Origin: Knoellia sp. Soil729
GTDB taxonomy: Bacteria > Actinomycetota > Actinomycetes > Actinomycetales > Dermatophilaceae
NCBI RefSeq assembly: GCF_001427985.1
Contig: NZ_LMSA01000002.1
Location: forward strand, 665,139 to 721,848
Direction of reading: 5' to 3'
Length of the DNA: 56,710 bases
Shown: positions 1-56,710 of the stretch, one piece after another
Layout of the letters: every line of letters begins with the position of its first letter
Numbering within the stretch: the stretch's first letter is position 1
Notes under the pieces: model-generated
What the model was told of the DNA's origin: nothing
Databases searched by the model: none
The model's input: only the letters and a program-made list of their open reading frames with translations
Program-made: the position numbers and the translations under genes

Positions 1-1234
1 GACCGTGCCGAAGACCACGTAGTGGAAGTGGGCCACGACGAAGTAGCTGTCGGTGAGGTGGAAGTCCAGGGCAGGGCTGGCGAGGATGACGCCCGTGAGG
101 CCACCGAAGAGGAAGGTCACGAGGAAGCCCAGCGCCCACAGCAGCGGGGTGTCGAAGCTGAGCTTGCCGCCCCACATCGTGCCGATCCAGTTGAAGAACT
201 TCACCCCGGTCGGCACCGCGATGAGCATCGTCATGATCGCGAAGAACGGCAGCAGCACCTGGCCCGTGCCGTACATGTGGTGCGCCCACACCGCGACGGA
301 ATATGCCGCGATGGCGATGGTGGCGTAGACCAGGGTCTTGTAGCCGAAGATCGGCTTGCGCGAGAACACCGGGAGGATCTCGGAGATGATCCCGAAGAAC
401 GGCAACGCGATGATGTAGACCTCAGGGTGCCCGAAGAACCAGAAGGTGTGCTGCCAGAGCATCACCCCGCCCGACTCGGGGTCGAAGATGTGCGCCCCGA
501 ACCGGCGGTCGGCACCGAGGGCGAAGAGCGCCGCGGCCAGGGCCGGGAAAGCGACGAGCACGAGGATCGAGGTGATGAGCACGGTCCACGTGAAGATCGG
601 CATCCGGAACATCGTCATGCCGGGGGCACGCATCGTCAGGATCGTGGTGATGAATGGTGCCGAAGCCGGAGAGGGCCAGGCCGAACACCCAGAGGTTGCC
701 ACCCATGCCGGGGCTGTAGGAGGTGTCCGACAGCGGTGTGTAGGCGAACCACCCGAACGCGGCCGCGCCACCCGGGGTGAGGAACCCACTCGCGGCGATG
801 AGCCCACCGAAGAGGTAGAGCCAGTACGCGAACATGTTGAGCCGCGGGAACGACACGTCCGGCGCACCGATCTGCAGCGGCATGAGCGCGTTCGCGAAGG
901 CCGCGAACAACGGTGTCGCGAACAGCAGCAGCATGATCGTGCCGTGCATCGTGAACAGCTCGTTGTACTGCTGCGGGTTGTCGACGATCTGCATGCCCGG
1001 CTCGAAGAGCTCGGCACGGATGATCAGTGCCATGATCCCGGCCAGGACGAGCCAGGCGAAGGACGTGATGAAGTAGAGGTTGCCGATGACCTTGTGGTCG
1101 GTCGTCGTGATCCACTTCAGGACCGTGGCACCCGGGGAGACACGCGCCTGACGCACGGCCTCGCGCTCACGCTCACGCTCACGCTCACGCTCACGCTCAC
1201 GCAGCATCGTCCTCGCGTCGCTGGCGGCAGTCAT
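1..1234 (-). pseudogene. ctaD: Cytochrome c oxidase subunit I (aa3), frameshifted and cut by window edge
   Basis: Subunit I of the aa3 terminal oxidase, a multi-pass membrane protein that carries heme a and the heme a3/CuB centre. The N-terminal half reads normally ([17 protein letters not shown], then [16 protein letters not shown] with a heme ligand His). Near 654-656 the frame breaks inside the conserved stretch that normally reads GFGTILGAVNFITT. Here GFGTI runs directly into the codons for FITT, consistent with loss of about 17 nt. The second frame then stays open to the window edge and encodes intact family motifs, including [10 protein letters not shown] and [11 protein letters not shown]. 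The likely start is ATG at 1234, followed by an Arg-Glu repeat tail. The break is either real inactivation or an assembly error. This is normally an essential respiratory gene, so an error or a second copy elsewhere is plausible. Confidence 0.88.
1165..1200 (-). repeat. Hexanucleotide microsatellite (gctcac)x6 in ctaD
   Basis: Six perfect tandem copies of gctcac on the + strand encode alternating Arg-Glu in the cytoplasmic N-terminal tail of CtaD. Copy-number change by slippage would add or remove Arg-Glu pairs without shifting the frame. Confidence 0.95.
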
Positions 1235-1405
1235 CGCTTCCCCACTTCCTCGGGAGGTTCTCCGGCTTCGGCTGCACTCCACGTGGCGCCGGGTCACTCG
1301 GCTGGGCGCTCCGTCGACTTCGGCCGTGGCCGGAATGCAGGCTGCTTACCCGACCGACCCGGTCGCAAACCGGACTTGCTCGGCCATTCCTCTGGTCTGA
1401 ACACC

Positions 1406-1733
1406 ATGGATTCCAGCCTTCGGGACGCCGTCCACCGGATCCAGGACACACAGCGGTCACGACGAGGCCCAGGGCTGCGGTCACGGCCCACCGTCCGCGA
1501 CTACAGCACCGAAACCCGCCCGGCGGGCAAGACGACCGAGCTGATCGCCTACGTGGCCACCGTGCTTGCGGTCCTGGTCACCGCGATCGTCGTCAACGAC
1601 GACGGCAACAACACCGCCGACCCCTTCAGCGCCGATCAGGCCCTGCGCTACATCACGTTCCTGCATCGGCTACATGATCGCCCGCGGCCTGGCCAAGTCC
1701 GGCACCCGCGGACACGCCCGCGACAACGACTGA
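1406..1733 (+). pseudogene. Small membrane protein, frameshifted near 1663
   Basis: The encoded protein resembles a common actinobacterial small membrane protein (about 70-100 aa) of unknown function. A conserved TETRPxxKTTE lead-in is seen as TETRPAGKTTELIAYVATV, followed by a hydrophobic helix, a DDGNNTADPFSADQALRYIT loop and a second helix. The sequence continues as GYMIARGLAKSGTR only in another frame, and 2 nt appear to be missing near 1663-1664. The second frame ends at the TGA at 1731-1733. The ATG at 1406 is a guess, and the true start may lie nearer the conserved block. It lies about 170 bp from ctaD on the opposite strand and carries the same kind of small lesion. The family resemblance is from memory. 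Confidence 0.6.
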
Positions 1734-1749
1734 CCTCGGCACGGCATAC

Positions 1750-1786
1750 GAACGCCTCGCTCTCCTTGGGGAGGTCGGGGCGTTCT
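1750..1786 (+). terminator. Hairpin after the small membrane protein
   Basis: A near-perfect inverted repeat (gaacgcctcg against cggggcgttc with an inner ctcc/ggag pairing) starts 17 bp after the TGA at 1733 and is followed by tt-rich sequence. It is consistent with an intrinsic terminator. Confidence 0.5.
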
Positions 1787-2472
1787 TCGTCCTTCCCCGC
1801 GGTCTGTGGGCACCGGCGCCGAACACCGTCGGCACTCCTGTGTGCGGTCAAGCCAGACCCTCTCCCAAGGAGATTCGGCAGGGCACTGATGCTGGAAGGC
1901 AGAGGTTGGGAACTGCCGGCCGATTCGCCAACTGGAGTGTTGTCTCCGCACTGCCTCCTGCCGGCCATGTCTGGGACCTCGGTGCCCACCGAACGAGCGC
2001 GGCCCCCTCTTCTCACCCCCTAGCCGGGGCGCCCTCAGCTTTCGTCAGGGCCGGTCAGGGCGATCGCCGAGCAGGTACGACATACCTTCACGACGTGCGA
2101 ATCATCGGACGTGGTCACGCGCTCATCGGTGACCCACTCGTGCTCCTCGCAGCTGTCGGGTCCTTCGGAAACTCTCACGGCAGTCATGCCGTACTGCTAC
2201 CCCACGCCGGCTGCGGGGAAACCGCGGCCCGCTCCACCGACGGGGCTGACGGGATGCCACGAGGCCGAGCGTGGCGACCGCGCAGAGTGACTTCACGGCG
2301 GCGCCTTCTCGAGACTGATGGCACACAGGCAGGCCCAGGCCCGCATGCCCGCGACGTCGCTGGGTACAGACCCGACGCGGCCCCCGCCTCCTCATCCCCG
2401 TAGCCGGGGGCCGCGCTCGAGAATGTCCGTGCGCCGGGCGAACCGGTGGAGTGTGCGGGGCGGCGACCCAAG
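1787..2472. other. No convincing gene
   Basis: Several frames are open on both strands, as expected at this GC content, but none has a recognisable domain, a good start context or consistent GC3. The stretch holds the hairpin at 2377-2414 and a weaker relative of it near 1999-2031. It may be decayed coding sequence, but I cannot identify a parent gene. Confidence 0.5.
2377..2414 (-). terminator. GC-rich hairpin downstream of the 60-aa gene
   Basis: A 10-bp perfect stem (gcggcccccg/cgggggccgc) with an 18-nt loop lies about 60 bp beyond the stop of the small minus-strand gene at 2473. It has no T-run, as is common for actinobacterial terminators. Confidence 0.4.
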
Positions 2473-2658
2473 TCAGGCTGAGCGGCGCTCGGCTGCCTCG
2501 ACACGACACAGAGGGCACTCCTCCTGGCCGCCGCACTCCCCCTGCTGGTGCGATCCGAGACGGTTGCGGATCGACCGCACTTCACGACGCACTCGCGGGC
2601 TCCCGGCACGGTCGAGCTGCGCGAGTTCGTGCAGCGTCACCTGGTCCTCCCTGCTCAT
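2473..2658 (-). CDS. Small Cys-containing protein, unknown function
   Basis: A 61-residue reading frame starting MSREDQVTLHELAQLDRA. It is charged, probably helical, and ends with a Cys cluster (ECGGQEECPLCRVEAAERR) that could bind zinc. GC3 is high and codon use is ordinary for this genome, unlike the flanking sequence. A hairpin follows the stop. I chose the inner ATG at 2658 because the preceding 12 codons (MGCQPRACDRRS) look non-coding. I do not recognise a named family. A chance open frame remains possible. Confidence 0.42.
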   Translation of the reverse strand: MSREDQVTLHELAQLDRAGSPRVRREVRSIRNRLGSHQQGECGGQEECPLCRVEAAERRSA

Positions 2659-2839
2659 CGATCTACGATCGCACGCGCGTGGCTGACAGCCCAAAAGCCG
2701 CCGTCCCTGCGAGCACCACCAGGGCGGCGGCGATCAGGGTGCACCACCGAGTCCTCGGGCGGCCACCAGCCGGCTCAGCCAGGAGCACGCAAACGGCCTA
2801 CCCGATGGCCCACCCAGATACGGAATCGCCTGCTGAGAC

Positions 2840-2883
2840 AGGAACTGCCCCTCGCCTGTTTGTGGAAGTGAGGGGCAGTTCCT
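2840..2883 (-). terminator. Perfect 14-bp inverted repeat after tRNA-Thr
   Basis: aggaactgcccctc pairs exactly with gaggggcagttcct around a 16-nt loop, beginning 8 bp beyond the 3' end of the tRNA on its strand. It is well placed to end the tRNA transcript. Confidence 0.65.
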
Positions 2884-2890
2884 GCTCTGA

Positions 2891-2963
2891 GCCGCTTATC
2901 GGAATCGAACCGATGACCTATTCATTACGAGTGAATCGCTCTGGCCGACTGAGCTAAAGCGGC
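2891..2963 (-). tRNA. tRNA-Thr(CGU)
   Basis: A 73-nt cloverleaf. The acceptor stem is GCCGCTT/AAGCGGC, the D-arm GCTC/GAGC, the anticodon stem ATTCA/TGAAT with loop CTCGTAA (anticodon CGT), and the T-arm ATCGG/CCGAT with TTCGATT. CCA is not encoded. It reads threonine ACG codons. No integrated element abuts its 3' end; a 14-bp hairpin follows. Confidence 0.97.
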
Positions 2964-3174
2964 GCGGTGCAGAACCGGTGGTCCAGCACGACGCACGAGT
3001 ATACGAACAATCCGGGTCCATCCCGAAATCGGGCCCGACCGAGCCCGCGACCCTTCGGAGCGACGGACATGCAGTGCCCGGTCCCAACCACGGACGGGAC
3101 CCACGGCTGAGCGCGCGAGCCGGGCGGACGGCATACGACTGCATGTCCATTGCCCCGCGGACCTCAGCCGGCGG

Positions 3175-4725
3175 TCAGCACTTCAGGCCGTCCTTGGGCA
3201 CCGTGCCCGTGAGGTAGAACTCGTCGATCGGGTCGTCGACACAGCTGTTGGACCTCATGTATGCCGTGTGCCCGTCACCGTCGTAGGTGATGAGTGAGCT
3301 CTTGGCGAGCTGGTCGTGCAGGCGCACGGACCACTCGTAGGGCGTCGCTGGGTCCCGGGTGGTGCCGACGACGACGATCGGCTGCGCACCCTCGGCCGTG
3401 ACCTTCTGGGGCGGCTCCGACGAGCGCTCGGTCTTCACGGGCCACGAGCCGCAGGTCAGCGAGGACCAGGCAAGGAACGGTCCCCAGGTCGGGGCCACCG
3501 CGCGTGCCGCCTCGGCCGCCGCCTCGTGCTCGGGGACGGAAGGGGACTCGGGCTTGTCGAGGCAGTTCACGGCGTAGATGACCTCCATGATGTTGCCGCT
3601 GTAGCCGCCCCCCGGCTTGCGGTCGGCATAGGTGTTGGCCAGCCCCATGAGGTCGGAGCCGTCACCCTGCAGGGCCGCCCGCATCGCCTCCACGAGCGTG
3701 TCCCACATGCCCTGGTCGTACATCGCGGCTGCGATCCCCGTCGACGCCCACCCCTCGGTGAGCTGGGTGACGGCCGCATCACCGGTCTTGTCCAGGGGCT
3801 GCTCGTCGACCCGCTTGAGGAAGTCACGAAGGCCCTGCATGACCTGGTCGACGGTGCCACCGAGCGGGCAGGTGCCCTTGTCGATGCAGAACTGGGCCCA
3901 GGCGCGGGTCGCGGTCTCGAAGCCCTTGGCCTGGCCGAGGTTGACCTCGGCCGAGGTGAGGTCGGGAGCGACGACCCCGTCGAGGACGAAGTGGCCGACG
4001 AGCTGCGGGAAGAGGTCGGCATACGTCGCGCCGAGGTAGGTCCCGTAGGACTTGCCGAGGTAGTCGAGCTTCGGCTCGCCCAGCGCGGCCCGCAGGACGT
4101 CCATGTCCTTGGCGGCATCCACCGTCGAGACGTGGCCCAGCAGCGGCCCGGCGTTCTGGCCGCACTTCTGCGCAAAGCTCTTGGCGTTGGCGGCGAACTC
4201 ATGCTCCTCGGCCGCATCGTCCGGCGTCTGCTCCGCCCCGAGGAACGCGTCGAGCTCGGAGTCGCTCACGCAGTCGATGGGCTCCGAGCGACCCACTCCC
4301 CTGGGGTCGAAGCCCACCACGTCGAAGCGCTGGCGCACGTCGGAGCCGACGATGAAGTCCGCGGCCCTCGCGTAGTCGACGCCGGAGCCACCGGGGCCGC
4401 CGGGGTTGACGACGAGGGAGCCGATCCGCTTTGACTCCTTGCGAGCCGGCACCCGCAGCACCGAGATCGTGATGGTGTCGCCGTCAGGCTTCGCGTAGTC
4501 CTGGGGCACGGTGAGCTCCGCACACAGACCGCCGCTGCAGCGCGTCCACTGCAGCTTCTGCGCATAGAAGGCGTCCGTGCCCTCCATGCCGGCGGGCGGC
4601 GTCTGCGTCCCCACGACGGTCGGTCGCGCCGGCTCGCGGTCGACGAGGTCACCGACGGTGGAGCAGCCCGACAGGACGAGGGCCACCGAGGCAAGGGCAG
4701 CGAGGGGGGCGACACGACGCAGCAT
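3175..4725 (-). CDS. Secreted alpha/beta-hydrolase, tripeptidyl-aminopeptidase type lipoprotein
   Basis: A 516-aa exported peptidase-like serine hydrolase. A lipoprotein signal ends in the lipobox LSGC with Cys21 as lipidation site. The alpha/beta-hydrolase fold follows with the oxyanion region NPGGPGGSG, nucleophile Ser226 in GKSYGTY, Asp458 in TRDPATP and His486 in GDGHTAY, giving a complete triad. The C-terminal part resembles the TAP-like domain of Streptomyces tripeptidyl aminopeptidases (SlpD/SlpE, Tap). Predicted role: trimming peptides outside the membrane. The start ATG at 4725 has the -10 box TAGGGT 7 nt upstream, so the transcript is probably leaderless. The exact substrate is unknown. 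Confidence 0.9.
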   Translation of the reverse strand: MLRRVAPLAALASVALVLSGCSTVGDLVDREPARPTVVGTQTPPAGMEGTDAFYAQKLQWTRCSGGLCAELTVPQDYAKPDGDTITISVLRVPARKESKRIGSLVVNPGGPGGSGVDYARAADFIVGSDVRQRFDVVGFDPRGVGRSEPIDCVSDSELDAFLGAEQTPDDAAEEHEFAANAKSFAQKCGQNAGPLLGHVSTVDAAKDMDVLRAALGEPKLDYLGKSYGTYLGATYADLFPQLVGHFVLDGVVAPDLTSAEVNLGQAKGFETATRAWAQFCIDKGTCPLGGTVDQVMQGLRDFLKRVDEQPLDKTGDAAVTQLTEGWASTGIAAAMYDQGMWDTLVEAMRAALQGDGSDLMGLANTYADRKPGGGYSGNIMEVIYAVNCLDKPESPSVPEHEAAAEAARAVAPTWGPFLAWSSLTCGSWPVKTERSSEPPQKVTAEGAQPIVVVGTTRDPATPYEWSVRLHDQLAKSSLITYDGDGHTAYMRSNSCVDDPIDEFYLTGTVPKDGLKC

Positions 4726-4788
4726 GTACTCGACCCTACGGGCCGATCCTGAGTATGCCGTCCGCCCCCGTCGTCCAGCAGCTCACCG

Positions 4789-5928
4789 TCAGCGGGGCAG
4801 CCGGAGCTCCAGAGCCATGGCCTCGAGGGCCAGCAGCGGCTGGACGTTGGCGGCGATGCGCTGCCGGGCGGTACCGATCGCATCCATCGCGATGAGCACC
4901 CGGGTGGCCGGGAGCACCTGCGCCACCTGGGTGACCGTCTGACGGGCGTCCTCGTTGACGAGAGCCGTCGGTGCGCCGGTGTGCAGCACCAGAGCGTCGC
5001 GATAGACCGACAGCAGGTCCACCAGGGCTCGGTCGACCATGTCGCGCGAGAAGCGTGTCGCCCTGGCCTTCTGGTCCTTCTCGAGCGACGAGATCTGGGA
5101 GCGGATGTGCGGAGGCTGGGTCCGGGCCGACGGGTCGGCTCCGAGCACCTCCATCAGCCTGGCCTTCTCGGCGGCGTCGCGTTCGGCCGACGACGCCAGC
5201 GACTCCTCGGTGGCGATCGTCGAGAGGTCCGAGGCCGCATCGATGGCGTCGCCGACCGTGCGGATCTTGGACGCGAGGGTGATGACGTCGTGACGACGGA
5301 TGCGGGCGTGCTCGTCGCGAGCCAGCCGACGCGCCAGCCCGACGTGCGACTGAGCCGCGCGGGCGGCATACATGGCCATCGGTGGGTCGACACCGTCACG
5401 GCGCACCAAGAGGTCGGCCACGGCCTCGACGGACGGTGTGCGCAGCCGCACGTGCCGCGAGCGCGAGCGGATCGTGATGATGACGTCCTCGACCGAAGGC
5501 GCGCACAACATCCAGACCGTGCGCGGCGTCGGCTCCTCGAGGGCCTTGAGCAGTGCGTCGGCGGCCCGCTCGGTGAGCCGGTCGGCGTCCTCGACGATGA
5601 TCACCCGCCAGCGCCCGAGCGAAGGGCGGTGCGCGGCGAGCCCCACGAGGTCACGGGCCTGCTCGACCTTGATCGAGAGGCCCTCGGTCGCGATGAGGTC
5701 GACGTCGGCATGGGTGCCGTCGACCGCCGTGCGGCACTCCCGGCACTCACCACAGCCCCCGGTCGGGCACTGCAGCGCCGCCGCGAAGGCACGCGCCGCG
5801 ACCGACCGGCCGGAACCCGGCGGGCCGGTGAAGAGCCATGCGTGGGTCATCGCGGCCGGGTCGGACACCGCACGGGAGAGAGTCTCGATCGCGGGGTCCT
5901 GCCCGATGACGTCGCGCCACACGCTCAC
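4789..5928 (-). CDS. holB: DNA polymerase III subunit delta'
   Basis: A 379-aa clamp-loader AAA+ subunit that helps load the beta clamp in replication. Walker A is GPPGSGRS (residues 35-42), with Arg replacing Lys as expected for a delta' subunit that does not hydrolyse ATP. A zinc module has Cys54, 59, 62 and 65. A Walker B-like VIIVEDAD follows, then KALEEPTPRT and the sensor region TIRSRSRHV. The GTG start at 5928 overlaps the stop of tmk by GTGA, implying translational coupling. The tmk-holB pairing is usual in bacteria. Length and motifs are ordinary, with no sign of damage. Confidence 0.93.
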   Translation of the reverse strand: MSVWRDVIGQDPAIETLSRAVSDPAAMTHAWLFTGPPGSGRSVAARAFAAALQCPTGGCGECRECRTAVDGTHADVDLIATEGLSIKVEQARDLVGLAAHRPSLGRWRVIIVEDADRLTERAADALLKALEEPTPRTVWMLCAPSVEDVIITIRSRSRHVRLRTPSVEAVADLLVRRDGVDPPMAMYAARAAQSHVGLARRLARDEHARIRRHDVITLASKIRTVGDAIDAASDLSTIATEESLASSAERDAAEKARLMEVLGADPSARTQPPHIRSQISSLEKDQKARATRFSRDMVDRALVDLLSVYRDALVLHTGAPTALVNEDARQTVTQVAQVLPATRVLIAMDAIGTARQRIAANVQPLLALEAMALELRLPR

Positions 5929-6557
5929 TGGGCTGCCCCTTCGAGCAGGCCGGATGACTCGAGCCGGCCCATGACCGCGTCGTGGATCGACTCCGGCGAG
6001 GCGGTGCCGTCCACCACGAGGTAGCGCTCCGGAGCACCCTGGGCCATGGCGAGGAAGTGGTGCCGGATCGCGTCGTGGAAGGCGTCAGCCTCGGCTTCGA
6101 GCCGGTCGTGGACCTCGCCGCGCCGGCGACGCCCCTCCTCGGCAGGGACGTCGACGATGACCGTGAGGTCGGGGACGAGCGAGCCGACGGCCCACATCTG
6201 CAGGTCGTGCACCTCGGCGGCACCCAGGTCACGCCCGGCTCCCTGGTAGGCGACAGAGGAGTCGGTGTAGCGGTCGGTGACGACCACGGCGCCCCGGTCC
6301 ATCGAGGGGCGGATGAGCTGGTCGACGTGGTGGGCCTTGTCCGCGGCGAACAGCAACGCCTCGGCGCGTGGCGAGACGTGGTCACCGTGCAGAACCAGGT
6401 CGCGGATCTGGGCACCCAGCGCTGTCCCGCCCGGCTGCCGGGTCACGACCACCTCACGCCCGAGCGACTCCAGAGCGGCGGCGAGCAGACGCACCTGCGT
6501 CGACTTGCCGGCGCCGTCGCCGCCCTCGAAGGCGAGAAAGAGTCCCTGTCGCGTCAC
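5925..6557 (-). CDS. tmk: Thymidylate kinase
   Basis: A 210-aa dTMP kinase that makes dTDP for dTTP synthesis. The P-loop is FEGGDGAGKST (residues 10-20), the DR motif is VVVTDRYTDSSVAYQG (residues 91-106), and the lid is Arg-rich (EEGRRRRGE). I chose the GTG at 6557 over longer frames because residues start directly at the kinase beta-strand and TAGGCT lies 7 nt upstream, a leaderless signature. It is the first gene of a two-gene unit with holB. Confidence 0.94.
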   Translation of the reverse strand: MTRQGLFLAFEGGDGAGKSTQVRLLAAALESLGREVVVTRQPGGTALGAQIRDLVLHGDHVSPRAEALLFAADKAHHVDQLIRPSMDRGAVVVTDRYTDSSVAYQGAGRDLGAAEVHDLQMWAVGSLVPDLTVIVDVPAEEGRRRRGEVHDRLEAEADAFHDAIRHHFLAMAQGAPERYLVVDGTASPESIHDAVMGRLESSGLLEGAAQ

Positions 6558-6596
6558 GGGCCCGAGCCTAGGCGAGCCACCGGACAGCACGTCGGT

Positions 6597-6656
6597 GGGC
6601 GGCCGGTGGGCGGCAGGCGGGCGGCGGCGGGGTGGGCGGCAGGAGGAGGGCGGCCG
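6597..6656 (+). other. G-run cluster upstream of tmk, possible G-quadruplex
   Basis: At least six runs of three or four G on the + strand, separated by short GC spacers, within about 60 bp. The cluster lies between the hairpin at 6713-6749 and the tmk start signal. Structure is inferred only from the run pattern. Confidence 0.5.
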
Positions 6657-6712
6657 AGCGCGGTGGCGAGCGGACGGCATACGGGATCGGGGAAGGTGAC
6701 CGGAGGGAAGGA

Positions 6713-6749
6713 GCGGGGTCCGGAGGGAAAGAAACCCTCCGGACCCCGC
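6713..6749 (-). terminator. Strong terminator after the MerR gene
   Basis: A perfect 15-bp stem (gcggggtccggaggg and its complement) with a 7-nt loop aaagaaa lies 31 bp past the stop of the MerR gene. It separates that gene from tmk, which is on the same strand. Confidence 0.85.
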
Positions 6750-6780
6750 AGCTTCCCTTATGGGGAGCGAAAGTCGGGAC

Positions 6781-7569
6781 TCACGTGTGGCGGTCGGCGT
6801 TCGCGTGGATCGCGTCCCGGACGTAGGCCGCCAGCCCGGGCTCGAGGTCCTCGTACGTCTGGGTGAACCGCGGGTCGGCGACATACATGCCACCGAGGTT
6901 GCGGTGGAAGTCGTGGTCGAGGTCGTAGAACCAGGTCTCGATGTGGACCCGCGCAGACTCGGCGGCATCCATGGCCTCCGCCGACGTGGCCGGCAGTCCC
7001 GCCCTCAGGGCCGCGACGAAGGCGTCGTTGGTCGCGGCTGCCTCGGCCTTGATCTGCTCCCAGTCGGCGACGGTGTAGCCCTTCGTGCGCCTGGCCGACT
7101 GCTTCCACGCGTCGGTCTGACCCCACCGCTCCTGCGCCTCGGCCTGGTACTCGTCCTCGAACCCGTCACCGAAGATCTCCTTCAGGTCCTCGCGGATCGC
7201 CGGTTGCTCGTGCATCTCTCTCTCCAGTCTGGCGTCGATCGCCTCGACGAGCCGGTGCAGCTCGCCGACCTTGTCCAAAACCACGTCGCGCTGGCGCCGG
7301 AGGTGCTCGATGATCGAGCCGTCACCACGCAGCAGGGCCGCCACCTCGTCGAGGGGCAGTCCCAACCGCCGGTAGGTGACGATCGTCGCCAGCCGCTCCA
7401 GGTCGCCCGCGGTGTAGAGGCGGTAGCCGGCAGGCGTGCGCTCCGACGGGCTCAGCAGGCCGACCTCGTCGTAGTGGTGCAACGTCCGCACCGTCACGCC
7501 GAAGGTCTGGGCCACCTGCCCCACCGTGAGCATCTCGTCCACCGAAACAGTGTCTCCAACTGCGGTCAT
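6781..7569 (-). CDS. MerR-family regulator with TipAS-like ligand domain
   Basis: A 262-aa transcription activator. The N-terminal winged helix reads LTVGQVAQTFGVTVRTLHHY with the MerR hallmark YDEVGLLSPSERTPAGYRLY. A dimerisation coiled coil follows, then a helical C-terminal domain (about residues 110-262) with AWKQSARRTKGYTVADWEQI and HRNLGGMYVADPRFTQTYE, typical of the TipA TIPAS drug-binding domain. In the family this domain binds thiopeptide-like or other compounds. The start ATG at 7569 lies just behind a MerR-type promoter with a 19-bp spacer, which suggests autoregulation. The gene is divergent from topA and no drug transporter is adjacent, so the targets are unknown. Confidence 0.9.
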   Translation of the reverse strand: MTAVGDTVSVDEMLTVGQVAQTFGVTVRTLHHYDEVGLLSPSERTPAGYRLYTAGDLERLATIVTYRRLGLPLDEVAALLRGDGSIIEHLRRQRDVVLDKVGELHRLVEAIDARLEREMHEQPAIREDLKEIFGDGFEDEYQAEAQERWGQTDAWKQSARRTKGYTVADWEQIKAEAAATNDAFVAALRAGLPATSAEAMDAAESARVHIETWFYDLDHDFHRNLGGMYVADPRFTQTYEDLEPGLAAYVRDAIHANADRHT

Positions 7570-7575
7570 GGGACA

Positions 7576-7606
7576 ACCGTCCTGCCTCACGTCGGGTGAG
7601 GGTCAA
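7576..7606 (-). promoter_or_regulatory. MerR-type promoter/operator of the adjacent regulator gene
   Basis: On the minus strand, TTGACC (7606-7601) and a weak GACGGT (7581-7576) are separated by 19 bp, the long spacer typical of MerR-controlled promoters. The spacer region holds the dyad CCTCAC-N5-GTGAGG. The -10 box sits 6 nt before the ATG at 7569, so the message would be leaderless. Confidence 0.55.
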
Positions 7607-7642
7607 GCCGCATTTCCACCTGCCCGTATGCCGTCCCCTCCG

Positions 7643-7692
7643 CTTGCGTCTGCGGCGACGGTTGCTCCAGCGACCGGATCCGCAGACGCAAG
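7643..7692. repeat. 13-bp inverted repeat in the merR-topA intergenic region
   Basis: cttgcgtctgcgg and ccgcagacgcaag pair perfectly across a 24-nt loop, about 105 bp upstream of topA. It could be a cis-regulatory dyad or an RNA hairpin in the topA leader. No T-run follows it. Confidence 0.6.
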
Positions 7693-7797
7693 GGCTGGGA
7701 CCACCGTCCGACCGGGTACCTGTACCGTCACTCCCGTCTCCTCGTCGGAGCAGCGACGAATCCGCTGCACGAGGCGACAGGACAGGATCGATGCCCC

Positions 7798-10623
7798 ATG
7801 AGCCCAGCAGGCACGGGTCGCAAGCTCGTCATCGTCGAGTCACCCGCCAAGGCCAAGACCATCGCCGGCTACCTCGGCGCCGACTGGGACGTCGAGGCGT
7901 CCGTCGGCCACATCCGCGACATCCCGACCCCGTCGGAGATGCCCGCCGACATCAAGAAGGGCCCGTTCGGTCGCTTCGGGGTCGACGTCGACAACGACTT
8001 CGAGCCCTACTACGTCGTCGACGCGGACAAGCGCAAGAAGGTCGCCGAGCTCAAGCGGCTGCTCAAGAACGCCGACGAGCTCTACCTCGCCACCGATGAG
8101 GACCGCGAGGGCGAGGCCATTGCCTGGCACCTCCTCGAGACCCTGCAGCCCAAGGTCCCCGTCAAGCGCATGGTCTTCCACGAGATCACCAAGGAGGCCA
8201 TCCAGAGGGCCGCCTCCAACACCCGCGACCTCGACACCGCCCTCGTCGACGCGCAGGAGACCCGCCGCATCCTCGACCGCCTCTACGGCTACGAGATCTC
8301 GCCGGTGCTGTGGCGCAAGGTCAAGGCCGGTCTGTCCGCGGGCCGCGTCCAGTCCGTCGCCACCCGCATGGTCGTCGAGCGCGAGCGCGAGCGCATGGCC
8401 TTCCGCTCCGCCAACTACTGGGACGTCGAGGGCGAGTTCACGCCCGACGCCGAGTCGTCCGCGTTCACCGCCCGGTTGTCCGTCGTCGACGGCCGCAGGG
8501 TGGCCACGGGTCGCGACTTCGGTGACGACGGTCGCCTCAGGGGCGAGGTCGCCCACCTCGACCAGGCCGCCGCCACCGGCATCGCCCACGCGGTCCTGGC
8601 CGCGGACGTCAGCGTCACCTCCGTCGCCGAGAAGCCGTACACGCGCCGCCCGAGCGCCCCCTTCACGACGAGCACCCTGCAGCAGGAGGCCTCGCGCAAG
8701 CTCCGCCTCTCGAGCAAGAACGCGATGCGCGTCGCCCAGCGGCTCTACGAGAACGGCTACATCACCTACATGCGAACGGACTCGACAGCCCTGTCGCAGT
8801 CCGCGCTCACCGCGGCCCGCCAGCAGGCCCGCGACCTCTATGGCGGCGACTACGTCCCCGACGCCCCGCGCAACTACGCCAAGAAGGTCAAGAACGCGCA
8901 GGAGGCCCACGAGGCCATCCGCCCCGCCGGAGACCGGTTCCGGACCCCGGCCCAGGTCGCCGGGGAGCTGCGCGGTGACGAGTTTGCCCTCTACGAGCTC
9001 ATCTGGAAGCGCACCGTCGCCTCGCAGATGGCCGATGCCAGGGGTTCCACTGCGACCGTCAAGCTCGGCGCCACCCTCGACCGCGAGGCACCCGCGGAGC
9101 AGGTCGAGTTCACCGCAAGCGGAACGGTCATCACCTTCCGAGGCTTCCTCGCGGCATACGAAGAGGGCCGGGACGAGCAGCGCAACGCGACCAAGGACGA
9201 GGAGCGTCGCCTCCCGCGCATGGGCGAGGGCACCGAGCTCAAGGTCCTGCGCGCCGAGGCCGACGGTCACGACACCTCTCCGCCGGCCCGCTACACCGAG
9301 GCCACGCTCGTCAAAGCCATGGAGGAGAAGGGAATTGGTCGTCCGTCGACCTACGCCTCCACCATCGGCACGATCCAGGACCGCGGCTACGTCTCGAGCC
9401 GCGGCAACGCTCTCGTGCCGTCGTGGCTGGCGTTCGCCGTGACGCGCCTCATGGAGGAGCACTTCACCCGGCTCGTCGACTACGACTTCACCGCGTCGAT
9501 GGAGGAGGACCTCGACCAGATCGCCGGCGGCAACGCCCAGCGCGCCACCTGGCTGAAGCGGTTCTACTTCGGTGACGAGGCCTCGACGAGCGAGGGGCTG
9601 CGCGACCTGGTGGCCGACCTGGGAGACATCGACGCCCGCGCGATCTCGACGATCGACATCGGCGACGGCATCGTCGTCCGCGTGGGCCGCTACGGCCCCT
9701 ACGTCGAGGAGGTCGCGCCCGCTGGTGTCGACCCCGTGACCGGCGAGGTCACGGAGGCGTATGCCGGTGACTCGGCTTCCGGTGAGCCCGCCACTCCGCG
9801 CCGGGCAACGATCAACGACGACATCGCCCCCGACGAGATGACCCCCGAGAAGGCACGCGAGCTGCTCGCGACGGCCGCCGACGACGGCCGCGTGCTCGGG
9901 CAGGAGCCCGAGACCGGGCGCGACATCATCGCCAAGTCCGGGCGCTATGGCCCCTACGTGACCGAGGTGCTGCCCGAAGAGGTTGCCGCCCTCAAGGGCA
10001 AGGCCAAGGTCAAGCCGCGCACCGCATCGCTCTTCAAGGACATGGACCTCGCGACGATCGACCTCGAGACCGCGCTCAAGCTGCTGTCCCTGCCCCGCGT
10101 CGTGGGCGTCGTCACCGAGACCGTCACCGGCGAGGACGGCAAGGAGACGCAGAAGCAGGTCGAGATCACGGCGCAGAACGGTCGCTACGGTCCCTACCTC
10201 AAGAAGGGCACGGACTCGCGCTCGCTCGAGACCGAGCAGCAGCTGTTCGACATCACGCTCGAGCAGGCCGAGGCGATCTATGCCCAGCCCAAGCAGCGTG
10301 GCCGTGCCGCCGCGAAGCCTCCGCTCAAGGAGTTCGGCCCGGACCCCGTGTCGGGCAAGCCGGTCGTGGTCAAGGACGGACGCTTCGGCGAGTACGTCAC
10401 CGACGGTGAGACCAACACGACGCTGCGTCGTGACGATGACCTCGAGACGCTGACCGCCGAGCGGGCCTTCGAGATGCTCGCGGAGAAGCGCGCCAAGGGC
10501 CCCACGACGCGCAAGCGAGCGGCCAAGAAGACGGCGAAGAAGGCCACCACGAAGAAGGCGACGGCCAAGAAGACTCCCGCGAAGAAGGCGATGGCGAAGA
10601 AGGCCGGCACCACGAAGGCCTGA
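7798..10623 (+). CDS. topA: DNA topoisomerase I
   Basis: A 941-aa type IA topoisomerase that relaxes negative supercoils behind polymerases. The TOPRIM domain has VIVESPAKAKT (Glu14) and the acidic TDEDREGEAIAWHL motif (residues 99-112). The catalytic Tyr324 is in GYITYMRTDST. The C-terminal part has several topoisomerase C-terminal repeats (GRYGPYVEEV, GRYGPYVTEV, GRYGPYLKKG, GRFGEYVTDG) in place of zinc fingers, followed by a Lys/Ala-rich tail (AKKTAKKATTKKATAKK), as is usual in actinobacteria. Start ATG at 7798. The gene is intact and of typical length. Confidence 0.97.
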   Translation: MSPAGTGRKLVIVESPAKAKTIAGYLGADWDVEASVGHIRDIPTPSEMPADIKKGPFGRFGVDVDNDFEPYYVVDADKRKKVAELKRLLKNADELYLATDEDREGEAIAWHLLETLQPKVPVKRMVFHEITKEAIQRAASNTRDLDTALVDAQETRRILDRLYGYEISPVLWRKVKAGLSAGRVQSVATRMVVERERERMAFRSANYWDVEGEFTPDAESSAFTARLSVVDGRRVATGRDFGDDGRLRGEVAHLDQAAATGIAHAVLAADVSVTSVAEKPYTRRPSAPFTTSTLQQEASRKLRLSSKNAMRVAQRLYENGYITYMRTDSTALSQSALTAARQQARDLYGGDYVPDAPRNYAKKVKNAQEAHEAIRPAGDRFRTPAQVAGELRGDEFALYELIWKRTVASQMADARGSTATVKLGATLDREAPAEQVEFTASGTVITFRGFLAAYEEGRDEQRNATKDEERRLPRMGEGTELKVLRAEADGHDTSPPARYTEATLVKAMEEKGIGRPSTYASTIGTIQDRGYVSSRGNALVPSWLAFAVTRLMEEHFTRLVDYDFTASMEEDLDQIAGGNAQRATWLKRFYFGDEASTSEGLRDLVADLGDIDARAISTIDIGDGIVVRVGRYGPYVEEVAPAGVDPVTGEVTEAYAGDSASGEPATPRRATINDDIAPDEMTPEKARELLATAADDGRVLGQEPETGRDIIAKSGRYGPYVTEVLPEEVAALKGKAKVKPRTASLFKDMDLATIDLETALKLLSLPRVVGVVTETVTGEDGKETQKQVEITAQNGRYGPYLKKGTDSRSLETEQQLFDITLEQAEAIYAQPKQRGRAAAKPPLKEFGPDPVSGKPVVVKDGRFGEYVTDGETNTTLRRDDDLETLTAERAFEMLAEKRAKGPTTRKRAAKKTAKKATTKKATAKKTPAKKAMAKKAGTTKA

Positions 10624-10632
10624 CCCACACCC

Positions 10633-10696
10633 CGACTTCGTGCCCTCCTGGGACACACGAGCCCATCGGGCTGTGTCGCAGAAGGGCACGAGTTCG
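10633..10696 (+). terminator. Long hairpin after topA
   Basis: cgtgccct/agggcacg forms an outer stem and gacaca/tgtgtc with gccc/gggc an inner stem, starting about 10 bp after the topA stop. It is probably the topA terminator. Confidence 0.55.
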
Positions 10697-10840
10697 GTTA
10701 TTCGGGTGCCAGGAATGTGGTGGTGAGTTCTCGCGATCACCGAGCGCCATCGAGCCCGCGGCCGTAGTCTGACTCTGCCGTGCCAAGGGGGCCGGTCGTT
10801 GCGGACGGGGAGTGTCCGCCCGAGCCAAGGGGCCAGCACG

Positions 10841-11318
10841 ATGCGCACCACCCTTCGACGACGGCTGTCCGCTCTCGGGGCACTGGCTTTGTTCACCACC
10901 TTCTTCAGCGCCACACCGGGCGCGTCCGCGGAAGCCGGTGACACGGCATACCCGACCCTCAACGCGGTCACGATGACGAGCTCCACAGTGACGGCGCGGC
11001 TGGAACGTCTACACCGCAGTCCTCCAGGTCGGTGACTTCTCCGGCGACCGCCACGCCGACCTCGTGGCTCTCGACACCGCCGGCCGGCTGTGGCTCTACC
11101 GCGGCAACGGACGAGGTGGCTTCGCCGAGCGCACACAGATCGGCCACGGCTGGGGCTCCTTCGGGGCGGTCCTGCCGCTACGAGACTTCAACGGCGACGG
11201 CAGAGCCGACATCGGCGCCATCACCATGGAGGGCAAGCTGCTCGTGAGTCCCGGCAACGGTCGCAGCGGCTTCCTCGCCGCCAAGCAGATCGGCACCGGA
11301 TGGCACACCTTCTTCTGA
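10841..11318 (+). pseudogene. Remnant FG-GAP/VCBS secreted protein gene
   Basis: The first 40-50 codons encode a signal peptide nearly identical to that of the next gene (MRTTLRRRLSALGALALFTT, cleavage near GASAEA). Near 11000 the frame jumps directly to codons matching the C-terminal part of the same family, in another frame: GWNVYTAVLQVGDFSGDRHA, then DFNGDGRADIGAI and GTGWHTFF before the stop at 11318. The middle, about 550-600 codons in the paralogues, is missing. This is the outcome expected from an internal deletion in a third paralogue. A promoter-like TAGTCT and a leader resembling that of the gene at 13665 are still present. Confidence 0.82.
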
Positions 11319-11347
11319 TCTGCTGCAGCCACGAAAGGTCACGTCCG

Positions 11348-13555
11348 ATGCGCACCACCCTCCGCCGATTCTTCTCCGCACTTGGATCCGCGGTGCTCGT
11401 GGCCACGTTCACCATGGCCTCCCCGGCTCATGCCGAGGAACCGCACTACAGCCTGACGGCATTGTCCGTCGAGGGTGCAGTCACACCCACAACGACGGCC
11501 ATGCTTCGGTACTCGCTCTCTGGCACGCTACCTCTCCGCATTGAAGCGAGACTTCTCAACAAGGCTGTCGGCACAGTGTCGGTGCCACTCGTCCCAACGC
11601 CCACCGCCACTGGCTCACACAGCATCATCTGGGACGCGCGTTGGCCAGCTGGAAAGTACGAGCTCCAATCACTCCGACTCGTCGACCCCGGTGGCTTGTT
11701 GGGAGAGAGCTACGAGTCCGACGGTCGTATCCTGCGCGGGGGCGTCACGGTAGGTCATCACGCCATCGACTTCGGCACCATTGCGTACTCGATCTCCGGA
11801 CCCCAAACCAACGAACTCGCCCCTGCAACGCTCGTTGGCCTCAAACTCGGAGCACGGCCCCTTGCGCCGGGGGCCTTCTCGATTCAGGTGAACACCAGCG
11901 ACGTCCAGTCCACCCTGCGGACCGTGACAGCCCAGTGGAGCGGCGCAGCCAGTGCAACCGGGGACAACGTGGCGACTGGCCTCTCGACCATCGCAGGACG
12001 TGCCCAGTCGGCCGGTCACAAGACCCTCGAAACCATCACGCTGACCGATCAGTATTCGATGACCTCGGTCTACTCCCGCGATGGGACGGTCGCCCACAAC
12101 GGATACGCCTCTACGACGAAGCACGCTTTGGATTTCGCAGAGTTCGACCTGGATGTCCCAGACCTTCCCGCGCGCATCTCTCCACAGATCTCGAGCCTCT
12201 CCTGGAAGAAGCGCTCCCAGTATGCGGATGAACCCTCGATCCTTACGGTCACTGTCACGGATGACAGCCATGACCCCGTCCTTCTCGATGGATGGTGGAC
12301 CAACCCCAACCTCGCGGGCAGCCAAGGCCCCCAGGAGGTCAAGCTCCAGCCTGGTATCCCGACCGATGTCCGCGTCCCCTCGATGTGGGCCGGAGTGAAC
12401 TCGCTTCAGACCATCCAGTTGGTCGACGGCGCGGGAAACGGATCGAGCTACCGCCGCGATGGGACGTGGATCCATGGACCTGGCGTGACGGAGCACCATC
12501 TTTTCGACTTCAGCTCGTTGGACCTCACCCTTCGACCATCGAGTCCAGCGGTCTCGATCCGACCTCGCCCCTTCGGAGCGCGGATGGTTTGGCACGCGAG
12601 CGGGCAAGCCGTCGACACGAAGTCCTCATTGCGCATCACGGTCAGCCCGGGCGGCAAGGTCATCGATCTACCGGCCACTTCCGTCGGTGGCCGCACCATC
12701 GACGTTCCCGGGCTGGCGAATGGCACCTCATACACGGTGACCGCCGTGATGCGCAGCCAGTGGGGCGACGGTCGGCCAACCAACTTTGTTGTCCGACCCA
12801 TGCCCTCCACGAACGTTTTCGCTGTCAGGGACGCCTCAGGAGACAACAGGGTCGATGTCGTTGCCCGCAAGCCCAGCGGGGTTGTCCCGGACGGGGACGC
12901 CTACGTCTATCCGACCAACGGACGCGGGGCTTTCGGTCCCAAGTACGTCGCATTCAGCGCGCGGGACAACGAGTGTGAGCGCGTGGCGCCCGCGGACGTC
13001 CAGTCCGATGGTGAGGTGCTGTGTTTCGGGCCGACCCTCCTGGCGAAGCGGGCCCCTGGATACGGCTACCTGCTCGGCACCTCTGGATGGTCATCCATGC
13101 GGTTCGTCGACGGCGGCCATGACCTCACAGGGGACGGCCGGCCTGACCTCGTCGGGGTGACCGCCGACGGAGTCATGAAGGTCTACCAGACCGGAAGCAA
13201 GACCCACATCGTCTCCACCACCACCTTGGGTAGCGGCTGGAACATCTACACCGCCGTCTTCCAGACCGGCGACTTCTCCGGTGACCGCCGGGCAGACCTC
13301 GTCGCACTCGACACAACCGGTCGCCTCTGGCTCTACGCCGGCAACGGCCGGGGCGGATTCGCATCACGCGTCCAGATCGGCACCGGCTGGGGGAACTTCG
13401 GAGCGGTGCTCCCACTGCGAGACTTCAATGGCGACGGCAAGGCCGACATCGGCGCCATCACCATGGACGGCAAGCTGTTGATGTATCCGGGCAATGGTCG
13501 CAGGGGCTTCCTCCCCGCCAAGCAGATCGGCACCGGGTGGGGCGGCTTCTTCTGA
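11348..13555 (+). CDS. Secreted FG-GAP/VCBS repeat protein
   Basis: A 735-aa exported protein. Signal peptide residues 1-29 (cleavage after AHA, before EEP). The long N-terminal part is predicted beta-sandwich, with segments that each end in a similar phrase (SVYSRDGTV, SSYRRDGTW), suggesting three repeated domains, then a fibronectin-like stretch (ANGTSYTVTAV). From about residue 490 there are FG-GAP/VCBS repeats with Ca-binding loops: DASGDNRVD, DLTGDGRPD, DFSGDRRAD, DFNGDGKAD. It ends IGTGWGGFF. There is no sortase signal or membrane anchor, so it is probably released or wall-associated. Such repeats form beta-propellers in adhesins and lectin-like proteins; the ligand is unknown. It probably shares the promoter of the upstream remnant. 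Confidence 0.85.
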   Translation: MRTTLRRFFSALGSAVLVATFTMASPAHAEEPHYSLTALSVEGAVTPTTTAMLRYSLSGTLPLRIEARLLNKAVGTVSVPLVPTPTATGSHSIIWDARWPAGKYELQSLRLVDPGGLLGESYESDGRILRGGVTVGHHAIDFGTIAYSISGPQTNELAPATLVGLKLGARPLAPGAFSIQVNTSDVQSTLRTVTAQWSGAASATGDNVATGLSTIAGRAQSAGHKTLETITLTDQYSMTSVYSRDGTVAHNGYASTTKHALDFAEFDLDVPDLPARISPQISSLSWKKRSQYADEPSILTVTVTDDSHDPVLLDGWWTNPNLAGSQGPQEVKLQPGIPTDVRVPSMWAGVNSLQTIQLVDGAGNGSSYRRDGTWIHGPGVTEHHLFDFSSLDLTLRPSSPAVSIRPRPFGARMVWHASGQAVDTKSSLRITVSPGGKVIDLPATSVGGRTIDVPGLANGTSYTVTAVMRSQWGDGRPTNFVVRPMPSTNVFAVRDASGDNRVDVVARKPSGVVPDGDAYVYPTNGRGAFGPKYVAFSARDNECERVAPADVQSDGEVLCFGPTLLAKRAPGYGYLLGTSGWSSMRFVDGGHDLTGDGRPDLVGVTADGVMKVYQTGSKTHIVSTTTLGSGWNIYTAVFQTGDFSGDRRADLVALDTTGRLWLYAGNGRGGFASRVQIGTGWGNFGAVLPLRDFNGDGKADIGAITMDGKLLMYPGNGRRGFLPAKQIGTGWGGFF

Positions 13556-13664
13556 TTGCCGGGCTCCACGGCACGGCAACGACTATTCTTTCGCTGCCGT
13601 GCCGTGGGGACGGTCGCACCGCGGGATGACGCATCGCCCGCCGCCATCCGAGAGGGCAACGCCA

Positions 13665-15575
13665 GTGCCCAGCACCCTCCGACAACTCCTGTCGTCCCTC
13701 GCCATCGCCTGCCTCGGGGCCACAGCCTTCGCTTCGTCCGCCAGCGCAACCGCCACGGCGGACACGACCGCGCCCATCCTCACCCGGGCGACCCTGCCCG
13801 AGGGCACCTACGGCCCAATGGGCGAGCACCAAGCCATGACGTTCTCACTCACCGTCACCGACGAGAGCAACATCAAGTACGTCGTGATTCGTCACCTCCA
13901 TGAGGATCCGGCGCTCAGGGCCACTCCGCTCGAGGCGCGCTGGTATGGCGACGACCTCGATGTGCAGGCGCTGACCTGGACGACGTCCGGTTGGTACTCC
14001 AACCAGTCACCACTCGACGGCCCCTACCTCGGATCCTCCATCTATGTCGAGGACGTTGCGGGCAACGGCGCTGAGTACCGCTCCGATGGCTCCGTCCGGT
14101 ACTCGAGCGGTGCCACCGGAACCCATGAGGTCGACCTGAGCCTCCGCCTGACGGTCGCTGCGGGACGTGATGTCACACCTCCAGTGCTGAGCAGTTTCTG
14201 GGCGCCCGAACAGGCCGTGGCCGGTTATGCCGGTCCGGAAGCCTTCTTCTCCTTTGACGTCGTGGACCCGATCCTCTCCACGATCAACGTCTTTGGCCGG
14301 GTGGGTGACGGGCAGGAGATCGACTTCGGCCGGGAGACAGCCCTGTACGGCCGGCAGAGAGGAAGCATCCTGTTCCGGCCGTCAACCATCGGCGAAGCAC
14401 GTGTCACCCGCGTGGTTCTGACCGACAGCAACGGCAACCGGTCGACCTACTCCGCCGACGGTCGGGTCCTGAACCAGCCAGCGCTCGGCCTCCCGGTGAC
14501 GACCACCGAGCACGATCTGGGGCTGGCCTCCCAAGTGACCCGCATCGTGTCCCCGACGATCGTCGGTCTCGGCGCCACCCCGAAGACAGGTTCCATCGAT
14601 ATCGCATGGTCCCAGCCCGCCTTCAACGCCTACCGCCTCACCGTCCAGCCCGGCAACAAGATCATCACTGGCGAAGTCGACTGGTCGGTCGGCTACACGC
14701 GACATGCGACCATCACGGGTCTGACGAACGGGGTGGCGTACACCGTAGCGGTCACGCAGGTCACCCAGCAGGGCCTGGACCTCGACTCGGCGACGGTCAC
14801 GGCGGCTCCCCGGATGGGTCCTGTCCGGGTGTTCGGCACCGGCGACCGCAGCAAGGACGGACGCGCCGACCTCTGGGCCGCCCTCGCCCCGACGGCCACC
14901 AACCGCGCAGCCACCTGGCGCATCTACCAAGGTGCTGGCGGTGGCAAGTTCAAGAGCACCTTGAGCACCACGATCCCCGCGACCCGGGCACCGATCCCGG
15001 GATCCTCGACCGGCAAGGGGCCCGGAGCACCACTCGGGGTGCTCTATCTCAACGGTGGCGACCTCATCCAGCCGACCACCACCAGTACCCGCGTCCTCGG
15101 TCATGGGTTCAACGTCTTCCGCACCATCGACGCCTCATCGGACCTCACCGGTGATGGCATCGCCGACCTCATCGGCATCACCCCCGCCGGAGACTTCTAC
15201 CGCTACACCTCCACCTCCACCGGGGCCATCGGACGGGGCGTGCGACTCGGCGGCGGCTGGCAGACCTTCCAGGCTGTCTTCTCACCCGGCGACTTCGACG
15301 GTGACAAGCGCTCCGACATCGTGGGCGTCGATGGCCTCGGCAAGCTCTGGCTCTACCCCGGCAACGGACGCGGCGGCTTCCTCACCAAGAAGCAGATCGG
15401 CAGCGGCTGGGCCGGCTTCGGTTCGGTGTTGCCCATGCGTGACTTCTCCGGAGACGGCAAGGTCGACATCGGCGCCATCACCATGGACGGCAAGCTCCTC
15501 ATGTATCCCGGCAACGGACGCGGCGGCTTCCTCACCAAGTCCCAGATCGGCACCGGCTGGGGCGCCTTCCTCTGA
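13665..15575 (+). CDS. Secreted FG-GAP/VCBS repeat protein (paralogue)
   Basis: A 636-aa paralogue of the preceding gene. The GTG at 13665 is preceded by gagagggc, a good ribosome-binding site, and opens on a signal peptide (VPSTLRQLLSSLAIACLGAT, cleavage near ASA). N-terminal beta-domains contain EDVAGNGAEYRSDGSV and LTDSNGNRSTYSADGRV, the same phrases as its neighbour. A fibronectin-like segment (LTNGVAYTVAVTQV) follows, then Ca-binding FG-GAP loops (DRSKDGRAD, DLTGDGIAD, DFDGDKRSD, DFSGDGKVD). The C-terminus is GTGWGAFL. It converges on the minus-strand gene at 15579 with only 3 bp between stops. Its own promoter-like TATTCT lies upstream of a leader shared with the remnant at 10841. Confidence 0.86.
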   Translation: MPSTLRQLLSSLAIACLGATAFASSASATATADTTAPILTRATLPEGTYGPMGEHQAMTFSLTVTDESNIKYVVIRHLHEDPALRATPLEARWYGDDLDVQALTWTTSGWYSNQSPLDGPYLGSSIYVEDVAGNGAEYRSDGSVRYSSGATGTHEVDLSLRLTVAAGRDVTPPVLSSFWAPEQAVAGYAGPEAFFSFDVVDPILSTINVFGRVGDGQEIDFGRETALYGRQRGSILFRPSTIGEARVTRVVLTDSNGNRSTYSADGRVLNQPALGLPVTTTEHDLGLASQVTRIVSPTIVGLGATPKTGSIDIAWSQPAFNAYRLTVQPGNKIITGEVDWSVGYTRHATITGLTNGVAYTVAVTQVTQQGLDLDSATVTAAPRMGPVRVFGTGDRSKDGRADLWAALAPTATNRAATWRIYQGAGGGKFKSTLSTTIPATRAPIPGSSTGKGPGAPLGVLYLNGGDLIQPTTTSTRVLGHGFNVFRTIDASSDLTGDGIADLIGITPAGDFYRYTSTSTGAIGRGVRLGGGWQTFQAVFSPGDFDGDKRSDIVGVDGLGKLWLYPGNGRGGFLTKKQIGSGWAGFGSVLPMRDFSGDGKVDIGAITMDGKLLMYPGNGRGGFLTKSQIGTGWGAFL

Positions 15576-15578
15576 ACG

Positions 15579-16358
15579 TCACCACTCGACGCGGGAGACC
15601 TCGCGCCAACGAGTGAGCATCGCCTCATCGGTGGTGACGATCTCGTTCCCGCGGTTCCACAAACCGAGGTAGAGCTGTGCTGCCGTTCCACTGAACCTCA
15701 CTTTGGCTGTGGCCAGCTCGCCTGAATCGCTCGTATGCCGTGTGGTCACTGCTGGCTCTTGGCTCACCGCGACGAGCCAAGCGGCATCGACGTCGATGGG
15801 GGACACCGCAATTCGCACCAGCGCATCGCTGCGGAGCCGACTCTTCGATCGCGGCAGAAAGCCGGTGAGCAGCTCGTCGAGCCCATCAGCAGCGAAGGGT
15901 GGGTCGATCTCGGCATCGTTGGCGGACGGCATACGAGCAAGGTGTGCGGACAGGGCGTCAAAGGCATGGATCGTCGTCTCATGGCACTGTCGGCGAGCCC
16001 AGAAGTCTCGCGCCGAGGGCGCATCCTTGAGGAAGACCAGCGCCTTGAGGTTGGCATGTGCGTCCTCGAGAGCCTCCACGAGCTCCAGCGAACCTTCGAT
16101 GAGCCACTCGACCGGATCGGACTCGGCCAACCCCTCCTCCCTGAAGCCATCGGGCGAGTCCGCTGCGTCCGAGTCGCCGAGAACCACGGCCGTCGCCCAG
16201 CGATGGACCATGCCCTGGTGTGCCACCAGGTCGCGCACGCTCCAGCCCGGGCACGTCGGCACCGCCGCGTCCGGACCAGCAGCCCACGCTTCCTCGCCCA
16301 GTCGGTGTGCGGCGACCGAGATCGCTGCCAGGTGCTGCTCGAACCTCACCGTCCCCAT
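15579..16358 (-). CDS. TIGR03083-family (maleylpyruvate isomerase-like, DinB fold) protein
   Basis: A 259-aa predicted metal-dependent protein with the four-helix DinB/MDMPI fold. The N-terminal CPGWSVRDLVAHQGMVHRW carries a metal-ligand His, and RRQCHETTIHAFDA supplies two more, matching the H-x-E and HxxxH pattern of the family. The C-terminal part (RFSGTAAQLYLGLWNRGNEI) is the usual second domain. Members are mycothiol-dependent enzymes or of unknown function, and actinobacteria make mycothiol. The substrate here cannot be told. The stop lies 3 bp from the stop of the convergent FG-GAP gene. Confidence 0.85.
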   Translation of the reverse strand: MGTVRFEQHLAAISVAAHRLGEEAWAAGPDAAVPTCPGWSVRDLVAHQGMVHRWATAVVLGDSDAADSPDGFREEGLAESDPVEWLIEGSLELVEALEDAHANLKALVFLKDAPSARDFWARRQCHETTIHAFDALSAHLARMPSANDAEIDPPFAADGLDELLTGFLPRSKSRLRSDALVRIAVSPIDVDAAWLVAVSQEPAVTTRHTSDSGELATAKVRFSGTAAQLYLGLWNRGNEIVTTDEAMLTRWREVSRVEW

Positions 16359-16441
16359 CTTGGCGCCACGTCGCCCGATGTGACGGCTGGCACGGGTTCC
16401 CCTTCCTTGTCGGCATGGCTACCCACGAGTAGGGTCGGTTC

Positions 16442-16894
16442 ATGACCGATATCGATCCCACCACTTTCGCCACGATGGAACCGGCCGAGTTCACCCAGAC
16501 CATCAAGAAGCTCTCCGACAAGGAGATCAACGAGATCATGGGTGGGGAGCACCGCCAGTTCATCCTCGACGGGATCTTCGGACGCTTCCCCACGCTCTTC
16601 GTCCCCGACAAGGCCAAGGGCACCGATGCGCGCGTCAACTGGCGCATCACCGGCGGCCCCGGCGGCACGGACGACACCTACGCCGTCGTGGTCAAGGACG
16701 GGACCTGCACGGTGGAGAAGTCACCGACGCAGGAGCCCACGACCTCGCTCATGCTGGGACCCGCCGAGTTCGCGAAGCTCATCACCGGTTCGGGCAACCC
16801 GACCATGATGGTGATGATGGGCAAGATCAAGGTGCGCGGCGACCTCAGCGCGGCCATGGCCTTCCAGAACTGGTTCGACACGCCCAAGAGCTGA
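16442..16894 (+). CDS. SCP2 sterol-binding-domain protein
   Basis: A 150-aa cytoplasmic lipid-carrier-like protein. The body is an SCP2 fold: NWRITGGPGGTDDTYAVVV, then PTTSLMLGPAEFAKLITG and NPTMMVMMGKIKVRGDLSAA, the conserved C-terminal GKIKVxGD motif. A short helical N-terminal extension precedes it. TAGGGT lies 6 nt before the ATG at 16442, so the transcript is probably leaderless. The acyl-CoA synthetase starts 2 bp after its stop, so it likely works with that enzyme on fatty acyl or sterol-like substrates. Confidence 0.88.
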   Translation: MTDIDPTTFATMEPAEFTQTIKKLSDKEINEIMGGEHRQFILDGIFGRFPTLFVPDKAKGTDARVNWRITGGPGGTDDTYAVVVKDGTCTVEKSPTQEPTTSLMLGPAEFAKLITGSGNPTMMVMMGKIKVRGDLSAAMAFQNWFDTPKS

Positions 16895-16896
16895 TC

Positions 16897-18474
16897 ATGC
16901 CGATCAGTCTCCTGACCGTGGCTGCGGTCATGGTCAAGCGCGGGCTCATCGCGCCCGGCCCACCGCACCGCCAGCTCAACCAGCTGCTAGCGCTGCACAA
17001 GTGGGGATTCGGCCTCGCGGGTGAGCTCCGCCAGGCGGCCAGCCGCAGCCCCCAGCACGTCGCAGTCGTCGACGAGGAGCGGGGGGAGGTGACCTACGGC
17101 GAGCTGCTGCGCCGGTCCGAGCGTGCCTCCGGGCTGCTGCGAGCCAAGGGCTTCCGGCCCGGGGAGCGCGTCGGCCTCCTTGCCCGCAACCACGTCGGCG
17201 CCATCGAGATCATCACCGGCGCATCCGCCGTCGGGGTCGACCTCGTGCTCATGAACACCGGACTGTCGGCGGGGCAGCTCGCCCAGGTGGCGAACGAGCA
17301 GGAGCTGACGGCCCTCATCCATGACGACGAGTTCGACGCCATGGTCGGTGAGCTCCCGGACGGACTTTCCGTCATCCGTGAGAGCGACTGGGCGAGCGAG
17401 CTGGACGCGGCGACGGACGTGCCGGACCTGGCCCCACCCCCCAAGGATGGCCGCACCATCATTCTCACCTCGGGCACGACGGGCACGCCCAAGGGCGCAG
17501 CACGCAAGTCCCCGAGCGGCTTCGGCCCCCTCGTCTCGATCATCGAGCGCATCCCCCTGCGAGCGCAGGACCGCATTCTCGTCAGCGCCCCGATCTTCCA
17601 CACCTGGGGCTATGCCGCGATGCAGCTGGGCTTCGCCCTGCGCGCGACGATCGTGCTGCAGCGTCGCTTCGACCCGCAGTCGGCCAAGGACGCCCTCGAG
17701 ACGCAGAAGTGTCACGCGATGTTCGCCGTCCCCGTGATGCTCCAACGGATGATGGAGCTTCCCGCCGATCCAACAGGCAGGTCACGGCGCAGCAACCTGC
17801 GCGTCGTGGCCACCTCCGGGTCGGCGTACCCCCACGGCTTCACGACGACGTTCATGGACGAGTACGGCGACGTGCTCTACAACCTCTACGGGTCGACCGA
17901 GGCTTCTTGGGTCTGCATCGCCACGCCCGAGGACCTGCGACGTGACCCCGACACCGCAGGCACTCCCCCGCTGGGCACCGTCGTCAAGATCCTCGACGCC
18001 GACAACCGCGAGGTCCCCGCAGGGGAGACCGGGCGGATCTTCTGCGGCAACGAGCTCGTCTTCGACGGCTACACCTCGGGTACGACCAAGGACTTCGTGG
18101 ACGGCCTCGTGTCGACCGGCGACTTGGGGCACGAGAAGGACGGCCTGTTCCACGTCGACGGCCGCGATGACGACATGATCGTCAGCGGGGGTGAGAACGT
18201 CTACCCGGTCGAGGTCGAGTCGCTCCTCGTCGACCACCCCGCCGTCCGCGAGGTCTCCGTCGTGGGCGTGCCCGACCCGGAGTTCGGCCAGCGTCTCGCG
18301 GCATTTCTCGTGCTCAACGAGGGGGCCGAGCTCGACGCCGATGACGTCAAGGCGCACGTCAAGGCCCACCGGGCTCGTCACTGCGTGCCGCGCGAGGTCG
18401 TCTTCCTCGACGAGCTCCCCCGCAATGCCACCGGCAAGGTCCTCGTGCGGGAGCTGCGCGGCAGGGTCACCTGA
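16897..18474 (+). CDS. Fatty-acid--CoA ligase (acyl-CoA synthetase)
   Basis: A 525-aa AMP-forming ligase of the ANL superfamily that activates a carboxylic acid to its CoA thioester. Motifs run in order: the P-loop TSGTTGTPKG (residues 191-200), LYGSTEASWV, the adenylation core STGDLGHEKDGLFHVDGRDD, and the C-terminal catalytic Lys in PRNATGKVLVREL. It begins 2 bp after the SCP2 gene. The early LNQLLALHKWGFGLAGEL is typical of actinobacterial long-chain acyl-CoA synthetases. Chain-length preference is not visible from the sequence. Confidence 0.9.
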   Translation: MPISLLTVAAVMVKRGLIAPGPPHRQLNQLLALHKWGFGLAGELRQAASRSPQHVAVVDEERGEVTYGELLRRSERASGLLRAKGFRPGERVGLLARNHVGAIEIITGASAVGVDLVLMNTGLSAGQLAQVANEQELTALIHDDEFDAMVGELPDGLSVIRESDWASELDAATDVPDLAPPPKDGRTIILTSGTTGTPKGAARKSPSGFGPLVSIIERIPLRAQDRILVSAPIFHTWGYAAMQLGFALRATIVLQRRFDPQSAKDALETQKCHAMFAVPVMLQRMMELPADPTGRSRRSNLRVVATSGSAYPHGFTTTFMDEYGDVLYNLYGSTEASWVCIATPEDLRRDPDTAGTPPLGTVVKILDADNREVPAGETGRIFCGNELVFDGYTSGTTKDFVDGLVSTGDLGHEKDGLFHVDGRDDDMIVSGGENVYPVEVESLLVDHPAVREVSVVGVPDPEFGQRLAAFLVLNEGAELDADDVKAHVKAHRARHCVPREVVFLDELPRNATGKVLVRELRGRVT

Positions 18475-18521
18475 GCCGTTCCCGCCCGCCGGACAGCACG
18501 GTCGTGGATACGGTTGCCCTC

Positions 18522-20486
18522 GTGAAGACCCTGAGCGCGGTGCCGCATCTCTGCGGCGTCGTCGTCCACCCCGGCAAGCCCCGCAGCGCGGCAGCGGTCG
18601 CTGCGCTCCGCCGGGCGGTGCGGCAGCGCGGCTGGCCCGAGCCCGTCGTCCTCGAGACGACGGCCGACTCCGACGGCGCCGCCCAAGTGGGCGAGCTGCT
18701 GGGCCAGCGCGTCGACCGGCTCGTCGCCGTGGGAGGCGACGGCACTGTGCGCGAGGTCGCGGCGGCGCTGTCACGCTCCGGAGCCGTGGCTGACCACGTC
18801 GCCCTGGGCGTCGTGCCGACGGGGACGGCGAACCTCTGGGCTCGCACGGTGGGCCTGCACGCAGCCGACCTCGATGCCGCGTCGGAGCTGGCGCTGGACG
18901 GCGACCCTGTCGACAGCGACCTCGCCTGGGTGACCCTGACAGGCGCCGACGGCACGACGCGGACCCACGACGTCCTCGTCGTGACGGGGACCGGCATGGA
19001 TGCCGAGGCCTTCGCCGCCACGCCCGAGGCGCACAAGCACCGCTGGGGCTGGGCGGCCTACTTCGCGGCGCTCGGGCGTCGCATCGTCGGCGAACCGATC
19101 ACCGTGACGACCCACCTCGACGACCGACCCTCGGGGCGCGAGCCGGTGCGCACTGTCCTCGTCGGCAACTGCCGGGTGCTCCCCCTCGGGCTGCCGCTCA
19201 TGCCCTCGGCCTCGATGACGGACGGACGCCTCGACCTGCTCCTCGTCGCCCCGGGATCGTTGCTCGGCTGGTTCGGGGTTCTCGGCGGGATGCTCTCCCG
19301 GCGTCGCGGCGGCTGGACGGGTCTGCGGACCCACCGGGCGAGCCATGTGGTGCTCGACCTGGACCGCGAGAGCGCCGTGCACGTGGACGGCGACCCGGTG
19401 GGCAGCGCAGTGCGGCTGGAGGTCGGCGTGACCCCAGCAGCGGTGCTCGTGCGCTGTCCCCCGTCCGCGGCACGTCCCCAGGTGGGCGGCGAGGACGTGC
19501 GAGAGCTCCTCGCCGACCCCGGCCGGGACCTGGCCACCCTGGCACGCGCCCTGCAGCATGGTCGCCGCTGGTCCTCCGACCACGGGCACGAACAGCTCGT
19601 GCGCGACTCGTTCCTCGCCCTGTCCGGCACAGACCTCACGCGGTTCAAGAGCCTGCTCAACGCGGGCTCGGACCACCGCGACCTCGAGCACCTGGTCTTC
19701 GGCGTCGTCGACGACGAGGGCACGCGCCAGGACATCCTCGACCACATCGCCGCTCAGGCCGCGCTGGTCGACGTGCCCGACCTGCACGTCCTCAGCGACA
19801 TCGACGACACCCTGCGGTGCGCGCTCCACGACGACCGCTACCCGCGCGGCACGGTCTATCCGGGTGTCATCGCCCTCTATCGCGCCCTCGACGCCGGCCG
19901 CTCCGGAGACCCGCTCCGCCCCGGTGACCTGACCTTCGTCACCGCACGGCCGATGGACCCGGCCGGGCTCATCGAGCAGCACACCCGCCGTGGGCTGCGC
20001 GACCTCGGGCTGCCTCCGCACGCCGTCCTGTCCGGCACGTTCAACGGGCTGCGCAGCCACGACTCGATGGCCTCGGCCAAGATCGTGAACTTCGAGCGCT
20101 TCCGCCTGCTCATGCCCGAGACGCACGTGGTCTTCATCGGGGACAGCGGGCAGGGCGACATCGAGGTCGGTCGGCGGATGCTCCGCAGCGACCCCGACGC
20201 CGTGCGTCTCGTGCTCATCCACGACGTGGTCGGTCTTCCCGCCGACCGGCGCGAGTCACTGCGTTCCGAGGGCATCATTCTCGTCGACACTCCGGTGGGC
20301 GGCGCCGTCGAGGCGTATGCCGCGGGGTTGCTCTCCGACGCCGGGCTGGCCGCGGTCGTCGACGCCACGCAGCGCGACCTGCACGCCCTCACCTGGGACA
20401 CGCCTGAGCAGGAGCGCACCACCAGGCAGCTCGTGGAGCGTGACCTGGCAGCGGCGCGGGCCTCATCCAGTGGCCTGCAGGCCTAG
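18522..20486 (+). CDS. Diacylglycerol/lipid kinase fused to App1-like phosphatase
   Basis: A 654-aa two-domain protein. Residues about 10-310 are a DAGK-type lipid kinase with AVGGDGTVREV (GGDGT, residues 71-75) and VVPTGTANLWAR (residues 101-108). Residues about 320-654 match the App1 phosphatidate phosphatase domain: RCALHDDRYPRG preceded by SDIDDTL (Asp426, Asp428, the HAD-type DxDxT motif), FVTARPMDPAG, SGTFNGLRSHDSMASAKI and VFIGDSGQGDIE. One polypeptide thus appears able both to make and to dephosphorylate a lipid phosphate, or to act on different lipids. GTG at 18522 is preferred because TACGGT sits 7 nt upstream; GTG at 18504 is the alternative. It has no membrane segment. Confidence 0.85.
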   Translation: MKTLSAVPHLCGVVVHPGKPRSAAAVAALRRAVRQRGWPEPVVLETTADSDGAAQVGELLGQRVDRLVAVGGDGTVREVAAALSRSGAVADHVALGVVPTGTANLWARTVGLHAADLDAASELALDGDPVDSDLAWVTLTGADGTTRTHDVLVVTGTGMDAEAFAATPEAHKHRWGWAAYFAALGRRIVGEPITVTTHLDDRPSGREPVRTVLVGNCRVLPLGLPLMPSASMTDGRLDLLLVAPGSLLGWFGVLGGMLSRRRGGWTGLRTHRASHVVLDLDRESAVHVDGDPVGSAVRLEVGVTPAAVLVRCPPSAARPQVGGEDVRELLADPGRDLATLARALQHGRRWSSDHGHEQLVRDSFLALSGTDLTRFKSLLNAGSDHRDLEHLVFGVVDDEGTRQDILDHIAAQAALVDVPDLHVLSDIDDTLRCALHDDRYPRGTVYPGVIALYRALDAGRSGDPLRPGDLTFVTARPMDPAGLIEQHTRRGLRDLGLPPHAVLSGTFNGLRSHDSMASAKIVNFERFRLLMPETHVVFIGDSGQGDIEVGRRMLRSDPDAVRLVLIHDVVGLPADRRESLRSEGIILVDTPVGGAVEAYAAGLLSDAGLAAVVDATQRDLHALTWDTPEQERTTRQLVERDLAAARASSSGLQA

Positions 20487-20495
20487 AGTCGGGTC

Positions 20496-21284
20496 GTGGA
20501 CACGCGCAGCCCAGTTCTCTACCTCAGCCACGGTGCACCGCCCCTCGCCGACGACGAACGATGGACGGGTGAGCTCGCCACGTGGTCGCAGGACCTGCCC
20601 CGGCCGAGCAGCATCCTCGTCGTGTCGGCCCACTGGGAGCAGGCCCCGATCTCGGTGAGCTCGACGACGCCCGGGACCCCTCTGCTCTACGACTTCTGGG
20701 GGTTCCCGCAGAAGTACTACGACGTCACGTATGCCGCCCCTCCTGCGCCCGGGCTGGCCCAGTCCGTGGCGGGTCTCCTCGGCGACACCGGCGGAGGGCT
20801 GCACCAGGACCCGTCCCGGGGACTCGACCACGGCGCCTACGTGCCGCTCGTGGAGATGTTCCCCGAGGCCGACGTCCCCGTCATCCAGCTCTCGATGCCG
20901 ACCCTGGACCCCAAGGCCCTGTTCGACATCGGCACCAGGCTCGCGCCACTGCGCGACGAGGGCACGCTCATCATCGGTTCGGGCTTCACCACCCACAACC
21001 TCGGCTGGTTCAACCCGCACGCGCCCGCCGACGCCGCCCCGCCGGCGCCCTCCTCCGAGTTCGACCACTGGGCTGCCGAGGCGGTCGAGTCCGGTGACGT
21101 GGACGCCATCCTCGACTTCATGGACAAGGCACCCGCTGCCCGTGAGGCGCACCCGCGCACCGAGCACTGGGCGCCGCTCTTCGTCAGCCTCGGCGCGGCC
21201 CACGCCAGTGGTGGCATCGACGGCAGCAGCGTCATCGACGGGTTCTGGTTCGGGCTGTCCAAGCGTTCCTGGCAGTTCGCCTGA
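20496..21284 (+). CDS. LigB/YgiD-type extradiol ring-cleavage dioxygenase (DODA)
   Basis: A 262-aa enzyme of the DODA class III extradiol dioxygenase family. Metal-binding histidines are visible in LSHGAPP (His12), SAHWE (His46) and LDHGAYVPL (His112), with GSGFTTHNLGW and the C-terminal HPRTEHWAPLF also conserved. The family cleaves catechols such as DOPA in vitro, and the bacterial physiological role is often unclear. The GTG at 20496 follows TAGAGT by 6 nt (leaderless). The gene ends at a strong bidirectional terminator. Confidence 0.9.
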   Translation: MDTRSPVLYLSHGAPPLADDERWTGELATWSQDLPRPSSILVVSAHWEQAPISVSSTTPGTPLLYDFWGFPQKYYDVTYAAPPAPGLAQSVAGLLGDTGGGLHQDPSRGLDHGAYVPLVEMFPEADVPVIQLSMPTLDPKALFDIGTRLAPLRDEGTLIIGSGFTTHNLGWFNPHAPADAAPPAPSSEFDHWAAEAVESGDVDAILDFMDKAPAAREAHPRTEHWAPLFVSLGAAHASGGIDGSSVIDGFWFGLSKRSWQFA

Positions 21285-21303
21285 GACGACCACCCGAGAA
21301 CGC

Positions 21304-21343
21304 GAGAACGCCTCGTATGCCGTGCAACCGGCATACGAGGCGT
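21304..21343. terminator. Perfect bidirectional terminator built from the GGCATAC motif
   Basis: A 17-bp perfect stem (gaacgcctcgtatgccg and its complement) with a 6-nt loop lies between convergent genes. Both arms contain the recurrent GTATGCC/GGCATAC motif. The + strand continues as ttggttc. Confidence 0.9.
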
Positions 21344-21363
21344 TCTTGGTTCTGCGGTGGAGC

Positions 21364-21660
21364 TCAGTGACGCGGCTTGGGCTTCTTGCGAGGTGCCGGC
21401 CGCGTCTCGTCGTCGATCACGGGCTCGACGTGGTCGGGGACCACGGTCGGGCGCGCCCTGGCCCAGCCGATGAAGAGCGCCGACACGACGATCAGCGCGA
21501 GACCCGTCCAGAGGTTGGCGTTGACCCCGCCGGTCTTGTCGAGCTCCTTGTCCCCGAGGAGACCCATGAGCGTGAGGATGATGCCGTAGAGCCCGAGGAG
21601 CATCCCGATGAAGTTGCGGATGTCGAAGGCTCCGGCCGTCTTCTTGTTGGTGTCAGCCAT
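21364..21660 (-). CDS. Small two-helix membrane protein, partner of the symporter
   Basis: 98 aa. A short hydrophilic start (MADTNKKTAGAFDIRNF) leads into helix 1 (IGMLLGLYGIILTLMGLLG), a short loop, helix 2 (LWTGLALIVVSALFIGWARA), and a basic, Pro-rich tail (RPAPRKKPKPRH). It starts 11 bp after the symporter stop on the same strand, so the two are probably co-transcribed. Small hydrophobic partners are common beside sodium/solute symporters. No catalytic motif is seen. Confidence 0.85.
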   Translation of the reverse strand: MADTNKKTAGAFDIRNFIGMLLGLYGIILTLMGLLGDKELDKTGGVNANLWTGLALIVVSALFIGWARARPTVVPDHVEPVIDDETRPAPRKKPKPRH

Positions 21661-21671
21661 GTCGGGCACTC

Positions 21672-23417
21672 CTAGAAGAGGAAGTTGAGGAGGAGGACGA
21701 GGACACCCGCGATGATCGCGAGCGGGATGGTGCGCTGGTACCACGGACGTGCGGCCTCGTGAGGATCGACGAGGTCTTCCTTCGGGGTCTCCGAGTAGAC
21801 CAGGCCCTTGAGCTCGGAGGCCGGCTTGGGCTCCGTGGCCATGGAGACGACGACGGAGACGATGATGTCCACGACGAAGGCGGTGGAGGCTGCAACGAAC
21901 GCCAGCCCCTGACCCGGCAGCGAGAACAGCCCGAAGATGTCGGGGTTGCCGCACATCCACACGAGGATGGCCGACAGGGTTCCGGACACCAGGCCCATCC
22001 AACCGGCGGTGGGTGTCATCCGCTTCCAGAACATGCCGAGGATGAACGTCGCGAACAGCGGTGCGTTGAAGAAGCCGAACAACGTCTGGAGGTAGTCCAT
22101 GATGTTGCTGAAGTTGCCGGCGATCGACGCGGTGAAGATCGCGATGAACGTGGCTGCGACCGTGGCGAGGCGCCCGATGCGCAGGTAGTAGTCGTCGCTG
22201 CGGTCCTTGCGGATGTAGCGCTCCCACAGGTCATAGCTGAAGACCGTGTTGAAGGCCGAGATGTTGGCCGCCATCCCAGCCATGAACGCCGCGAGCAGGC
22301 CCGCGATCGCCAGCCCGAGAAGGCCGTTGGGCAGGACGTCGCGCATGAGGAGGATGAGGGCGTCGTTGTACTGGACGTTGCCGCCGGCACCGCCCTTGGG
22401 CGCACCCCCGGCCTTGAGGTCGGCCATCTCCTTGACGAGGACCGCCGCGATCATGCCCGGGACGATGACGATGAACGGGATGAACATCTTGGGGAAGGCG
22501 CCGATGATGGGCGTCTTGCGGGCCGAGGAGATGGAGTCCGAGGCCATCGCGCGCTGGACCTCGACGAAGTTCGTCGTCCAGTAGCCGAAGGACAGCACGA
22601 AGCCCAGACCGAACACGATGCCGATTACCGACAGGATCGGCGAGTCGAAGCCGGACAGCGCCTGACCCGACCACGACGACTGCTGCTGGGCGACGGTCGC
22701 GGTCGTGTCACCGGTGGCACCGTCGATGGCCGGCTTCATCTTGTCCATGAGGCCGCTCCAGCCGCCGACCTTGTGGAGGCCGATGAGGGTCAGCGGGAGC
22801 AGCGACGCCACGATCACGAAGAACTGCAGGACCTCGTTGTAGATCGCTGCGGACAGGCCACCGAGCGTGATGTACGACAGCACGATGGCTGCCGCCACGA
22901 TGAGCGCGACCCACATGGGCCAGCCGAGGAGGGCCTGGACGATCGAGCCGAGGAGGTAGAGGTTGACGCCGGCGATGAGGAGCTGGGCCAACGCGAAGCT
23001 GAGGGCGTTGACGAGGTGGGCGCCGGTGCCGAAACGGCGGAACATGAACTCCGGGACCGAGCGCACCTTGGACCCGTAGTAGAACGGCATCATCACCACG
23101 CCGAGGAACAGCATGGCGGGGATGGCGCCGACCCAGAAGTAGTGGACCGTCGGCAGCCCGATCTGCGCGCCGTTGGCGGACATGCCCATGATCTCGACGG
23201 CGCCGAGGTTGGCCGAGATGAACGCAAGACCGGTGACCCATGCCGGGAGCGAGCGCCCGGACAGGAAGAAGTCGATCGAGTCGGACACGGCGCGGCGCGC
23301 GGCCAGGCCGATGCCCATCACGAACACGAAGTACAGCGCGACCATGACGTAGTCGACGGCATTCGCGTCGATGAGTGGCTTGGCAGCCAGGGCTGCCGGT
23401 GCAAGGGCCGATGTCAT
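21672..23417 (-). CDS. Sodium:solute symporter (SSS family)
   Basis: A 581-aa cytoplasmic-membrane transporter with about 14 predicted helices and the LeuT-like fold. Features include the early DFFLSGRSLPAWVTGLAF motif, SANLGAVEIMGMSANGA, the family signature region MAANISAFNTVFSYDLWERY, and FGFFNAPLFATFILGMFWKR. The sequence is closest in style to vSGLT-like sugar or inositol symporters rather than acetate or proline carriers. The solute cannot be told. It forms a unit with the small membrane protein downstream. A MarR gene lies upstream on the same strand, but the 104-bp gap does not prove control. Confidence 0.88.
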   Translation of the reverse strand: MTSALAPAALAAKPLIDANAVDYVMVALYFVFVMGIGLAARRAVSDSIDFFLSGRSLPAWVTGLAFISANLGAVEIMGMSANGAQIGLPTVHYFWVGAIPAMLFLGVVMMPFYYGSKVRSVPEFMFRRFGTGAHLVNALSFALAQLLIAGVNLYLLGSIVQALLGWPMWVALIVAAAIVLSYITLGGLSAAIYNEVLQFFVIVASLLPLTLIGLHKVGGWSGLMDKMKPAIDGATGDTTATVAQQQSSWSGQALSGFDSPILSVIGIVFGLGFVLSFGYWTTNFVEVQRAMASDSISSARKTPIIGAFPKMFIPFIVIVPGMIAAVLVKEMADLKAGGAPKGGAGGNVQYNDALILLMRDVLPNGLLGLAIAGLLAAFMAGMAANISAFNTVFSYDLWERYIRKDRSDDYYLRIGRLATVAATFIAIFTASIAGNFSNIMDYLQTLFGFFNAPLFATFILGMFWKRMTPTAGWMGLVSGTLSAILVWMCGNPDIFGLFSLPGQGLAFVAASTAFVVDIIVSVVVSMATEPKPASELKGLVYSETPKEDLVDPHEAARPWYQRTIPLAIIAGVLVLLLNFLF

Positions 23418-23521
23418 CGGCGAACCTCCTCGTCATCGGGGCGGCTCCGAGAGCCCGAACGCGTTCAACCTACTCCCGCACGACGCCCGAACCGGGGACC
23501 AGAGCCACCCCGTGAGCGAGC

Positions 23522-24025
23522 TCAGCCGCCGGAGTCGCGTCGGTCCTGGGGCGCGGCCCCCGTCGGGTCCACCCGGGAGAGGATCGCCGCGAGGGCGTCG
23601 GACAGGGCCGCAACCTGCTTCGGCGACAACGGGTCGAGGACGTTCTCCCGCACCGTGGCCAGGTGCCCCGGAGAGGCCTCGACGATGGCCTCGAAGCCGG
23701 CGTCGGTGAGCCGGGCGTTGATCGCCCGCTTGTCCTCGGGCGCCACGGACCGCTCGACGTAGCCCTGCGCCTCGAGCCGCCGGACCACGTGCGAGAGCCT
23801 GGGGAGGGTCGCGTTGGTCTGGAGCCCGAGCAGCGTCATCCGCAACGTGCGCTCCGGCGCGTCCGAGAGCATCGCCAGCACCTGGTACTCGAAGTGCGTC
23901 ATGCCGCTGTCGCGCCGCAGCTGGGAGTCGAGCACCCCGGGCAGGCGTTCTGCGACGGCGATGAGACGCAGCCATGCCGTCATCTCGGCCTCGTCCAGCC
24001 AGCGCGGTTCGTCCTTGCCACTCAC
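23522..24025 (-). CDS. MarR-family transcriptional regulator
   Basis: A 167-aa winged-helix regulator. Core: GMTHFEYQVLAMLSDAPERT, recognition helix LPRLSHVVRRLEAQGYVER, and wing SVAPEDKRAINARLTDAG with the conserved D-x-R. MarR proteins usually repress neighbouring genes and release on binding phenolic or other ligands. The GTG start at 24025 is set by TAGGCT 7 nt upstream. It lies between the symporter and the ABC exporter, all on one strand; which of these it controls is unclear. Confidence 0.9.
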   Translation of the reverse strand: MSGKDEPRWLDEAEMTAWLRLIAVAERLPGVLDSQLRRDSGMTHFEYQVLAMLSDAPERTLRMTLLGLQTNATLPRLSHVVRRLEAQGYVERSVAPEDKRAINARLTDAGFEAIVEASPGHLATVRENVLDPLSPKQVAALSDALAAILSRVDPTGAAPQDRRDSGG

Positions 24026-24060
24026 GTGCCGCAGCCTAGTGGTGGGCGCGAGGGGTTCAC

Positions 24061-26055
24061 CTACTCGACCGGCTCGGCGACAGCGGAACGGAACTGCGCG
24101 GCATACAGCTGCGCGAAGGCACCACCTGCGGCGAGCAGGTCCGCATGCGAACCCTGCTCGACGATGCGCCCGTCCTCCATGACGAGGATGAGGTCGGCGT
24201 CGCGGATCGTCGAGAGACGGTGTGCGATGACGAAGCTCGTCCGGTCCCGGCGCAGGGCCGCCATGGCCTGCTGCACGAGGAGCTCGGTGCGCGTGTCCAC
24301 CGACGAGGTGGCCTCGTCGAGGATGAGCAGGGCGGGGTCCGACAGGAAGGCGCGGGCGATGGTGATGAGCTGCTTCTCGCCCGCACTGATGTTGCCGGCC
24401 TCGGCGTCGAGCACCGTGTCGTAGCCGTCGGGCAGCGAGTGCACGAACCGGTCGACATAGGTGGCCTGCGCCGCCGCGACGACCTCGTCCTCGGAGGCGT
24501 CCGGCCGGCCGTACGCGATGTTGTCGCGGATGGTCCCGCCGAAGAGCCACGTGTCCTGCAGGACCATCCCGATCTCGCTGCGCAGGTTGTGCCGCGAGAG
24601 ATCGGTGATGTCGACTCCGTCGAGGGTGATCCGGCCGGAGCTGAGCTCGTAGAACCGCATGATGAGGTTGACGAGCGTGGTCTTGCCGGCGCCGGTCGGT
24701 CCGACGATCGCCACCATCTGGCCGGGCTCGACGGTGAGGTCGAGGTGCTCGATGAGCGGGGACTCGGGCGTGTACGAGAAGGAGACATCCTCGAACGCAA
24801 CGCGGCCATGCGGGTCGTCGAGGACCATCGGGGTGGCTGCCTCGACCTGCTGCTCGGGAGCGTCGAGGACCTCGAAGACCCGCTCGGCAGACGCGACTCC
24901 GGACTGCATGAGGTTCGCCATCGAGGCCACCTGGGTGAGGGGCTGGGTGAACTGGCGGGAGTACTGGATGAACGCCTGCACGTCACCGAGCGACATCGAC
25001 CCGCTCGCCACGCGCAGGCCCCCGATGACGGCGATGACCACGTAGTTGAGGTTCCCGATGAACATCATCGTGGGCATGATGATGCCGCTGATGAACTGCG
25101 CGCCGAAGCCCGCCGTGAACAGGTCGTCGTTCTTTTCCCGGAACGCCTCGCCTGCTTCTTTCTGACGCCCGAAGACCTTGACCAGCTGGTGACCCGTGAA
25201 GGTCTCCTCGACGATGCCGTTGAGCTCGCCGGTGGACTTCCACTGCTGCACGAAGTGCTTCTGCGACCGCTTGCCGATCGTGGCCGTCACCATGATCGTG
25301 ATCGGGATCGTCACCAGGGCGATGACGGCGAGCAGCGGCGAGATGTAGAGCATCATCGCCACCATCGCGATGACGGTGAGCAGCGACGTCAGCAGCTGGC
25401 TCAGGGTCTGCTGGAGGCTCTGCGCGACGTTGTCGATGTCGTTGGTGACACGGCTGAGGAGCTCACCGCGCGGCTGGTTGTCGAAGTAGGGCAGCGGCAG
25501 CCGGTTGAGCTTGTCCTCGACGTCACGTCGCAGGTTGAAGATGGTCCGGTTGACCGCACCCGTGAGGATGTAGGCGCTGGCCCACTGCAGCAGGCTCGCG
25601 ACGACATAGATGCCGAGAACGAGGAGCAGGATCCGGCCGACGGCCCCGAAGTCGATGCCGGCACCGGGGACGAGGTGCGGCATGCCGGAGACGAGGTCGG
25701 CGAACGTGTCCTGCCCGTTGGCCCGCAGGCCCGCGACGATCTGGTCGATGCTGCCCTCGGAGGGGAGCTGCTTGCCGACGACACCCGCAAAGATGTAGTC
25801 GGTGGCGCGGCCCAGGATCTTGGGGCCGATGGCGTTGAGGATGACGCTGCCCACGGCGAACGCCAGGACGCCGTAGAGCGCGATGCGCTCGGGCCTGAGC
25901 AGGCCGAGCAGGCGCTTGGCGGAGGGCTTGAAGTTGACCGACTTCTCGGCGGGGATCCCCATCGCCATCGGGCCGTGGCGGTTGCCCGCGCGCGCCCCCG
26001 GACCGCGACGCGCCTCGGCGGCCTTCTCCTCCTCGGTCTTCACACCTTCGCTCAC
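24061..26055 (-). CDS. ABC exporter half-transporter, catalytic-site subunit
   Basis: A 664-aa TMD-NBD fusion, six-helix transmembrane domain then ATPase. Walker A is GPTGAGKTT, the signature is ISAGEKQL (a variant of LSGGQ), and Walker B is ALLILDEATSSVDTR with the catalytic Glu kept; the H-loop is FVIAHRLSTI. The GTG start at 26055 overlaps the stop of the partner gene by GTGA. Together they should form a heterodimeric multidrug- or lipid-type exporter. A positively charged N-terminal extension of about 50 residues precedes the first helix. Control is probably by the TetR gene two places upstream. Confidence 0.92.
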   Translation of the reverse strand: MSEGVKTEEEKAAEARRGPGARAGNRHGPMAMGIPAEKSVNFKPSAKRLLGLLRPERIALYGVLAFAVGSVILNAIGPKILGRATDYIFAGVVGKQLPSEGSIDQIVAGLRANGQDTFADLVSGMPHLVPGAGIDFGAVGRILLLVLGIYVVASLLQWASAYILTGAVNRTIFNLRRDVEDKLNRLPLPYFDNQPRGELLSRVTNDIDNVAQSLQQTLSQLLTSLLTVIAMVAMMLYISPLLAVIALVTIPITIMVTATIGKRSQKHFVQQWKSTGELNGIVEETFTGHQLVKVFGRQKEAGEAFREKNDDLFTAGFGAQFISGIIMPTMMFIGNLNYVVIAVIGGLRVASGSMSLGDVQAFIQYSRQFTQPLTQVASMANLMQSGVASAERVFEVLDAPEQQVEAATPMVLDDPHGRVAFEDVSFSYTPESPLIEHLDLTVEPGQMVAIVGPTGAGKTTLVNLIMRFYELSSGRITLDGVDITDLSRHNLRSEIGMVLQDTWLFGGTIRDNIAYGRPDASEDEVVAAAQATYVDRFVHSLPDGYDTVLDAEAGNISAGEKQLITIARAFLSDPALLILDEATSSVDTRTELLVQQAMAALRRDRTSFVIAHRLSTIRDADLILVMEDGRIVEQGSHADLLAAGGAFAQLYAAQFRSAVAEPVE

Positions 26056-27788
26056 GCCGCCGCCTCCTCTGCGCTGCGCTGGCTCTCGACGATCTCGACA
26101 TAGGTCGGGCACGTCTCGAGCAGCTCGTCATGTGTCCCCGTGCCGACGACCGCCCCGTCCTCGAGGACGACGATGTGGTCGGCGTCGATGATGGTCGAAA
26201 CCCGTTGTGCCACCACGATGACCGTCGTATGCCGGGTGACCGGCTGAAGTGCCGCCCGGAGCCGTGCGTCCGTGGACAGGTCGAGGGCCGAGAAGCTGTC
26301 GTCGAACAGGAAGACGTCGGGCTTGGCGACGAGGGCGCGGGCGATGGCGAGCCGTTGGCGCTGGCCTCCGGACACATTGGTGCCACCCTGCGCGATCGCC
26401 GAGTCCAGACCGTCGGGCATCGACCTCACGAAGTCCTCGGCCTGGGCGATCCGCAACGCCTCCCACAGCTCGTCGTCGGTGGCGTCCGAGTCGCCGTAGC
26501 GCAGGTTGGACGCCACCGTGCCCGTGAAGAGATAGGGCTTTTGCGGCACGAGCCCGATGCGCGACCACACGTCCTCGAGGGTCGCGTCGCGCACGTCGAC
26601 ACCGCCGAGCAGCACGGCCCCGTCGGTGACGTCGTAGAGGCGCGGGATGACCGAGAGCAGGGTCGACTTGCCGGAGCCGGTGCTGCCGATGATCGCGGTG
26701 GTCTGGCCCGGCTGGGCCGTGAGCGAGACGCCCTGCAGGACGGGGACGTCGGCACCGGGGTAGGCGAACTCGACCCCACGCAGCTCGACCGAGGTGCCGC
26801 CGGTGGGGAGTGGGACGGGAGCGACGGGCTGGACGACCGTCGAGTCGGTGTCGAGGACCTCCGCAATGCGGCCGGCGGAGACGGTGGCGCGCGGGATCAT
26901 CATCGACATGAACGTCGCCATCATCACCGACATGAGGATCTGCATGAGGTAGCTCATGAAGGCGGTGAGCTCGCCGACCTGCATCTGCCCGTTGTCGACG
27001 CGCTGGGCACCGAACCACAGCACCGCGACCGTCGAGGCGTTGAAGATGACCATGACGATCGGGAAGACCATGGCCATGAGCCGGCCGACCGCCAGGGCGG
27101 TGCCGGTGTACTGGGTGTTGGCGTCGGCGAAGCGGGCACGCTCGTGGTCCTCTCGGACGAAGGCGCGCACGACGCGGATGCCGGTGATCTGCTCGCGCAG
27201 CACCCGGTTGACCCAGTCCACCGACTCCTGCATGAGGCGGAAGTTGGGGATCATCCGGCGGATGACGAGCGAGACGCAGAGGGCGAGCAGGGGTACGGCC
27301 ACCGCGACGAGCCAGGAGAGTCCCACGTCCTCGCGCAGCGCCATGATGATGCCGCCGACCATCATGATCGGCGCGGAGACCATCATCGCGGCGCCCATGA
27401 AGACCACGGTCTGGACCTGGGTGACGTCGTTGGTGTTGCGCGAGATCAGGGTGGGGGCGCCGAAGCGCGACACCTCCTGCGCCGAGAAGTCCCCGACCCT
27501 GGCGAAGACGCCGGCTCGCAGGTCTCGTCCCATGCCGGCGGCTGCGCGCGCACCGAGATAGGTGGCCGCCACCGACGCCGCGATCTGGACGAGCGAGACG
27601 GCGAGCATCCATCCCCCCGCAGTCATGATGTAGCCGGTGTCGCCCTTGGCGACGCCCTGGTCGATGATGCGGCCGTTGAGGCTGGGCAGGTAGAGCGAGG
27701 CGATCGTCCCCACGAGCTGGAGCAGGACGAGCACGAGCAGCGCCCCGCGGTAGGGGCGCAGGTAGTCGCGCATGAGTCGAAGCAGCAC
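26052..27788 (-). CDS. ABC exporter half-transporter, degenerate-site subunit
   Basis: A 578-aa TMD-NBD protein. Walker A is GSTGSGKST, the signature VSGGQRQRLAIARAL is canonical, but Walker B reads DVFLFDDSFSALD, with Asp in place of the catalytic Glu, as in the degenerate half of heterodimeric exporters such as TM287/288 or BmrCD. The partner at 24061 has the reverse combination: catalytic Glu kept and signature altered. The GTG start at 27788 overlaps the TetR stop by one base (TAGTG), implying coupling. Substrate unknown. Confidence 0.92.
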   Translation of the reverse strand: MLLRLMRDYLRPYRGALLVLVLLQLVGTIASLYLPSLNGRIIDQGVAKGDTGYIMTAGGWMLAVSLVQIAASVAATYLGARAAAGMGRDLRAGVFARVGDFSAQEVSRFGAPTLISRNTNDVTQVQTVVFMGAAMMVSAPIMMVGGIIMALREDVGLSWLVAVAVPLLALCVSLVIRRMIPNFRLMQESVDWVNRVLREQITGIRVVRAFVREDHERARFADANTQYTGTALAVGRLMAMVFPIVMVIFNASTVAVLWFGAQRVDNGQMQVGELTAFMSYLMQILMSVMMATFMSMMIPRATVSAGRIAEVLDTDSTVVQPVAPVPLPTGGTSVELRGVEFAYPGADVPVLQGVSLTAQPGQTTAIIGSTGSGKSTLLSVIPRLYDVTDGAVLLGGVDVRDATLEDVWSRIGLVPQKPYLFTGTVASNLRYGDSDATDDELWEALRIAQAEDFVRSMPDGLDSAIAQGGTNVSGGQRQRLAIARALVAKPDVFLFDDSFSALDLSTDARLRAALQPVTRHTTVIVVAQRVSTIIDADHIVVLEDGAVVGTGTHDELLETCPTYVEIVESQRSAEEAAA

Positions 27789-28429
27789 TACTTCTTCTTT
27801 CGGGTCGTCGTGGTGCGAGGGGAGGTGTCGTCGGTGGAGGAGCGCAGGAGCGCGCCCTCGAGGAGGACGTCGACGAGCTGCTCCGGGCTGGAGTGCTCAC
27901 CGCCGTCGAGCATCGGGTGCACGCTCGAGAGCGTCAGCATTCGGAGGTAGCCGATGAAGGTCGGCGCCGAGACGCGCAGCTGCTCCACGTCGGAACCGAG
28001 GAGCTCGACGAAGGCCGCATCCAGCTCGGCGGTGGCCTCGTGCCGACGCTTGTGCGCGTCCCCTCCCGTGGGCGGGCGCAGCGGCTGGCCCGACGACTGC
28101 AGGACGGTCATGAGCGCGAAGATGCCCTGCAGGTGCTCCTGCATGATCTCGACACCGGCCGCAAGCCTCGCGGGCATCGAGAGGGACCGGTCCACCTCGC
28201 CGAGCTCGACGACGAGCGTGGAGTTGTCGAAGGCATCGTGGATGGCCGCGTCGATGATCGCGTCCTTGGTCTCGAAGACCCTGAAGATCGTGCCCTCCGC
28301 GATCCCCGCCGCCTTGGCGATCTCCTTGGTGCTCACCGCAGTGCCCTTCGCCCGGAGCAGGGGGAGGGTGGCGGTGATGATCGAGGCCCGACGGTCGTCG
28401 GGACTCATGGCGGGAGCGCGAGGTGGCAC
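27788..28429 (-). CDS. TetR-family repressor of the ABC exporter operon
   Basis: 213 aa. The N-terminal helix-turn-helix reads KEIAKAAGIAEGTIFRVFETKDAII, typical of TetR, after RRASIITATLPLLRAKGT. The rest is helical with no catalytic motif and is probably the ligand-binding and dimer part. The Lys-rich C-terminus is TTTTRKKK. The GTG at 28429 is chosen because CATACT lies 7 nt upstream and the operator overlaps that box. An ABC half-transporter starts one base into the stop codon, so the three genes form an operon that this protein likely represses and de-represses on drug binding. Confidence 0.9.
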   Translation of the reverse strand: MPPRAPAMSPDDRRASIITATLPLLRAKGTAVSTKEIAKAAGIAEGTIFRVFETKDAIIDAAIHDAFDNSTLVVELGEVDRSLSMPARLAAGVEIMQEHLQGIFALMTVLQSSGQPLRPPTGGDAHKRRHEATAELDAAFVELLGSDVEQLRVSAPTFIGYLRMLTLSSVHPMLDGGEHSSPEQLVDVLLEGALLRSSTDDTSPRTTTTRKKK

Positions 28430-28436
28430 GTCGTCA

Positions 28437-28462
28437 AGTATGAGTGAGTGAGCACTCACTCA
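28437..28462 (-). promoter_or_regulatory. TetR operator over the -10 box
   Basis: A 22-bp dyad (28441-28462) has 10-bp arms TGAGTGAGTG and CACTCACTCA around a central AG. It overlaps the -10 box CATACT (28442-28437 on the minus strand). This matches the common TetR-type operator and predicts autorepression of the tetR-ABC operon. Confidence 0.85.
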
Positions 28463-28539
28463 CAACTACTTTTCCGACCTGCCCAAATGCGGTCCCGCGG
28501 GCGCTGCCGCACCCTGTCACTCACTTCTGGAGTGGTTCC

Positions 28540-28737
28540 TCAGCGCGACTCGGACTCGTCGCCCGGCTCGTTGAGGTCGGTCGACCCACCATGGTCCGGG
28601 TCGTTGACGTCGGGGGTGTCGGGCACGCTGTCGGCACCCCCCAGGGCGGTCTCGGGGTTGAGGGCGCCGGAGCCTGCCTCCGAGACAGTGCCCTCGTGGT
28701 CGGCCTGGTTGTCACTGTGGTCCGGGTCGTGGCTCAT
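28540..28737 (-). CDS. Small acidic disordered protein, unknown
   Basis: 65 aa, rich in Asp, Glu, Gly, Pro and Ser, with no hydrophobic core (starts MSHDPDHSDNQADHEGTVSE). Probably disordered and cytoplasmic. The start is supported by TATGTT 6 nt before the ATG at 28737. No family is recognised; such short acidic proteins are common in this bacterial group. Confidence 0.6.
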   Translation of the reverse strand: MSHDPDHSDNQADHEGTVSEAGSGALNPETALGGADSVPDTPDVNDPDHGGSTDLNEPGDESESR

Positions 28738-28769
28738 GGCTCCAACATAGGTGTCCCACGGCCCTGCTG

Positions 28770-30269
28770 TCAGACGAGCAACCCGTCCTTGGCCGCCTCC
28801 CGCACGAACTCCACCACGTCGCGGGTCGTCTCGTCGGCGTCCAGGCCGAGGATTCCGGCGATCGCTCCGACGGCCTGTCTCGGGGTGAGCTCACCGTCCG
28901 CGACAGAGAGGTATGCCGCGGTGACTGTCGTGAGGGTGATGACCCGTCCCAGCCCCCCACCTTGGCGGGCGACGATGACCGAGGGGTCCTGCGCTCCGGG
29001 AAGGGTGTGGCGCTCCTCCGTGACGTCGGGCGTCGCCTTCCACGCCCGGTCGAGCACGTCGTCGTCGGAGTGCTCCGTGAGCCAGATGCGGGCCTCGAGG
29101 CCGACCTGCACCGCGTCGCCCATGGCCGGCGGCACGGGTCCCCGGGCGTCCATGAGGTCGAGGAAGGGCTCGCGGTCGGTGCTGGGCCGGTGCAGCGTGA
29201 TGACCCCGAAGCCGATCGACTGGATGTCGCGCGACGCGAAGTCGTCGAGCCACGCGGCATACATCGCGTCGAAGTCGGCGGTCCCCGGGTGGTGACCACC
29301 GTCGCGCGACCACGTCTCGGCGTACTCCGCAGGATCCTGCACCTCGCGCTGGACCACCCACGCGTCCACGCCGGCACCCTCGAGCCATGAGCCGACGCGC
29401 TCGGTCCATGTTGAGCCGCGCGGCACCTCCCAGTTGCCGAGGAACTGGGCCACTCCCCCGGGTTCGAGGTGGTCACCGACCGAGCGCACGAGGTCGGCGA
29501 CGATCGCGTCGCCGGCGGCCCCACCGTCGCGGTACTCGAAGAGGGGCATCTCACCAGAGCGCGGAGTGATGACGAACGGGGGGTTGCTGACGATCAGCGA
29601 GAAGCGCTCCCCCTCAACGGGTTCGAGCATGGATCCGGCTCGCACGTCCCAGGTGCACTCGTTGAGGGCGGCGTTGAAGCGGGCGAACGCCAGCGCCCTC
29701 TCGCTGAGGTCCGTGGCGACGATCGACTCCGCGTGCGAGCCGAGGTGGAGCGCCTGGACGCCGCAGCCTGTGCCCACATCGAGCGCCCGGCCGGCCGGGC
29801 GGCGGATCGTCCACGCGGCCAGGGTCGTCGAGGCGCCGCCGATCCCGAGGACGTGGTCTGCGCGCACGGGCGAGCCGGTGGCCACCTCCGCAAGGTCGGA
29901 GGCGACCCACCAGTGGCGGTCGTCCGCGGCATACGGTCGCACGTCGACCCGCGCGACGACTCCGTCCCCCTCCTCGTCGACGAGGCCGAGGGCGACGGCA
30001 CCACTGGCCCGCAGCGTCGGGAGGGCGCGCTCGACCTCGGCGAGGTCGACGGGGTCGCCGAGTGTGAAGAGCCGGATGAGGGTGGCCACCGGGGCCTTCG
30101 ACGCGGCGGCCACCCGACGGGCCGGCAGCGGCTGCTCACGCAGCAGGGCGCCGCTCGCCATGGGTCCGAGGGCGTCGGTCACCCCGGTCACGGTGAAGTC
30201 GGCGGCCGTCAGGTCATTCCTGAGCCGGGCGATGAGGTCCTCGTCGAGCCGAGGTGCGCGAAGTGACAT
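28770..30269 (-). CDS. SAM-dependent methyltransferase with NPPF motif
   Basis: A 499-aa methyltransferase. An N-terminal helical domain (residues 1-150) is followed by a Rossmann fold with motif I LDVGTGCGVQALHL, then IVATDLSERALAFARFNAAL and the catalytic LIVSNPPFVITPR. The NPPF tetrapeptide is characteristic of enzymes that methylate planar amide or amine nitrogens: HemK/PrmC-type glutamine, rRNA guanine N2 or DNA adenine. Overall layout (pre-domain, MTase, long C-terminal domain) is closest to rRNA- or protein-modifying actinobacterial proteins. It starts 3 bp after the AIM24 stop, so they are co-transcribed. Confidence 0.85.
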   Translation of the reverse strand: MSLRAPRLDEDLIARLRNDLTAADFTVTGVTDALGPMASGALLREQPLPARRVAAASKAPVATLIRLFTLGDPVDLAEVERALPTLRASGAVALGLVDEEGDGVVARVDVRPYAADDRHWWVASDLAEVATGSPVRADHVLGIGGASTTLAAWTIRRPAGRALDVGTGCGVQALHLGSHAESIVATDLSERALAFARFNAALNECTWDVRAGSMLEPVEGERFSLIVSNPPFVITPRSGEMPLFEYRDGGAAGDAIVADLVRSVGDHLEPGGVAQFLGNWEVPRGSTWTERVGSWLEGAGVDAWVVQREVQDPAEYAETWSRDGGHHPGTADFDAMYAAWLDDFASRDIQSIGFGVITLHRPSTDREPFLDLMDARGPVPPAMGDAVQVGLEARIWLTEHSDDDVLDRAWKATPDVTEERHTLPGAQDPSVIVARQGGGLGRVITLTTVTAAYLSVADGELTPRQAVGAIAGILGLDADETTRDVVEFVREAAKDGLLV

Positions 30270-30272
30270 GGC

Positions 30273-30983
30273 TCAGCCGTCGAGGAGGCTGCCGAGCATG
30301 CCTCCGCCGCCGCCTCCCCCGGTGCTGGCCGGAGGAGTCCACTCACTCGGCTGGACCACGACGAAGCCCGGCCCGTGGAACGCGTACTGGAACGCCTCTC
30401 CGCTTCCTCCGCGCAGCATCGAGCGCATGTTCATGCTCGAGACGATCTGTGGGGTGAGGCCGAGCGACCAGCCGACGCAGGCCTGGACGTCGACGTAGGT
30501 CGGCTGCTGCGAGCAGTCGAGGATGACGGGCTGACCGACCGTGTGGATGGCCACCGTGCCGGTGCCCTGGAGCGTGGTGTTGAAGAGCCCACCGCTCATC
30601 ATCCCGACGCCCTGGACGCGCTTGATGTCCCACGCGATCTGCGAGTCGAAGGCCAGGAGGTTGCGGGCGTTGATGCTCATCCCGTCGCCGGTGAGCTCGA
30701 TGAGGTGGACGAAGCCGGCCTCGCTGGCGAAGAAGACCTCTCCGTCACCGGAGACGCGCATGAGGCTGACGTCCTCACCCGTGACGACCTTCTTGAAGAG
30801 CTTGCCGACGCTGCCCGCCTTCTCGTGGTCGAAGCGCATCTGACCTTGGTAGGCGACCATCGCGCCCTTGACCGCGAGCACGTCACCACCGAGGTGCACG
30901 CGCAGGAGCTGCGGGTTCTGCAGGGCGAACGTCTGCTCGGACTCGAGCTCGAGGTTGGCCTGGTCGAAGAGCGGGGAGCGCAT
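30273..30983 (-). CDS. AIM24-family protein
   Basis: A 236-aa beta-rich protein of the AIM24 (TIM barrel-like/tubby-like) family. Motifs include VHLGGDVLAVKGAMVAYQG, LMRVSGDGEVFFASEAG, INARNLLAFDSQIAWDI, and LFNTTLQGTGTVAIHTVGQP. The C-terminus is a Gly-rich tail (GGGGGGGML). In eukaryotes AIM24 is mitochondrial; the bacterial role is unknown. The ATG at 30983 is fixed by TAGGCT 7 nt upstream (leaderless). Confidence 0.88.
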   Translation of the reverse strand: MRSPLFDQANLELESEQTFALQNPQLLRVHLGGDVLAVKGAMVAYQGQMRFDHEKAGSVGKLFKKVVTGEDVSLMRVSGDGEVFFASEAGFVHLIELTGDGMSINARNLLAFDSQIAWDIKRVQGVGMMSGGLFNTTLQGTGTVAIHTVGQPVILDCSQQPTYVDVQACVGWSLGLTPQIVSSMNMRSMLRGGSGEAFQYAFHGPGFVVVQPSEWTPPASTGGGGGGGMLGSLLDG

Positions 30984-31133
30984 GGCGCCCAGCCTAGAGC
31001 CGCGCCCCGTCGCACCGGTGAGCAGTCACACTTCTGCGCCGGTCGCGCGACCGCCTGTCACCGTGGCGACCGGCACACGCATGCGGACGCCGGTGTTCAG
31101 GCCCTGCGCCGGTGGCGCGACCGGCGCAGACAC

Positions 31134-31169
31134 GGCGGTCGGCACACCCTTTCGGGTGGGCCGACCGCC
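31134..31169 (-). terminator. Terminator after hppA
   Basis: A 16-bp stem with one mismatch (ggcggtcggcacaccc against gggtgggccgaccgcc) and loop tttc lies 35 bp past the hppA stop. A second GC-rich dyad with arms gcgccggt/accggcgc sits beside it near 31106-31128. Confidence 0.75.
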
Positions 31170-31203
31170 GTTCACTGCAGGTGGCGTATGCCGGGTGCGC
31201 GGG

Positions 31204-33684
31204 TCAGCGGGGGGCGTTCGCCTCGACGTGGTCGTCCTTGTCCAGTGACACCTCGACGGACTCACCCGGCTGAGTGACGGCACCGGAGTCGGGTGCTGAG
31301 GCGTCGAACTGCTGCACGGGCTCGCCCTCGTCGTCGCCGCCGCCGATGGCGAGGTCACGACGCTTGGAGATCGCGACCGCCGTGAAGACGATGACGAACG
31401 CGACGGCGGCGATGCCGTAACGGATCGGCGCGCTGGCGTCCTCGCCGACCGACAGCATGACGATCGCCGGGGCGATGAGCACAGCCACGAGGTTCATGAC
31501 CTTGAGCAGCGGGTTGATGGCCGGGCCGGCGGTGTCCTTGAACGGGTCACCGACGGTGTCACCGATGACCGTGGCCTCGTGGGCCGCACTGCCCTTGCCA
31601 CCGTGGACGCCGTCCTCGACGATCTTCTTCGCGTTGTCCCAGGCGCCGCCCGAGTTCGCCAGGAAGACGGCCATGAGGCAGCCGGTGCCGATGGCGCCGC
31701 CGAGGAACCCTGCGAGCGCACCGACGCCGAGCCCGAAGCCGACGATGACCGGGGTGAGCGCGGCCAGCAGACCGGGGGTGGCGAGCTCGCGCAGCGAGTC
31801 GCGGGTGCAGATGTCCACCACCTTGCCGTACTCCGGCTTGGTCGTGCCCTCCATGATCCCCGGGATGTCGCGGAACTGGCGACGGACCTCGAAGACAATG
31901 GCGCCGGCCGCGCGGGTCACCGCGTTGATGGCCAGCCCGGAGAAGAGGAACACCACGGCTGCACCGAGCAGCAGGCCGACCAGGGTCGAGGGGTTGGTGA
32001 TGACACCCTGCGCGTCCTGGATGAACTTGTTGCCCGCCGCGATCTGGCCCTCGTCGAGCTTGGAGGCGTCGATCTCGCCGATCGTCGTCTGCCAGGCGTC
32101 GGTGTAGGAGCCGAAGAGCGCGGTCGCCGCGAGGACGGCCGTCGCGATCGCGATGCCCTTGGTGATCGCCTTGGTCGTGTTGCCGACCGCGTCGAGCTCG
32201 GTGAGGATCTGCGCGGCCTCCGCGTCGACGTCGCCGGACATCTCGGCGATGCCCTGCGCGTTGTCGGAGACCGGACCGAAGGTGTCCATCGCCACAATGA
32301 CACCGACGGTCGTGAGCAGACCACAGCCGGCGAGCGCGATGAGGAAGAGCGACAGGGCCACCGACCCACCACCGAGGAGGAACGCCGCGTAGACGGCGGC
32401 GCCGATGATGACCGCGGTGTAGACCGCGGACTCGAGGCCCACGCCGATACCCGAGAGCACGACGGTCGCGGCACCGGTGAGCGAGGTGCGGGCGACGTCC
32501 TTGGTCGGGCGCTTGTCGGTGCCGGTGAAGTATCCGGTGAGCCAGAGGATGATCGCCGCGAGCACGATGCCGATGATGACCGCGCCGATGGCAACGAGGG
32601 CCGGGTTCTTGTCGAACGAGGCGATCTCCTGCTGCGACTGCGACAGCGCCTGCGGGTCGCGACCCTCGAAGAGCTCGGCGAAGGTGTGCGGGAGGTAGAA
32701 CCACGCGACGATCGCCGAGAGCACGGCAGCGATGGCTGCGGAGATGTAGAAGCCCTGGTTGATGGCGTCGAGGGCGCTCTGGGAGCCGCGGGCCTTGGTG
32801 ATGAAGACGCCGATCAGAGCGGTGATGGCGCCGATCGCCGGGACGAGGAGCGGGAAGACAAGGCCGTAGGAGCCGAAGGCCACGGAACCCAGGATGAGGG
32901 CGGCAACCAGCATCACGGCATACGACTCGAAGAGGTCTGCCGCCATGCCGGCGCAGTCACCCACGTTGTCACCGACGTTGTCGGCGATGGTCGCGGCGTT
33001 GCGCGGGTCGTCCTCGGGGATGCCAGCCTCGACCTTGCCGACGAGGTCGGCGCCGACGTCGGCGGCCTTGGTGAAGATGCCACCGCCGACGCGCATGAAC
33101 ATCGCGAGCAGGGCGGCGCCGAAGCCGAAGCCCTCGAGCACCTTGGGGGCGTCACCCTTGTAGAGGAGGACGACGACCGAGGCACCGAGCAGGCCCAGGC
33201 CCACCGTTGCCATGCCGACGGTGCCACCGGTGCGGAAGGCGATGCGCATGCCCTCGTCGCGGCCGTTCTCACCGCGTGAGGCGGCAGCAACGCGGACGTT
33301 GGCCTTCGTGGCGAGCTTCATGCCGAGGTAGCCGATGGCTGCGGAGAAGAGCGCGCCGACGATGAAGAAGCCGGAGCGACCCAGCTTCACCCCCCAGTCA
33401 GGCGCGGGCAGCAGCAGGAGCAGCCCGAAGACGAGCACGACGAAGATGGACAGCGTCTTGAACTGCCGCGTGAGGTAGGCCTGCGCCCCCTCTTCGACAG
33501 CCGCGCCGATCTCTTGCATCTTTTCGGTTCCAGCGTCCGCACGAAGAACCTGCTGACGGAAGACGAAGCCCATGACGAGGGCGATCACGGCGATGACCGC
33601 GACCCCCACGACAAGAGTGACGTTCGATCCGGTCAGGTCCAGCGTGGAACTCGCCTCGGCCGGTGCGAGCGCGAGTGCAGCCAT
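31204..33684 (-). CDS. hppA: Membrane H+-translocating pyrophosphatase
   Basis: An 826-aa membrane enzyme, about 16 helices, that hydrolyses PPi and pumps protons outward. The substrate-binding segment reads DVGADLVGKVEAGIPEDDPR then NVGDNVGDCAGMAADLFES, and a second Asp-rich site near the C-terminus is DTVGDPFKDTAGPAINPL. GNTTKAITKG carries Lys at the position where K+-dependent enzymes have Ala, so this should be a K+-independent H+-PPase. The ATG at 33684 follows a strong aaggaggatgg ribosome-binding site. Two GTGAC-N4-GTCAC dyads lie upstream. The C-terminus has an acidic tail. Confidence 0.95.
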   Translation of the reverse strand: MAALALAPAEASSTLDLTGSNVTLVVGVAVIAVIALVMGFVFRQQVLRADAGTEKMQEIGAAVEEGAQAYLTRQFKTLSIFVVLVFGLLLLLPAPDWGVKLGRSGFFIVGALFSAAIGYLGMKLATKANVRVAAASRGENGRDEGMRIAFRTGGTVGMATVGLGLLGASVVVLLYKGDAPKVLEGFGFGAALLAMFMRVGGGIFTKAADVGADLVGKVEAGIPEDDPRNAATIADNVGDNVGDCAGMAADLFESYAVMLVAALILGSVAFGSYGLVFPLLVPAIGAITALIGVFITKARGSQSALDAINQGFYISAAIAAVLSAIVAWFYLPHTFAELFEGRDPQALSQSQQEIASFDKNPALVAIGAVIIGIVLAAIILWLTGYFTGTDKRPTKDVARTSLTGAATVVLSGIGVGLESAVYTAVIIGAAVYAAFLLGGGSVALSLFLIALAGCGLLTTVGVIVAMDTFGPVSDNAQGIAEMSGDVDAEAAQILTELDAVGNTTKAITKGIAIATAVLAATALFGSYTDAWQTTIGEIDASKLDEGQIAAGNKFIQDAQGVITNPSTLVGLLLGAAVVFLFSGLAINAVTRAAGAIVFEVRRQFRDIPGIMEGTTKPEYGKVVDICTRDSLRELATPGLLAALTPVIVGFGLGVGALAGFLGGAIGTGCLMAVFLANSGGAWDNAKKIVEDGVHGGKGSAAHEATVIGDTVGDPFKDTAGPAINPLLKVMNLVAVLIAPAIVMLSVGEDASAPIRYGIAAVAFVIVFTAVAISKRRDLAIGGGDDEGEPVQQFDASAPDSGAVTQPGESVEVSLDKDDHVEANAPR

Positions 33685-33754
33685 TCCATCCTCCTTGACG
33701 GGTGCGCGTCACAGCGCCCGCGGCTCGTTGTTTGCCGCTGGCAGACGCGAGGTG

Positions 33755-33815
33755 GACCCTACCCGGTGACCCATGTCACGGGCACGCACCGGCGGCCAGA
33801 TGTGACTCCTGTCAC
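33755..33815 (-). promoter_or_regulatory. Putative hppA promoter with two GTGAC-N4-GTCAC dyads
   Basis: Dyads GTGACccatGTCAC (33766-33779) and GTGACtcctGTCAC (33802-33815) are 36 bp apart, start to start. A -10-like TAGGGT reads on the minus strand at 33760-33755. The dyads resemble Crp/GlxR (cAMP receptor) sites, whose general form is TGTGA-N6-TCACA. Binding is inferred. Confidence 0.5.
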
Positions 33816-33841
33816 GCCCAGTCGCGACGCCGGCCCTGGGG

Positions 33842-34213
33842 TCAGGCGGTGACCTCGGGTTCGAGGAGGTCCCCGGGAGCGGCCGCGAGCGCGGCGTCGA
33901 CGCTGTCGAAGATGGGGAGGACCCGGTCGAGGCCGGTGATCCCGAAGAGACGCAGGATGCGCTCGTTGGTGCAGACCACCCGCAGCCACCCGTCGAGCTT
34001 CTTGACGGCCTTGAGGCGGCCCACGAGGACCCCGAGACCGGTCGAGTCGAGGAAGGCGACCTCCTGCATGTCCACGACGAAAGCCGTCTGACCTGCGGCG
34101 ATGCGCTCCTCGATCGCCGATCGCAGTTGTGGTGCGGTGTAGACGTCGACCTCGCCGGAGACGGTCAGCACGGTGACGTCATCTCTCTCCGTGGTTCCCA
34201 CGCTCAGCTTCAC
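33842..34213 (-). CDS. STAS-domain anti-sigma factor antagonist
   Basis: A 123-aa SpoIIAA/RsbV-like protein. It reads VLTVSGEVDVYTAPQLRSAI, then VVDMQEVAFLDSTGLGVLVG with the phosphorylatable Ser57 in LDSTG, as in partner-switch antagonists. Dephosphorylated forms bind an anti-sigma kinase and free a sigma factor. No anti-sigma kinase or sigma gene is adjacent, so the partner is elsewhere. The GTG at 34213 is chosen because the STAS fold starts at once; the longer frame upstream is Arg-rich and unlikely. Divergent from the helicase gene. Confidence 0.9.
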   Translation of the reverse strand: MKLSVGTTERDDVTVLTVSGEVDVYTAPQLRSAIEERIAAGQTAFVVDMQEVAFLDSTGLGVLVGRLKAVKKLDGWLRVVCTNERILRLFGITGLDRVLPIFDSVDAALAAAPGDLLEPEVTA

Positions 34214-34342
34214 GGCTGCTTGTCTCCTTGATGCACTCGTCGCAGGCCCTTCGGGCCCTGTGGCCGTCCGGCCTCTGCACGCACACCTGACCAACCCTCA
34301 CAGCCCGAGGGTGTGTCAGTGCACGGGGTTACCGTAACGCGC

Positions 34343-36634
34343 GTGCCTCCATCTGCCGAGCCGACCGAGATTCTCGCTGCCCTTGCGGCCGGGGACCGCG
34401 GCGCTCGCCTACGCCATGTGGAACGACTTCCCGCCCGGGCCGCGCAGGTCGCGCAGTGGCCCGACTGGATCGCGCCGACGCTCCTGGCCAGCCTCACCGG
34501 CGCCGGCATCGAGCGTCCGTGGTCGCACCAGAGGGAGGCCATGGACCTTGCTCGCCGGGGCTCTCACGTCGTGCTGTCCACGGGCACCGCGTCCGGCAAG
34601 AGCCTGGGATACCTCGTCCCAGGGTTGACCGCGGTCCTCGACGGGCTGGCCGCGCCCACTGGTCGGGGTTCGACCCTGCTCTACATCGCCCCCACCAAGG
34701 CCCTGGCCGCCGACCAGCTGGCGCGCATCGAGGCGCTCGCGCTTCCCGGCATCCGCGCTGCCACCTATGACGGGGACACTCCGACCGATGAGCGCCGCTG
34801 GATCCGCGAGCACGCCAACGTCGTGCTCACCAACCCCGACCTGCTGCACCACTCGATGCTTCCGGGCCACCAGCACTGGGCGCCGTTCCTGCGGGCGCTC
34901 GACCACGTCGTCATCGACGAGTGCCACATCTATCGGGGCGTGTTCGGCTCGCACGTCTCCTCCGTGCTTCGCCGGCTCCGCCGCGTCTGTCACCGCTATC
35001 GCAGCGAGCCGACGTTCGTCCTCGCCTCCGCGACCGTGAGCTCCCCCGCGTCGCACGCCACTTCCCTGGTGGGTATGCCGGTGACTCCCGTCGAGGAAGA
35101 CGGCTCACCCCGCGAGGCGCTCACCTTTGCCCTGTGGGAGCCGGCGACCGTCGACGAGACGCGACGCTCGGCCACGACGGAGGCCGCCGAGCTGCTCGCC
35201 GAGCTCGTCGACCGTGGCGTGCAGACCCTGGCCTTCGCCCGCAGCCGGGCGGGGGTGGAGTCCCTCGCCTCGTCGGCCCGGCGACGCCTGGGGCAGGTCG
35301 GTGCGACGCCCGAGGCGAGCATCGCGGCATACCGGGGCGGTTACCTCCCCCAGGAGCGTCGCGAGCTCGAGCGCGCGCTGCGTGATGGTGCGCTGCGCGG
35401 GCTCGCGGCGACCAACGCCCTCGAGCTGGGGGTCGACATCAGCGGGCTCGACGCGGTGCTCATGGCGGGCTGGCCCGGCCGACGGGCGAACCTGTGGCAG
35501 CAGGCCGGGCGTGCCGGGCGATCGGGACGTGAGTCGCTGGCCGTCCTCATCGCGGCCGACGACCCGCTCGACACCTATCTCCTCGACCACCCGGAGGCGA
35601 TCTTCGGGGCGCCGATCGAGTCGACCGTGATGGACCCGTCCAACCCGCACGTCCTGGCGCCGCACCTTGCTGCGGCGGCGCACGAGCTCCCGCTCACCGA
35701 GGCCGACCTGCCGATGTTCGGCACCGGCGCAAGGGCCGTCGTCGACCTCCTGGTCGAGCGCGGCATCCTGCGGCGGCGCCCCGGGGGGTGGTTCTGGGCA
35801 CGCGAGGACCGGCCGAGTGACCACGTCAACCTGCGAGGGACCTCTGAGGTGGTCTCGATCGTCGAGCGGCGCAGCGGCCGGGTGCTCGGCACCATCGACG
35901 AGGCGTCGGCCCACTCCCAGGTCCACACCGGTGCGGTGCACGTGCACCAGGGCGACACGTTCGTCGTCACCGACCTCGACCTCCCGGCCGCCACGGCCAC
36001 CGTCGTGCGCGGCGACCCGGGATGGAGCACCCACTCGCAGTCGGTGAGCTCCTTCGAGATCCTCGGGGCTCAGCGCACTCACCAGTGGGGCGAGATCGAC
36101 GTCTGCTTCGGCTCGGTGCGCGTGACGACCCAGGTCACCTCCTTCCTTCGACGCCTGCCTTCGGGTGAGGTGCTGGGTACGCACCCGCTCGACCTGCCGC
36201 AGCGCTCGCTGGTCACGCGCGGCGTGTGGTGGACCATGCCGCTGGACCTGCTGGAGGAGGCCGGCATCGAGGAGGCACAGGTGCCCGGAGCGGCCCACGC
36301 CGCCGAACACGCCGCGATCGGCATGCTTCCCCTCGTGGCGACCTCGGACCGCTGGGACGTCGGTGGCGTCTCGACCGACCAGCACCCCGACACGGGTCTG
36401 CCGACGATCCTCATCTACGACGGCTACCCGGGGGGTGCCGGCTTCGCCGAGCGGGCGCACACGGCCTTCGGCGAGTGGATCCAGGCGACCCACGACGCGG
36501 TGGCCCGGTGCCGCTGCGAGCTCGGGTGCCCGGCGTGCGTGCAGTCGCCGAAGTGCGGCAACGGCAACGAACCCCTCGACAAGGCGCGCGCGATCCGGCT
36601 GCTCGACCTCGTGCTGATGTCGCGCCCCGCCTGA
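34343..36634 (+). CDS. DEAD/DEAH-box helicase with DUF1998 zinc domain (MrfA/YprA type)
   Basis: A 763-aa superfamily 2 helicase. Motif I is STGTASGKSLGYL, Ia APTKALAADQ, II VVIDECHIYRG (a DEAH variant), III LASATVSSP, and VI QQAGRAGRSGRE. The C-terminal DUF1998-like region has a four-Cys cluster CRCELGCPACVQSPKCGNGN. The same layout is seen in Bacillus MrfA, which acts in repair of mitomycin lesions with the nuclease MrfB, and in Rv3649 of M. tuberculosis. No MrfB-like gene is next to it. The GTG at 34343 is preferred over 34313 because TACCGT lies 7 nt upstream. Confidence 0.88.
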   Translation: MPPSAEPTEILAALAAGDRGARLRHVERLPARAAQVAQWPDWIAPTLLASLTGAGIERPWSHQREAMDLARRGSHVVLSTGTASGKSLGYLVPGLTAVLDGLAAPTGRGSTLLYIAPTKALAADQLARIEALALPGIRAATYDGDTPTDERRWIREHANVVLTNPDLLHHSMLPGHQHWAPFLRALDHVVIDECHIYRGVFGSHVSSVLRRLRRVCHRYRSEPTFVLASATVSSPASHATSLVGMPVTPVEEDGSPREALTFALWEPATVDETRRSATTEAAELLAELVDRGVQTLAFARSRAGVESLASSARRRLGQVGATPEASIAAYRGGYLPQERRELERALRDGALRGLAATNALELGVDISGLDAVLMAGWPGRRANLWQQAGRAGRSGRESLAVLIAADDPLDTYLLDHPEAIFGAPIESTVMDPSNPHVLAPHLAAAAHELPLTEADLPMFGTGARAVVDLLVERGILRRRPGGWFWAREDRPSDHVNLRGTSEVVSIVERRSGRVLGTIDEASAHSQVHTGAVHVHQGDTFVVTDLDLPAATATVVRGDPGWSTHSQSVSSFEILGAQRTHQWGEIDVCFGSVRVTTQVTSFLRRLPSGEVLGTHPLDLPQRSLVTRGVWWTMPLDLLEEAGIEEAQVPGAAHAAEHAAIGMLPLVATSDRWDVGGVSTDQHPDTGLPTILIYDGYPGGAGFAERAHTAFGEWIQATHDAVARCRCELGCPACVQSPKCGNGNEPLDKARAIRLLDLVLMSRPA

Positions 36635-36699
36635 GGCGGCAACACGGTTGGCCGCCCTGATCAGGCGACATGCCGTGGGACCACGCTAGCCTCACAGGC

Positions 36700-37242
36700 G
36701 TGATCATCCTCGGACTCATCCTCGTCCTGCTCGCCGTTGCCGCTGGAATCCTTCTCTTCGAGGCCACCTCGCAGCTCAGCGACGGAGTGGACTTCGACGT
36801 CCTCGGGGCCTCGATCAGCCTGCCTCCCCTGGCGCTGCTCATCACAGGTGCGGCCGTCATCACGGTGTTCTGGCTCGGCTGGGTGCTGCTGCGCCAGGGC
36901 GTGAAGCGCGGGGCTCGTCGGCGTCGTGCCGCCAAGGAGGAGGCTGCCCTCGCTGAGCAGCGCCGCGTCGACGGTGAGCGCAAGATGCAGGAGGAGTTCG
37001 CGCAGCGCGAGCGCCAGCTGGCCGAGGAGCGTCGCCGGCACGAGCAGGAGACGGAGGACCTTCGCCGACAGGCCCAGGAGCAGCACGTCTCCACCGAGGA
37101 GGCGCGTCGTCGCGCCGAGGTGGCTGAGGCCGAGGCCGCGCGCAACCAGTCCTCGGGCACGGGCGCGAGCCGCGTGGGCGACACGCAGCGCGACCCGGGC
37201 GAGCCGCGCAGCTTCGACCGGCGCGACAACCCCCACACCTGA
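36700..37242 (+). CDS. Membrane protein with two helices and a charged coiled coil
   Basis: About 180 aa. Helix 1 is VIILGLILVLLAVAAGILLF, a short extracellular loop (SQLSDGVDFDVLG) follows, then helix 2 (LPPLALLITGAAVITVFWLG). A long Arg/Glu/Gln-rich cytoplasmic segment (about residues 70-150) is predicted coiled coil, and the tail is disordered. No family is recognised. The GTG at 36700 is preferred because TAGCCT lies 7 nt before it; the ATG at 36670 is the longer alternative. It is the last + strand gene before the Tad operon. Confidence 0.75.
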   Translation: MIILGLILVLLAVAAGILLFEATSQLSDGVDFDVLGASISLPPLALLITGAAVITVFWLGWVLLRQGVKRGARRRRAAKEEAALAEQRRVDGERKMQEEFAQRERQLAEERRRHEQETEDLRRQAQEQHVSTEEARRRAEVAEAEAARNQSSGTGASRVGDTQRDPGEPRSFDRRDNPHT

Positions 37243-37350
37243 GCTCCACCAGCTGCCCAGTCCCCCTCACCGGCGCAGAGGCTGACCACCGGCGCCGCGA
37301 TACGGGATAAGTGCGCCGCTCGGCATGGTCTGCGCCATTTATGCCGCGGG

Positions 37351-37764
37351 TCACGGCGCGCTACTAGGCGGCTCGTTGCTGGACTGCGCATCCCCAGGAC
37401 CTGCACGTGCGGAGGCCACGGCACGATCGGGCACTCCCGGCCAGTGGGTCGACACCTCGACGGACACGCGCACAGTCACTGACTCCCCGACGCCCAGCGA
37501 GCACGCGATGACGTCGGCGCCGTTGCGGGCAGCCACGTCGGCCACGAGAGCGCAGGGCACTCCCCCGCCGCCTCCTCCTTGGCGAGCGGTGGCGCCGGCC
37601 AGCGCCGACAGGTCAGCGGCAGCGCGGGCGCGGTGGGCTGCCGTGGCAGCCGCGCCGAGCTGGAAGCCCGCCGTCGCCAGCACCAGGAGCACCCCGATGG
37701 CAGCCACGACGAGGACCGTTCCCGAACCCTGCTCCGGGGAGCGCTCGGGCGCCCAGCGGGTCAT
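37351..37764 (-). CDS. TadE/G-like secretion-locus protein (Rv3654c type)
   Basis: 137 aa. A short N-terminal leader ends at EQGSGTVLVVAAIGVLLVLATAGFQ, a pilin-like cleavage and membrane segment, and the rest faces outside (AAHRARAAADLSALAGA, then a Gly-rich insert and a beta segment). It matches the small TadE-like protein found at the end of actinobacterial Tad operons. The ATG overlaps the preceding stop by ATGA. Likely a minor pseudopilin of the Flp-type pilus or secretion machine. Confidence 0.82.
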   Translation of the reverse strand: MTRWAPERSPEQGSGTVLVVAAIGVLLVLATAGFQLGAAATAAHRARAAADLSALAGATARQGGGGGGVPCALVADVAARNGADVIACSLGVGESVTVRVSVEVSTHWPGVPDRAVASARAGPGDAQSSNEPPSSAP

Positions 37765-38120
37765 GGGACCAGCTCGCGGGCGGCGTGGGCGACTCCTCGT
37801 GGACGGGCGCTCACACCCAACGCCCTGAGCAACGGCGGTGGCTGCGCGCTCACCTCGACCGTCACGGACTCAGGGCCGACGTCGAGGCCGATGTCGGCAC
37901 CGTCGGGTGCCTGCCGAGCAACCTCGCCGCGGACCCGGCCGGCATCCTCGCCACGGGCAAGGAGCCGCGCACCCACCCGGGCCGCGTCGACGCAGCGCAG
38001 GTGGTCGGTCACCACGGCGACGGCGCCCAGAGCCAGCGTGAGCACGAGGACGAGGGCCGGCAGGGCCACGGCGATCTCCGCCGTGACCATGCCCGCCTCG
38101 TTGCGTCGGGCTTTGGTCAC
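37761..38120 (-). CDS. TadE-family pseudopilin
   Basis: 119 aa. VTKARRNEAGMVTAEIAVAL gives a charged leader, a G|MVTAE pilin-like cleavage site and the hydrophobic helix PALVLVLTLALGAVAVV. The periplasmic part has DAARVGARLLARGED, typical of TadE-like proteins. The GTG start overlaps the DUF4244 stop by GTGA, and its own stop overlaps the next gene by ATGA. Predicted minor pilin in the Tad assembly. Confidence 0.86.
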   Translation of the reverse strand: MTKARRNEAGMVTAEIAVALPALVLVLTLALGAVAVVTDHLRCVDAARVGARLLARGEDAGRVRGEVARQAPDGADIGLDVGPESVTVEVSAQPPPLLRALGVSARPRGVAHAARELVP

Positions 38121-38311
38121 GTGCCCGTGCCGAGTGCAGCGGTGATGACGTTGGCCAGGGCGGACTTCACCGGCCCGGACTTGACCACCAGCATCAGGAC
38201 CGCGGCGAAGGCACAGGCGGCAAGGGTTCCCACGGCATACTCCGCCGTCGTCATGCCTGCCTCGGCCGACTCCTTCACATGCGCCCATCGGCGTGAAAGA
38301 CGTTGTGTCAC
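38117..38311 (-). CDS. DUF4244 Flp-pilin-like protein
   Basis: 64 aa, the size of an Flp major pilin. The basic leader (VTQRLSRRWAHVKESAEAG) ends at G|MTTAEYAVGT, the cleavage and Glu5 pattern of type IV pilins, and one helix follows (LAACAFAAVLMLVVKSG). The GTG at 38311 has an aggaga ribosome-binding site 8 bp upstream. No prepilin peptidase gene is in the window, so processing must rely on one encoded elsewhere. Confidence 0.87.
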   Translation of the reverse strand: MTQRLSRRWAHVKESAEAGMTTAEYAVGTLAACAFAAVLMLVVKSGPVKSALANVITAALGTGT

Positions 38312-38444
38312 AGCAGTTCTCCTCGATCGGTGCAGGGCTTCTCCCCGCTTGGGACGAGTCCAGCGCAGATGTCCGACGAGGACGAGGGGGAGATCGAGAT
38401 CTGTGGAGGAGGACAGCATCGTCGCGCTCCTGTGGACAACTCGC

Positions 38445-39152
38445 TCACCCGGTGCCGAGGCTGGCGCGGGCCAGATGGAGCACGACCGGCACCACCGTCG
38501 TCGCGACGAAGCCCGGCAGGAAGCAGGCACCGAGCGGCAGCACCAGCAGCACACCGGCACGTTGCACGGCACCCTCCACCCGCGAGCTCTCCTCACGTCT
38601 CATGCGCTCGGCAGCGGCCAGCACGACTGCTGAGGGCGCGGCTCCCGACCGCTCCGCCGCCTGCCAGGCCAGCGCCGCGGGTCTCCACGCCTCCCCCACG
38701 TGCGCCCACGAGGTCGCGGCATCCTGTCCCCAACGATGCCCACTGGCGACCACTCGCAGCTGGTGCGCCACCGGGCCGGGAACGTGCGCGGCCACCGCCT
38801 CCAGGGCTTCGACCGGTCCCAGGCCGGCGCGCAGCACCAACGCGCAGAGCACCAAGGCGTCTGCTGCGTCCTCGACCGTGACCGCGCCCGGGGCAGGCAT
38901 GACTTCGGCCACGTCCTCCGCAGCTTCGGCTCCGACCTCCGCGACCTCCGCGCCCTCCGCGCCCTCCGCGCCGTCGGCGCCCTCGGCCCCTCCGAGCTCG
39001 CGATGCAGTGAGCCGGCCCGGACATCACCGATGAGACGAGAGCTGGTGGCGCGGTCACCGGCGCCACCGGTACCGGCATCGACCGACCCGCGCCCAGCCG
39101 GCCACACCAGGCAGGCGCCGACGACGAGAGCCACGGCGAGCCAGAGGCTCAT
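38445..39152 (-). CDS. TadC-like type II secretion F-domain protein
   Basis: 235 aa. After an N-terminal membrane helix (MSLWLAVALVVGACLVWPAG) comes a low-complexity Ala/Glu/Gly linker encoded by 9-bp DNA repeats, then the T2SF helical core (ALVLCALVLRAGLGPVEALE, SWAHVGEAWRPAALAWQ) and C-terminal helices (AGVLLVLPLGACFLPGFVAT). It is a platform protein of the pilus assembly, paired with the TadB-like gene it overlaps by ATGA. A gap of 133 bp separates it from the pilin gene. Confidence 0.85.
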   Translation of the reverse strand: MSLWLAVALVVGACLVWPAGRGSVDAGTGGAGDRATSSRLIGDVRAGSLHRELGGAEGADGAEGAEGAEVAEVGAEAAEDVAEVMPAPGAVTVEDAADALVLCALVLRAGLGPVEALEAVAAHVPGPVAHQLRVVASGHRWGQDAATSWAHVGEAWRPAALAWQAAERSGAAPSAVVLAAAERMRREESSRVEGAVQRAGVLLVLPLGACFLPGFVATTVVPVVLHLARASLGTG

Positions 39153-39859
39153 GAGATCTCTGCTGGGCGAAGCGCACGCCGCAGGACCGTGCGCGACCAG
39201 AACCAGCCGAGCGCCGTGAGGCAAAGGCCCAAGGACCCAGACACCAGCGAGGGCCCGCTGCCATAGACATCAGCGACCGGCAGCCCCAGCACCATCGCGA
39301 CGAGGGGGCCGCTGAGGGGAAGCAGGGTGAGCAGCCACATCGAGGCTCGCGGCCCGGCTGCCAGCACCATCCTGCGATCGTCGCTGGCCGCGCGTTCGCG
39401 CAGCACCGTCGCAGAGGCCCGGGCTGCCGGTGCCGCCGCGACCCCGAACTCGTCGGTAAGCTGCCAGGCCGCAGCGAGGAAGGCCAGGTCACGATTCCCC
39501 TCGGCCGCCTGGCGCAGGCACTGCCCCACGGAGCCGCCCCCCGCTTGGGCAGCGGCCACTTGCCGGCCCAGCGCCTCCAGCTCCGGCCGGGTCGAGGCCG
39601 ACCCACCCACCTCGCAGGCAAGCCTTGCAGCCTCCGCGGCCGGCAGACCGGCGTCGAGTCCCACGGCAGACAGCTCCGCGAAGTCGGCGACCCACCCGCG
39701 AGCCACCCGCCCGAAGCGCAGCTCTCGACCCCACACCGCGCGTGCCCTCCAGAGCAAGCCAGAGCCGCGTGAGGACCCCTGCACCCTCGGCAGCAGCGGC
39801 TCGCTCCGCGGCCAGAGGCAGACGGCCAGCACCACCAGGACGACCACGAGCACGGTCAT
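39149..39859 (-). CDS. TadB-like type II secretion F-domain protein
   Basis: 236 aa. N-terminal helix (TVLVVVLVVLAVCLW), cytoplasmic helical T2SF bundle (AELSAVGLDAGLPAAEAARL, AFLAAAWQLTDEFGVAAAPA), and C-terminal membrane helices (SMWLLTLLPLSGPLVAMVLG). It is the inner-membrane platform partner of TadC. The start overlaps the TadA stop and the stop overlaps the TadC start, both by 4 nt, so the three are translated as one unit. Confidence 0.86.
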   Translation of the reverse strand: MTVLVVVLVVLAVCLWPRSEPLLPRVQGSSRGSGLLWRARAVWGRELRFGRVARGWVADFAELSAVGLDAGLPAAEAARLACEVGGSASTRPELEALGRQVAAAQAGGGSVGQCLRQAAEGNRDLAFLAAAWQLTDEFGVAAAPAARASATVLRERAASDDRRMVLAAGPRASMWLLTLLPLSGPLVAMVLGLPVADVYGSGPSLVSGSLGLCLTALGWFWSRTVLRRALRPAEIS

Positions 39860-41082
39860 GCCACGTCCACCCCCAACCGGCGCGGACCGCGACCGTCCGC
39901 ACCACGCAGGAGCCGCTCGAGCTCGGCCGCCCCCGGACCGCGGCGCACCACGCCTCCTCCACCGCCGCAGCCACCGCCACCCCCACCGCCACTGCCACCG
40001 ACGAAGGAGTCATCCAGCACCAGGGCTTCGTCGATGACGACCTCGGCACCGGTCCAGCGGGTCACCCCGACGGAACGCACGAAGCGCGCCGGCCCCACCC
40101 GAGCCACGTCGATGACGACCTGCAGCGCGCCACGCAGCTGGGCGTGGACGCTGGCGCGGTCGAGCCCGGCCAACGCACCCAGTGCCTCGAACCGTGCAGG
40201 CACCTCACCGGGCCCGTTTGCGTGCAGGGTCCCGGCTCCGCCGTCGTGCCCGGTGTTGAGGGCCGCCAACATCTCGCGCACCTCCGGGCCACGGACCTCA
40301 CCGACGACGAGCCGGTCGGGACGCATGCGGAGGGCCTGGCGCACGAGATCGACCATGGTCACCCCGCCCACGCCCTCAACGTTGGGCAGGCGTCCCTGGA
40401 GCCGGACGACATGGGGGTGCACCGGTGCCAGCTCGCGCACGTCCTCGACCACGACGATCCGCTCGTGCGGTGCGCACTCGGCCAGGAGGGCGCCGAGGAC
40501 CGTGGTCTTCCCGACGCCGGTCCCACCGATGACGACGAAGGACAGCCGGGCCGCCACCACCTTGCGCAGGACGGCGGCCAGCACATCACCCACCGCGCCA
40601 AGGCGCACCAACCCGTCCACACCGGCTGGCTGGTGTCGGGGGACCCTCAGGCTGAGGTGGGTCCCGGACTCTGCCAACGGCGGCAGGATCGCGTGGAGCC
40701 GGACACCGCCCGGGAGCACCCCGTCGACCCACGGCTGCGCCTCGTCGAGGCGACGACGAGCCAAGCCGGCCAGACGCGTGGCGAGCGCCCGGGCAGCAAC
40801 GTCATCCAGGCTCATGCCGGCCGGTTCCACCCCTGACCCGCGGTCGACCCAGACCGCACCGTCGCCGTTGACGAGGACGTCCGTGACCGAGGACTCCGCG
40901 ATCAACGGCTCCAACGGACCGAAGCCGAGCACCTGCTCGCGCAGCCGCGCACTCTCGACGGCCGCACCACCAGCGCCGAGCTCCACGGCGGCCGTGACGT
41001 CCTCGATGAGCGACAGGTCCGGTGCCCGACCGGCGCGGATCGCGTCCTCGACGCCCGGCCACCGCGCTGCCTCCTGCCTCAT
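39856..41082 (-). CDS. TadA/CpaF secretion ATPase
   Basis: A 408-aa ATPase that powers pilus assembly. FGPLEPLIAESSVTDVLVNG is the N-terminal domain hallmark; Walker A is GGTGVGKTT (residues 186-194). Next come the Asp box VVVEDVRELAPVHPHVVRLQ, the Walker B region RPDRLVVGEVRGPEV, and the His box NTGHDGGAGTLHANG. The C-terminus has an unusual poly-Gly stretch (GGSGGGGGGGCGGGGG) before the last helix. I prefer the ATG at 41082, which overlaps the upstream ssd stop. First catalytic component of the operon. Confidence 0.93.
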   Translation of the reverse strand: MRQEAARWPGVEDAIRAGRAPDLSLIEDVTAAVELGAGGAAVESARLREQVLGFGPLEPLIAESSVTDVLVNGDGAVWVDRGSGVEPAGMSLDDVAARALATRLAGLARRRLDEAQPWVDGVLPGGVRLHAILPPLAESGTHLSLRVPRHQPAGVDGLVRLGAVGDVLAAVLRKVVAARLSFVVIGGTGVGKTTVLGALLAECAPHERIVVVEDVRELAPVHPHVVRLQGRLPNVEGVGGVTMVDLVRQALRMRPDRLVVGEVRGPEVREMLAALNTGHDGGAGTLHANGPGEVPARFEALGALAGLDRASVHAQLRGALQVVIDVARVGPARFVRSVGVTRWTGAEVVIDEALVLDDSFVGGSGGGGGGGCGGGGGVVRRGPGAAELERLLRGADGRGPRRLGVDVA

Positions 41083-41828
41083 GCCACCTCCACCCGAGGC
41101 TCGAGCAGGTCCAGCACGACGCGATCCGCACTGTCCCGAAGCGCGCCTCGCAGACCGGGCCACTCACCCCGCTCCCCGTCGCGCCGCACGCGGCTGTCGT
41201 CGGTCAGGTGCGCGAGGTGTGGCACGCCCAAGTGCTCGATCACCTCCTCGAGCTCTCGCGTCGCCTTGACCTCGGAGCGCGTCACCACCCCCAGCAAGGA
41301 CCCGGGTGCTGCGACCAGCTCCGACAGCAGCGCCTCGGTGTCGGCGAGCTGGCGTGCCCGCAGGCCGGAAACCACGTGGACCACGTCGGCGGACCCACCC
41401 AGCTGTCCAGCCAAGGAGGCGCGCGCCGGCACGTCGACCACGACCGGCACCACGCCCCGCATCGAGGCCAGCACGTCCAGGACCACCGACTCCGACACCT
41501 CCCCACGGCGCCCGGCCGCCGACAGCACGGGCACCTCGCCGTGGGGCAGAGCGGCGATGAGCCGGGAGCACGAGGTCGTACCGCGCAGCCGCGCCAGGTC
41601 TGGCCAACGCAAACCCGGCACGTGCTCGGTCCCGCACGTCATGTCGAGCCCGCCACCACCGACATCGGCGTCGACGAGGACGCACTCACCGAGGTGCAGG
41701 GACAGGCGCCGGGCCAGCGCCGCCGCCCACGTCGACGCGCCCAGCCCGCCGCTCGCACCCAGGACCACGACGAGCGGCGTCGTGAGCGCACGAGCAGGAG
41801 AGGGAGCGGGATCAGGAGAAGCAGTCAT
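41079..41828 (-). CDS. ssd: CpaE/Ssd-like septum-site/pilus-localisation protein
   Basis: A 249-aa MinD/ParA-superfamily protein, homologous in position and sequence to Rv3660c. The deviant Walker A is GASGGLGASTWAAALAR, with no Lys in GKT position, then VLVDADVGGGGLD and VVVDVPARASLAGQ. Such CpaE-like proteins localise Tad machines or affect septation. It heads the Tad operon (ssd-tadA-tadB-tadC, then DUF4244-tadE-tadG-like). The start ATG at 41828 is preferred; GTG at 41840 is also possible. The 'ssd' symbol follows the M. tuberculosis name. Confidence 0.85.
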   Translation of the reverse strand: MTASPDPAPSPARALTTPLVVVLGASGGLGASTWAAALARRLSLHLGECVLVDADVGGGGLDMTCGTEHVPGLRWPDLARLRGTTSCSRLIAALPHGEVPVLSAAGRRGEVSESVVLDVLASMRGVVPVVVDVPARASLAGQLGGSADVVHVVSGLRARQLADTEALLSELVAAPGSLLGVVTRSEVKATRELEEVIEHLGVPHLAHLTDDSRVRRDGERGEWPGLRGALRDSADRVVLDLLEPRVEVA

Positions 41829-41950
41829 ACCCACGACGGTGACCCGCCGCGAAGCACTGCACCACCCGGGAGAGCCGATCTGTGGACGGGCGAGCCGGCA
41901 TACCCAGACTGTGGACAAACCTGCCCGGCGTCCGCGACGAGAGCCGGCGG

Positions 41951-42703
41951 CTAGCCGAAGATCCGCGCGAGCCCCAGCCTCAGGGCGGACGCGTCGGTGT
42001 CGAGGGCGACCAGATCGGCCTCGGAGGCCACGGCGACGAGATCGGGATTGCCAGCCATGAACCCTGCGATCTTGCCCGCGGAGCGGGCGAGGCCGATGAC
42101 TTCTCGAAGGGCTTCGATGGTCTGGGGCGAACCAGGGCCGGGATACCCCGCGGAGATCGAGAGGTCATAGGGGCCGACGAAGACTCCGTCCACTCCGGGG
42201 ACGGCGAGGATGTCGGCGGCGTGCTCGAGGCCGGCCGAGGTCTCCACCATCGGCAGGACGAGCTGCTGGGTGGGCGCGTGGGCCACCCCGAGCGAGGCGC
42301 GGCAGCCACCGGTGCTGCGGGTGCCCTGCGGTGGAGTCCGTGCGGCGGAGACAACGGCGCGGGCCTGGTCTGCCGAGCCCACCATGGGGATGATGATGCC
42401 GCTGACGCCGGTGTCGAGGACGCGGCCAAGGATCGCAGGGTCGTCGGAGGGCGTGCGCGCCACCAAGGGCAGGCCCGCAGCCTCCGCGACGCGCAGCAGT
42501 CCGGGGAGGTCGCGCGGTTCGAGGTTGCCGTGCTGGAGGTCCACGCCGATCCAGTCGACGCCACAGCCCAGGGCGACCTCCAGGCCATAGGGGTCCAGGC
42601 AGCCGAGCCACAGGCCTCGTCTCAACCCCCCACCTGCGCCGTGGGCAGCGGCGGTCAGCCTCGTGCGCAGGTCCTGGGGCGCGGCCTGTCCTGGTTCAAC
42701 CAT
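41951..42703 (-). CDS. HpcH/HpaI-family aldolase/citrate lyase-like protein
   Basis: A 250-aa class II aldolase of the KDPG/HpaI type. GVDWIGVDLQHGNLEP carries the QHG catalytic region, GIIIPMVGSADQARAVVSAA follows, LVLPMVETSAGLEHA supplies the metal-ligand Glu, and FVGPYDLSISAG the metal-ligand Asp. The family cleaves 2-keto-3-deoxy acids to pyruvate and an aldehyde. The ATG at 42703 has AAGGACC 5 bp upstream; a TTG at 42709 is less likely. Substrate unknown. It follows the 6C RNA on the same strand but has its own start signals. Confidence 0.9.
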   Translation of the reverse strand: MVEPGQAAPQDLRTRLTAAAHGAGGGLRRGLWLGCLDPYGLEVALGCGVDWIGVDLQHGNLEPRDLPGLLRVAEAAGLPLVARTPSDDPAILGRVLDTGVSGIIIPMVGSADQARAVVSAARTPPQGTRSTGGCRASLGVAHAPTQQLVLPMVETSAGLEHAADILAVPGVDGVFVGPYDLSISAGYPGPGSPQTIEALREVIGLARSAGKIAGFMAGNPDLVAVASEADLVALDTDASALRLGLARIFG

Positions 42704-42787
42704 GGTCAAGGTCCTTCGGTGGGGCGGTGGGCGATGGCACGAGCGTCGCGATGACGCTAGTGCACGTCGCGTGACCTGCCCGGGGAT

Positions 42788-42885
42788 AGGCGACGGCCCC
42801 GGTCGGGGGGGATGACCGGGGCCGTCGAGTGGGCCGGACTCCGGGGGGGAGGAGCCGGACCACCCTTCGCTGCAACCCCGAAGGG
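42788..42885 (-). ncRNA. 6C small RNA
   Basis: On the minus strand two stem-loops each expose a run of seven C, the defining feature of the actinobacterial 6C RNA. The first pairs GGTCCGGCTCC with GGAGTCCGGCC (imperfect) around TCCCCCCC (42861-42832). The second pairs CGACGGCCCCGGTC with GACCGGGGCCGTCG around ATCCCCCCC (42827-42791) and probably ends transcription. A small 5' hairpin (CCCTTCG/CGAAGGG type) lies near 42864-42884. In M. tuberculosis the 6C RNA (B11) lies beside Rv3660c, whose homologue is 0.9 kb away here. Its role is likely regulation of other mRNAs through the C-rich loops. The 5' end is approximate. Confidence 0.88.
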
Positions 42886-43240
42886 GAGCGATGGGTCCAT
42901 CGTTGCTGATGGATGAGGCACGTGCAAGGCGAACAATGAAAGTTCACCAAAGTGACCATCCGCGCACCACCCGAACACGACCGCGATGGCCACCTCGCAC
43001 GACGATGACGCCCCTGCGAGAGGGGCGTCATCCGCCGCGAGCGTGCTGGGCGACCAAGCGTGCAACTTCCTTGCCGTCATATCGGGTCAAGCCCGAACAG
43101 ACCGGTCCATCAGTGGACTGCCCGCGCGTGGGTACCCGTTGCGTCTCACGGTTGTTCAGGTCGGTCGGTTCCCCGAGAGGCCTGATCCGATGCCCCCTGT
43201 CTACTCCCCTGCCCCGGGCACCACAAGACTTGACTTCTGC
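42886..43240. other. Intergenic stretch between 6C RNA and Fic-like gene
   Basis: It presumably contains the 6C promoter near 42900-42960. A minus-strand open end at 43028 encodes RYDGKEVARLVAQHARGG before a stop and a hairpin, which looks coding, but no good start is seen (CTG or TTG only). A short unlisted gene is possible there; I do not call it. Confidence 0.35.
43004..43032 (-). terminator. 12-bp perfect hairpin
   Basis: gatgacgcccct and aggggcgtcatc pair exactly around gcgag. On the minus strand it overlaps the stop of the possible short frame ending at 43028 and lies 209 bp beyond the Fic-like gene. Confidence 0.7.
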
Positions 43241-44095
43241 TCAGGAGAGGCGGCCGGCGAGGACCGCGTCGGCGATGCGCTCACCCTCGGCGGCGCCCGC
43301 GATGATCGCGTCGCAGCAGTGCGTGAGCCAGAGACCGACCCCCGCGGCGTCACCGCGCGTGTATGCCGTGAGGCCACCGAGGTAGGCCGGCCCACCTCCC
43401 GTGCCGTGCCCGGCTTCGGGGACCGCGACCCCGGTCGGGTCGAGCCCACCGGCTTGGATGACGGCCCGCTCGATGGCCCGCGCCACGACGCCGTTGCCCC
43501 GGGTGAACGGTCGGGCGGTGACGATCTCGGCGTGCGCGAGGGCGGCGACGAGGGGGACCGGCAGGGCCGCGGCGCCGGCCAGGAGCTGCACGACGCCCTG
43601 GAGCCGCTCGCGGGCTTCGGCAGCCGGAGGGGCGTCACCGATCTCCACGAACTCGCGGCTGTCCTCGCCGTCCCGGCGGGGCCGCCCGAGCTCGTCGTCG
43701 GGGACCAGGCCTGCGGCGGCGGCCGTGTGGAGGCGGGCCAGGGCCTGCATGGGGGCGTTGAGGACAACCGAGCCCAGCCGCTCTGTCTCGGCGGTCGCGC
43801 TGATGACACCGCGCATGACCTGCTCGACCGGGTCGGGGTCGTCGTGCCACGTCACGGCTCCGCGCATGAGGTCGCGCACGATCTCCACGGACAGGCGGGC
43901 ACCGTCGAGCTCGCCACTGGCCCACGCTCCGCGCACGCGGGACTCGGCTGCGGCCTCCGGGATGCGACGGCGCAGGGCGTTGTGCCAGCGCAGCGCCGTG
44001 CAGGCCTCGCGCGCGGCGTCGACCTTGTCCGCGATGCCGGGCAGGGCGGCGAGGGCGTTGACGGACGCTGCGATCTCAGGAGCGGTGTCGGGCAA
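43241..44095 (-). CDS. Fic/DOC-domain protein with degenerate active site
   Basis: 284 aa. The helical body (ARLSVEIVRDLMRGAV, PMQALARLHTAAAAGLV) and VVQLLAGAAALPVPLVAALA lead to HAEIVTARPFTRGNGVVARA. This corresponds to the Fic motif HPFx(D/E)GNGRxxR, but with Arg at the catalytic His, Arg at the acidic position and Val in place of the first Arg; only PF, GNG and the last Arg remain. AMPylation as known is therefore unlikely. The start is a TTG at 44095 with GAGG upstream, 11 bp after the thioesterase stop, so the two are probably co-transcribed. Role unknown. Confidence 0.72.
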   Translation of the reverse strand: MPDTAPEIAASVNALAALPGIADKVDAAREACTALRWHNALRRRIPEAAAESRVRGAWASGELDGARLSVEIVRDLMRGAVTWHDDPDPVEQVMRGVISATAETERLGSVVLNAPMQALARLHTAAAAGLVPDDELGRPRRDGEDSREFVEIGDAPPAAEARERLQGVVQLLAGAAALPVPLVAALAHAEIVTARPFTRGNGVVARAIERAVIQAGGLDPTGVAVPEAGHGTGGGPAYLGGLTAYTRGDAAGVGLWLTHCCDAIIAGAAEGERIADAVLAGRLS

Positions 44096-44106
44096 TGGAG
44101 GCGACC

Positions 44107-44937
44107 TCAAGCGCTCTCGGGGGCGCGGGTCCCACGCTCTGCGTGGGCCGGCATACGCACGCCTGCGAGCTGTCGGGACTGCGCGACCACGCGACCGCGG
44201 GAGTCCCAGATGGTGGCGTCCTCCTCGAAGAGCCCGCCGATGACGTTGCGGGTCGTGATCCGCATGCGCAGCCAGCCGGGGGCGGGGCGCGAGCGGATGT
44301 GGCCGGAGAAGGCGATCGTCGGCGCCCAACCGAGCGCTCCAAAGGTGAAGGTCACGGGCGGCATCGCGTCGAGGAAGAACGGCAGCGAGTCGACGTCGGG
44401 CTCTCGACCGTCGGCGAACCGGATCCACGCGCGCATCTCGCCGTCGCGGGCCGGCTGGCCCAGCGCCCAGCCCACGGTCGCCGGGTCGATGCGCAGGTCG
44501 AGCCGGTCGAGAATGGTGATCTGCTCCGCGAACCCGGCACGGATCGCGGGCGCGCAGGACTCCGGATCGGGCAGCTCCGGCGGCGCGTCCTCGAGGTGGA
44601 CCGGCTCGCTGTTGGCGTCGAGGTCGGCGAACGTCGCCGTGTGCCGGACGCGCACCGTGTCGTCCTGGCTCACGGTAACCTCCGCGGTGGAGAACGAGCG
44701 GCCGGCGCGCAGGATCTCGGTGTGGAGGGCGAGCGGACCGGGCTGGGCGGCCGAGAGGAAGGTCGTGCTGAAGGCGACGGCGTCGGTGTGGCTGCCCTGG
44801 GCGCGCATCGCCTCGGAGGCGGCCCGGGTCGCGAGCGCCATCAGCACACCGCCGTTGACGGCTTCGCCGATCACCCAACCGTCGCTGACGTCGGCGGAGC
44901 CGTCGGAGATGCGCAGGGCGTCGTCGAACTCGGTCAT
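44107..44937 (-). CDS. Acyl-CoA thioesterase-like (hotdog) protein
   Basis: 276 aa with the double-hotdog layout of TesB-like thioesterases. The first unit has GGVLMALATRAASEAM and HTDAVAFSTTFLSAAQPG, and the second has VGWALGQPARDGEMRAWIRF, ALGWAPTIAFSGHIR and PGWLRMRITTRNVIGGLFEE with the late IWDSRGRVVAQSRQLAGVRM typical of the family. Predicted to hydrolyse acyl-CoAs; substrate unknown. TACGCT lies 7 nt before the ATG at 44937 (leaderless). Divergent from lytS, with three 20-bp repeats between them. Confidence 0.87.
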   Translation of the reverse strand: MTEFDDALRISDGSADVSDGWVIGEAVNGGVLMALATRAASEAMRAQGSHTDAVAFSTTFLSAAQPGPLALHTEILRAGRSFSTAEVTVSQDDTVRVRHTATFADLDANSEPVHLEDAPPELPDPESCAPAIRAGFAEQITILDRLDLRIDPATVGWALGQPARDGEMRAWIRFADGREPDVDSLPFFLDAMPPVTFTFGALGWAPTIAFSGHIRSRPAPGWLRMRITTRNVIGGLFEEDATIWDSRGRVVAQSRQLAGVRMPAHAERGTRAPESA

Positions 44938-44980
44938 GGGTGCGAGCGTAGGCCGTGGGTTCGCGATGCCGCAGCCACGG

Positions 44981-45040
44981 GTCGGATGCTGCAGGCACGG
45001 GTCGGATGCTGCAGGCACGGGTCGGATGCTGCAGGCACGG
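44981..45040. repeat. Three tandem 20-bp repeats
   Basis: gtcggatgctgcaggcacgg occurs three times in perfect tandem, with a partial copy (gcagccacgg) before and gtcggg after. It lies in the divergent thioesterase-lytS intergenic region, 92-151 bp from the lytS start. The 20-bp period is close to two helical turns, which suits a protein-binding array or a slippage product. Confidence 0.95.
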
Positions 45041-45131
45041 TCGGGCGCCGCGTGACGGGTCGGGACCTCCACAGGCGGCGACCCATCACGATGGCCCGGC
45101 CCACGACCACGACAGCCCCTAGCCTTGCGCC

Positions 45132-46325
45132 ATGTCGCCCTCCTTCCACGTCCCCACCGCCGTGGTGGTGGCGGGAGCGATGCTGCTGCTCGGGCTCGGC
45201 GTCTGGCTCGCGGGCCGTGGGCGCCGCCGGGGCTTCCTGTCGACGGTCGACCGCGTGACCTACTCGACATTGCACACGGCCTCGCTGGCGTCGCGCCACC
45301 TGGCCGACGGGCTCACGCCGGACGCTGCCGACCGCGCGGGCAAGCATCTCCTCACCATCCTCGGCGCGAGCTCGGTCGCGATCTGTGACGCCGCGGGACT
45401 GCTTGCGTGGACCGGCCCGGGAGACCACCACTCCCGCGAGGCACACGAGCACGCCGAGCCGACGCGCACCTCCGGCGCCCCCACCGTGCTCAGTGGCAGC
45501 GAGATCACCTGCAGCGACCCCGACTGCCCCATCCGTGCCGCGGTGACGGCCCCGCTCATTGCCGACGAACGTGTCGTGGGGACGTTGACGGCCTATGCAC
45601 CGACCGCGTCCGCCGGACTGGCCCGGGCGACGGGTGAGCTGGCGCGCTGGGTGTCGGCCGAGCTCGACGTCGCCGAGCTGGGCCGGGCGCGCACCCGCGC
45701 CATGGAGGCCGAGCTGCGCGCGCTGCGTGCGCAGATCAGCCCGCACTTCATCTACAACTCCCTCGGGGCGATCGCCTCGTTCGTGCGGACCGACCCCGAG
45801 CGGGCTCGCGAGCTGCTGCTCGAGTTCGCCGACTTCACCCGCTACGCCCTGCGCCAAGGTGGCCCGTTCACCACGCTCGCCGAGGAGCTGCGCAACGTCG
45901 AGCGCTACCTCGTGCTGGAGCAGGCCCGCTTCGGCGAGCGGCTGCAGGTGTCCCTGCTCATCGCCCCCGAGGTGCTTCCCGTGCGCGTGCCCTACCTCGC
46001 CGTGCAGCCCTTGGTGGAGAACGCCGTTCGCCACGGTCTGGCCAGCAAGGAGGGCATCGGCCACGTGACGATCACGGCGCGCGACCTGGGGTCCGACGCC
46101 GAGATCTCCATCGAGGACGACGGCGTGGGTACCGAGCCCGAGCTGGTGCGCCAGATCCTGGACGGGCAGTCCCGGGCCGACTCCGTGGGGTTGGGCAACG
46201 TCGATGCCCGCCTGCGGCAGGTCTATGGCGACGAGTGCGGGCTGGTCGTCGAGACCGCGGTCGGAGCAGGGACACGCGTGAGCTTCCGGATCCCGAAGTA
46301 CGCACCGGGGGTCCATGCGGAGTGA
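45132..46325 (+). CDS. LytS-type sensor histidine kinase
   Basis: A 397-aa kinase with one N-terminal membrane helix (residues 8-28) and a GAF-like sensor that includes a Cys pair (TCSDPDCPIRA, Cys127 and Cys132). The HisKA_7TM-free LytS core follows, with phosphoacceptor His205 in QISPHFIYNSL and the ATP site VQPLVENAVRHG, IEDDGVGTEP and VGLGNVDARL. It pairs with the LytTR regulator at 46367, 41 bp downstream. TAGCCT lies 6 nt before the ATG (leaderless). The transporter genes downstream suggest it senses a small carboxylate, by analogy with E. coli BtsS/YpdA; that is inference. Confidence 0.91.
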   Translation: MSPSFHVPTAVVVAGAMLLLGLGVWLAGRGRRRGFLSTVDRVTYSTLHTASLASRHLADGLTPDAADRAGKHLLTILGASSVAICDAAGLLAWTGPGDHHSREAHEHAEPTRTSGAPTVLSGSEITCSDPDCPIRAAVTAPLIADERVVGTLTAYAPTASAGLARATGELARWVSAELDVAELGRARTRAMEAELRALRAQISPHFIYNSLGAIASFVRTDPERARELLLEFADFTRYALRQGGPFTTLAEELRNVERYLVLEQARFGERLQVSLLIAPEVLPVRVPYLAVQPLVENAVRHGLASKEGIGHVTITARDLGSDAEISIEDDGVGTEPELVRQILDGQSRADSVGLGNVDARLRQVYGDECGLVVETAVGAGTRVSFRIPKYAPGVHAE

Positions 46326-46366
46326 TCGCGGGTGGGCTCGCGTCGAAGTCGTTTATCCTCGACCGC

Positions 46367-47191
46367 ATGGCCAATGTCGGCTCCCTGAGAGCCCTCGTCG
46401 TCGATGACGAGCTCCCTGCCCTCTCCGAGGTCCGGTTCCTGCTGGACTCCGACGACCGGATCGGTTCGGTGCTCACGGCCACCAGTGGGACCGAGGCCCT
46501 CAAGATGCTTGAGGCCCACCCCATTGATGTGATCTTCAGCGACATCTCGATGCCCGGCCTGGACGGCATGGCGCTCGGGCGGGTCCTCGCGCGCTTCGCC
46601 GCTCCCCCGCAGCTGGTCTTCGTCACCGCCCACGAGCAGCACGCGGTCGACGCCTTCGCCCTGGCCGCAACGGACTACGTGATGAAGCCGGTGCGCGGCG
46701 AACGTCTCGCGGAGGCCGTCCGTCGCGTCGTGGCCAAGGTCGAGGAGTCGGGTATGCCGTCCGCTCCCGGTGGTGACGCGGGCTCCCCTTCCGGGGGTGG
46801 TGGCGGGGGGACGGCTGGCGCTGTCGGTGAAGGAGCCGCTGTCGCAGAGGCGCAGGACGAGACGATCCCGGTCGAGCTCGGTGGGGTCACCCGTTTCATC
46901 ACCCGGTCCCAGATCCGCTATGCCCAGGCCTCGGGTGACTACGCCCGGCTCCACACCCGCCACGGCAGCCACCTCGTGCGCGTTCCCCTGGCCGTCCTCG
47001 AGGAGAGGTGGGCCGACCACGGCTTCATCCGCATCCATCGGTCGACGCTCGTCGCCCTGCCTCACATCACCGAGGTCCGCATGGACCACGGCCGGTGCTC
47101 GGTCGTCATCGGTGACGTCGAGCTCCAGGTGAGCAGACGGCATACGCGACAGCTCCGGGACGTCCTGCTGAGACGACCGGGCACGTCTTGA
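46367..47191 (+). CDS. LytTR-family response regulator
   Basis: 274 aa. The receiver domain has VVDDE (Asp13, Asp14), phosphoacceptor Asp59 in FSDISMPG, and Lys107 in DYVMKPVR. A Gly/Ser-rich linker (GSPSGGGGGGTAGAVGEG) leads to the LytTR DNA-binding domain: ITRSQIRYAQASGDYARLHT, then FIRIHRSTLVALPHI and VSRRHTRQLRDVL. TATCCT sits 7 nt before the ATG, so it has its own leaderless promoter besides read-through from lytS. The next gene starts inside its stop codon. It likely activates the downstream symporter. Confidence 0.92.
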   Translation: MANVGSLRALVVDDELPALSEVRFLLDSDDRIGSVLTATSGTEALKMLEAHPIDVIFSDISMPGLDGMALGRVLARFAAPPQLVFVTAHEQHAVDAFALAATDYVMKPVRGERLAEAVRRVVAKVEESGMPSAPGGDAGSPSGGGGGGTAGAVGEGAAVAEAQDETIPVELGGVTRFITRSQIRYAQASGDYARLHTRHGSHLVRVPLAVLEERWADHGFIRIHRSTLVALPHITEVRMDHGRCSVVIGDVELQVSRRHTRQLRDVLLRRPGTS

Positions 47192-47589
47192 CCCCCGAGC
47201 GTTCGGGGGTGCCGGCGCGGGTGCGCGTCACGAGCTCGCGACGGACCGCGGTCACGGCGGTGCATGCCCAGAGCCGGCTGCTCGCGCGCGACCTCGACGA
47301 GCAGACCGAGCTCGGGGACGTCTACCTCGAGGGCCTGATGCGGGCCCAGCTCCGGCTGGCGCTCATGGTCCTCGCGCTGATGGTCGCGGCCCTCGGAGGT
47401 TTTCCGCTGCTGCTCACCCTCGTGCCGTCGACACGGACGATGACCCTGGCGGGAGTGCCGCTGCCGTGGCTCGTGCTCGGGGTCCTCGTCTATCCCGCGA
47501 CGTGGCTGCTCGCCCGTGGCTATGTGCGACAGGCCGAGCGCATCGAGGCGGACTTCGCCGACATCGTCGAGCCGCGGCGCGATGGCTGA
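47188..47589 (+). CDS. Small two-helix membrane protein before the symporter
   Basis: 133 aa. A soluble N-terminal part leads to helix 1 (LALMVLALMVAALGGFPLLL) and helix 2 (LPWLVLGVLVYPATWLLARG), then QAERIEADFADIVEP. In arrangement it matches the DUF485 small proteins that precede acetate permease genes. The TTG start overlaps the regulator stop (TTGA), and its C-terminus overlaps the symporter start by 8 bp. It probably assists the transporter. Confidence 0.82.
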   Translation: MTPERSGVPARVRVTSSRRTAVTAVHAQSRLLARDLDEQTELGDVYLEGLMRAQLRLALMVLALMVAALGGFPLLLTLVPSTRTMTLAGVPLPWLVLGVLVYPATWLLARGYVRQAERIEADFADIVEPRRDG

Positions 47590-49114
47590 CTCCCTGTCTG
47601 TCATCGCCGTCGCGCTCGTCTGCGTGACCACCCTGGTCGTCGGCGGGTTGGGGTTGCGCCTGTCGCGGCGGACGAGCGACTTCTACGTCGCCGGCCGGAC
47701 CGTGTCGCCACGCCTCAACGCCAGCGCGATCTCGGGTGAATACCTCTCCGCTGCGTCGTTCCTGGGCGTGGCCGGGCTGATCTACGACCAGGGCGTCGAC
47801 CTCCTCTGGCTGCCGGTCGGGTACACCCTCGGCTACCTCGTCCTGCTCGTCATGGTGGCGGCACCGATGCGGCGCTCGGGGGCCTACACGCTGCCCGACT
47901 TCGCCGAGGCGCGACTGGGGTCGATGCTGGTCCGCCGGCTCGCGGCGGTCCTCGTCGTGGCGATCGGCTGGATGTACCTCGTGCCGCAGTTCCAGGGGGC
48001 CTCGCTGGCGCTGCAGCTCGTCACCGGCGCACCGCAGTGGGTCGGCTCACTCATCGTCGCGGTCGTCGTCGCCGGCGCGGTCGGAGCCGGCGGGATGCGC
48101 TCGATCACGTTCGTCCAGGCCATGCAGTACTGGATCAAGCTCACCTGCCTCGCAGTGCCCGCCTTCGTGCTCATCGCGCTCTGGATCCGTTCTGGCGCAG
48201 GGGCTCCCGACGTCTCCGATGCGTGGTCGCTGCCATTCGTCCCGCGCTCGGGTGACGACCACCCGATCTACCGCACGTCGTCGATGATGCTCGCGCTGTG
48301 CTTCGGGACGATGGGGCTGCCGCACGTGCTGGTGCGCTACTACACGAACCCGGACGGGGTGGCGGCACGGCGGACGACCGTCTCCGTCGTCGCCCTCCTC
48401 GGCATCTTCTACCTGTTGCCCCCCGTGTATGCCGTGCTCGGGCGCCTGCACCTGCCGTCCCTGCCGGCCGGGGTCCGGTCCGACACGATCGTGCTGCAGC
48501 TGCCCGGGCGAGTGGTCGAGGGCATCGGGGGTGACGTCCTGACGGCGATGCTCGCGGGCGGTGCGTTCGCTGCACTGCTCTCGACGGCGTCAGGTCTGGC
48601 GATGGCCGTCACCGGTGTGCTGCACCAGGAGTTCCTGCGCCCACGGCTGTCGCGGCTCACGGGCGGGGACGCCTTCGGCTTCGGCGGCTTCCGGCTGGCC
48701 GCGGTGGCGGCGGTCGTGGTGCCGTTCGTCATCGCACGGTTCGTGGAGAAGATCGGGATCGCGACGACGGTCGGGTTCGCGTTCTCGTTGGCGGCGGCGA
48801 CCTTCGCGCCGCTGATGATCCTCGGAGTGTGGTGGCGAGGGCTGAGCCGGGCAGGCGCGGTGGCGGGGCTCGTCGTCGGTGCCCTGGCCTCGACGTCGGC
48901 CGGTTTGGTGACCTATGCGGCTGGTGCGCTGGGTGGCTGGCCGGGTGCGCTGCTCGCGAACCCTGCCGCGTGGTGCGCGCCGCTCGCCTTCGCCACCACG
49001 GTGATCGTGTCGTTGGCGACGCCGGCCTCGATCCCCCGCGACACCCCTCGACTCATGGTCCGGCTCCATACTCCGGAACGAGTCCACCTGGCCAGAAGCC
49101 GCCTCAGCGACTGA
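47582..49114 (+). CDS. SSS-family cation/acetate-type symporter (ActP-like)
   Basis: A 510-aa membrane transporter with about 13 helices. Hallmarks: DFYVAGRTVSPRLNASAISG, EYLSAASFLGVAGLIYDQG, GMRSITFVQAMQYWIKL, MALCFGTMGLPHVLVRYYT-like LCFGTMGLPHVLVRYYTNPD, and FAALLSTASGLAMAVTGVL. These match ActP/MctC carriers of acetate, pyruvate or propionate. With lytS, the LytTR gene and the small membrane gene it forms one run of four genes. The ATG at 47582 overlaps the previous gene. It is the last chromosomal-type gene before the Qat island. Confidence 0.92.
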   Translation: MADSLSVIAVALVCVTTLVVGGLGLRLSRRTSDFYVAGRTVSPRLNASAISGEYLSAASFLGVAGLIYDQGVDLLWLPVGYTLGYLVLLVMVAAPMRRSGAYTLPDFAEARLGSMLVRRLAAVLVVAIGWMYLVPQFQGASLALQLVTGAPQWVGSLIVAVVVAGAVGAGGMRSITFVQAMQYWIKLTCLAVPAFVLIALWIRSGAGAPDVSDAWSLPFVPRSGDDHPIYRTSSMMLALCFGTMGLPHVLVRYYTNPDGVAARRTTVSVVALLGIFYLLPPVYAVLGRLHLPSLPAGVRSDTIVLQLPGRVVEGIGGDVLTAMLAGGAFAALLSTASGLAMAVTGVLHQEFLRPRLSRLTGGDAFGFGGFRLAAVAAVVVPFVIARFVEKIGIATTVGFAFSLAAATFAPLMILGVWWRGLSRAGAVAGLVVGALASTSAGLVTYAAGALGGWPGALLANPAAWCAPLAFATTVIVSLATPASIPRDTPRLMVRLHTPERVHLARSRLSD

Positions 49115-49410
49115 CGTGTCTGTGCGCGAGGGCGGGCGATCTGCGAGCGCACGAGGCGAGGTGCCCAGTCCGCTTTGCCGTTGCGTCAGTCCGCCCGCAC
49201 AGGGCTACGCGGTCTGGTGCGCGCGTTCGACTCACTCACATGCCGATGTGCGGTTGGACGGATGGCTCGAGACATGGCGGGTGCGGCCGATGGCTAGCCC
49301 GGTACTGCTTCAGCCGGTCGGCCGGGCACAGGACGCATGAGGCTCTTCGGGTCCAACAGGTTCGTGTCGCTGCAGCGCGGCGGGGCGACAGGTGGCGCAC
49401 ACTGGCAGCC
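49115..49410. other. Intergenic junction before qatA
   Basis: No gene is seen, and no tRNA or clear direct repeat that would mark an attachment site. The qatA promoter is presumably at its right end, where CACACT lies 7 nt before the ATG. The last recurrent GTATGCC motif is at 48426, so the compositional change starts about here. Confidence 0.5.
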
Positions 49411-51195
49411 ATGGGGGACCAGCCGAAGCTGCCGCTGTTCGACGACAACCCGACGTCGCTGGACCTTCTCGGATTTGGAGGCGTGGTCGATGCCGTGGTG
49501 CGCGTCCTCAACTCCGGGGGACTCGATCCGGTGACCATCGGGGTCCAGAGCGGCTGGGGTGGCGGCAAGTCGACCTTGCTGAGGCTGATCGAGGACAGAC
49601 TCCAAGACGAGGGACACCTGTTGGTCGTGAAGGTGGACCCGTGGGAGTTCGACGACAATCAGGACGTGCGCGGCACACTGATTGCGCTCGTGCTCAACGC
49701 CCTGCAAGAGGCGGTGCAGGCCGAGGACAGTACGGTCCCGAAGGACCGCGTCGACGAGATGGTGACCAAGCTCAACGATCTCCGGCGACGGATCGCCTGG
49801 GGCCGGGTCGCCAAGGTGCTCATCACGAGCGCGGCAGCTATGACCCCGGACATCCCGGCGCTGGTCGACGCACTGACTCCTGCGCCGCCTGGCGAAGACA
49901 AGGGCGCGGACAAGCCGCAGAGCATGGCGGGGTTCCGGGAGGACTTCGCGGCGCTTATGAAGATGGATATGGGATTCGCTCGGGTGGTCGTGCTCGTGGA
50001 CGACCTCGACCGGTGCCTACCTGCATCGGCAGTGAGCACGCTAGAAGCTATCAAGCTGTTCCTGTCGGTGAAGAAGATGGCGTTCGTGCTCGCGGCCGAC
50101 GAGTCACTGGTTCGGGCGAGCATCAACCTCCATCTTGGCGATTTGTCGCAGGGGGAGTTCGCCGACCGCTACACGGAGAAGATCGTTCAGGTCCCGATGT
50201 CGCTGCCCCGGCTGTCCCAGCAAGATGCCGAGGCGTACGTGGCGCTGCTCCTGGCTGACCAGCAGTCGAGCATGTCTGGCGAACAGAGCAAGGCGATGAT
50301 CGAACGCGCCCGGGTTCGCCGTCGCGCGGGAGAGGCGCCGTACGCGGTGGACGACCCGGACGGGGCTCCGGGGCCCACTAGCGAGCACCAGCGGCTGGCC
50401 TCGGTGATCTCGCGCGGGCTGTCGGCGGACAAGTGGCAGACGCCCCGGGCGGTGAAGCGATTCCTGAACAACCTCGCGATCCGCGAGCACATCGCCGACG
50501 AGGCAGGCGCGCACCTGCCGCTCGACGTGCTGGTGAAGATGTACCTGCTCGAACTGCGTCACCTCAAGGAGTTCAAGGCCCTCGCGGCGCTGGAAACCGA
50601 CAAGCGCACGGACCTGCTCCGACGCTGGGAGGAGTGGGCGCACGGTGAGAAGGGCGCCGTTATGCCGACCGAGGTCACCGAAGCAACTCAGCCCTGGGCG
50701 GCGAACGAGCCTCGCCTGGCTGGCCGCGGCGGAGAGATCGACCGGTACCTGAGCATCGCAGCGACGCTGCTGTCTGACGTCACGTTCGGCGGGGCGATGG
50801 ACAGCGAACAGCGCAAGACGGTCGAGAAGCTGCTCAGCAAGGCCGACACCGTGCGTCGTGCCGCGGTCCAGGACGTGCTCGGGACAATTCCGGAGAATCA
50901 GGACGTCATCGTCGGTGCACTTGCCCAGTCGCTGCCCGTGCAGGAGGACGCCAGGTTCGCGTTCTCCTCGCTCACCGAGTTGGCGGCCGGCAGCGAGCGT
51001 GTTGCTCCCGAGGTGGAGGCGCTGCTTCAGCGGCCAGCCCTGATGCAAAAGGTCAAGGCGCAGTGGGTGCCCATGTTCCGAAAACTGCCGACTGTCCTGA
51101 AGGCGCTGGCAGAGGCGGACGGCTTGGACGAGGCGGTGACCAAGGCCGCGAAGACGAACCTTGACGCCGTCGAGAAGATCCGCCGGGAGGGCTGA
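49411..51195 (+). CDS. qatA: QatA, KAP-family P-loop ATPase of the Qat anti-phage system
   Basis: A 594-aa KAP NTPase. The Walker A region reads GVQSGWGGGKSTLL (Lys53), next VKVDPWEFDDN, a central insert with a moderately hydrophobic segment (about residues 130-150), and Walker B VVVLVDDLDRCLP (Asp197, Asp198, Asp200). The C-terminal half has the KAP late motif WQTPRAVKRFLNNLAIREHI. In the known Qat system this ATPase is required for phage defence with QatB, C and D. The ATG at 49411 is chosen because the conserved N-terminus PLFDDNPTSLDLLGF starts directly; upstream codons are non-homologous. qatB starts in its stop codon (TGATG). Confidence 0.93.
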   Translation: MGDQPKLPLFDDNPTSLDLLGFGGVVDAVVRVLNSGGLDPVTIGVQSGWGGGKSTLLRLIEDRLQDEGHLLVVKVDPWEFDDNQDVRGTLIALVLNALQEAVQAEDSTVPKDRVDEMVTKLNDLRRRIAWGRVAKVLITSAAAMTPDIPALVDALTPAPPGEDKGADKPQSMAGFREDFAALMKMDMGFARVVVLVDDLDRCLPASAVSTLEAIKLFLSVKKMAFVLAADESLVRASINLHLGDLSQGEFADRYTEKIVQVPMSLPRLSQQDAEAYVALLLADQQSSMSGEQSKAMIERARVRRRAGEAPYAVDDPDGAPGPTSEHQRLASVISRGLSADKWQTPRAVKRFLNNLAIREHIADEAGAHLPLDVLVKMYLLELRHLKEFKALAALETDKRTDLLRRWEEWAHGEKGAVMPTEVTEATQPWAANEPRLAGRGGEIDRYLSIAATLLSDVTFGGAMDSEQRKTVEKLLSKADTVRRAAVQDVLGTIPENQDVIVGALAQSLPVQEDARFAFSSLTELAAGSERVAPEVEALLQRPALMQKVKAQWVPMFRKLPTVLKALAEADGLDEAVTKAAKTNLDAVEKIRREG

Positions 51196-51974
51196 TGGGC
51201 ACCTCGGGCGCCTATGGCGGCAGCGGCACAGCATCGTGGGACGACGCGCACGACCTCTATGAGCAGGTAGCCGGTGGGGGCATCCGGCCGCCGGTCGAAG
51301 ACCTCGTGAGGACGCTCACCCAGGCCCTGGACAAGACTCAGGGCGGACCTCCGGCTGCGCCCGGGACGTATGCGGTTGGCCAGACTGGGCCCAGCCGCCC
51401 GGCTGGCACGGGCGCTTACACCCGAAGCAAGTCATTGAACGGCGGCGGGGGAAGACGACCGGGGCTCGCGAACAGCGCGGCGCGTGGAGCCGCCGCGGTC
51501 GCCGGGGCCAGCGCCTACCGCGCCCGAGACGCACAGGGGCTGGCGGAACTCGGTCTCGACTTGGCCGCGCTCGATGCTCTGCCCGACGACACGGCGCGGT
51601 GCGAGGCCATCGCCCAGGAGCTGCTCGGCGTCCCGGTTCACCCCGAGGACGCCGCGCTCAAGTCCGCAGCGATCGAAACTATGCTGCAAGCGATGGAGGC
51701 AGCGGAGGAGCCCGACGTCGAACGGCTCGTCGAGATGTTCACCGGCAACCTCACGTTCGAGTACGCGCTGATTGAGCTGACCTCCGAACATCGCAAGGAA
51801 CCGGTACCGCCTGCCGAAGCGGCGAAGATGGAGCAGGAGATCAAGGAGTACATCGCGAGCGACATCAGCAACCCTGTGGACAAGCCGGTCGGCAGGCTCA
51901 GCAAGCAGGGCCTCATCGACAAGGCGGCGAGCCTGGCCCAAGACGTCCTGAGCATCTTCCGGAGGACCCGATGA
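51195..51974 (+). CDS. qatB: QatB, Qat anti-phage system protein
   Basis: 259 aa, function unknown but required in the Qat system. The N-terminus MGTSGAYGGSGTASWDDAHD matches the Gly/Ser-rich start typical of QatB (MGTS..YGG). A low-complexity linker (residues 50-110) leads to a helical C-terminal domain, including LAALDALPDDTARCEAIAQE and FTGNLTFEYALIELTSEHRK. No catalytic motif is visible. It overlaps qatA by one base and qatC by ATGA. QatB varies greatly between hosts, and assignment rests partly on position. Confidence 0.88.
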   Translation: MGTSGAYGGSGTASWDDAHDLYEQVAGGGIRPPVEDLVRTLTQALDKTQGGPPAAPGTYAVGQTGPSRPAGTGAYTRSKSLNGGGGRRPGLANSAARGAAAVAGASAYRARDAQGLAELGLDLAALDALPDDTARCEAIAQELLGVPVHPEDAALKSAAIETMLQAMEAAEEPDVERLVEMFTGNLTFEYALIELTSEHRKEPVPPAEAAKMEQEIKEYIASDISNPVDKPVGRLSKQGLIDKAASLAQDVLSIFRRTR

Positions 51975-53248
51975 GCAACGTCCACATCGAGCTCTCCGCC
52001 GAAGGTGACAACCAGCGCGACGCTGGCTCGACATGGCACCAGTGGCCGCTCACCGCCGTCCACACCGAAACCATGCATGCGGGCATCGACTGGCACGCGA
52101 CTCAGTTCGGCCGCTCGGCGCCCGAGGCCAAGGATCTCCTGCGCGTCGTTACGGCTGCCTACATCGCTGACCGCACCGCGCGTCAGCCGGCCAAGACCCT
52201 CACCCGGGCGCTGACCCTCACCGTCCACGTTGAGCATCCCGATGCGTGGACAGAGACGGCGCTGGAACAGGCCGTGGACCTGCTCCACTGGCTCACAGGC
52301 GACGACTGGGCTCTGCGGTGCGTCCAGTCGACGGCGAAGCAGCCCGACCAGACTCTCGATGTCGACGTGTCCGCCGCCGACGACATCTGCCTTGTCTCCG
52401 GCGGCCTAGACTCACTGTGCGGAGCCCTGATACGGATCCGGGAGCCAGGAATGCCATTCTTCCTGGGCCACGCCGATACCTCGACCGTGATCCGGCGCGC
52501 GCAGCAGCATCTACAGAAGCATTTCGCCTCGCTCACCACACCCCACACCTACATCCAGTACCCCCTGCGCCACCGCGGCGACGTGAAGCACCGAACACCG
52601 AAAACCCGCTCGCTGCTGTTCATGACGATGGCGGTTGCCGCCGCGTCAGGCATGGGTGCCACTCGCGTGCTCGTCCCGGAGAACGGGTTCACCAGCATCA
52701 ACCCTCCGCTAGAGCCGTCCCGCGCCGGCGTGATGACAACGCGCTCGACACACCCGTGGACCTTCCATGCGCTTGCTCGCCTGCTTACGACTCTGGGACT
52801 TGTCGGCATCACCGTGGAGAACCCTCACCACAACCTCACCAAGGGCCAACTCCTCAGGCAGGCGATGCCCGCTGCGACGACTGCCGATCAGGCCCTCGCT
52901 GCAGCGACCGTTTCCTGCGCCAAGCCCAACCCCGGCAGGCCGCCCGGTGGAAACCCGAACACCCAGTGCGGCGTCTGCATCGCCTGCCTGGTGCGCCGGG
53001 CAGCGTTCATCGCTGCCGGGCTGCCCGACCTGACCGAATACGCCGTCCAGAAGTGGGCAAGGGCGCCGGCCGAGGCAGTCCGGAGGCACCGCCGGCACGA
53101 CATCGCCGCGTGGCGGTCGGCCACAGATAACGGGATCGCCAGGCACCGCGTTCTCGGCTCCGCCGTGTGGCCCCCGGGCACGAACTTCGACCACGTTCTG
53201 GACCTTGTTGACCGAGGGCTAGAGGAACTCGCGCATGTCCCCGTCTGA
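51971..53248 (+). CDS. qatC: QatC, QueC-like PP-loop enzyme of the Qat system
   Basis: A 425-aa protein with an N-terminal extension (residues 1-130) absent from housekeeping QueC, then the PP-loop SGGLDS (residues 143-148) that binds ATP. A four-Cys zinc site follows (Cys316, Cys333, Cys336, Cys339; CGVCIACLVRR). QueC makes preQ0, the 7-deazaguanine precursor; in Qat the product and target are not settled and may include 7-deazaguanine-type modification of nucleic acid or protein. No other queuosine genes are in the window. It overlaps qatB by 4 nt and qatD by 14 nt. Annotation as plain queC would be wrong. Confidence 0.92.
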   Translation: MSNVHIELSAEGDNQRDAGSTWHQWPLTAVHTETMHAGIDWHATQFGRSAPEAKDLLRVVTAAYIADRTARQPAKTLTRALTLTVHVEHPDAWTETALEQAVDLLHWLTGDDWALRCVQSTAKQPDQTLDVDVSAADDICLVSGGLDSLCGALIRIREPGMPFFLGHADTSTVIRRAQQHLQKHFASLTTPHTYIQYPLRHRGDVKHRTPKTRSLLFMTMAVAAASGMGATRVLVPENGFTSINPPLEPSRAGVMTTRSTHPWTFHALARLLTTLGLVGITVENPHHNLTKGQLLRQAMPAATTADQALAAATVSCAKPNPGRPPGGNPNTQCGVCIACLVRRAAFIAAGLPDLTEYAVQKWARAPAEAVRRHRRHDIAAWRSATDNGIARHRVLGSAVWPPGTNFDHVLDLVDRGLEELAHVPV

Positions 53249-53999
53249 TCTCCCGCCGCTCGACTGTCACGCGCACATCGCACCGGACGTCACCAGACCT
53301 CAGATCACCGGCCTGAATGGCGCGCTGGTGTTTGCGATGACCCGTACGCCGGGGGAGGCCCGAGCTGCCGCCCGTCGGTCCGACCCCACCCTCGTCTGGG
53401 GCTTCGGCGCTCACCCTGGCCTACCCGACGCCATCAGCCAAGTGAACGAGACCAGGCTGCGCGAGGCGGTCCGGGCGCACGCTGTCATGGGGGAGATCGG
53501 ACTCGACCGCCGAGGCCCAGCCGGGCCGCAGCGCGAGGCGTTGGAGGCGCTCCTCGACGCCTGCAAGGAACAGCCCGTGGTGCTGTCGCTGCACAGCACT
53601 GGGCGCACGCGTCAACTGCTCGACGTCCTTCGCCAGCGCCCGCATCCTGGAACAATTCTCCACTGGTTTAACGGCACGCTCGACGAGATCAGCGAAGCCA
53701 CCGCGCTCGGGTGCTACTTCTCGGTGAACAACGGGATGACCGACAGCCGGCTGGCACAGATCCCGACCGACAAGATGCTCCCCGAGACCGACTTTCCTGC
53801 CTCTCGCAAAACCACGCTCGCATCGAAGCCGGGCGACACCCGCGCCCTTGAGAAGCGCCTCGCCCAGCGCGATGGCATCGACGAAACCGCCGTCCGCCTC
53901 GGCTTCTACCGCACCCTTGCCGGCCTACTTGCGGTCTCTGGGGCTAGGTCGCGGATGCCCCAAGGCTTCCACGCGGCGCTTGACGCAGCTGAGGTCTAG
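53235..53999 (+). CDS. qatD: QatD, TatD-like metal-dependent nuclease of the Qat system
   Basis: A 254-aa TIM-barrel hydrolase of the TatD family. All expected metal ligands are present: His12 and His14 (DCHAHIAPD), Glu87 (MGEIGLD), His120 (LSLHSTGR), His143 (ILHWFNG) and Asp186 (LPETDFP). It is therefore likely an active DNase or phosphoesterase rather than a pseudoenzyme. The ATG at 53235 lies 14 nt inside qatC. It completes the four-gene order known for Qat, and gaps between genes are absent throughout. Confidence 0.92.
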   Translation: MSPSDLPPLDCHAHIAPDVTRPQITGLNGALVFAMTRTPGEARAAARRSDPTLVWGFGAHPGLPDAISQVNETRLREAVRAHAVMGEIGLDRRGPAGPQREALEALLDACKEQPVVLSLHSTGRTRQLLDVLRQRPHPGTILHWFNGTLDEISEATALGCYFSVNNGMTDSRLAQIPTDKMLPETDFPASRKTTLASKPGDTRALEKRLAQRDGIDETAVRLGFYRTLAGLLAVSGARSRMPQGFHAALDAAEV

Positions 54000-54190
54000 C
54001 CGATGCGCCCCAGTAGACCTCGAGGGAGGATCTGGGTCGGTGACGGCTTCACTAGCCAAGTGCATTCCGAGCGCGGCAGCGGAGACCTCCGCTACTCACG
54101 CCCGAAAGCGCATCCGCACTGGCCAGGATGACCTGCTGCGCCCGGGTGGAGAGTGGCGTCCGACCCATCCGGACATGGCTCCCTTCTGTG

Positions 54191-55371
54191 TCAAGAGGCC
54201 TGGGGCAGGGTGGTCGTAGGCTTGGTGTTGGCGGGTCCGGGAAGTGGCTTGTCCGAAGTGCCGGTGTGGGCTTGTGAGCCGGTCGCGCTGGAGTCAGAGT
54301 CGTTGCCCCGTTGCCCTCCCGGGCCCGTCACTTTTCCTGCGGTGTAGTCGCCGAGAATCGTGCGGTAGACGAGATCGGACAGGCGCCGTTTGAGGCATCG
54401 CATCGCTTCCATCGAGGTCTTGCCGGCGGCTTTCCTCCGGTCGAAGTAGGCGCGTCCTTCGGTGGTGGGGGTGCGCAGCTGGACGGTGGCCATGATGTGC
54501 AGCACCCGGTTGATCTGACGGTTCCCGCCGCGGGAGAGGCGGTGGCGCACGTGGTCGCTGGAGGAGGCGTCGATGGGGACGGTGCCGGTCCAGGACGCGA
54601 AGTGGTTGCGGTCGGGGAAGCGAGACAGGTCCCCGACCTCGACCAGGAGCCGGGCGGCGCCGGAGGGGCCGATGCCGTGCAGGCCCAGCAGCGAGGTCCC
54701 GGTCGCGGCCACCAGCTCCTTCAGTTCCTTGTCGGCGGCCTTCTTGCGGGTGTAGATCCGTTCCAGGTCGGCCACGAGCTCGGCCGCGACCCGCTTGCGG
54801 GTCTTGCCCACGGCGTCACGCGGGCGCACCCCGGCCAAGAGCACCTTGGCCTGCGCTGCGGAGAGGTGCTTCTTCGCGCCACCGGGCAGCAATTCCAACA
54901 GGATCCGGTGCAGCTGGCTGATCTTGCGGGTGTGCTCGTCCCCGATGGAGCGGCGCCGGTCCACCAGCAGCTGGAGCACCTCGAGCTGGGCATCGGACAC
55001 CACTGGTCGCAGCCCGGCCATGCGGGTGCCGACCAGCGCGACCGAGTGAGCGTCGGTCGCGTCGGTCTTGCGGCCCTGCCCGGTGGCGAACACCCGCGCC
55101 CGAGCGGACAGCTTGGCCGGCACGTCGACGATGTCCTGACCGTCGGCCAGGAGCCGGTGGGCGATGTGTCGTCCGAGCCTTCGCAACCCTCGATCGCCCA
55201 GACCCGATCCGGCCACGTCGCCACTGCTTCCACCATCGCCTGGTAGCCCTCGACGGTGGTGTCGAACCGACCACCGCCGACGACGGACTCGTCAGCGAGC
55301 ATCACCTCGATGGTGACGCTGCGTTTGTGCGGGTCCATCCCGATCACGACCCGCGGAACCTGCTCTTCCAT
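54191..55371 (-). mobile_element. IS110-family transposase, frameshifted
   Basis: The N-terminal DEDD-type domain starts at ATG 55371 (MEEQVPRVVIGMDPHKRSVT, first Asp; then VWAIEGCEG with Glu). Near 55178-55180 one base appears lost: GCEG should continue LGRHIAHRLLADGQ, but that reads in another frame. The second frame then has KTDATDAHSVALVG (Asp pair), the coiled middle and the C-terminal Tnp_20 domain LHGIGPSGAARLLVEVG with the catalytic Ser in HRLSRGGNRQINRV. IS110 enzymes work with a bridge RNA. Ends of the element are not resolved; no clear terminal inverted repeats, as usual for the family. It lies 191 bp after qatD on the opposite strand. Confidence 0.9.
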
Positions 55372-55672
55372 GACGTCCTCCCTTGCCTCGAACCTGTGTG
55401 GGTTGGGCGTGGAGGGCACCGCTACTTAGAGCAGAGCAATCCCTTCTTGAGCCTCTCCTGCCCGGCGGTGCCCGGGCGGCGCAGTCCATGTGAGAGCCAC
55501 ACGATCATCGTGGGCAGCCGCGGATGAGAGCGACCAACCCGGGCACCTAGACCGAGCCTTGGCCAGGCCCCGTCCTGAGGTCAATGAAACAAGTAGCCGC
55601 GATCCGCGCGGTCGTCCGATGTGCGGATGAGTACAAAGGCGGCTCCGACATGAAGTGGTGGGCCGAACGCCT
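55372..55672 (-). other. Upstream region of the IS110 copy, possible bridge-RNA remnant
   Basis: In IS110-group elements the non-coding left end upstream of the transposase encodes the bridge RNA. This stretch has no gene and several hairpins (for example gcccggcggtgcccgggc). It is a candidate, but I cannot assign target- and donor-binding loops by eye. Confidence 0.35.
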
Positions 55673-55927
55673 TCAGGTGATGACAAACGCGTAGAGCCCG
55701 ACCAAGACCAAAACGCTCGCCACCCCGATGTCATCCAGCAGGCCGACCTTCCCTGCCCCAAACGTGGCCAGAGCACGCATCAGGAACCACGCCGCTACCG
55801 CCCATGGGGCGAGCATGATGAAGATGCCGAGAGGACTGGGGCTAGGCCAATTGGCTGCTTGTTCCAGCACAGCGTCTGCCGCGATCGCAACAACGGCGCT
55901 TGGGATGAAGGCAAATCCAGGGCCCAC
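55673..55927 (-). CDS. Small membrane protein, unknown
   Basis: 84 aa, GTG start at 55927. Predicted helices: a weak N-terminal one (AFIPSAVVAIAADAVL), LGIFIMLAPWAVAAWFLMRA, and GVASVLVLVGLYAFVIT at the end, with GAGKVGLLDDI between. No upstream in-frame start exists before a stop. No family recognised. It lies in the probable accessory region. Confidence 0.5.
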   Translation of the reverse strand: MGPGFAFIPSAVVAIAADAVLEQAANWPSPSPLGIFIMLAPWAVAAWFLMRALATFGAGKVGLLDDIGVASVLVLVGLYAFVIT

Positions 55928-56169
55928 CAGCCGAAGTTCACGTCTTCGAGGTCGATGGCAGCCCTTGCCCGTGCATGCTCCCGGTCGCGGCCGCGCCTAC
56001 GAAGTCCGGCCCAGCCCATGAAGAGGGGAGCAACAAGGCGGGAGGGGCGCACGGAGCAAGGGTACGGCGATATCGGCACACGTCCGGAATTGCCGCCGAC
56101 AGTGATCGCGAGCATGGCAAGGGAGGCGTTGTCGCCTCCGCTGTCGGGGAGGGATGGGAGTCTTGCCCG

Positions 56170-56562
56170 ATGAAGTGGTTTGGTCGCGATAAGCGCACGC
56201 CGGGAGAAGGTCAGTCGGAGCGCATCCATGACGACGTCCGCGCCGCCAGGCAATCGCGGCTCACACAGACGGCCACAAGGCGCGATCTTGTCAACGCCAT
56301 CTCGGCAGCTCTGTTCAAAGCCGACCCGGTCGGCATCAATTTCGACACGAACACAGATGAGTACGACGCCGAGGCAGAAACCATCGTCATCGCATTGCCG
56401 AGAGCGGCGGGGCCGGAAGACGTGAGGTCGCTGACACATGAGACCTTCGTCCAGTGGTTCGACGCTGAGACTGCCGGACCCATTGAGCGGTACACGGCTG
56501 TCGCTCATGAGATATGGACCCTGTGGCGCCGTCACGAGGGGCAGAGCGAGCCGACGGGCTAG
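56170..56562 (+). CDS. Hypothetical cytoplasmic protein
   Basis: 130 aa, starting MKWFGRDKRTPGEGQSERIH. The body is mixed alpha/beta: LVNAISAALFKADPVGINFD, YDAEAETIVIALPRA, HETFVQWFDAETAGPIERYT and a final helix EIWTLWRRH. No motif or family recognised. GC and codon use are lower in bias than the main chromosome genes, as in the qat genes, which fits the accessory stretch. Start chosen at the first ATG with sensible downstream sequence. Confidence 0.6.
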   Translation: MKWFGRDKRTPGEGQSERIHDDVRAARQSRLTQTATRRDLVNAISAALFKADPVGINFDTNTDEYDAEAETIVIALPRAAGPEDVRSLTHETFVQWFDAETAGPIERYTAVAHEIWTLWRRHEGQSEPTG

Positions 56563-56710
56563 AACGAATGCTTCTGCCGCAGACTGCGGGCGTTGCGGCG
56601 ATCATCCGGAATTGCCGCGGGGTGTGTGAGGCGCAGAATCAGTATTCGCAGCCCTGGCTAAGGTCTGCGACCACACAAACCACGGCGCCGATTGAGATGC
56701 GCTGAGCAAG
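56563..56710. other. Window end, no gene seen
   Basis: No supported feature in the last 148 bases. Confidence 0.5.

Follow-up and report, generated by a model that had tools for sequence, protein, structure and literature searches.

The window analysed here, the whole stretch of 56,710 nucleotides from Knoellia sp. Soil729, encodes an intact QatABCD operon. In our reading, to which we assign a probability of about three in four, this operon represents an actinobacterial subtype of QatABCD that was gained horizontally and that most likely works with an acyl group on QatB other than 7-carboxy-7-deazaguanine (CDG) made by the host. The Qat system itself is known; by its clade this copy is a variant of it.

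An intact QatABCD operon

Four intact open reading frames follow one another on the forward strand with successive overlaps of 1, 4 and 14 nt. They are qatA (49411-51195), encoding a KAP-family P-loop NTPase of 594 aa, qatB (51195-51974), encoding a helical protein of 259 aa with an MGTS start and presumed to be the substrate of QatC, qatC (51971-53248), encoding a QueC-like PP-loop enzyme of 425 aa, and qatD (53235-53999), encoding a TatD-family metal nuclease of 254 aa. Gene order, the KAP-type QatA, the helical QatB with its MGTS start, the extended QatC and the TatD-type QatD all agree with membership in QatABCD. A sequence-only reading of this DNA had claimed a complete four-gene Qat operon with just these overlaps, and frame coordinates, gene order and family matches bear it out. 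The profile searches proposed there as a check named QatA, QatC and QatD as Qat proteins, with matches far beyond chance, and did not refute the claim; QatB was too divergent for its own model, and all four genes fall below the curated NCBIfam cut-offs.

QatA was matched by the PADLOC QatA model (2.5e-65) and by Pfam KAP_NTPase (2.2e-42), and reached 256 bits with NCBIfam QatA, below the curated cut-off of 600. Its Walker B motif is VVLVDDLDR at 193, and its Walker A motif reads SGWGGGKS with Ser replacing the usual first Gly, a position at which Ser or Ala is common in relatives. A search for solved structures returned no relative of QatA at E 0.01. QatD was matched by PADLOC QatD (1.9e-25), Pfam TatD_DNase (1.5e-22) and NCBIfam QatD (103 bits, cut-off 230). 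It retains the motifs HAH at 12, GEIGLD at 86, LHS at 119, HWF at 143 and ETD at 184, which contain the residues that bind metal in the TatD family; to this extent the earlier description of a TatD-like nuclease with its metal ligands kept is confirmed.

QatC showed matches to PADLOC QatC (1.5e-62) and NCBIfam QatC (235 bits, cut-off 280) and found two distinct solved QatC sequences, 9zee_B (2.5e-38) and 9vlk_A (1.8e-34), PDB 9zee being the P. aeruginosa Qat complex. The SGGLDS motif at 143 and the four zinc cysteines Cys316/333/336/339 agree with the QueC-like PP-loop enzyme with a zinc site that had been read from the sequence. Alignment to the solved QatC places T257/S259 of the pocket at P. 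aeruginosa T278/T280. The long N-terminal extension of QatC, which the sequence-only reading had singled out as notable, turned out to be the family norm and was rejected as a novelty: 142 residues precede SGGxDS here versus 155 in P. aeruginosa QatC (S156 in the numbering of the paper), and PMC13279940 describes the extension as a regular and necessary component of the protein.

The N-terminus of QatB reads MGTSGAYGGSGTASW. In published QatB proteins the MGTS start is conserved, and defence cannot do without it (PMC13279940). PADLOC gave no match for QatB, and the NCBIfam QatB model matched only at E 0.023. A profile built from 8 actinobacterial QatB failed by itself to reach the solved QatB. 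When this profile was compared with one of 11 non-actinobacterial QatB, the two matched at 98.9% (E 1e-17) over 157 columns in the helical part; all 11 of the latter sequences match NCBIfam QatB, and their profile finds the solved QatB at 2.2e-59. The MGTS start occurred in 66 of 75 related QatB, and 5 more begin with MGT and then N, K or Q. Structure prediction gave an all-helical protein (ten helices of at least 4 residues, mean pLDDT 82) with poorly defined first ten residues, and two of the ten helices (11-26 and 34-48) fall within the tail region. Ten helices were also counted in P. aeruginosa QatB (PMC13279940). Because of the MGTS start, the profile-profile match, the gene order and the helical prediction, we consider the second gene to encode a true but divergent QatB, as had been proposed, despite its failing its own model.

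The actinobacterial clade and the variable slot

We aligned QatC from 80 named loci, the best 80 of 482 relatives, a set that was seeded from the clade of this QatC, so that the clade fractions given here do not reflect natural frequencies. With iterated profiles, QatA and QatB were each recovered in 75 of these best 80 loci, QatC in all 80 and QatD in 74, and 67 of the 80 contained all four genes in qat order. A maximum-likelihood tree was built from this QatC and 79 relatives (80 rows; locus L188 was too short and was left out). It split 43 rows with Ser at the T280 position from 37 rows with Thr at a support of 100/99. Ser was found at this position in 43/43 rows of this clade and in 0/37 of the others, all 37 of which carry Thr. 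The Ser group consists of Actinomycetota except for one Chloroflexota MAG (L150). One entry of this group titled Rhodococcus (L137) bears the tree label Cyanobacteriota. Genes of this kind on a Rhodococcus plasmid carry the annotations 'hypothetical protein' and 'queuosine biosynthesis protein queC'.

The QatB tail differed as well. By a simple pattern, a tail without Pro-Trp motif but with Trp among residues 1-16 was present in 32/37 of the Ser group versus 1/36 of the Thr group; the tail here is of the type MGTSGAYGGSGxxxW in place of xPPW. Sequence comparison thus gives good support for placing this QatC in an almost wholly actinobacterial clade with its own QatB tail type. T278 and T280 of P. 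aeruginosa QatC are called invariant in PMC13279940, where changing both together abolishes defence. Since the exchange of Thr for Ser retains the hydroxyl group, the chemistry of QatC is expected to be kept.

The closest QatC among the best 80 of 482 were those of an Actinomycetales MAG (L116, 82% identical) and of Geodermatophilus chilensis (L117, 62%). QatC of Terrabacter Root85, a member of the host's own family, was 42% identical, and the nearest QatC come from outside that family, in which we found QatC in 8 of 186 genomes, this one included. Eighteen QatC matches were obtained across the phylum, of which 7 weak ones (E 3e-4 to 1e-3) were not counted as Qat. A search of viral contigs for close relatives confirmed no QatC, and among 50,697 phage records only two, both from Listeria, had a QatC, with 24.5% identity. 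One genome (G184) holds a decayed relative, in which QatC and QatD are kept, QatA was not found and QatB has no start.

The chromosomal slot that holds the operon is variable. Its left edge is a sodium:solute symporter gene (47516-49114, forward strand; SSF 1.4e-38), present in 9/9 genomes of the genus, and on its right all nine share an aminotransferase-fold gene followed by a zinc dehydrogenase, which we take to be kbl- and tdh-like. The distance from symporter to aminotransferase gene was 17344 bp here; the eight congeners had 97, 772, 1612, 3715, 5213, 7191, 7874 and 11511 bp. The genes within the slot were mostly unshared among congeners (simple gene finder), none of the eight has QatC, and the block was not found at the same site in them, which answers the sister-strain comparison suggested by the sequence-only reading. 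That reading had placed an island at 49115-56700; it was right about an accessory segment and wrong about its extent, as 49115-56710 is merely the portion inside the window and the whole slot runs from about 49115 to 66458 in window coordinates, past the window end. Beyond the window the slot holds a tyrosine recombinase, a Phd/ParE-type pair, a FUSC-like gene and an MFS gene. Inside it, on the reverse strand, lies an IS110-family transposase gene (54191-55216; Transposase_20 4.7e-20) whose match to DEDD_Tnp_IS110, a model of the N-terminal domain, begins only at position 60 of 155. The gene therefore looks broken, with the N-terminal part missing from the frame, in line with the decaying IS110 neighbour described before. 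The suspected difference in composition was found but is mild, with a GC3 of 0.80-0.85 in the operon region versus 0.90 and 0.93 in two flanking genes.

Given the variability of the slot, the congeners without qatC and the nearest QatC outside the host family, the locus fits a horizontal gain into a variable chromosomal slot. The idea of a defence hotspot was unsupported: we submitted ten proteins to Pfam and PADLOC, one of this slot and nine chosen by hand in five sister slots, and PADLOC named only a cold-shock protein and, through generic kinase models, a Ser/Thr kinase.

CDG supply and the chemistry of QatC

In the published model, QatC attaches CDG, or something similar, to Gly2 of QatB (PMC13279940). 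CDG is an intermediate of the queuosine pathway and the favoured substrate, and the reaction of QatC is called the key open question of Qat in that paper; CDG is produced by QueD and QueE (PMC13329287). We screened the host genome, which is 99.99% complete, for these functions. Model TIGR03365 found no QueE, PF06508 found QatC alone and no canonical QueC, and TGT was not found. Nine radical-SAM matches were obtained, eight of which were MoaA, MiaB, HemW, a TIGR03960 protein, LipA, RimO and RlmN (two matches), while the ninth (3.5e-4) was a frame resembling, by eye, a beta-galactosidase. A single PTPS (QueD-like) gene is located at a distance of about 200 kb, where its neighbours look by eye like a dehydrogenase and a glycosyltransferase. 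The typing of radical-SAM proteins also covered the closed genome G462, which has all four qat genes and a QatB with MGTS. Model searches found no PTPS, QueE or TGT there, and none of its eight radical-SAM proteins, all of which were scanned, was named QueE, one being without a clear name.

Fifty of the 67 four-gene loci were traced to their genomes (36 actinobacterial and 14 other, drafts and MAGs among them). QueE at E < 1e-10 was present in 3/36 actinobacterial versus 12/14 other genomes (Fisher p 3e-7, descriptive only since the genomes are related), leaving 33 of the 36 without a clear QueE; seven genomes were scored as lacking it although they gave weak partial matches spanning about 80 residues (best E 2.4e-5 to 9.3e-4). 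The QueE proteins of the positives, Leifsonia aquatica, Actinokineospora diospyrosa and Streptomyces CB01373, were matched by several QueE models, all below curated cut-offs, and these finds indicate that the QueE model is able to detect actinobacterial QueE. PTPS was encoded in 14/36 and TGT in 8/36 of the actinobacterial qat genomes, and QueE, PTPS and TGT were all missing in 17/36. In another set, 18 genomes that each matched QatC (some of these matches fragmentary), PTPS was present in 9, and the QueE model gave only weak partial matches, in 4 of the 18, which were scored as lacking. Split by residue, the 50 genomes comprised 29 Ser without QueE, 3 Ser with QueE, 12 Thr with QueE and 6 Thr without; a tie between the Ser/Thr change and QueE absence was unsupported, as the change follows the tree. 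It has already been published that streptomycetes lack queuosine synthesis (PMC9262613). We found no paper relating the missing pathway in actinobacteria to Qat, in a literature search whose coverage of QatBC studies was partial.

As QueE, canonical QueC and TGT were undetected in the host, the substrate of QatC is probably not CDG, or else CDG would come from outside the host's own genes. In the mechanism that we propose, QatC, as a PP-loop enzyme of the QueC fold, would hold QatB, whose N-terminus would enter the active site. Removal of Met would expose the amino group of Gly2, to which QatC, with ATP, would join an acyl group, presumably one other than host-made CDG given the same missing genes. 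The QatBC pair would be the core that stops phage, while QatA and QatD might widen or tune the phage range. We infer that this copy is active and its Gly2 modified; for homologues, PMC13279940 describes a QatBC complex, an essential tail and active site, and sufficiency of QatBC against some phages. Points that weigh against our reading are the Ser at the T280 position, the NCBIfam scores below cut-off, the actinobacterial QatB profile that missed the solved QatB, the PTPS gene of this genome and the three actinobacterial qat genomes with QueE.

More specifically, QatC might use no CDG at all and act as a PP-loop ligase that attaches to Gly2 either some other common acyl group or the adenylate, a version that we hold tentatively and at slightly less than even odds. 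A pocket of Thr/Thr or Thr/Ser would then replace base reading, which would make Qat viable in actinobacteria without 7-deazaguanine metabolism. A donor other than CDG fits the loss of the Tyr/Asp base-reading pair from QatC, the absence of CDG from the crystal and its failure to support reconstitution, all told in PMC13279940. If true, such a ligation to QatB Gly2 would be a so far undescribed kind of protein modification.

The published model could also apply unchanged, with QatC attaching CDG to Gly2 and the host scavenging CDG or using unrecognised enzymes. Cap9 of type IV CBASS modifies its partner in this way (PMC13279940), the MGTS start of QatB resembles the MGGS start in CBASS, and PTPS genes occur in this genome and in over a third of the actinobacterial qat genomes. 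We nevertheless regard it as rather unlikely, with QueE found neither here nor in G462, with the rarity of QueE and TGT in the wider set, and with the findings on the Tyr/Asp pair, crystal and reconstitution. The operon might instead be intact but silent or inert cargo, as it adjoins the broken IS110 gene and has a decayed relative in G184; the four open overlapping frames with all catalytic motifs kept and the same gene order in the close MAG copy (QatC 82% identical) make this improbable. In hosts without the pathway, QatBC might further be activated solely by CDG of phages with their own queE for DNA modification. A QueE match was present in 373 of the 50,697 phage records, 52 of them named Mycobacterium, with Microbacterium and Gordonia phages among the best QueE rows. 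Yet phages such as lambda are stopped by the qat operons of E. coli and P. aeruginosa in E. coli, a host with CDG of its own (PMC13279940 and PMC13329287), so that phage CDG is no general trigger, and we consider this very improbable. A gene set for queuosine or nucleoside biosynthesis has practically no chance and was rejected, as QatC passes the Pfam QueC cut-off (29 bits vs 22) but scores 13.9 bits against 150.3 with the NCBIfam QueC equivalog, QueE, canonical QueC and TGT are missing from the genome, and E. coli QatC fails to replace QueC (PMC13329287).

If the actinobacterial systems work, host-made CDG cannot be the general substrate of Qat. The value of the operon is that it brings the reaction of QatC within reach of simple gene removals in E. 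coli.

Comparison with known systems

The QatABCD systems of P. aeruginosa (PDB 9zee/9zef) and E. coli have the same four-gene order as the operon described here and likewise consist of a KAP NTPase, a QatB with MGTS, an extended QueC-like QatC with SGGxDS and zinc cysteines, and a TatD nuclease. They differ in sequence, QatC here being 27-35% identical to non-actinobacterial loci, in the Ser at the T280 position, the MGTSGAYGGSGxxxW tail and the NCBIfam scores below cut-off, and in the host, which here has no detectable QueE and TGT. The Qat systems of the Actinomycetales MAG and of Geodermatophilus chilensis share clade and gene order with this one (QatC 82% and 62% identical) but reside in other hosts, neither within the searched genomes of the host's genus. 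Type IV CBASS was rejected as an identity for the locus, since PADLOC and Pfam gave no CD-NTase match in the four genes. Its Cap9 is similar in being a QueC-fold enzyme with a partner that carries an N-terminal glycine motif (PMC13279940), whereas QatC has large extensions and is without the Tyr/Asp base-reading pair.

Possible mobility and maintenance genes in the slot

The variable chromosomal segment that holds the qatABCD operon also encoded a tyrosine recombinase as well as a toxin-antitoxin pair of the Phd/ParE type (about 723145-725351 of the host contig G000:C2, corresponding to 58007-60213 in window numbering, past the window end). These genes may have a role in the movement or the retention of the segment. 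In the congener G077 (L109), the flanking symporter gene occurred a second time inside the slot as a broken copy (G077:C1:2033454-2034358), which indicates that duplication took place at the edge of the slot. The slot of another congener, G078 (L106), encoded an IS110-type gene that fell into one cluster with the IS110 gene beside the host operon, together with a Ser/Thr kinase as well as a large protein of the nSTAND1-WD40 type.

Decayed and differently annotated loci, and QatC-like stretches in phage records

A decayed Qat locus (L071) was observed in G184, a closed genome from the same family as the host. QatC and QatD were retained at this locus and QatA was not found there, while only the C-terminal part of QatB was in frame. 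On the Rhodococcus qingshengii plasmid pLP1 (L114), qatC was annotated as the queuosine biosynthesis protein queC and two short hypothetical proteins were annotated at the place of qatB, which may be split or misannotated. Two unannotated Listeria phage records, H56 and H57 (OR848142.1 and OR846725.1), contained a QatC-like stretch that covered 72% of the query at 24.5% identity.

Cyanobacterial loci

Among the best 80 of 482 QatC relatives were four cyanobacterial loci (L163, L170, L178 and L180), in none of which QatD was found by profile search, although the available sequence extended roughly 2 to 5 kb past qatC. QatA, QatB and QatC were found by the same type of search in all four, and this layout lacking QatD may be the rule in cyanobacterial Qat loci.
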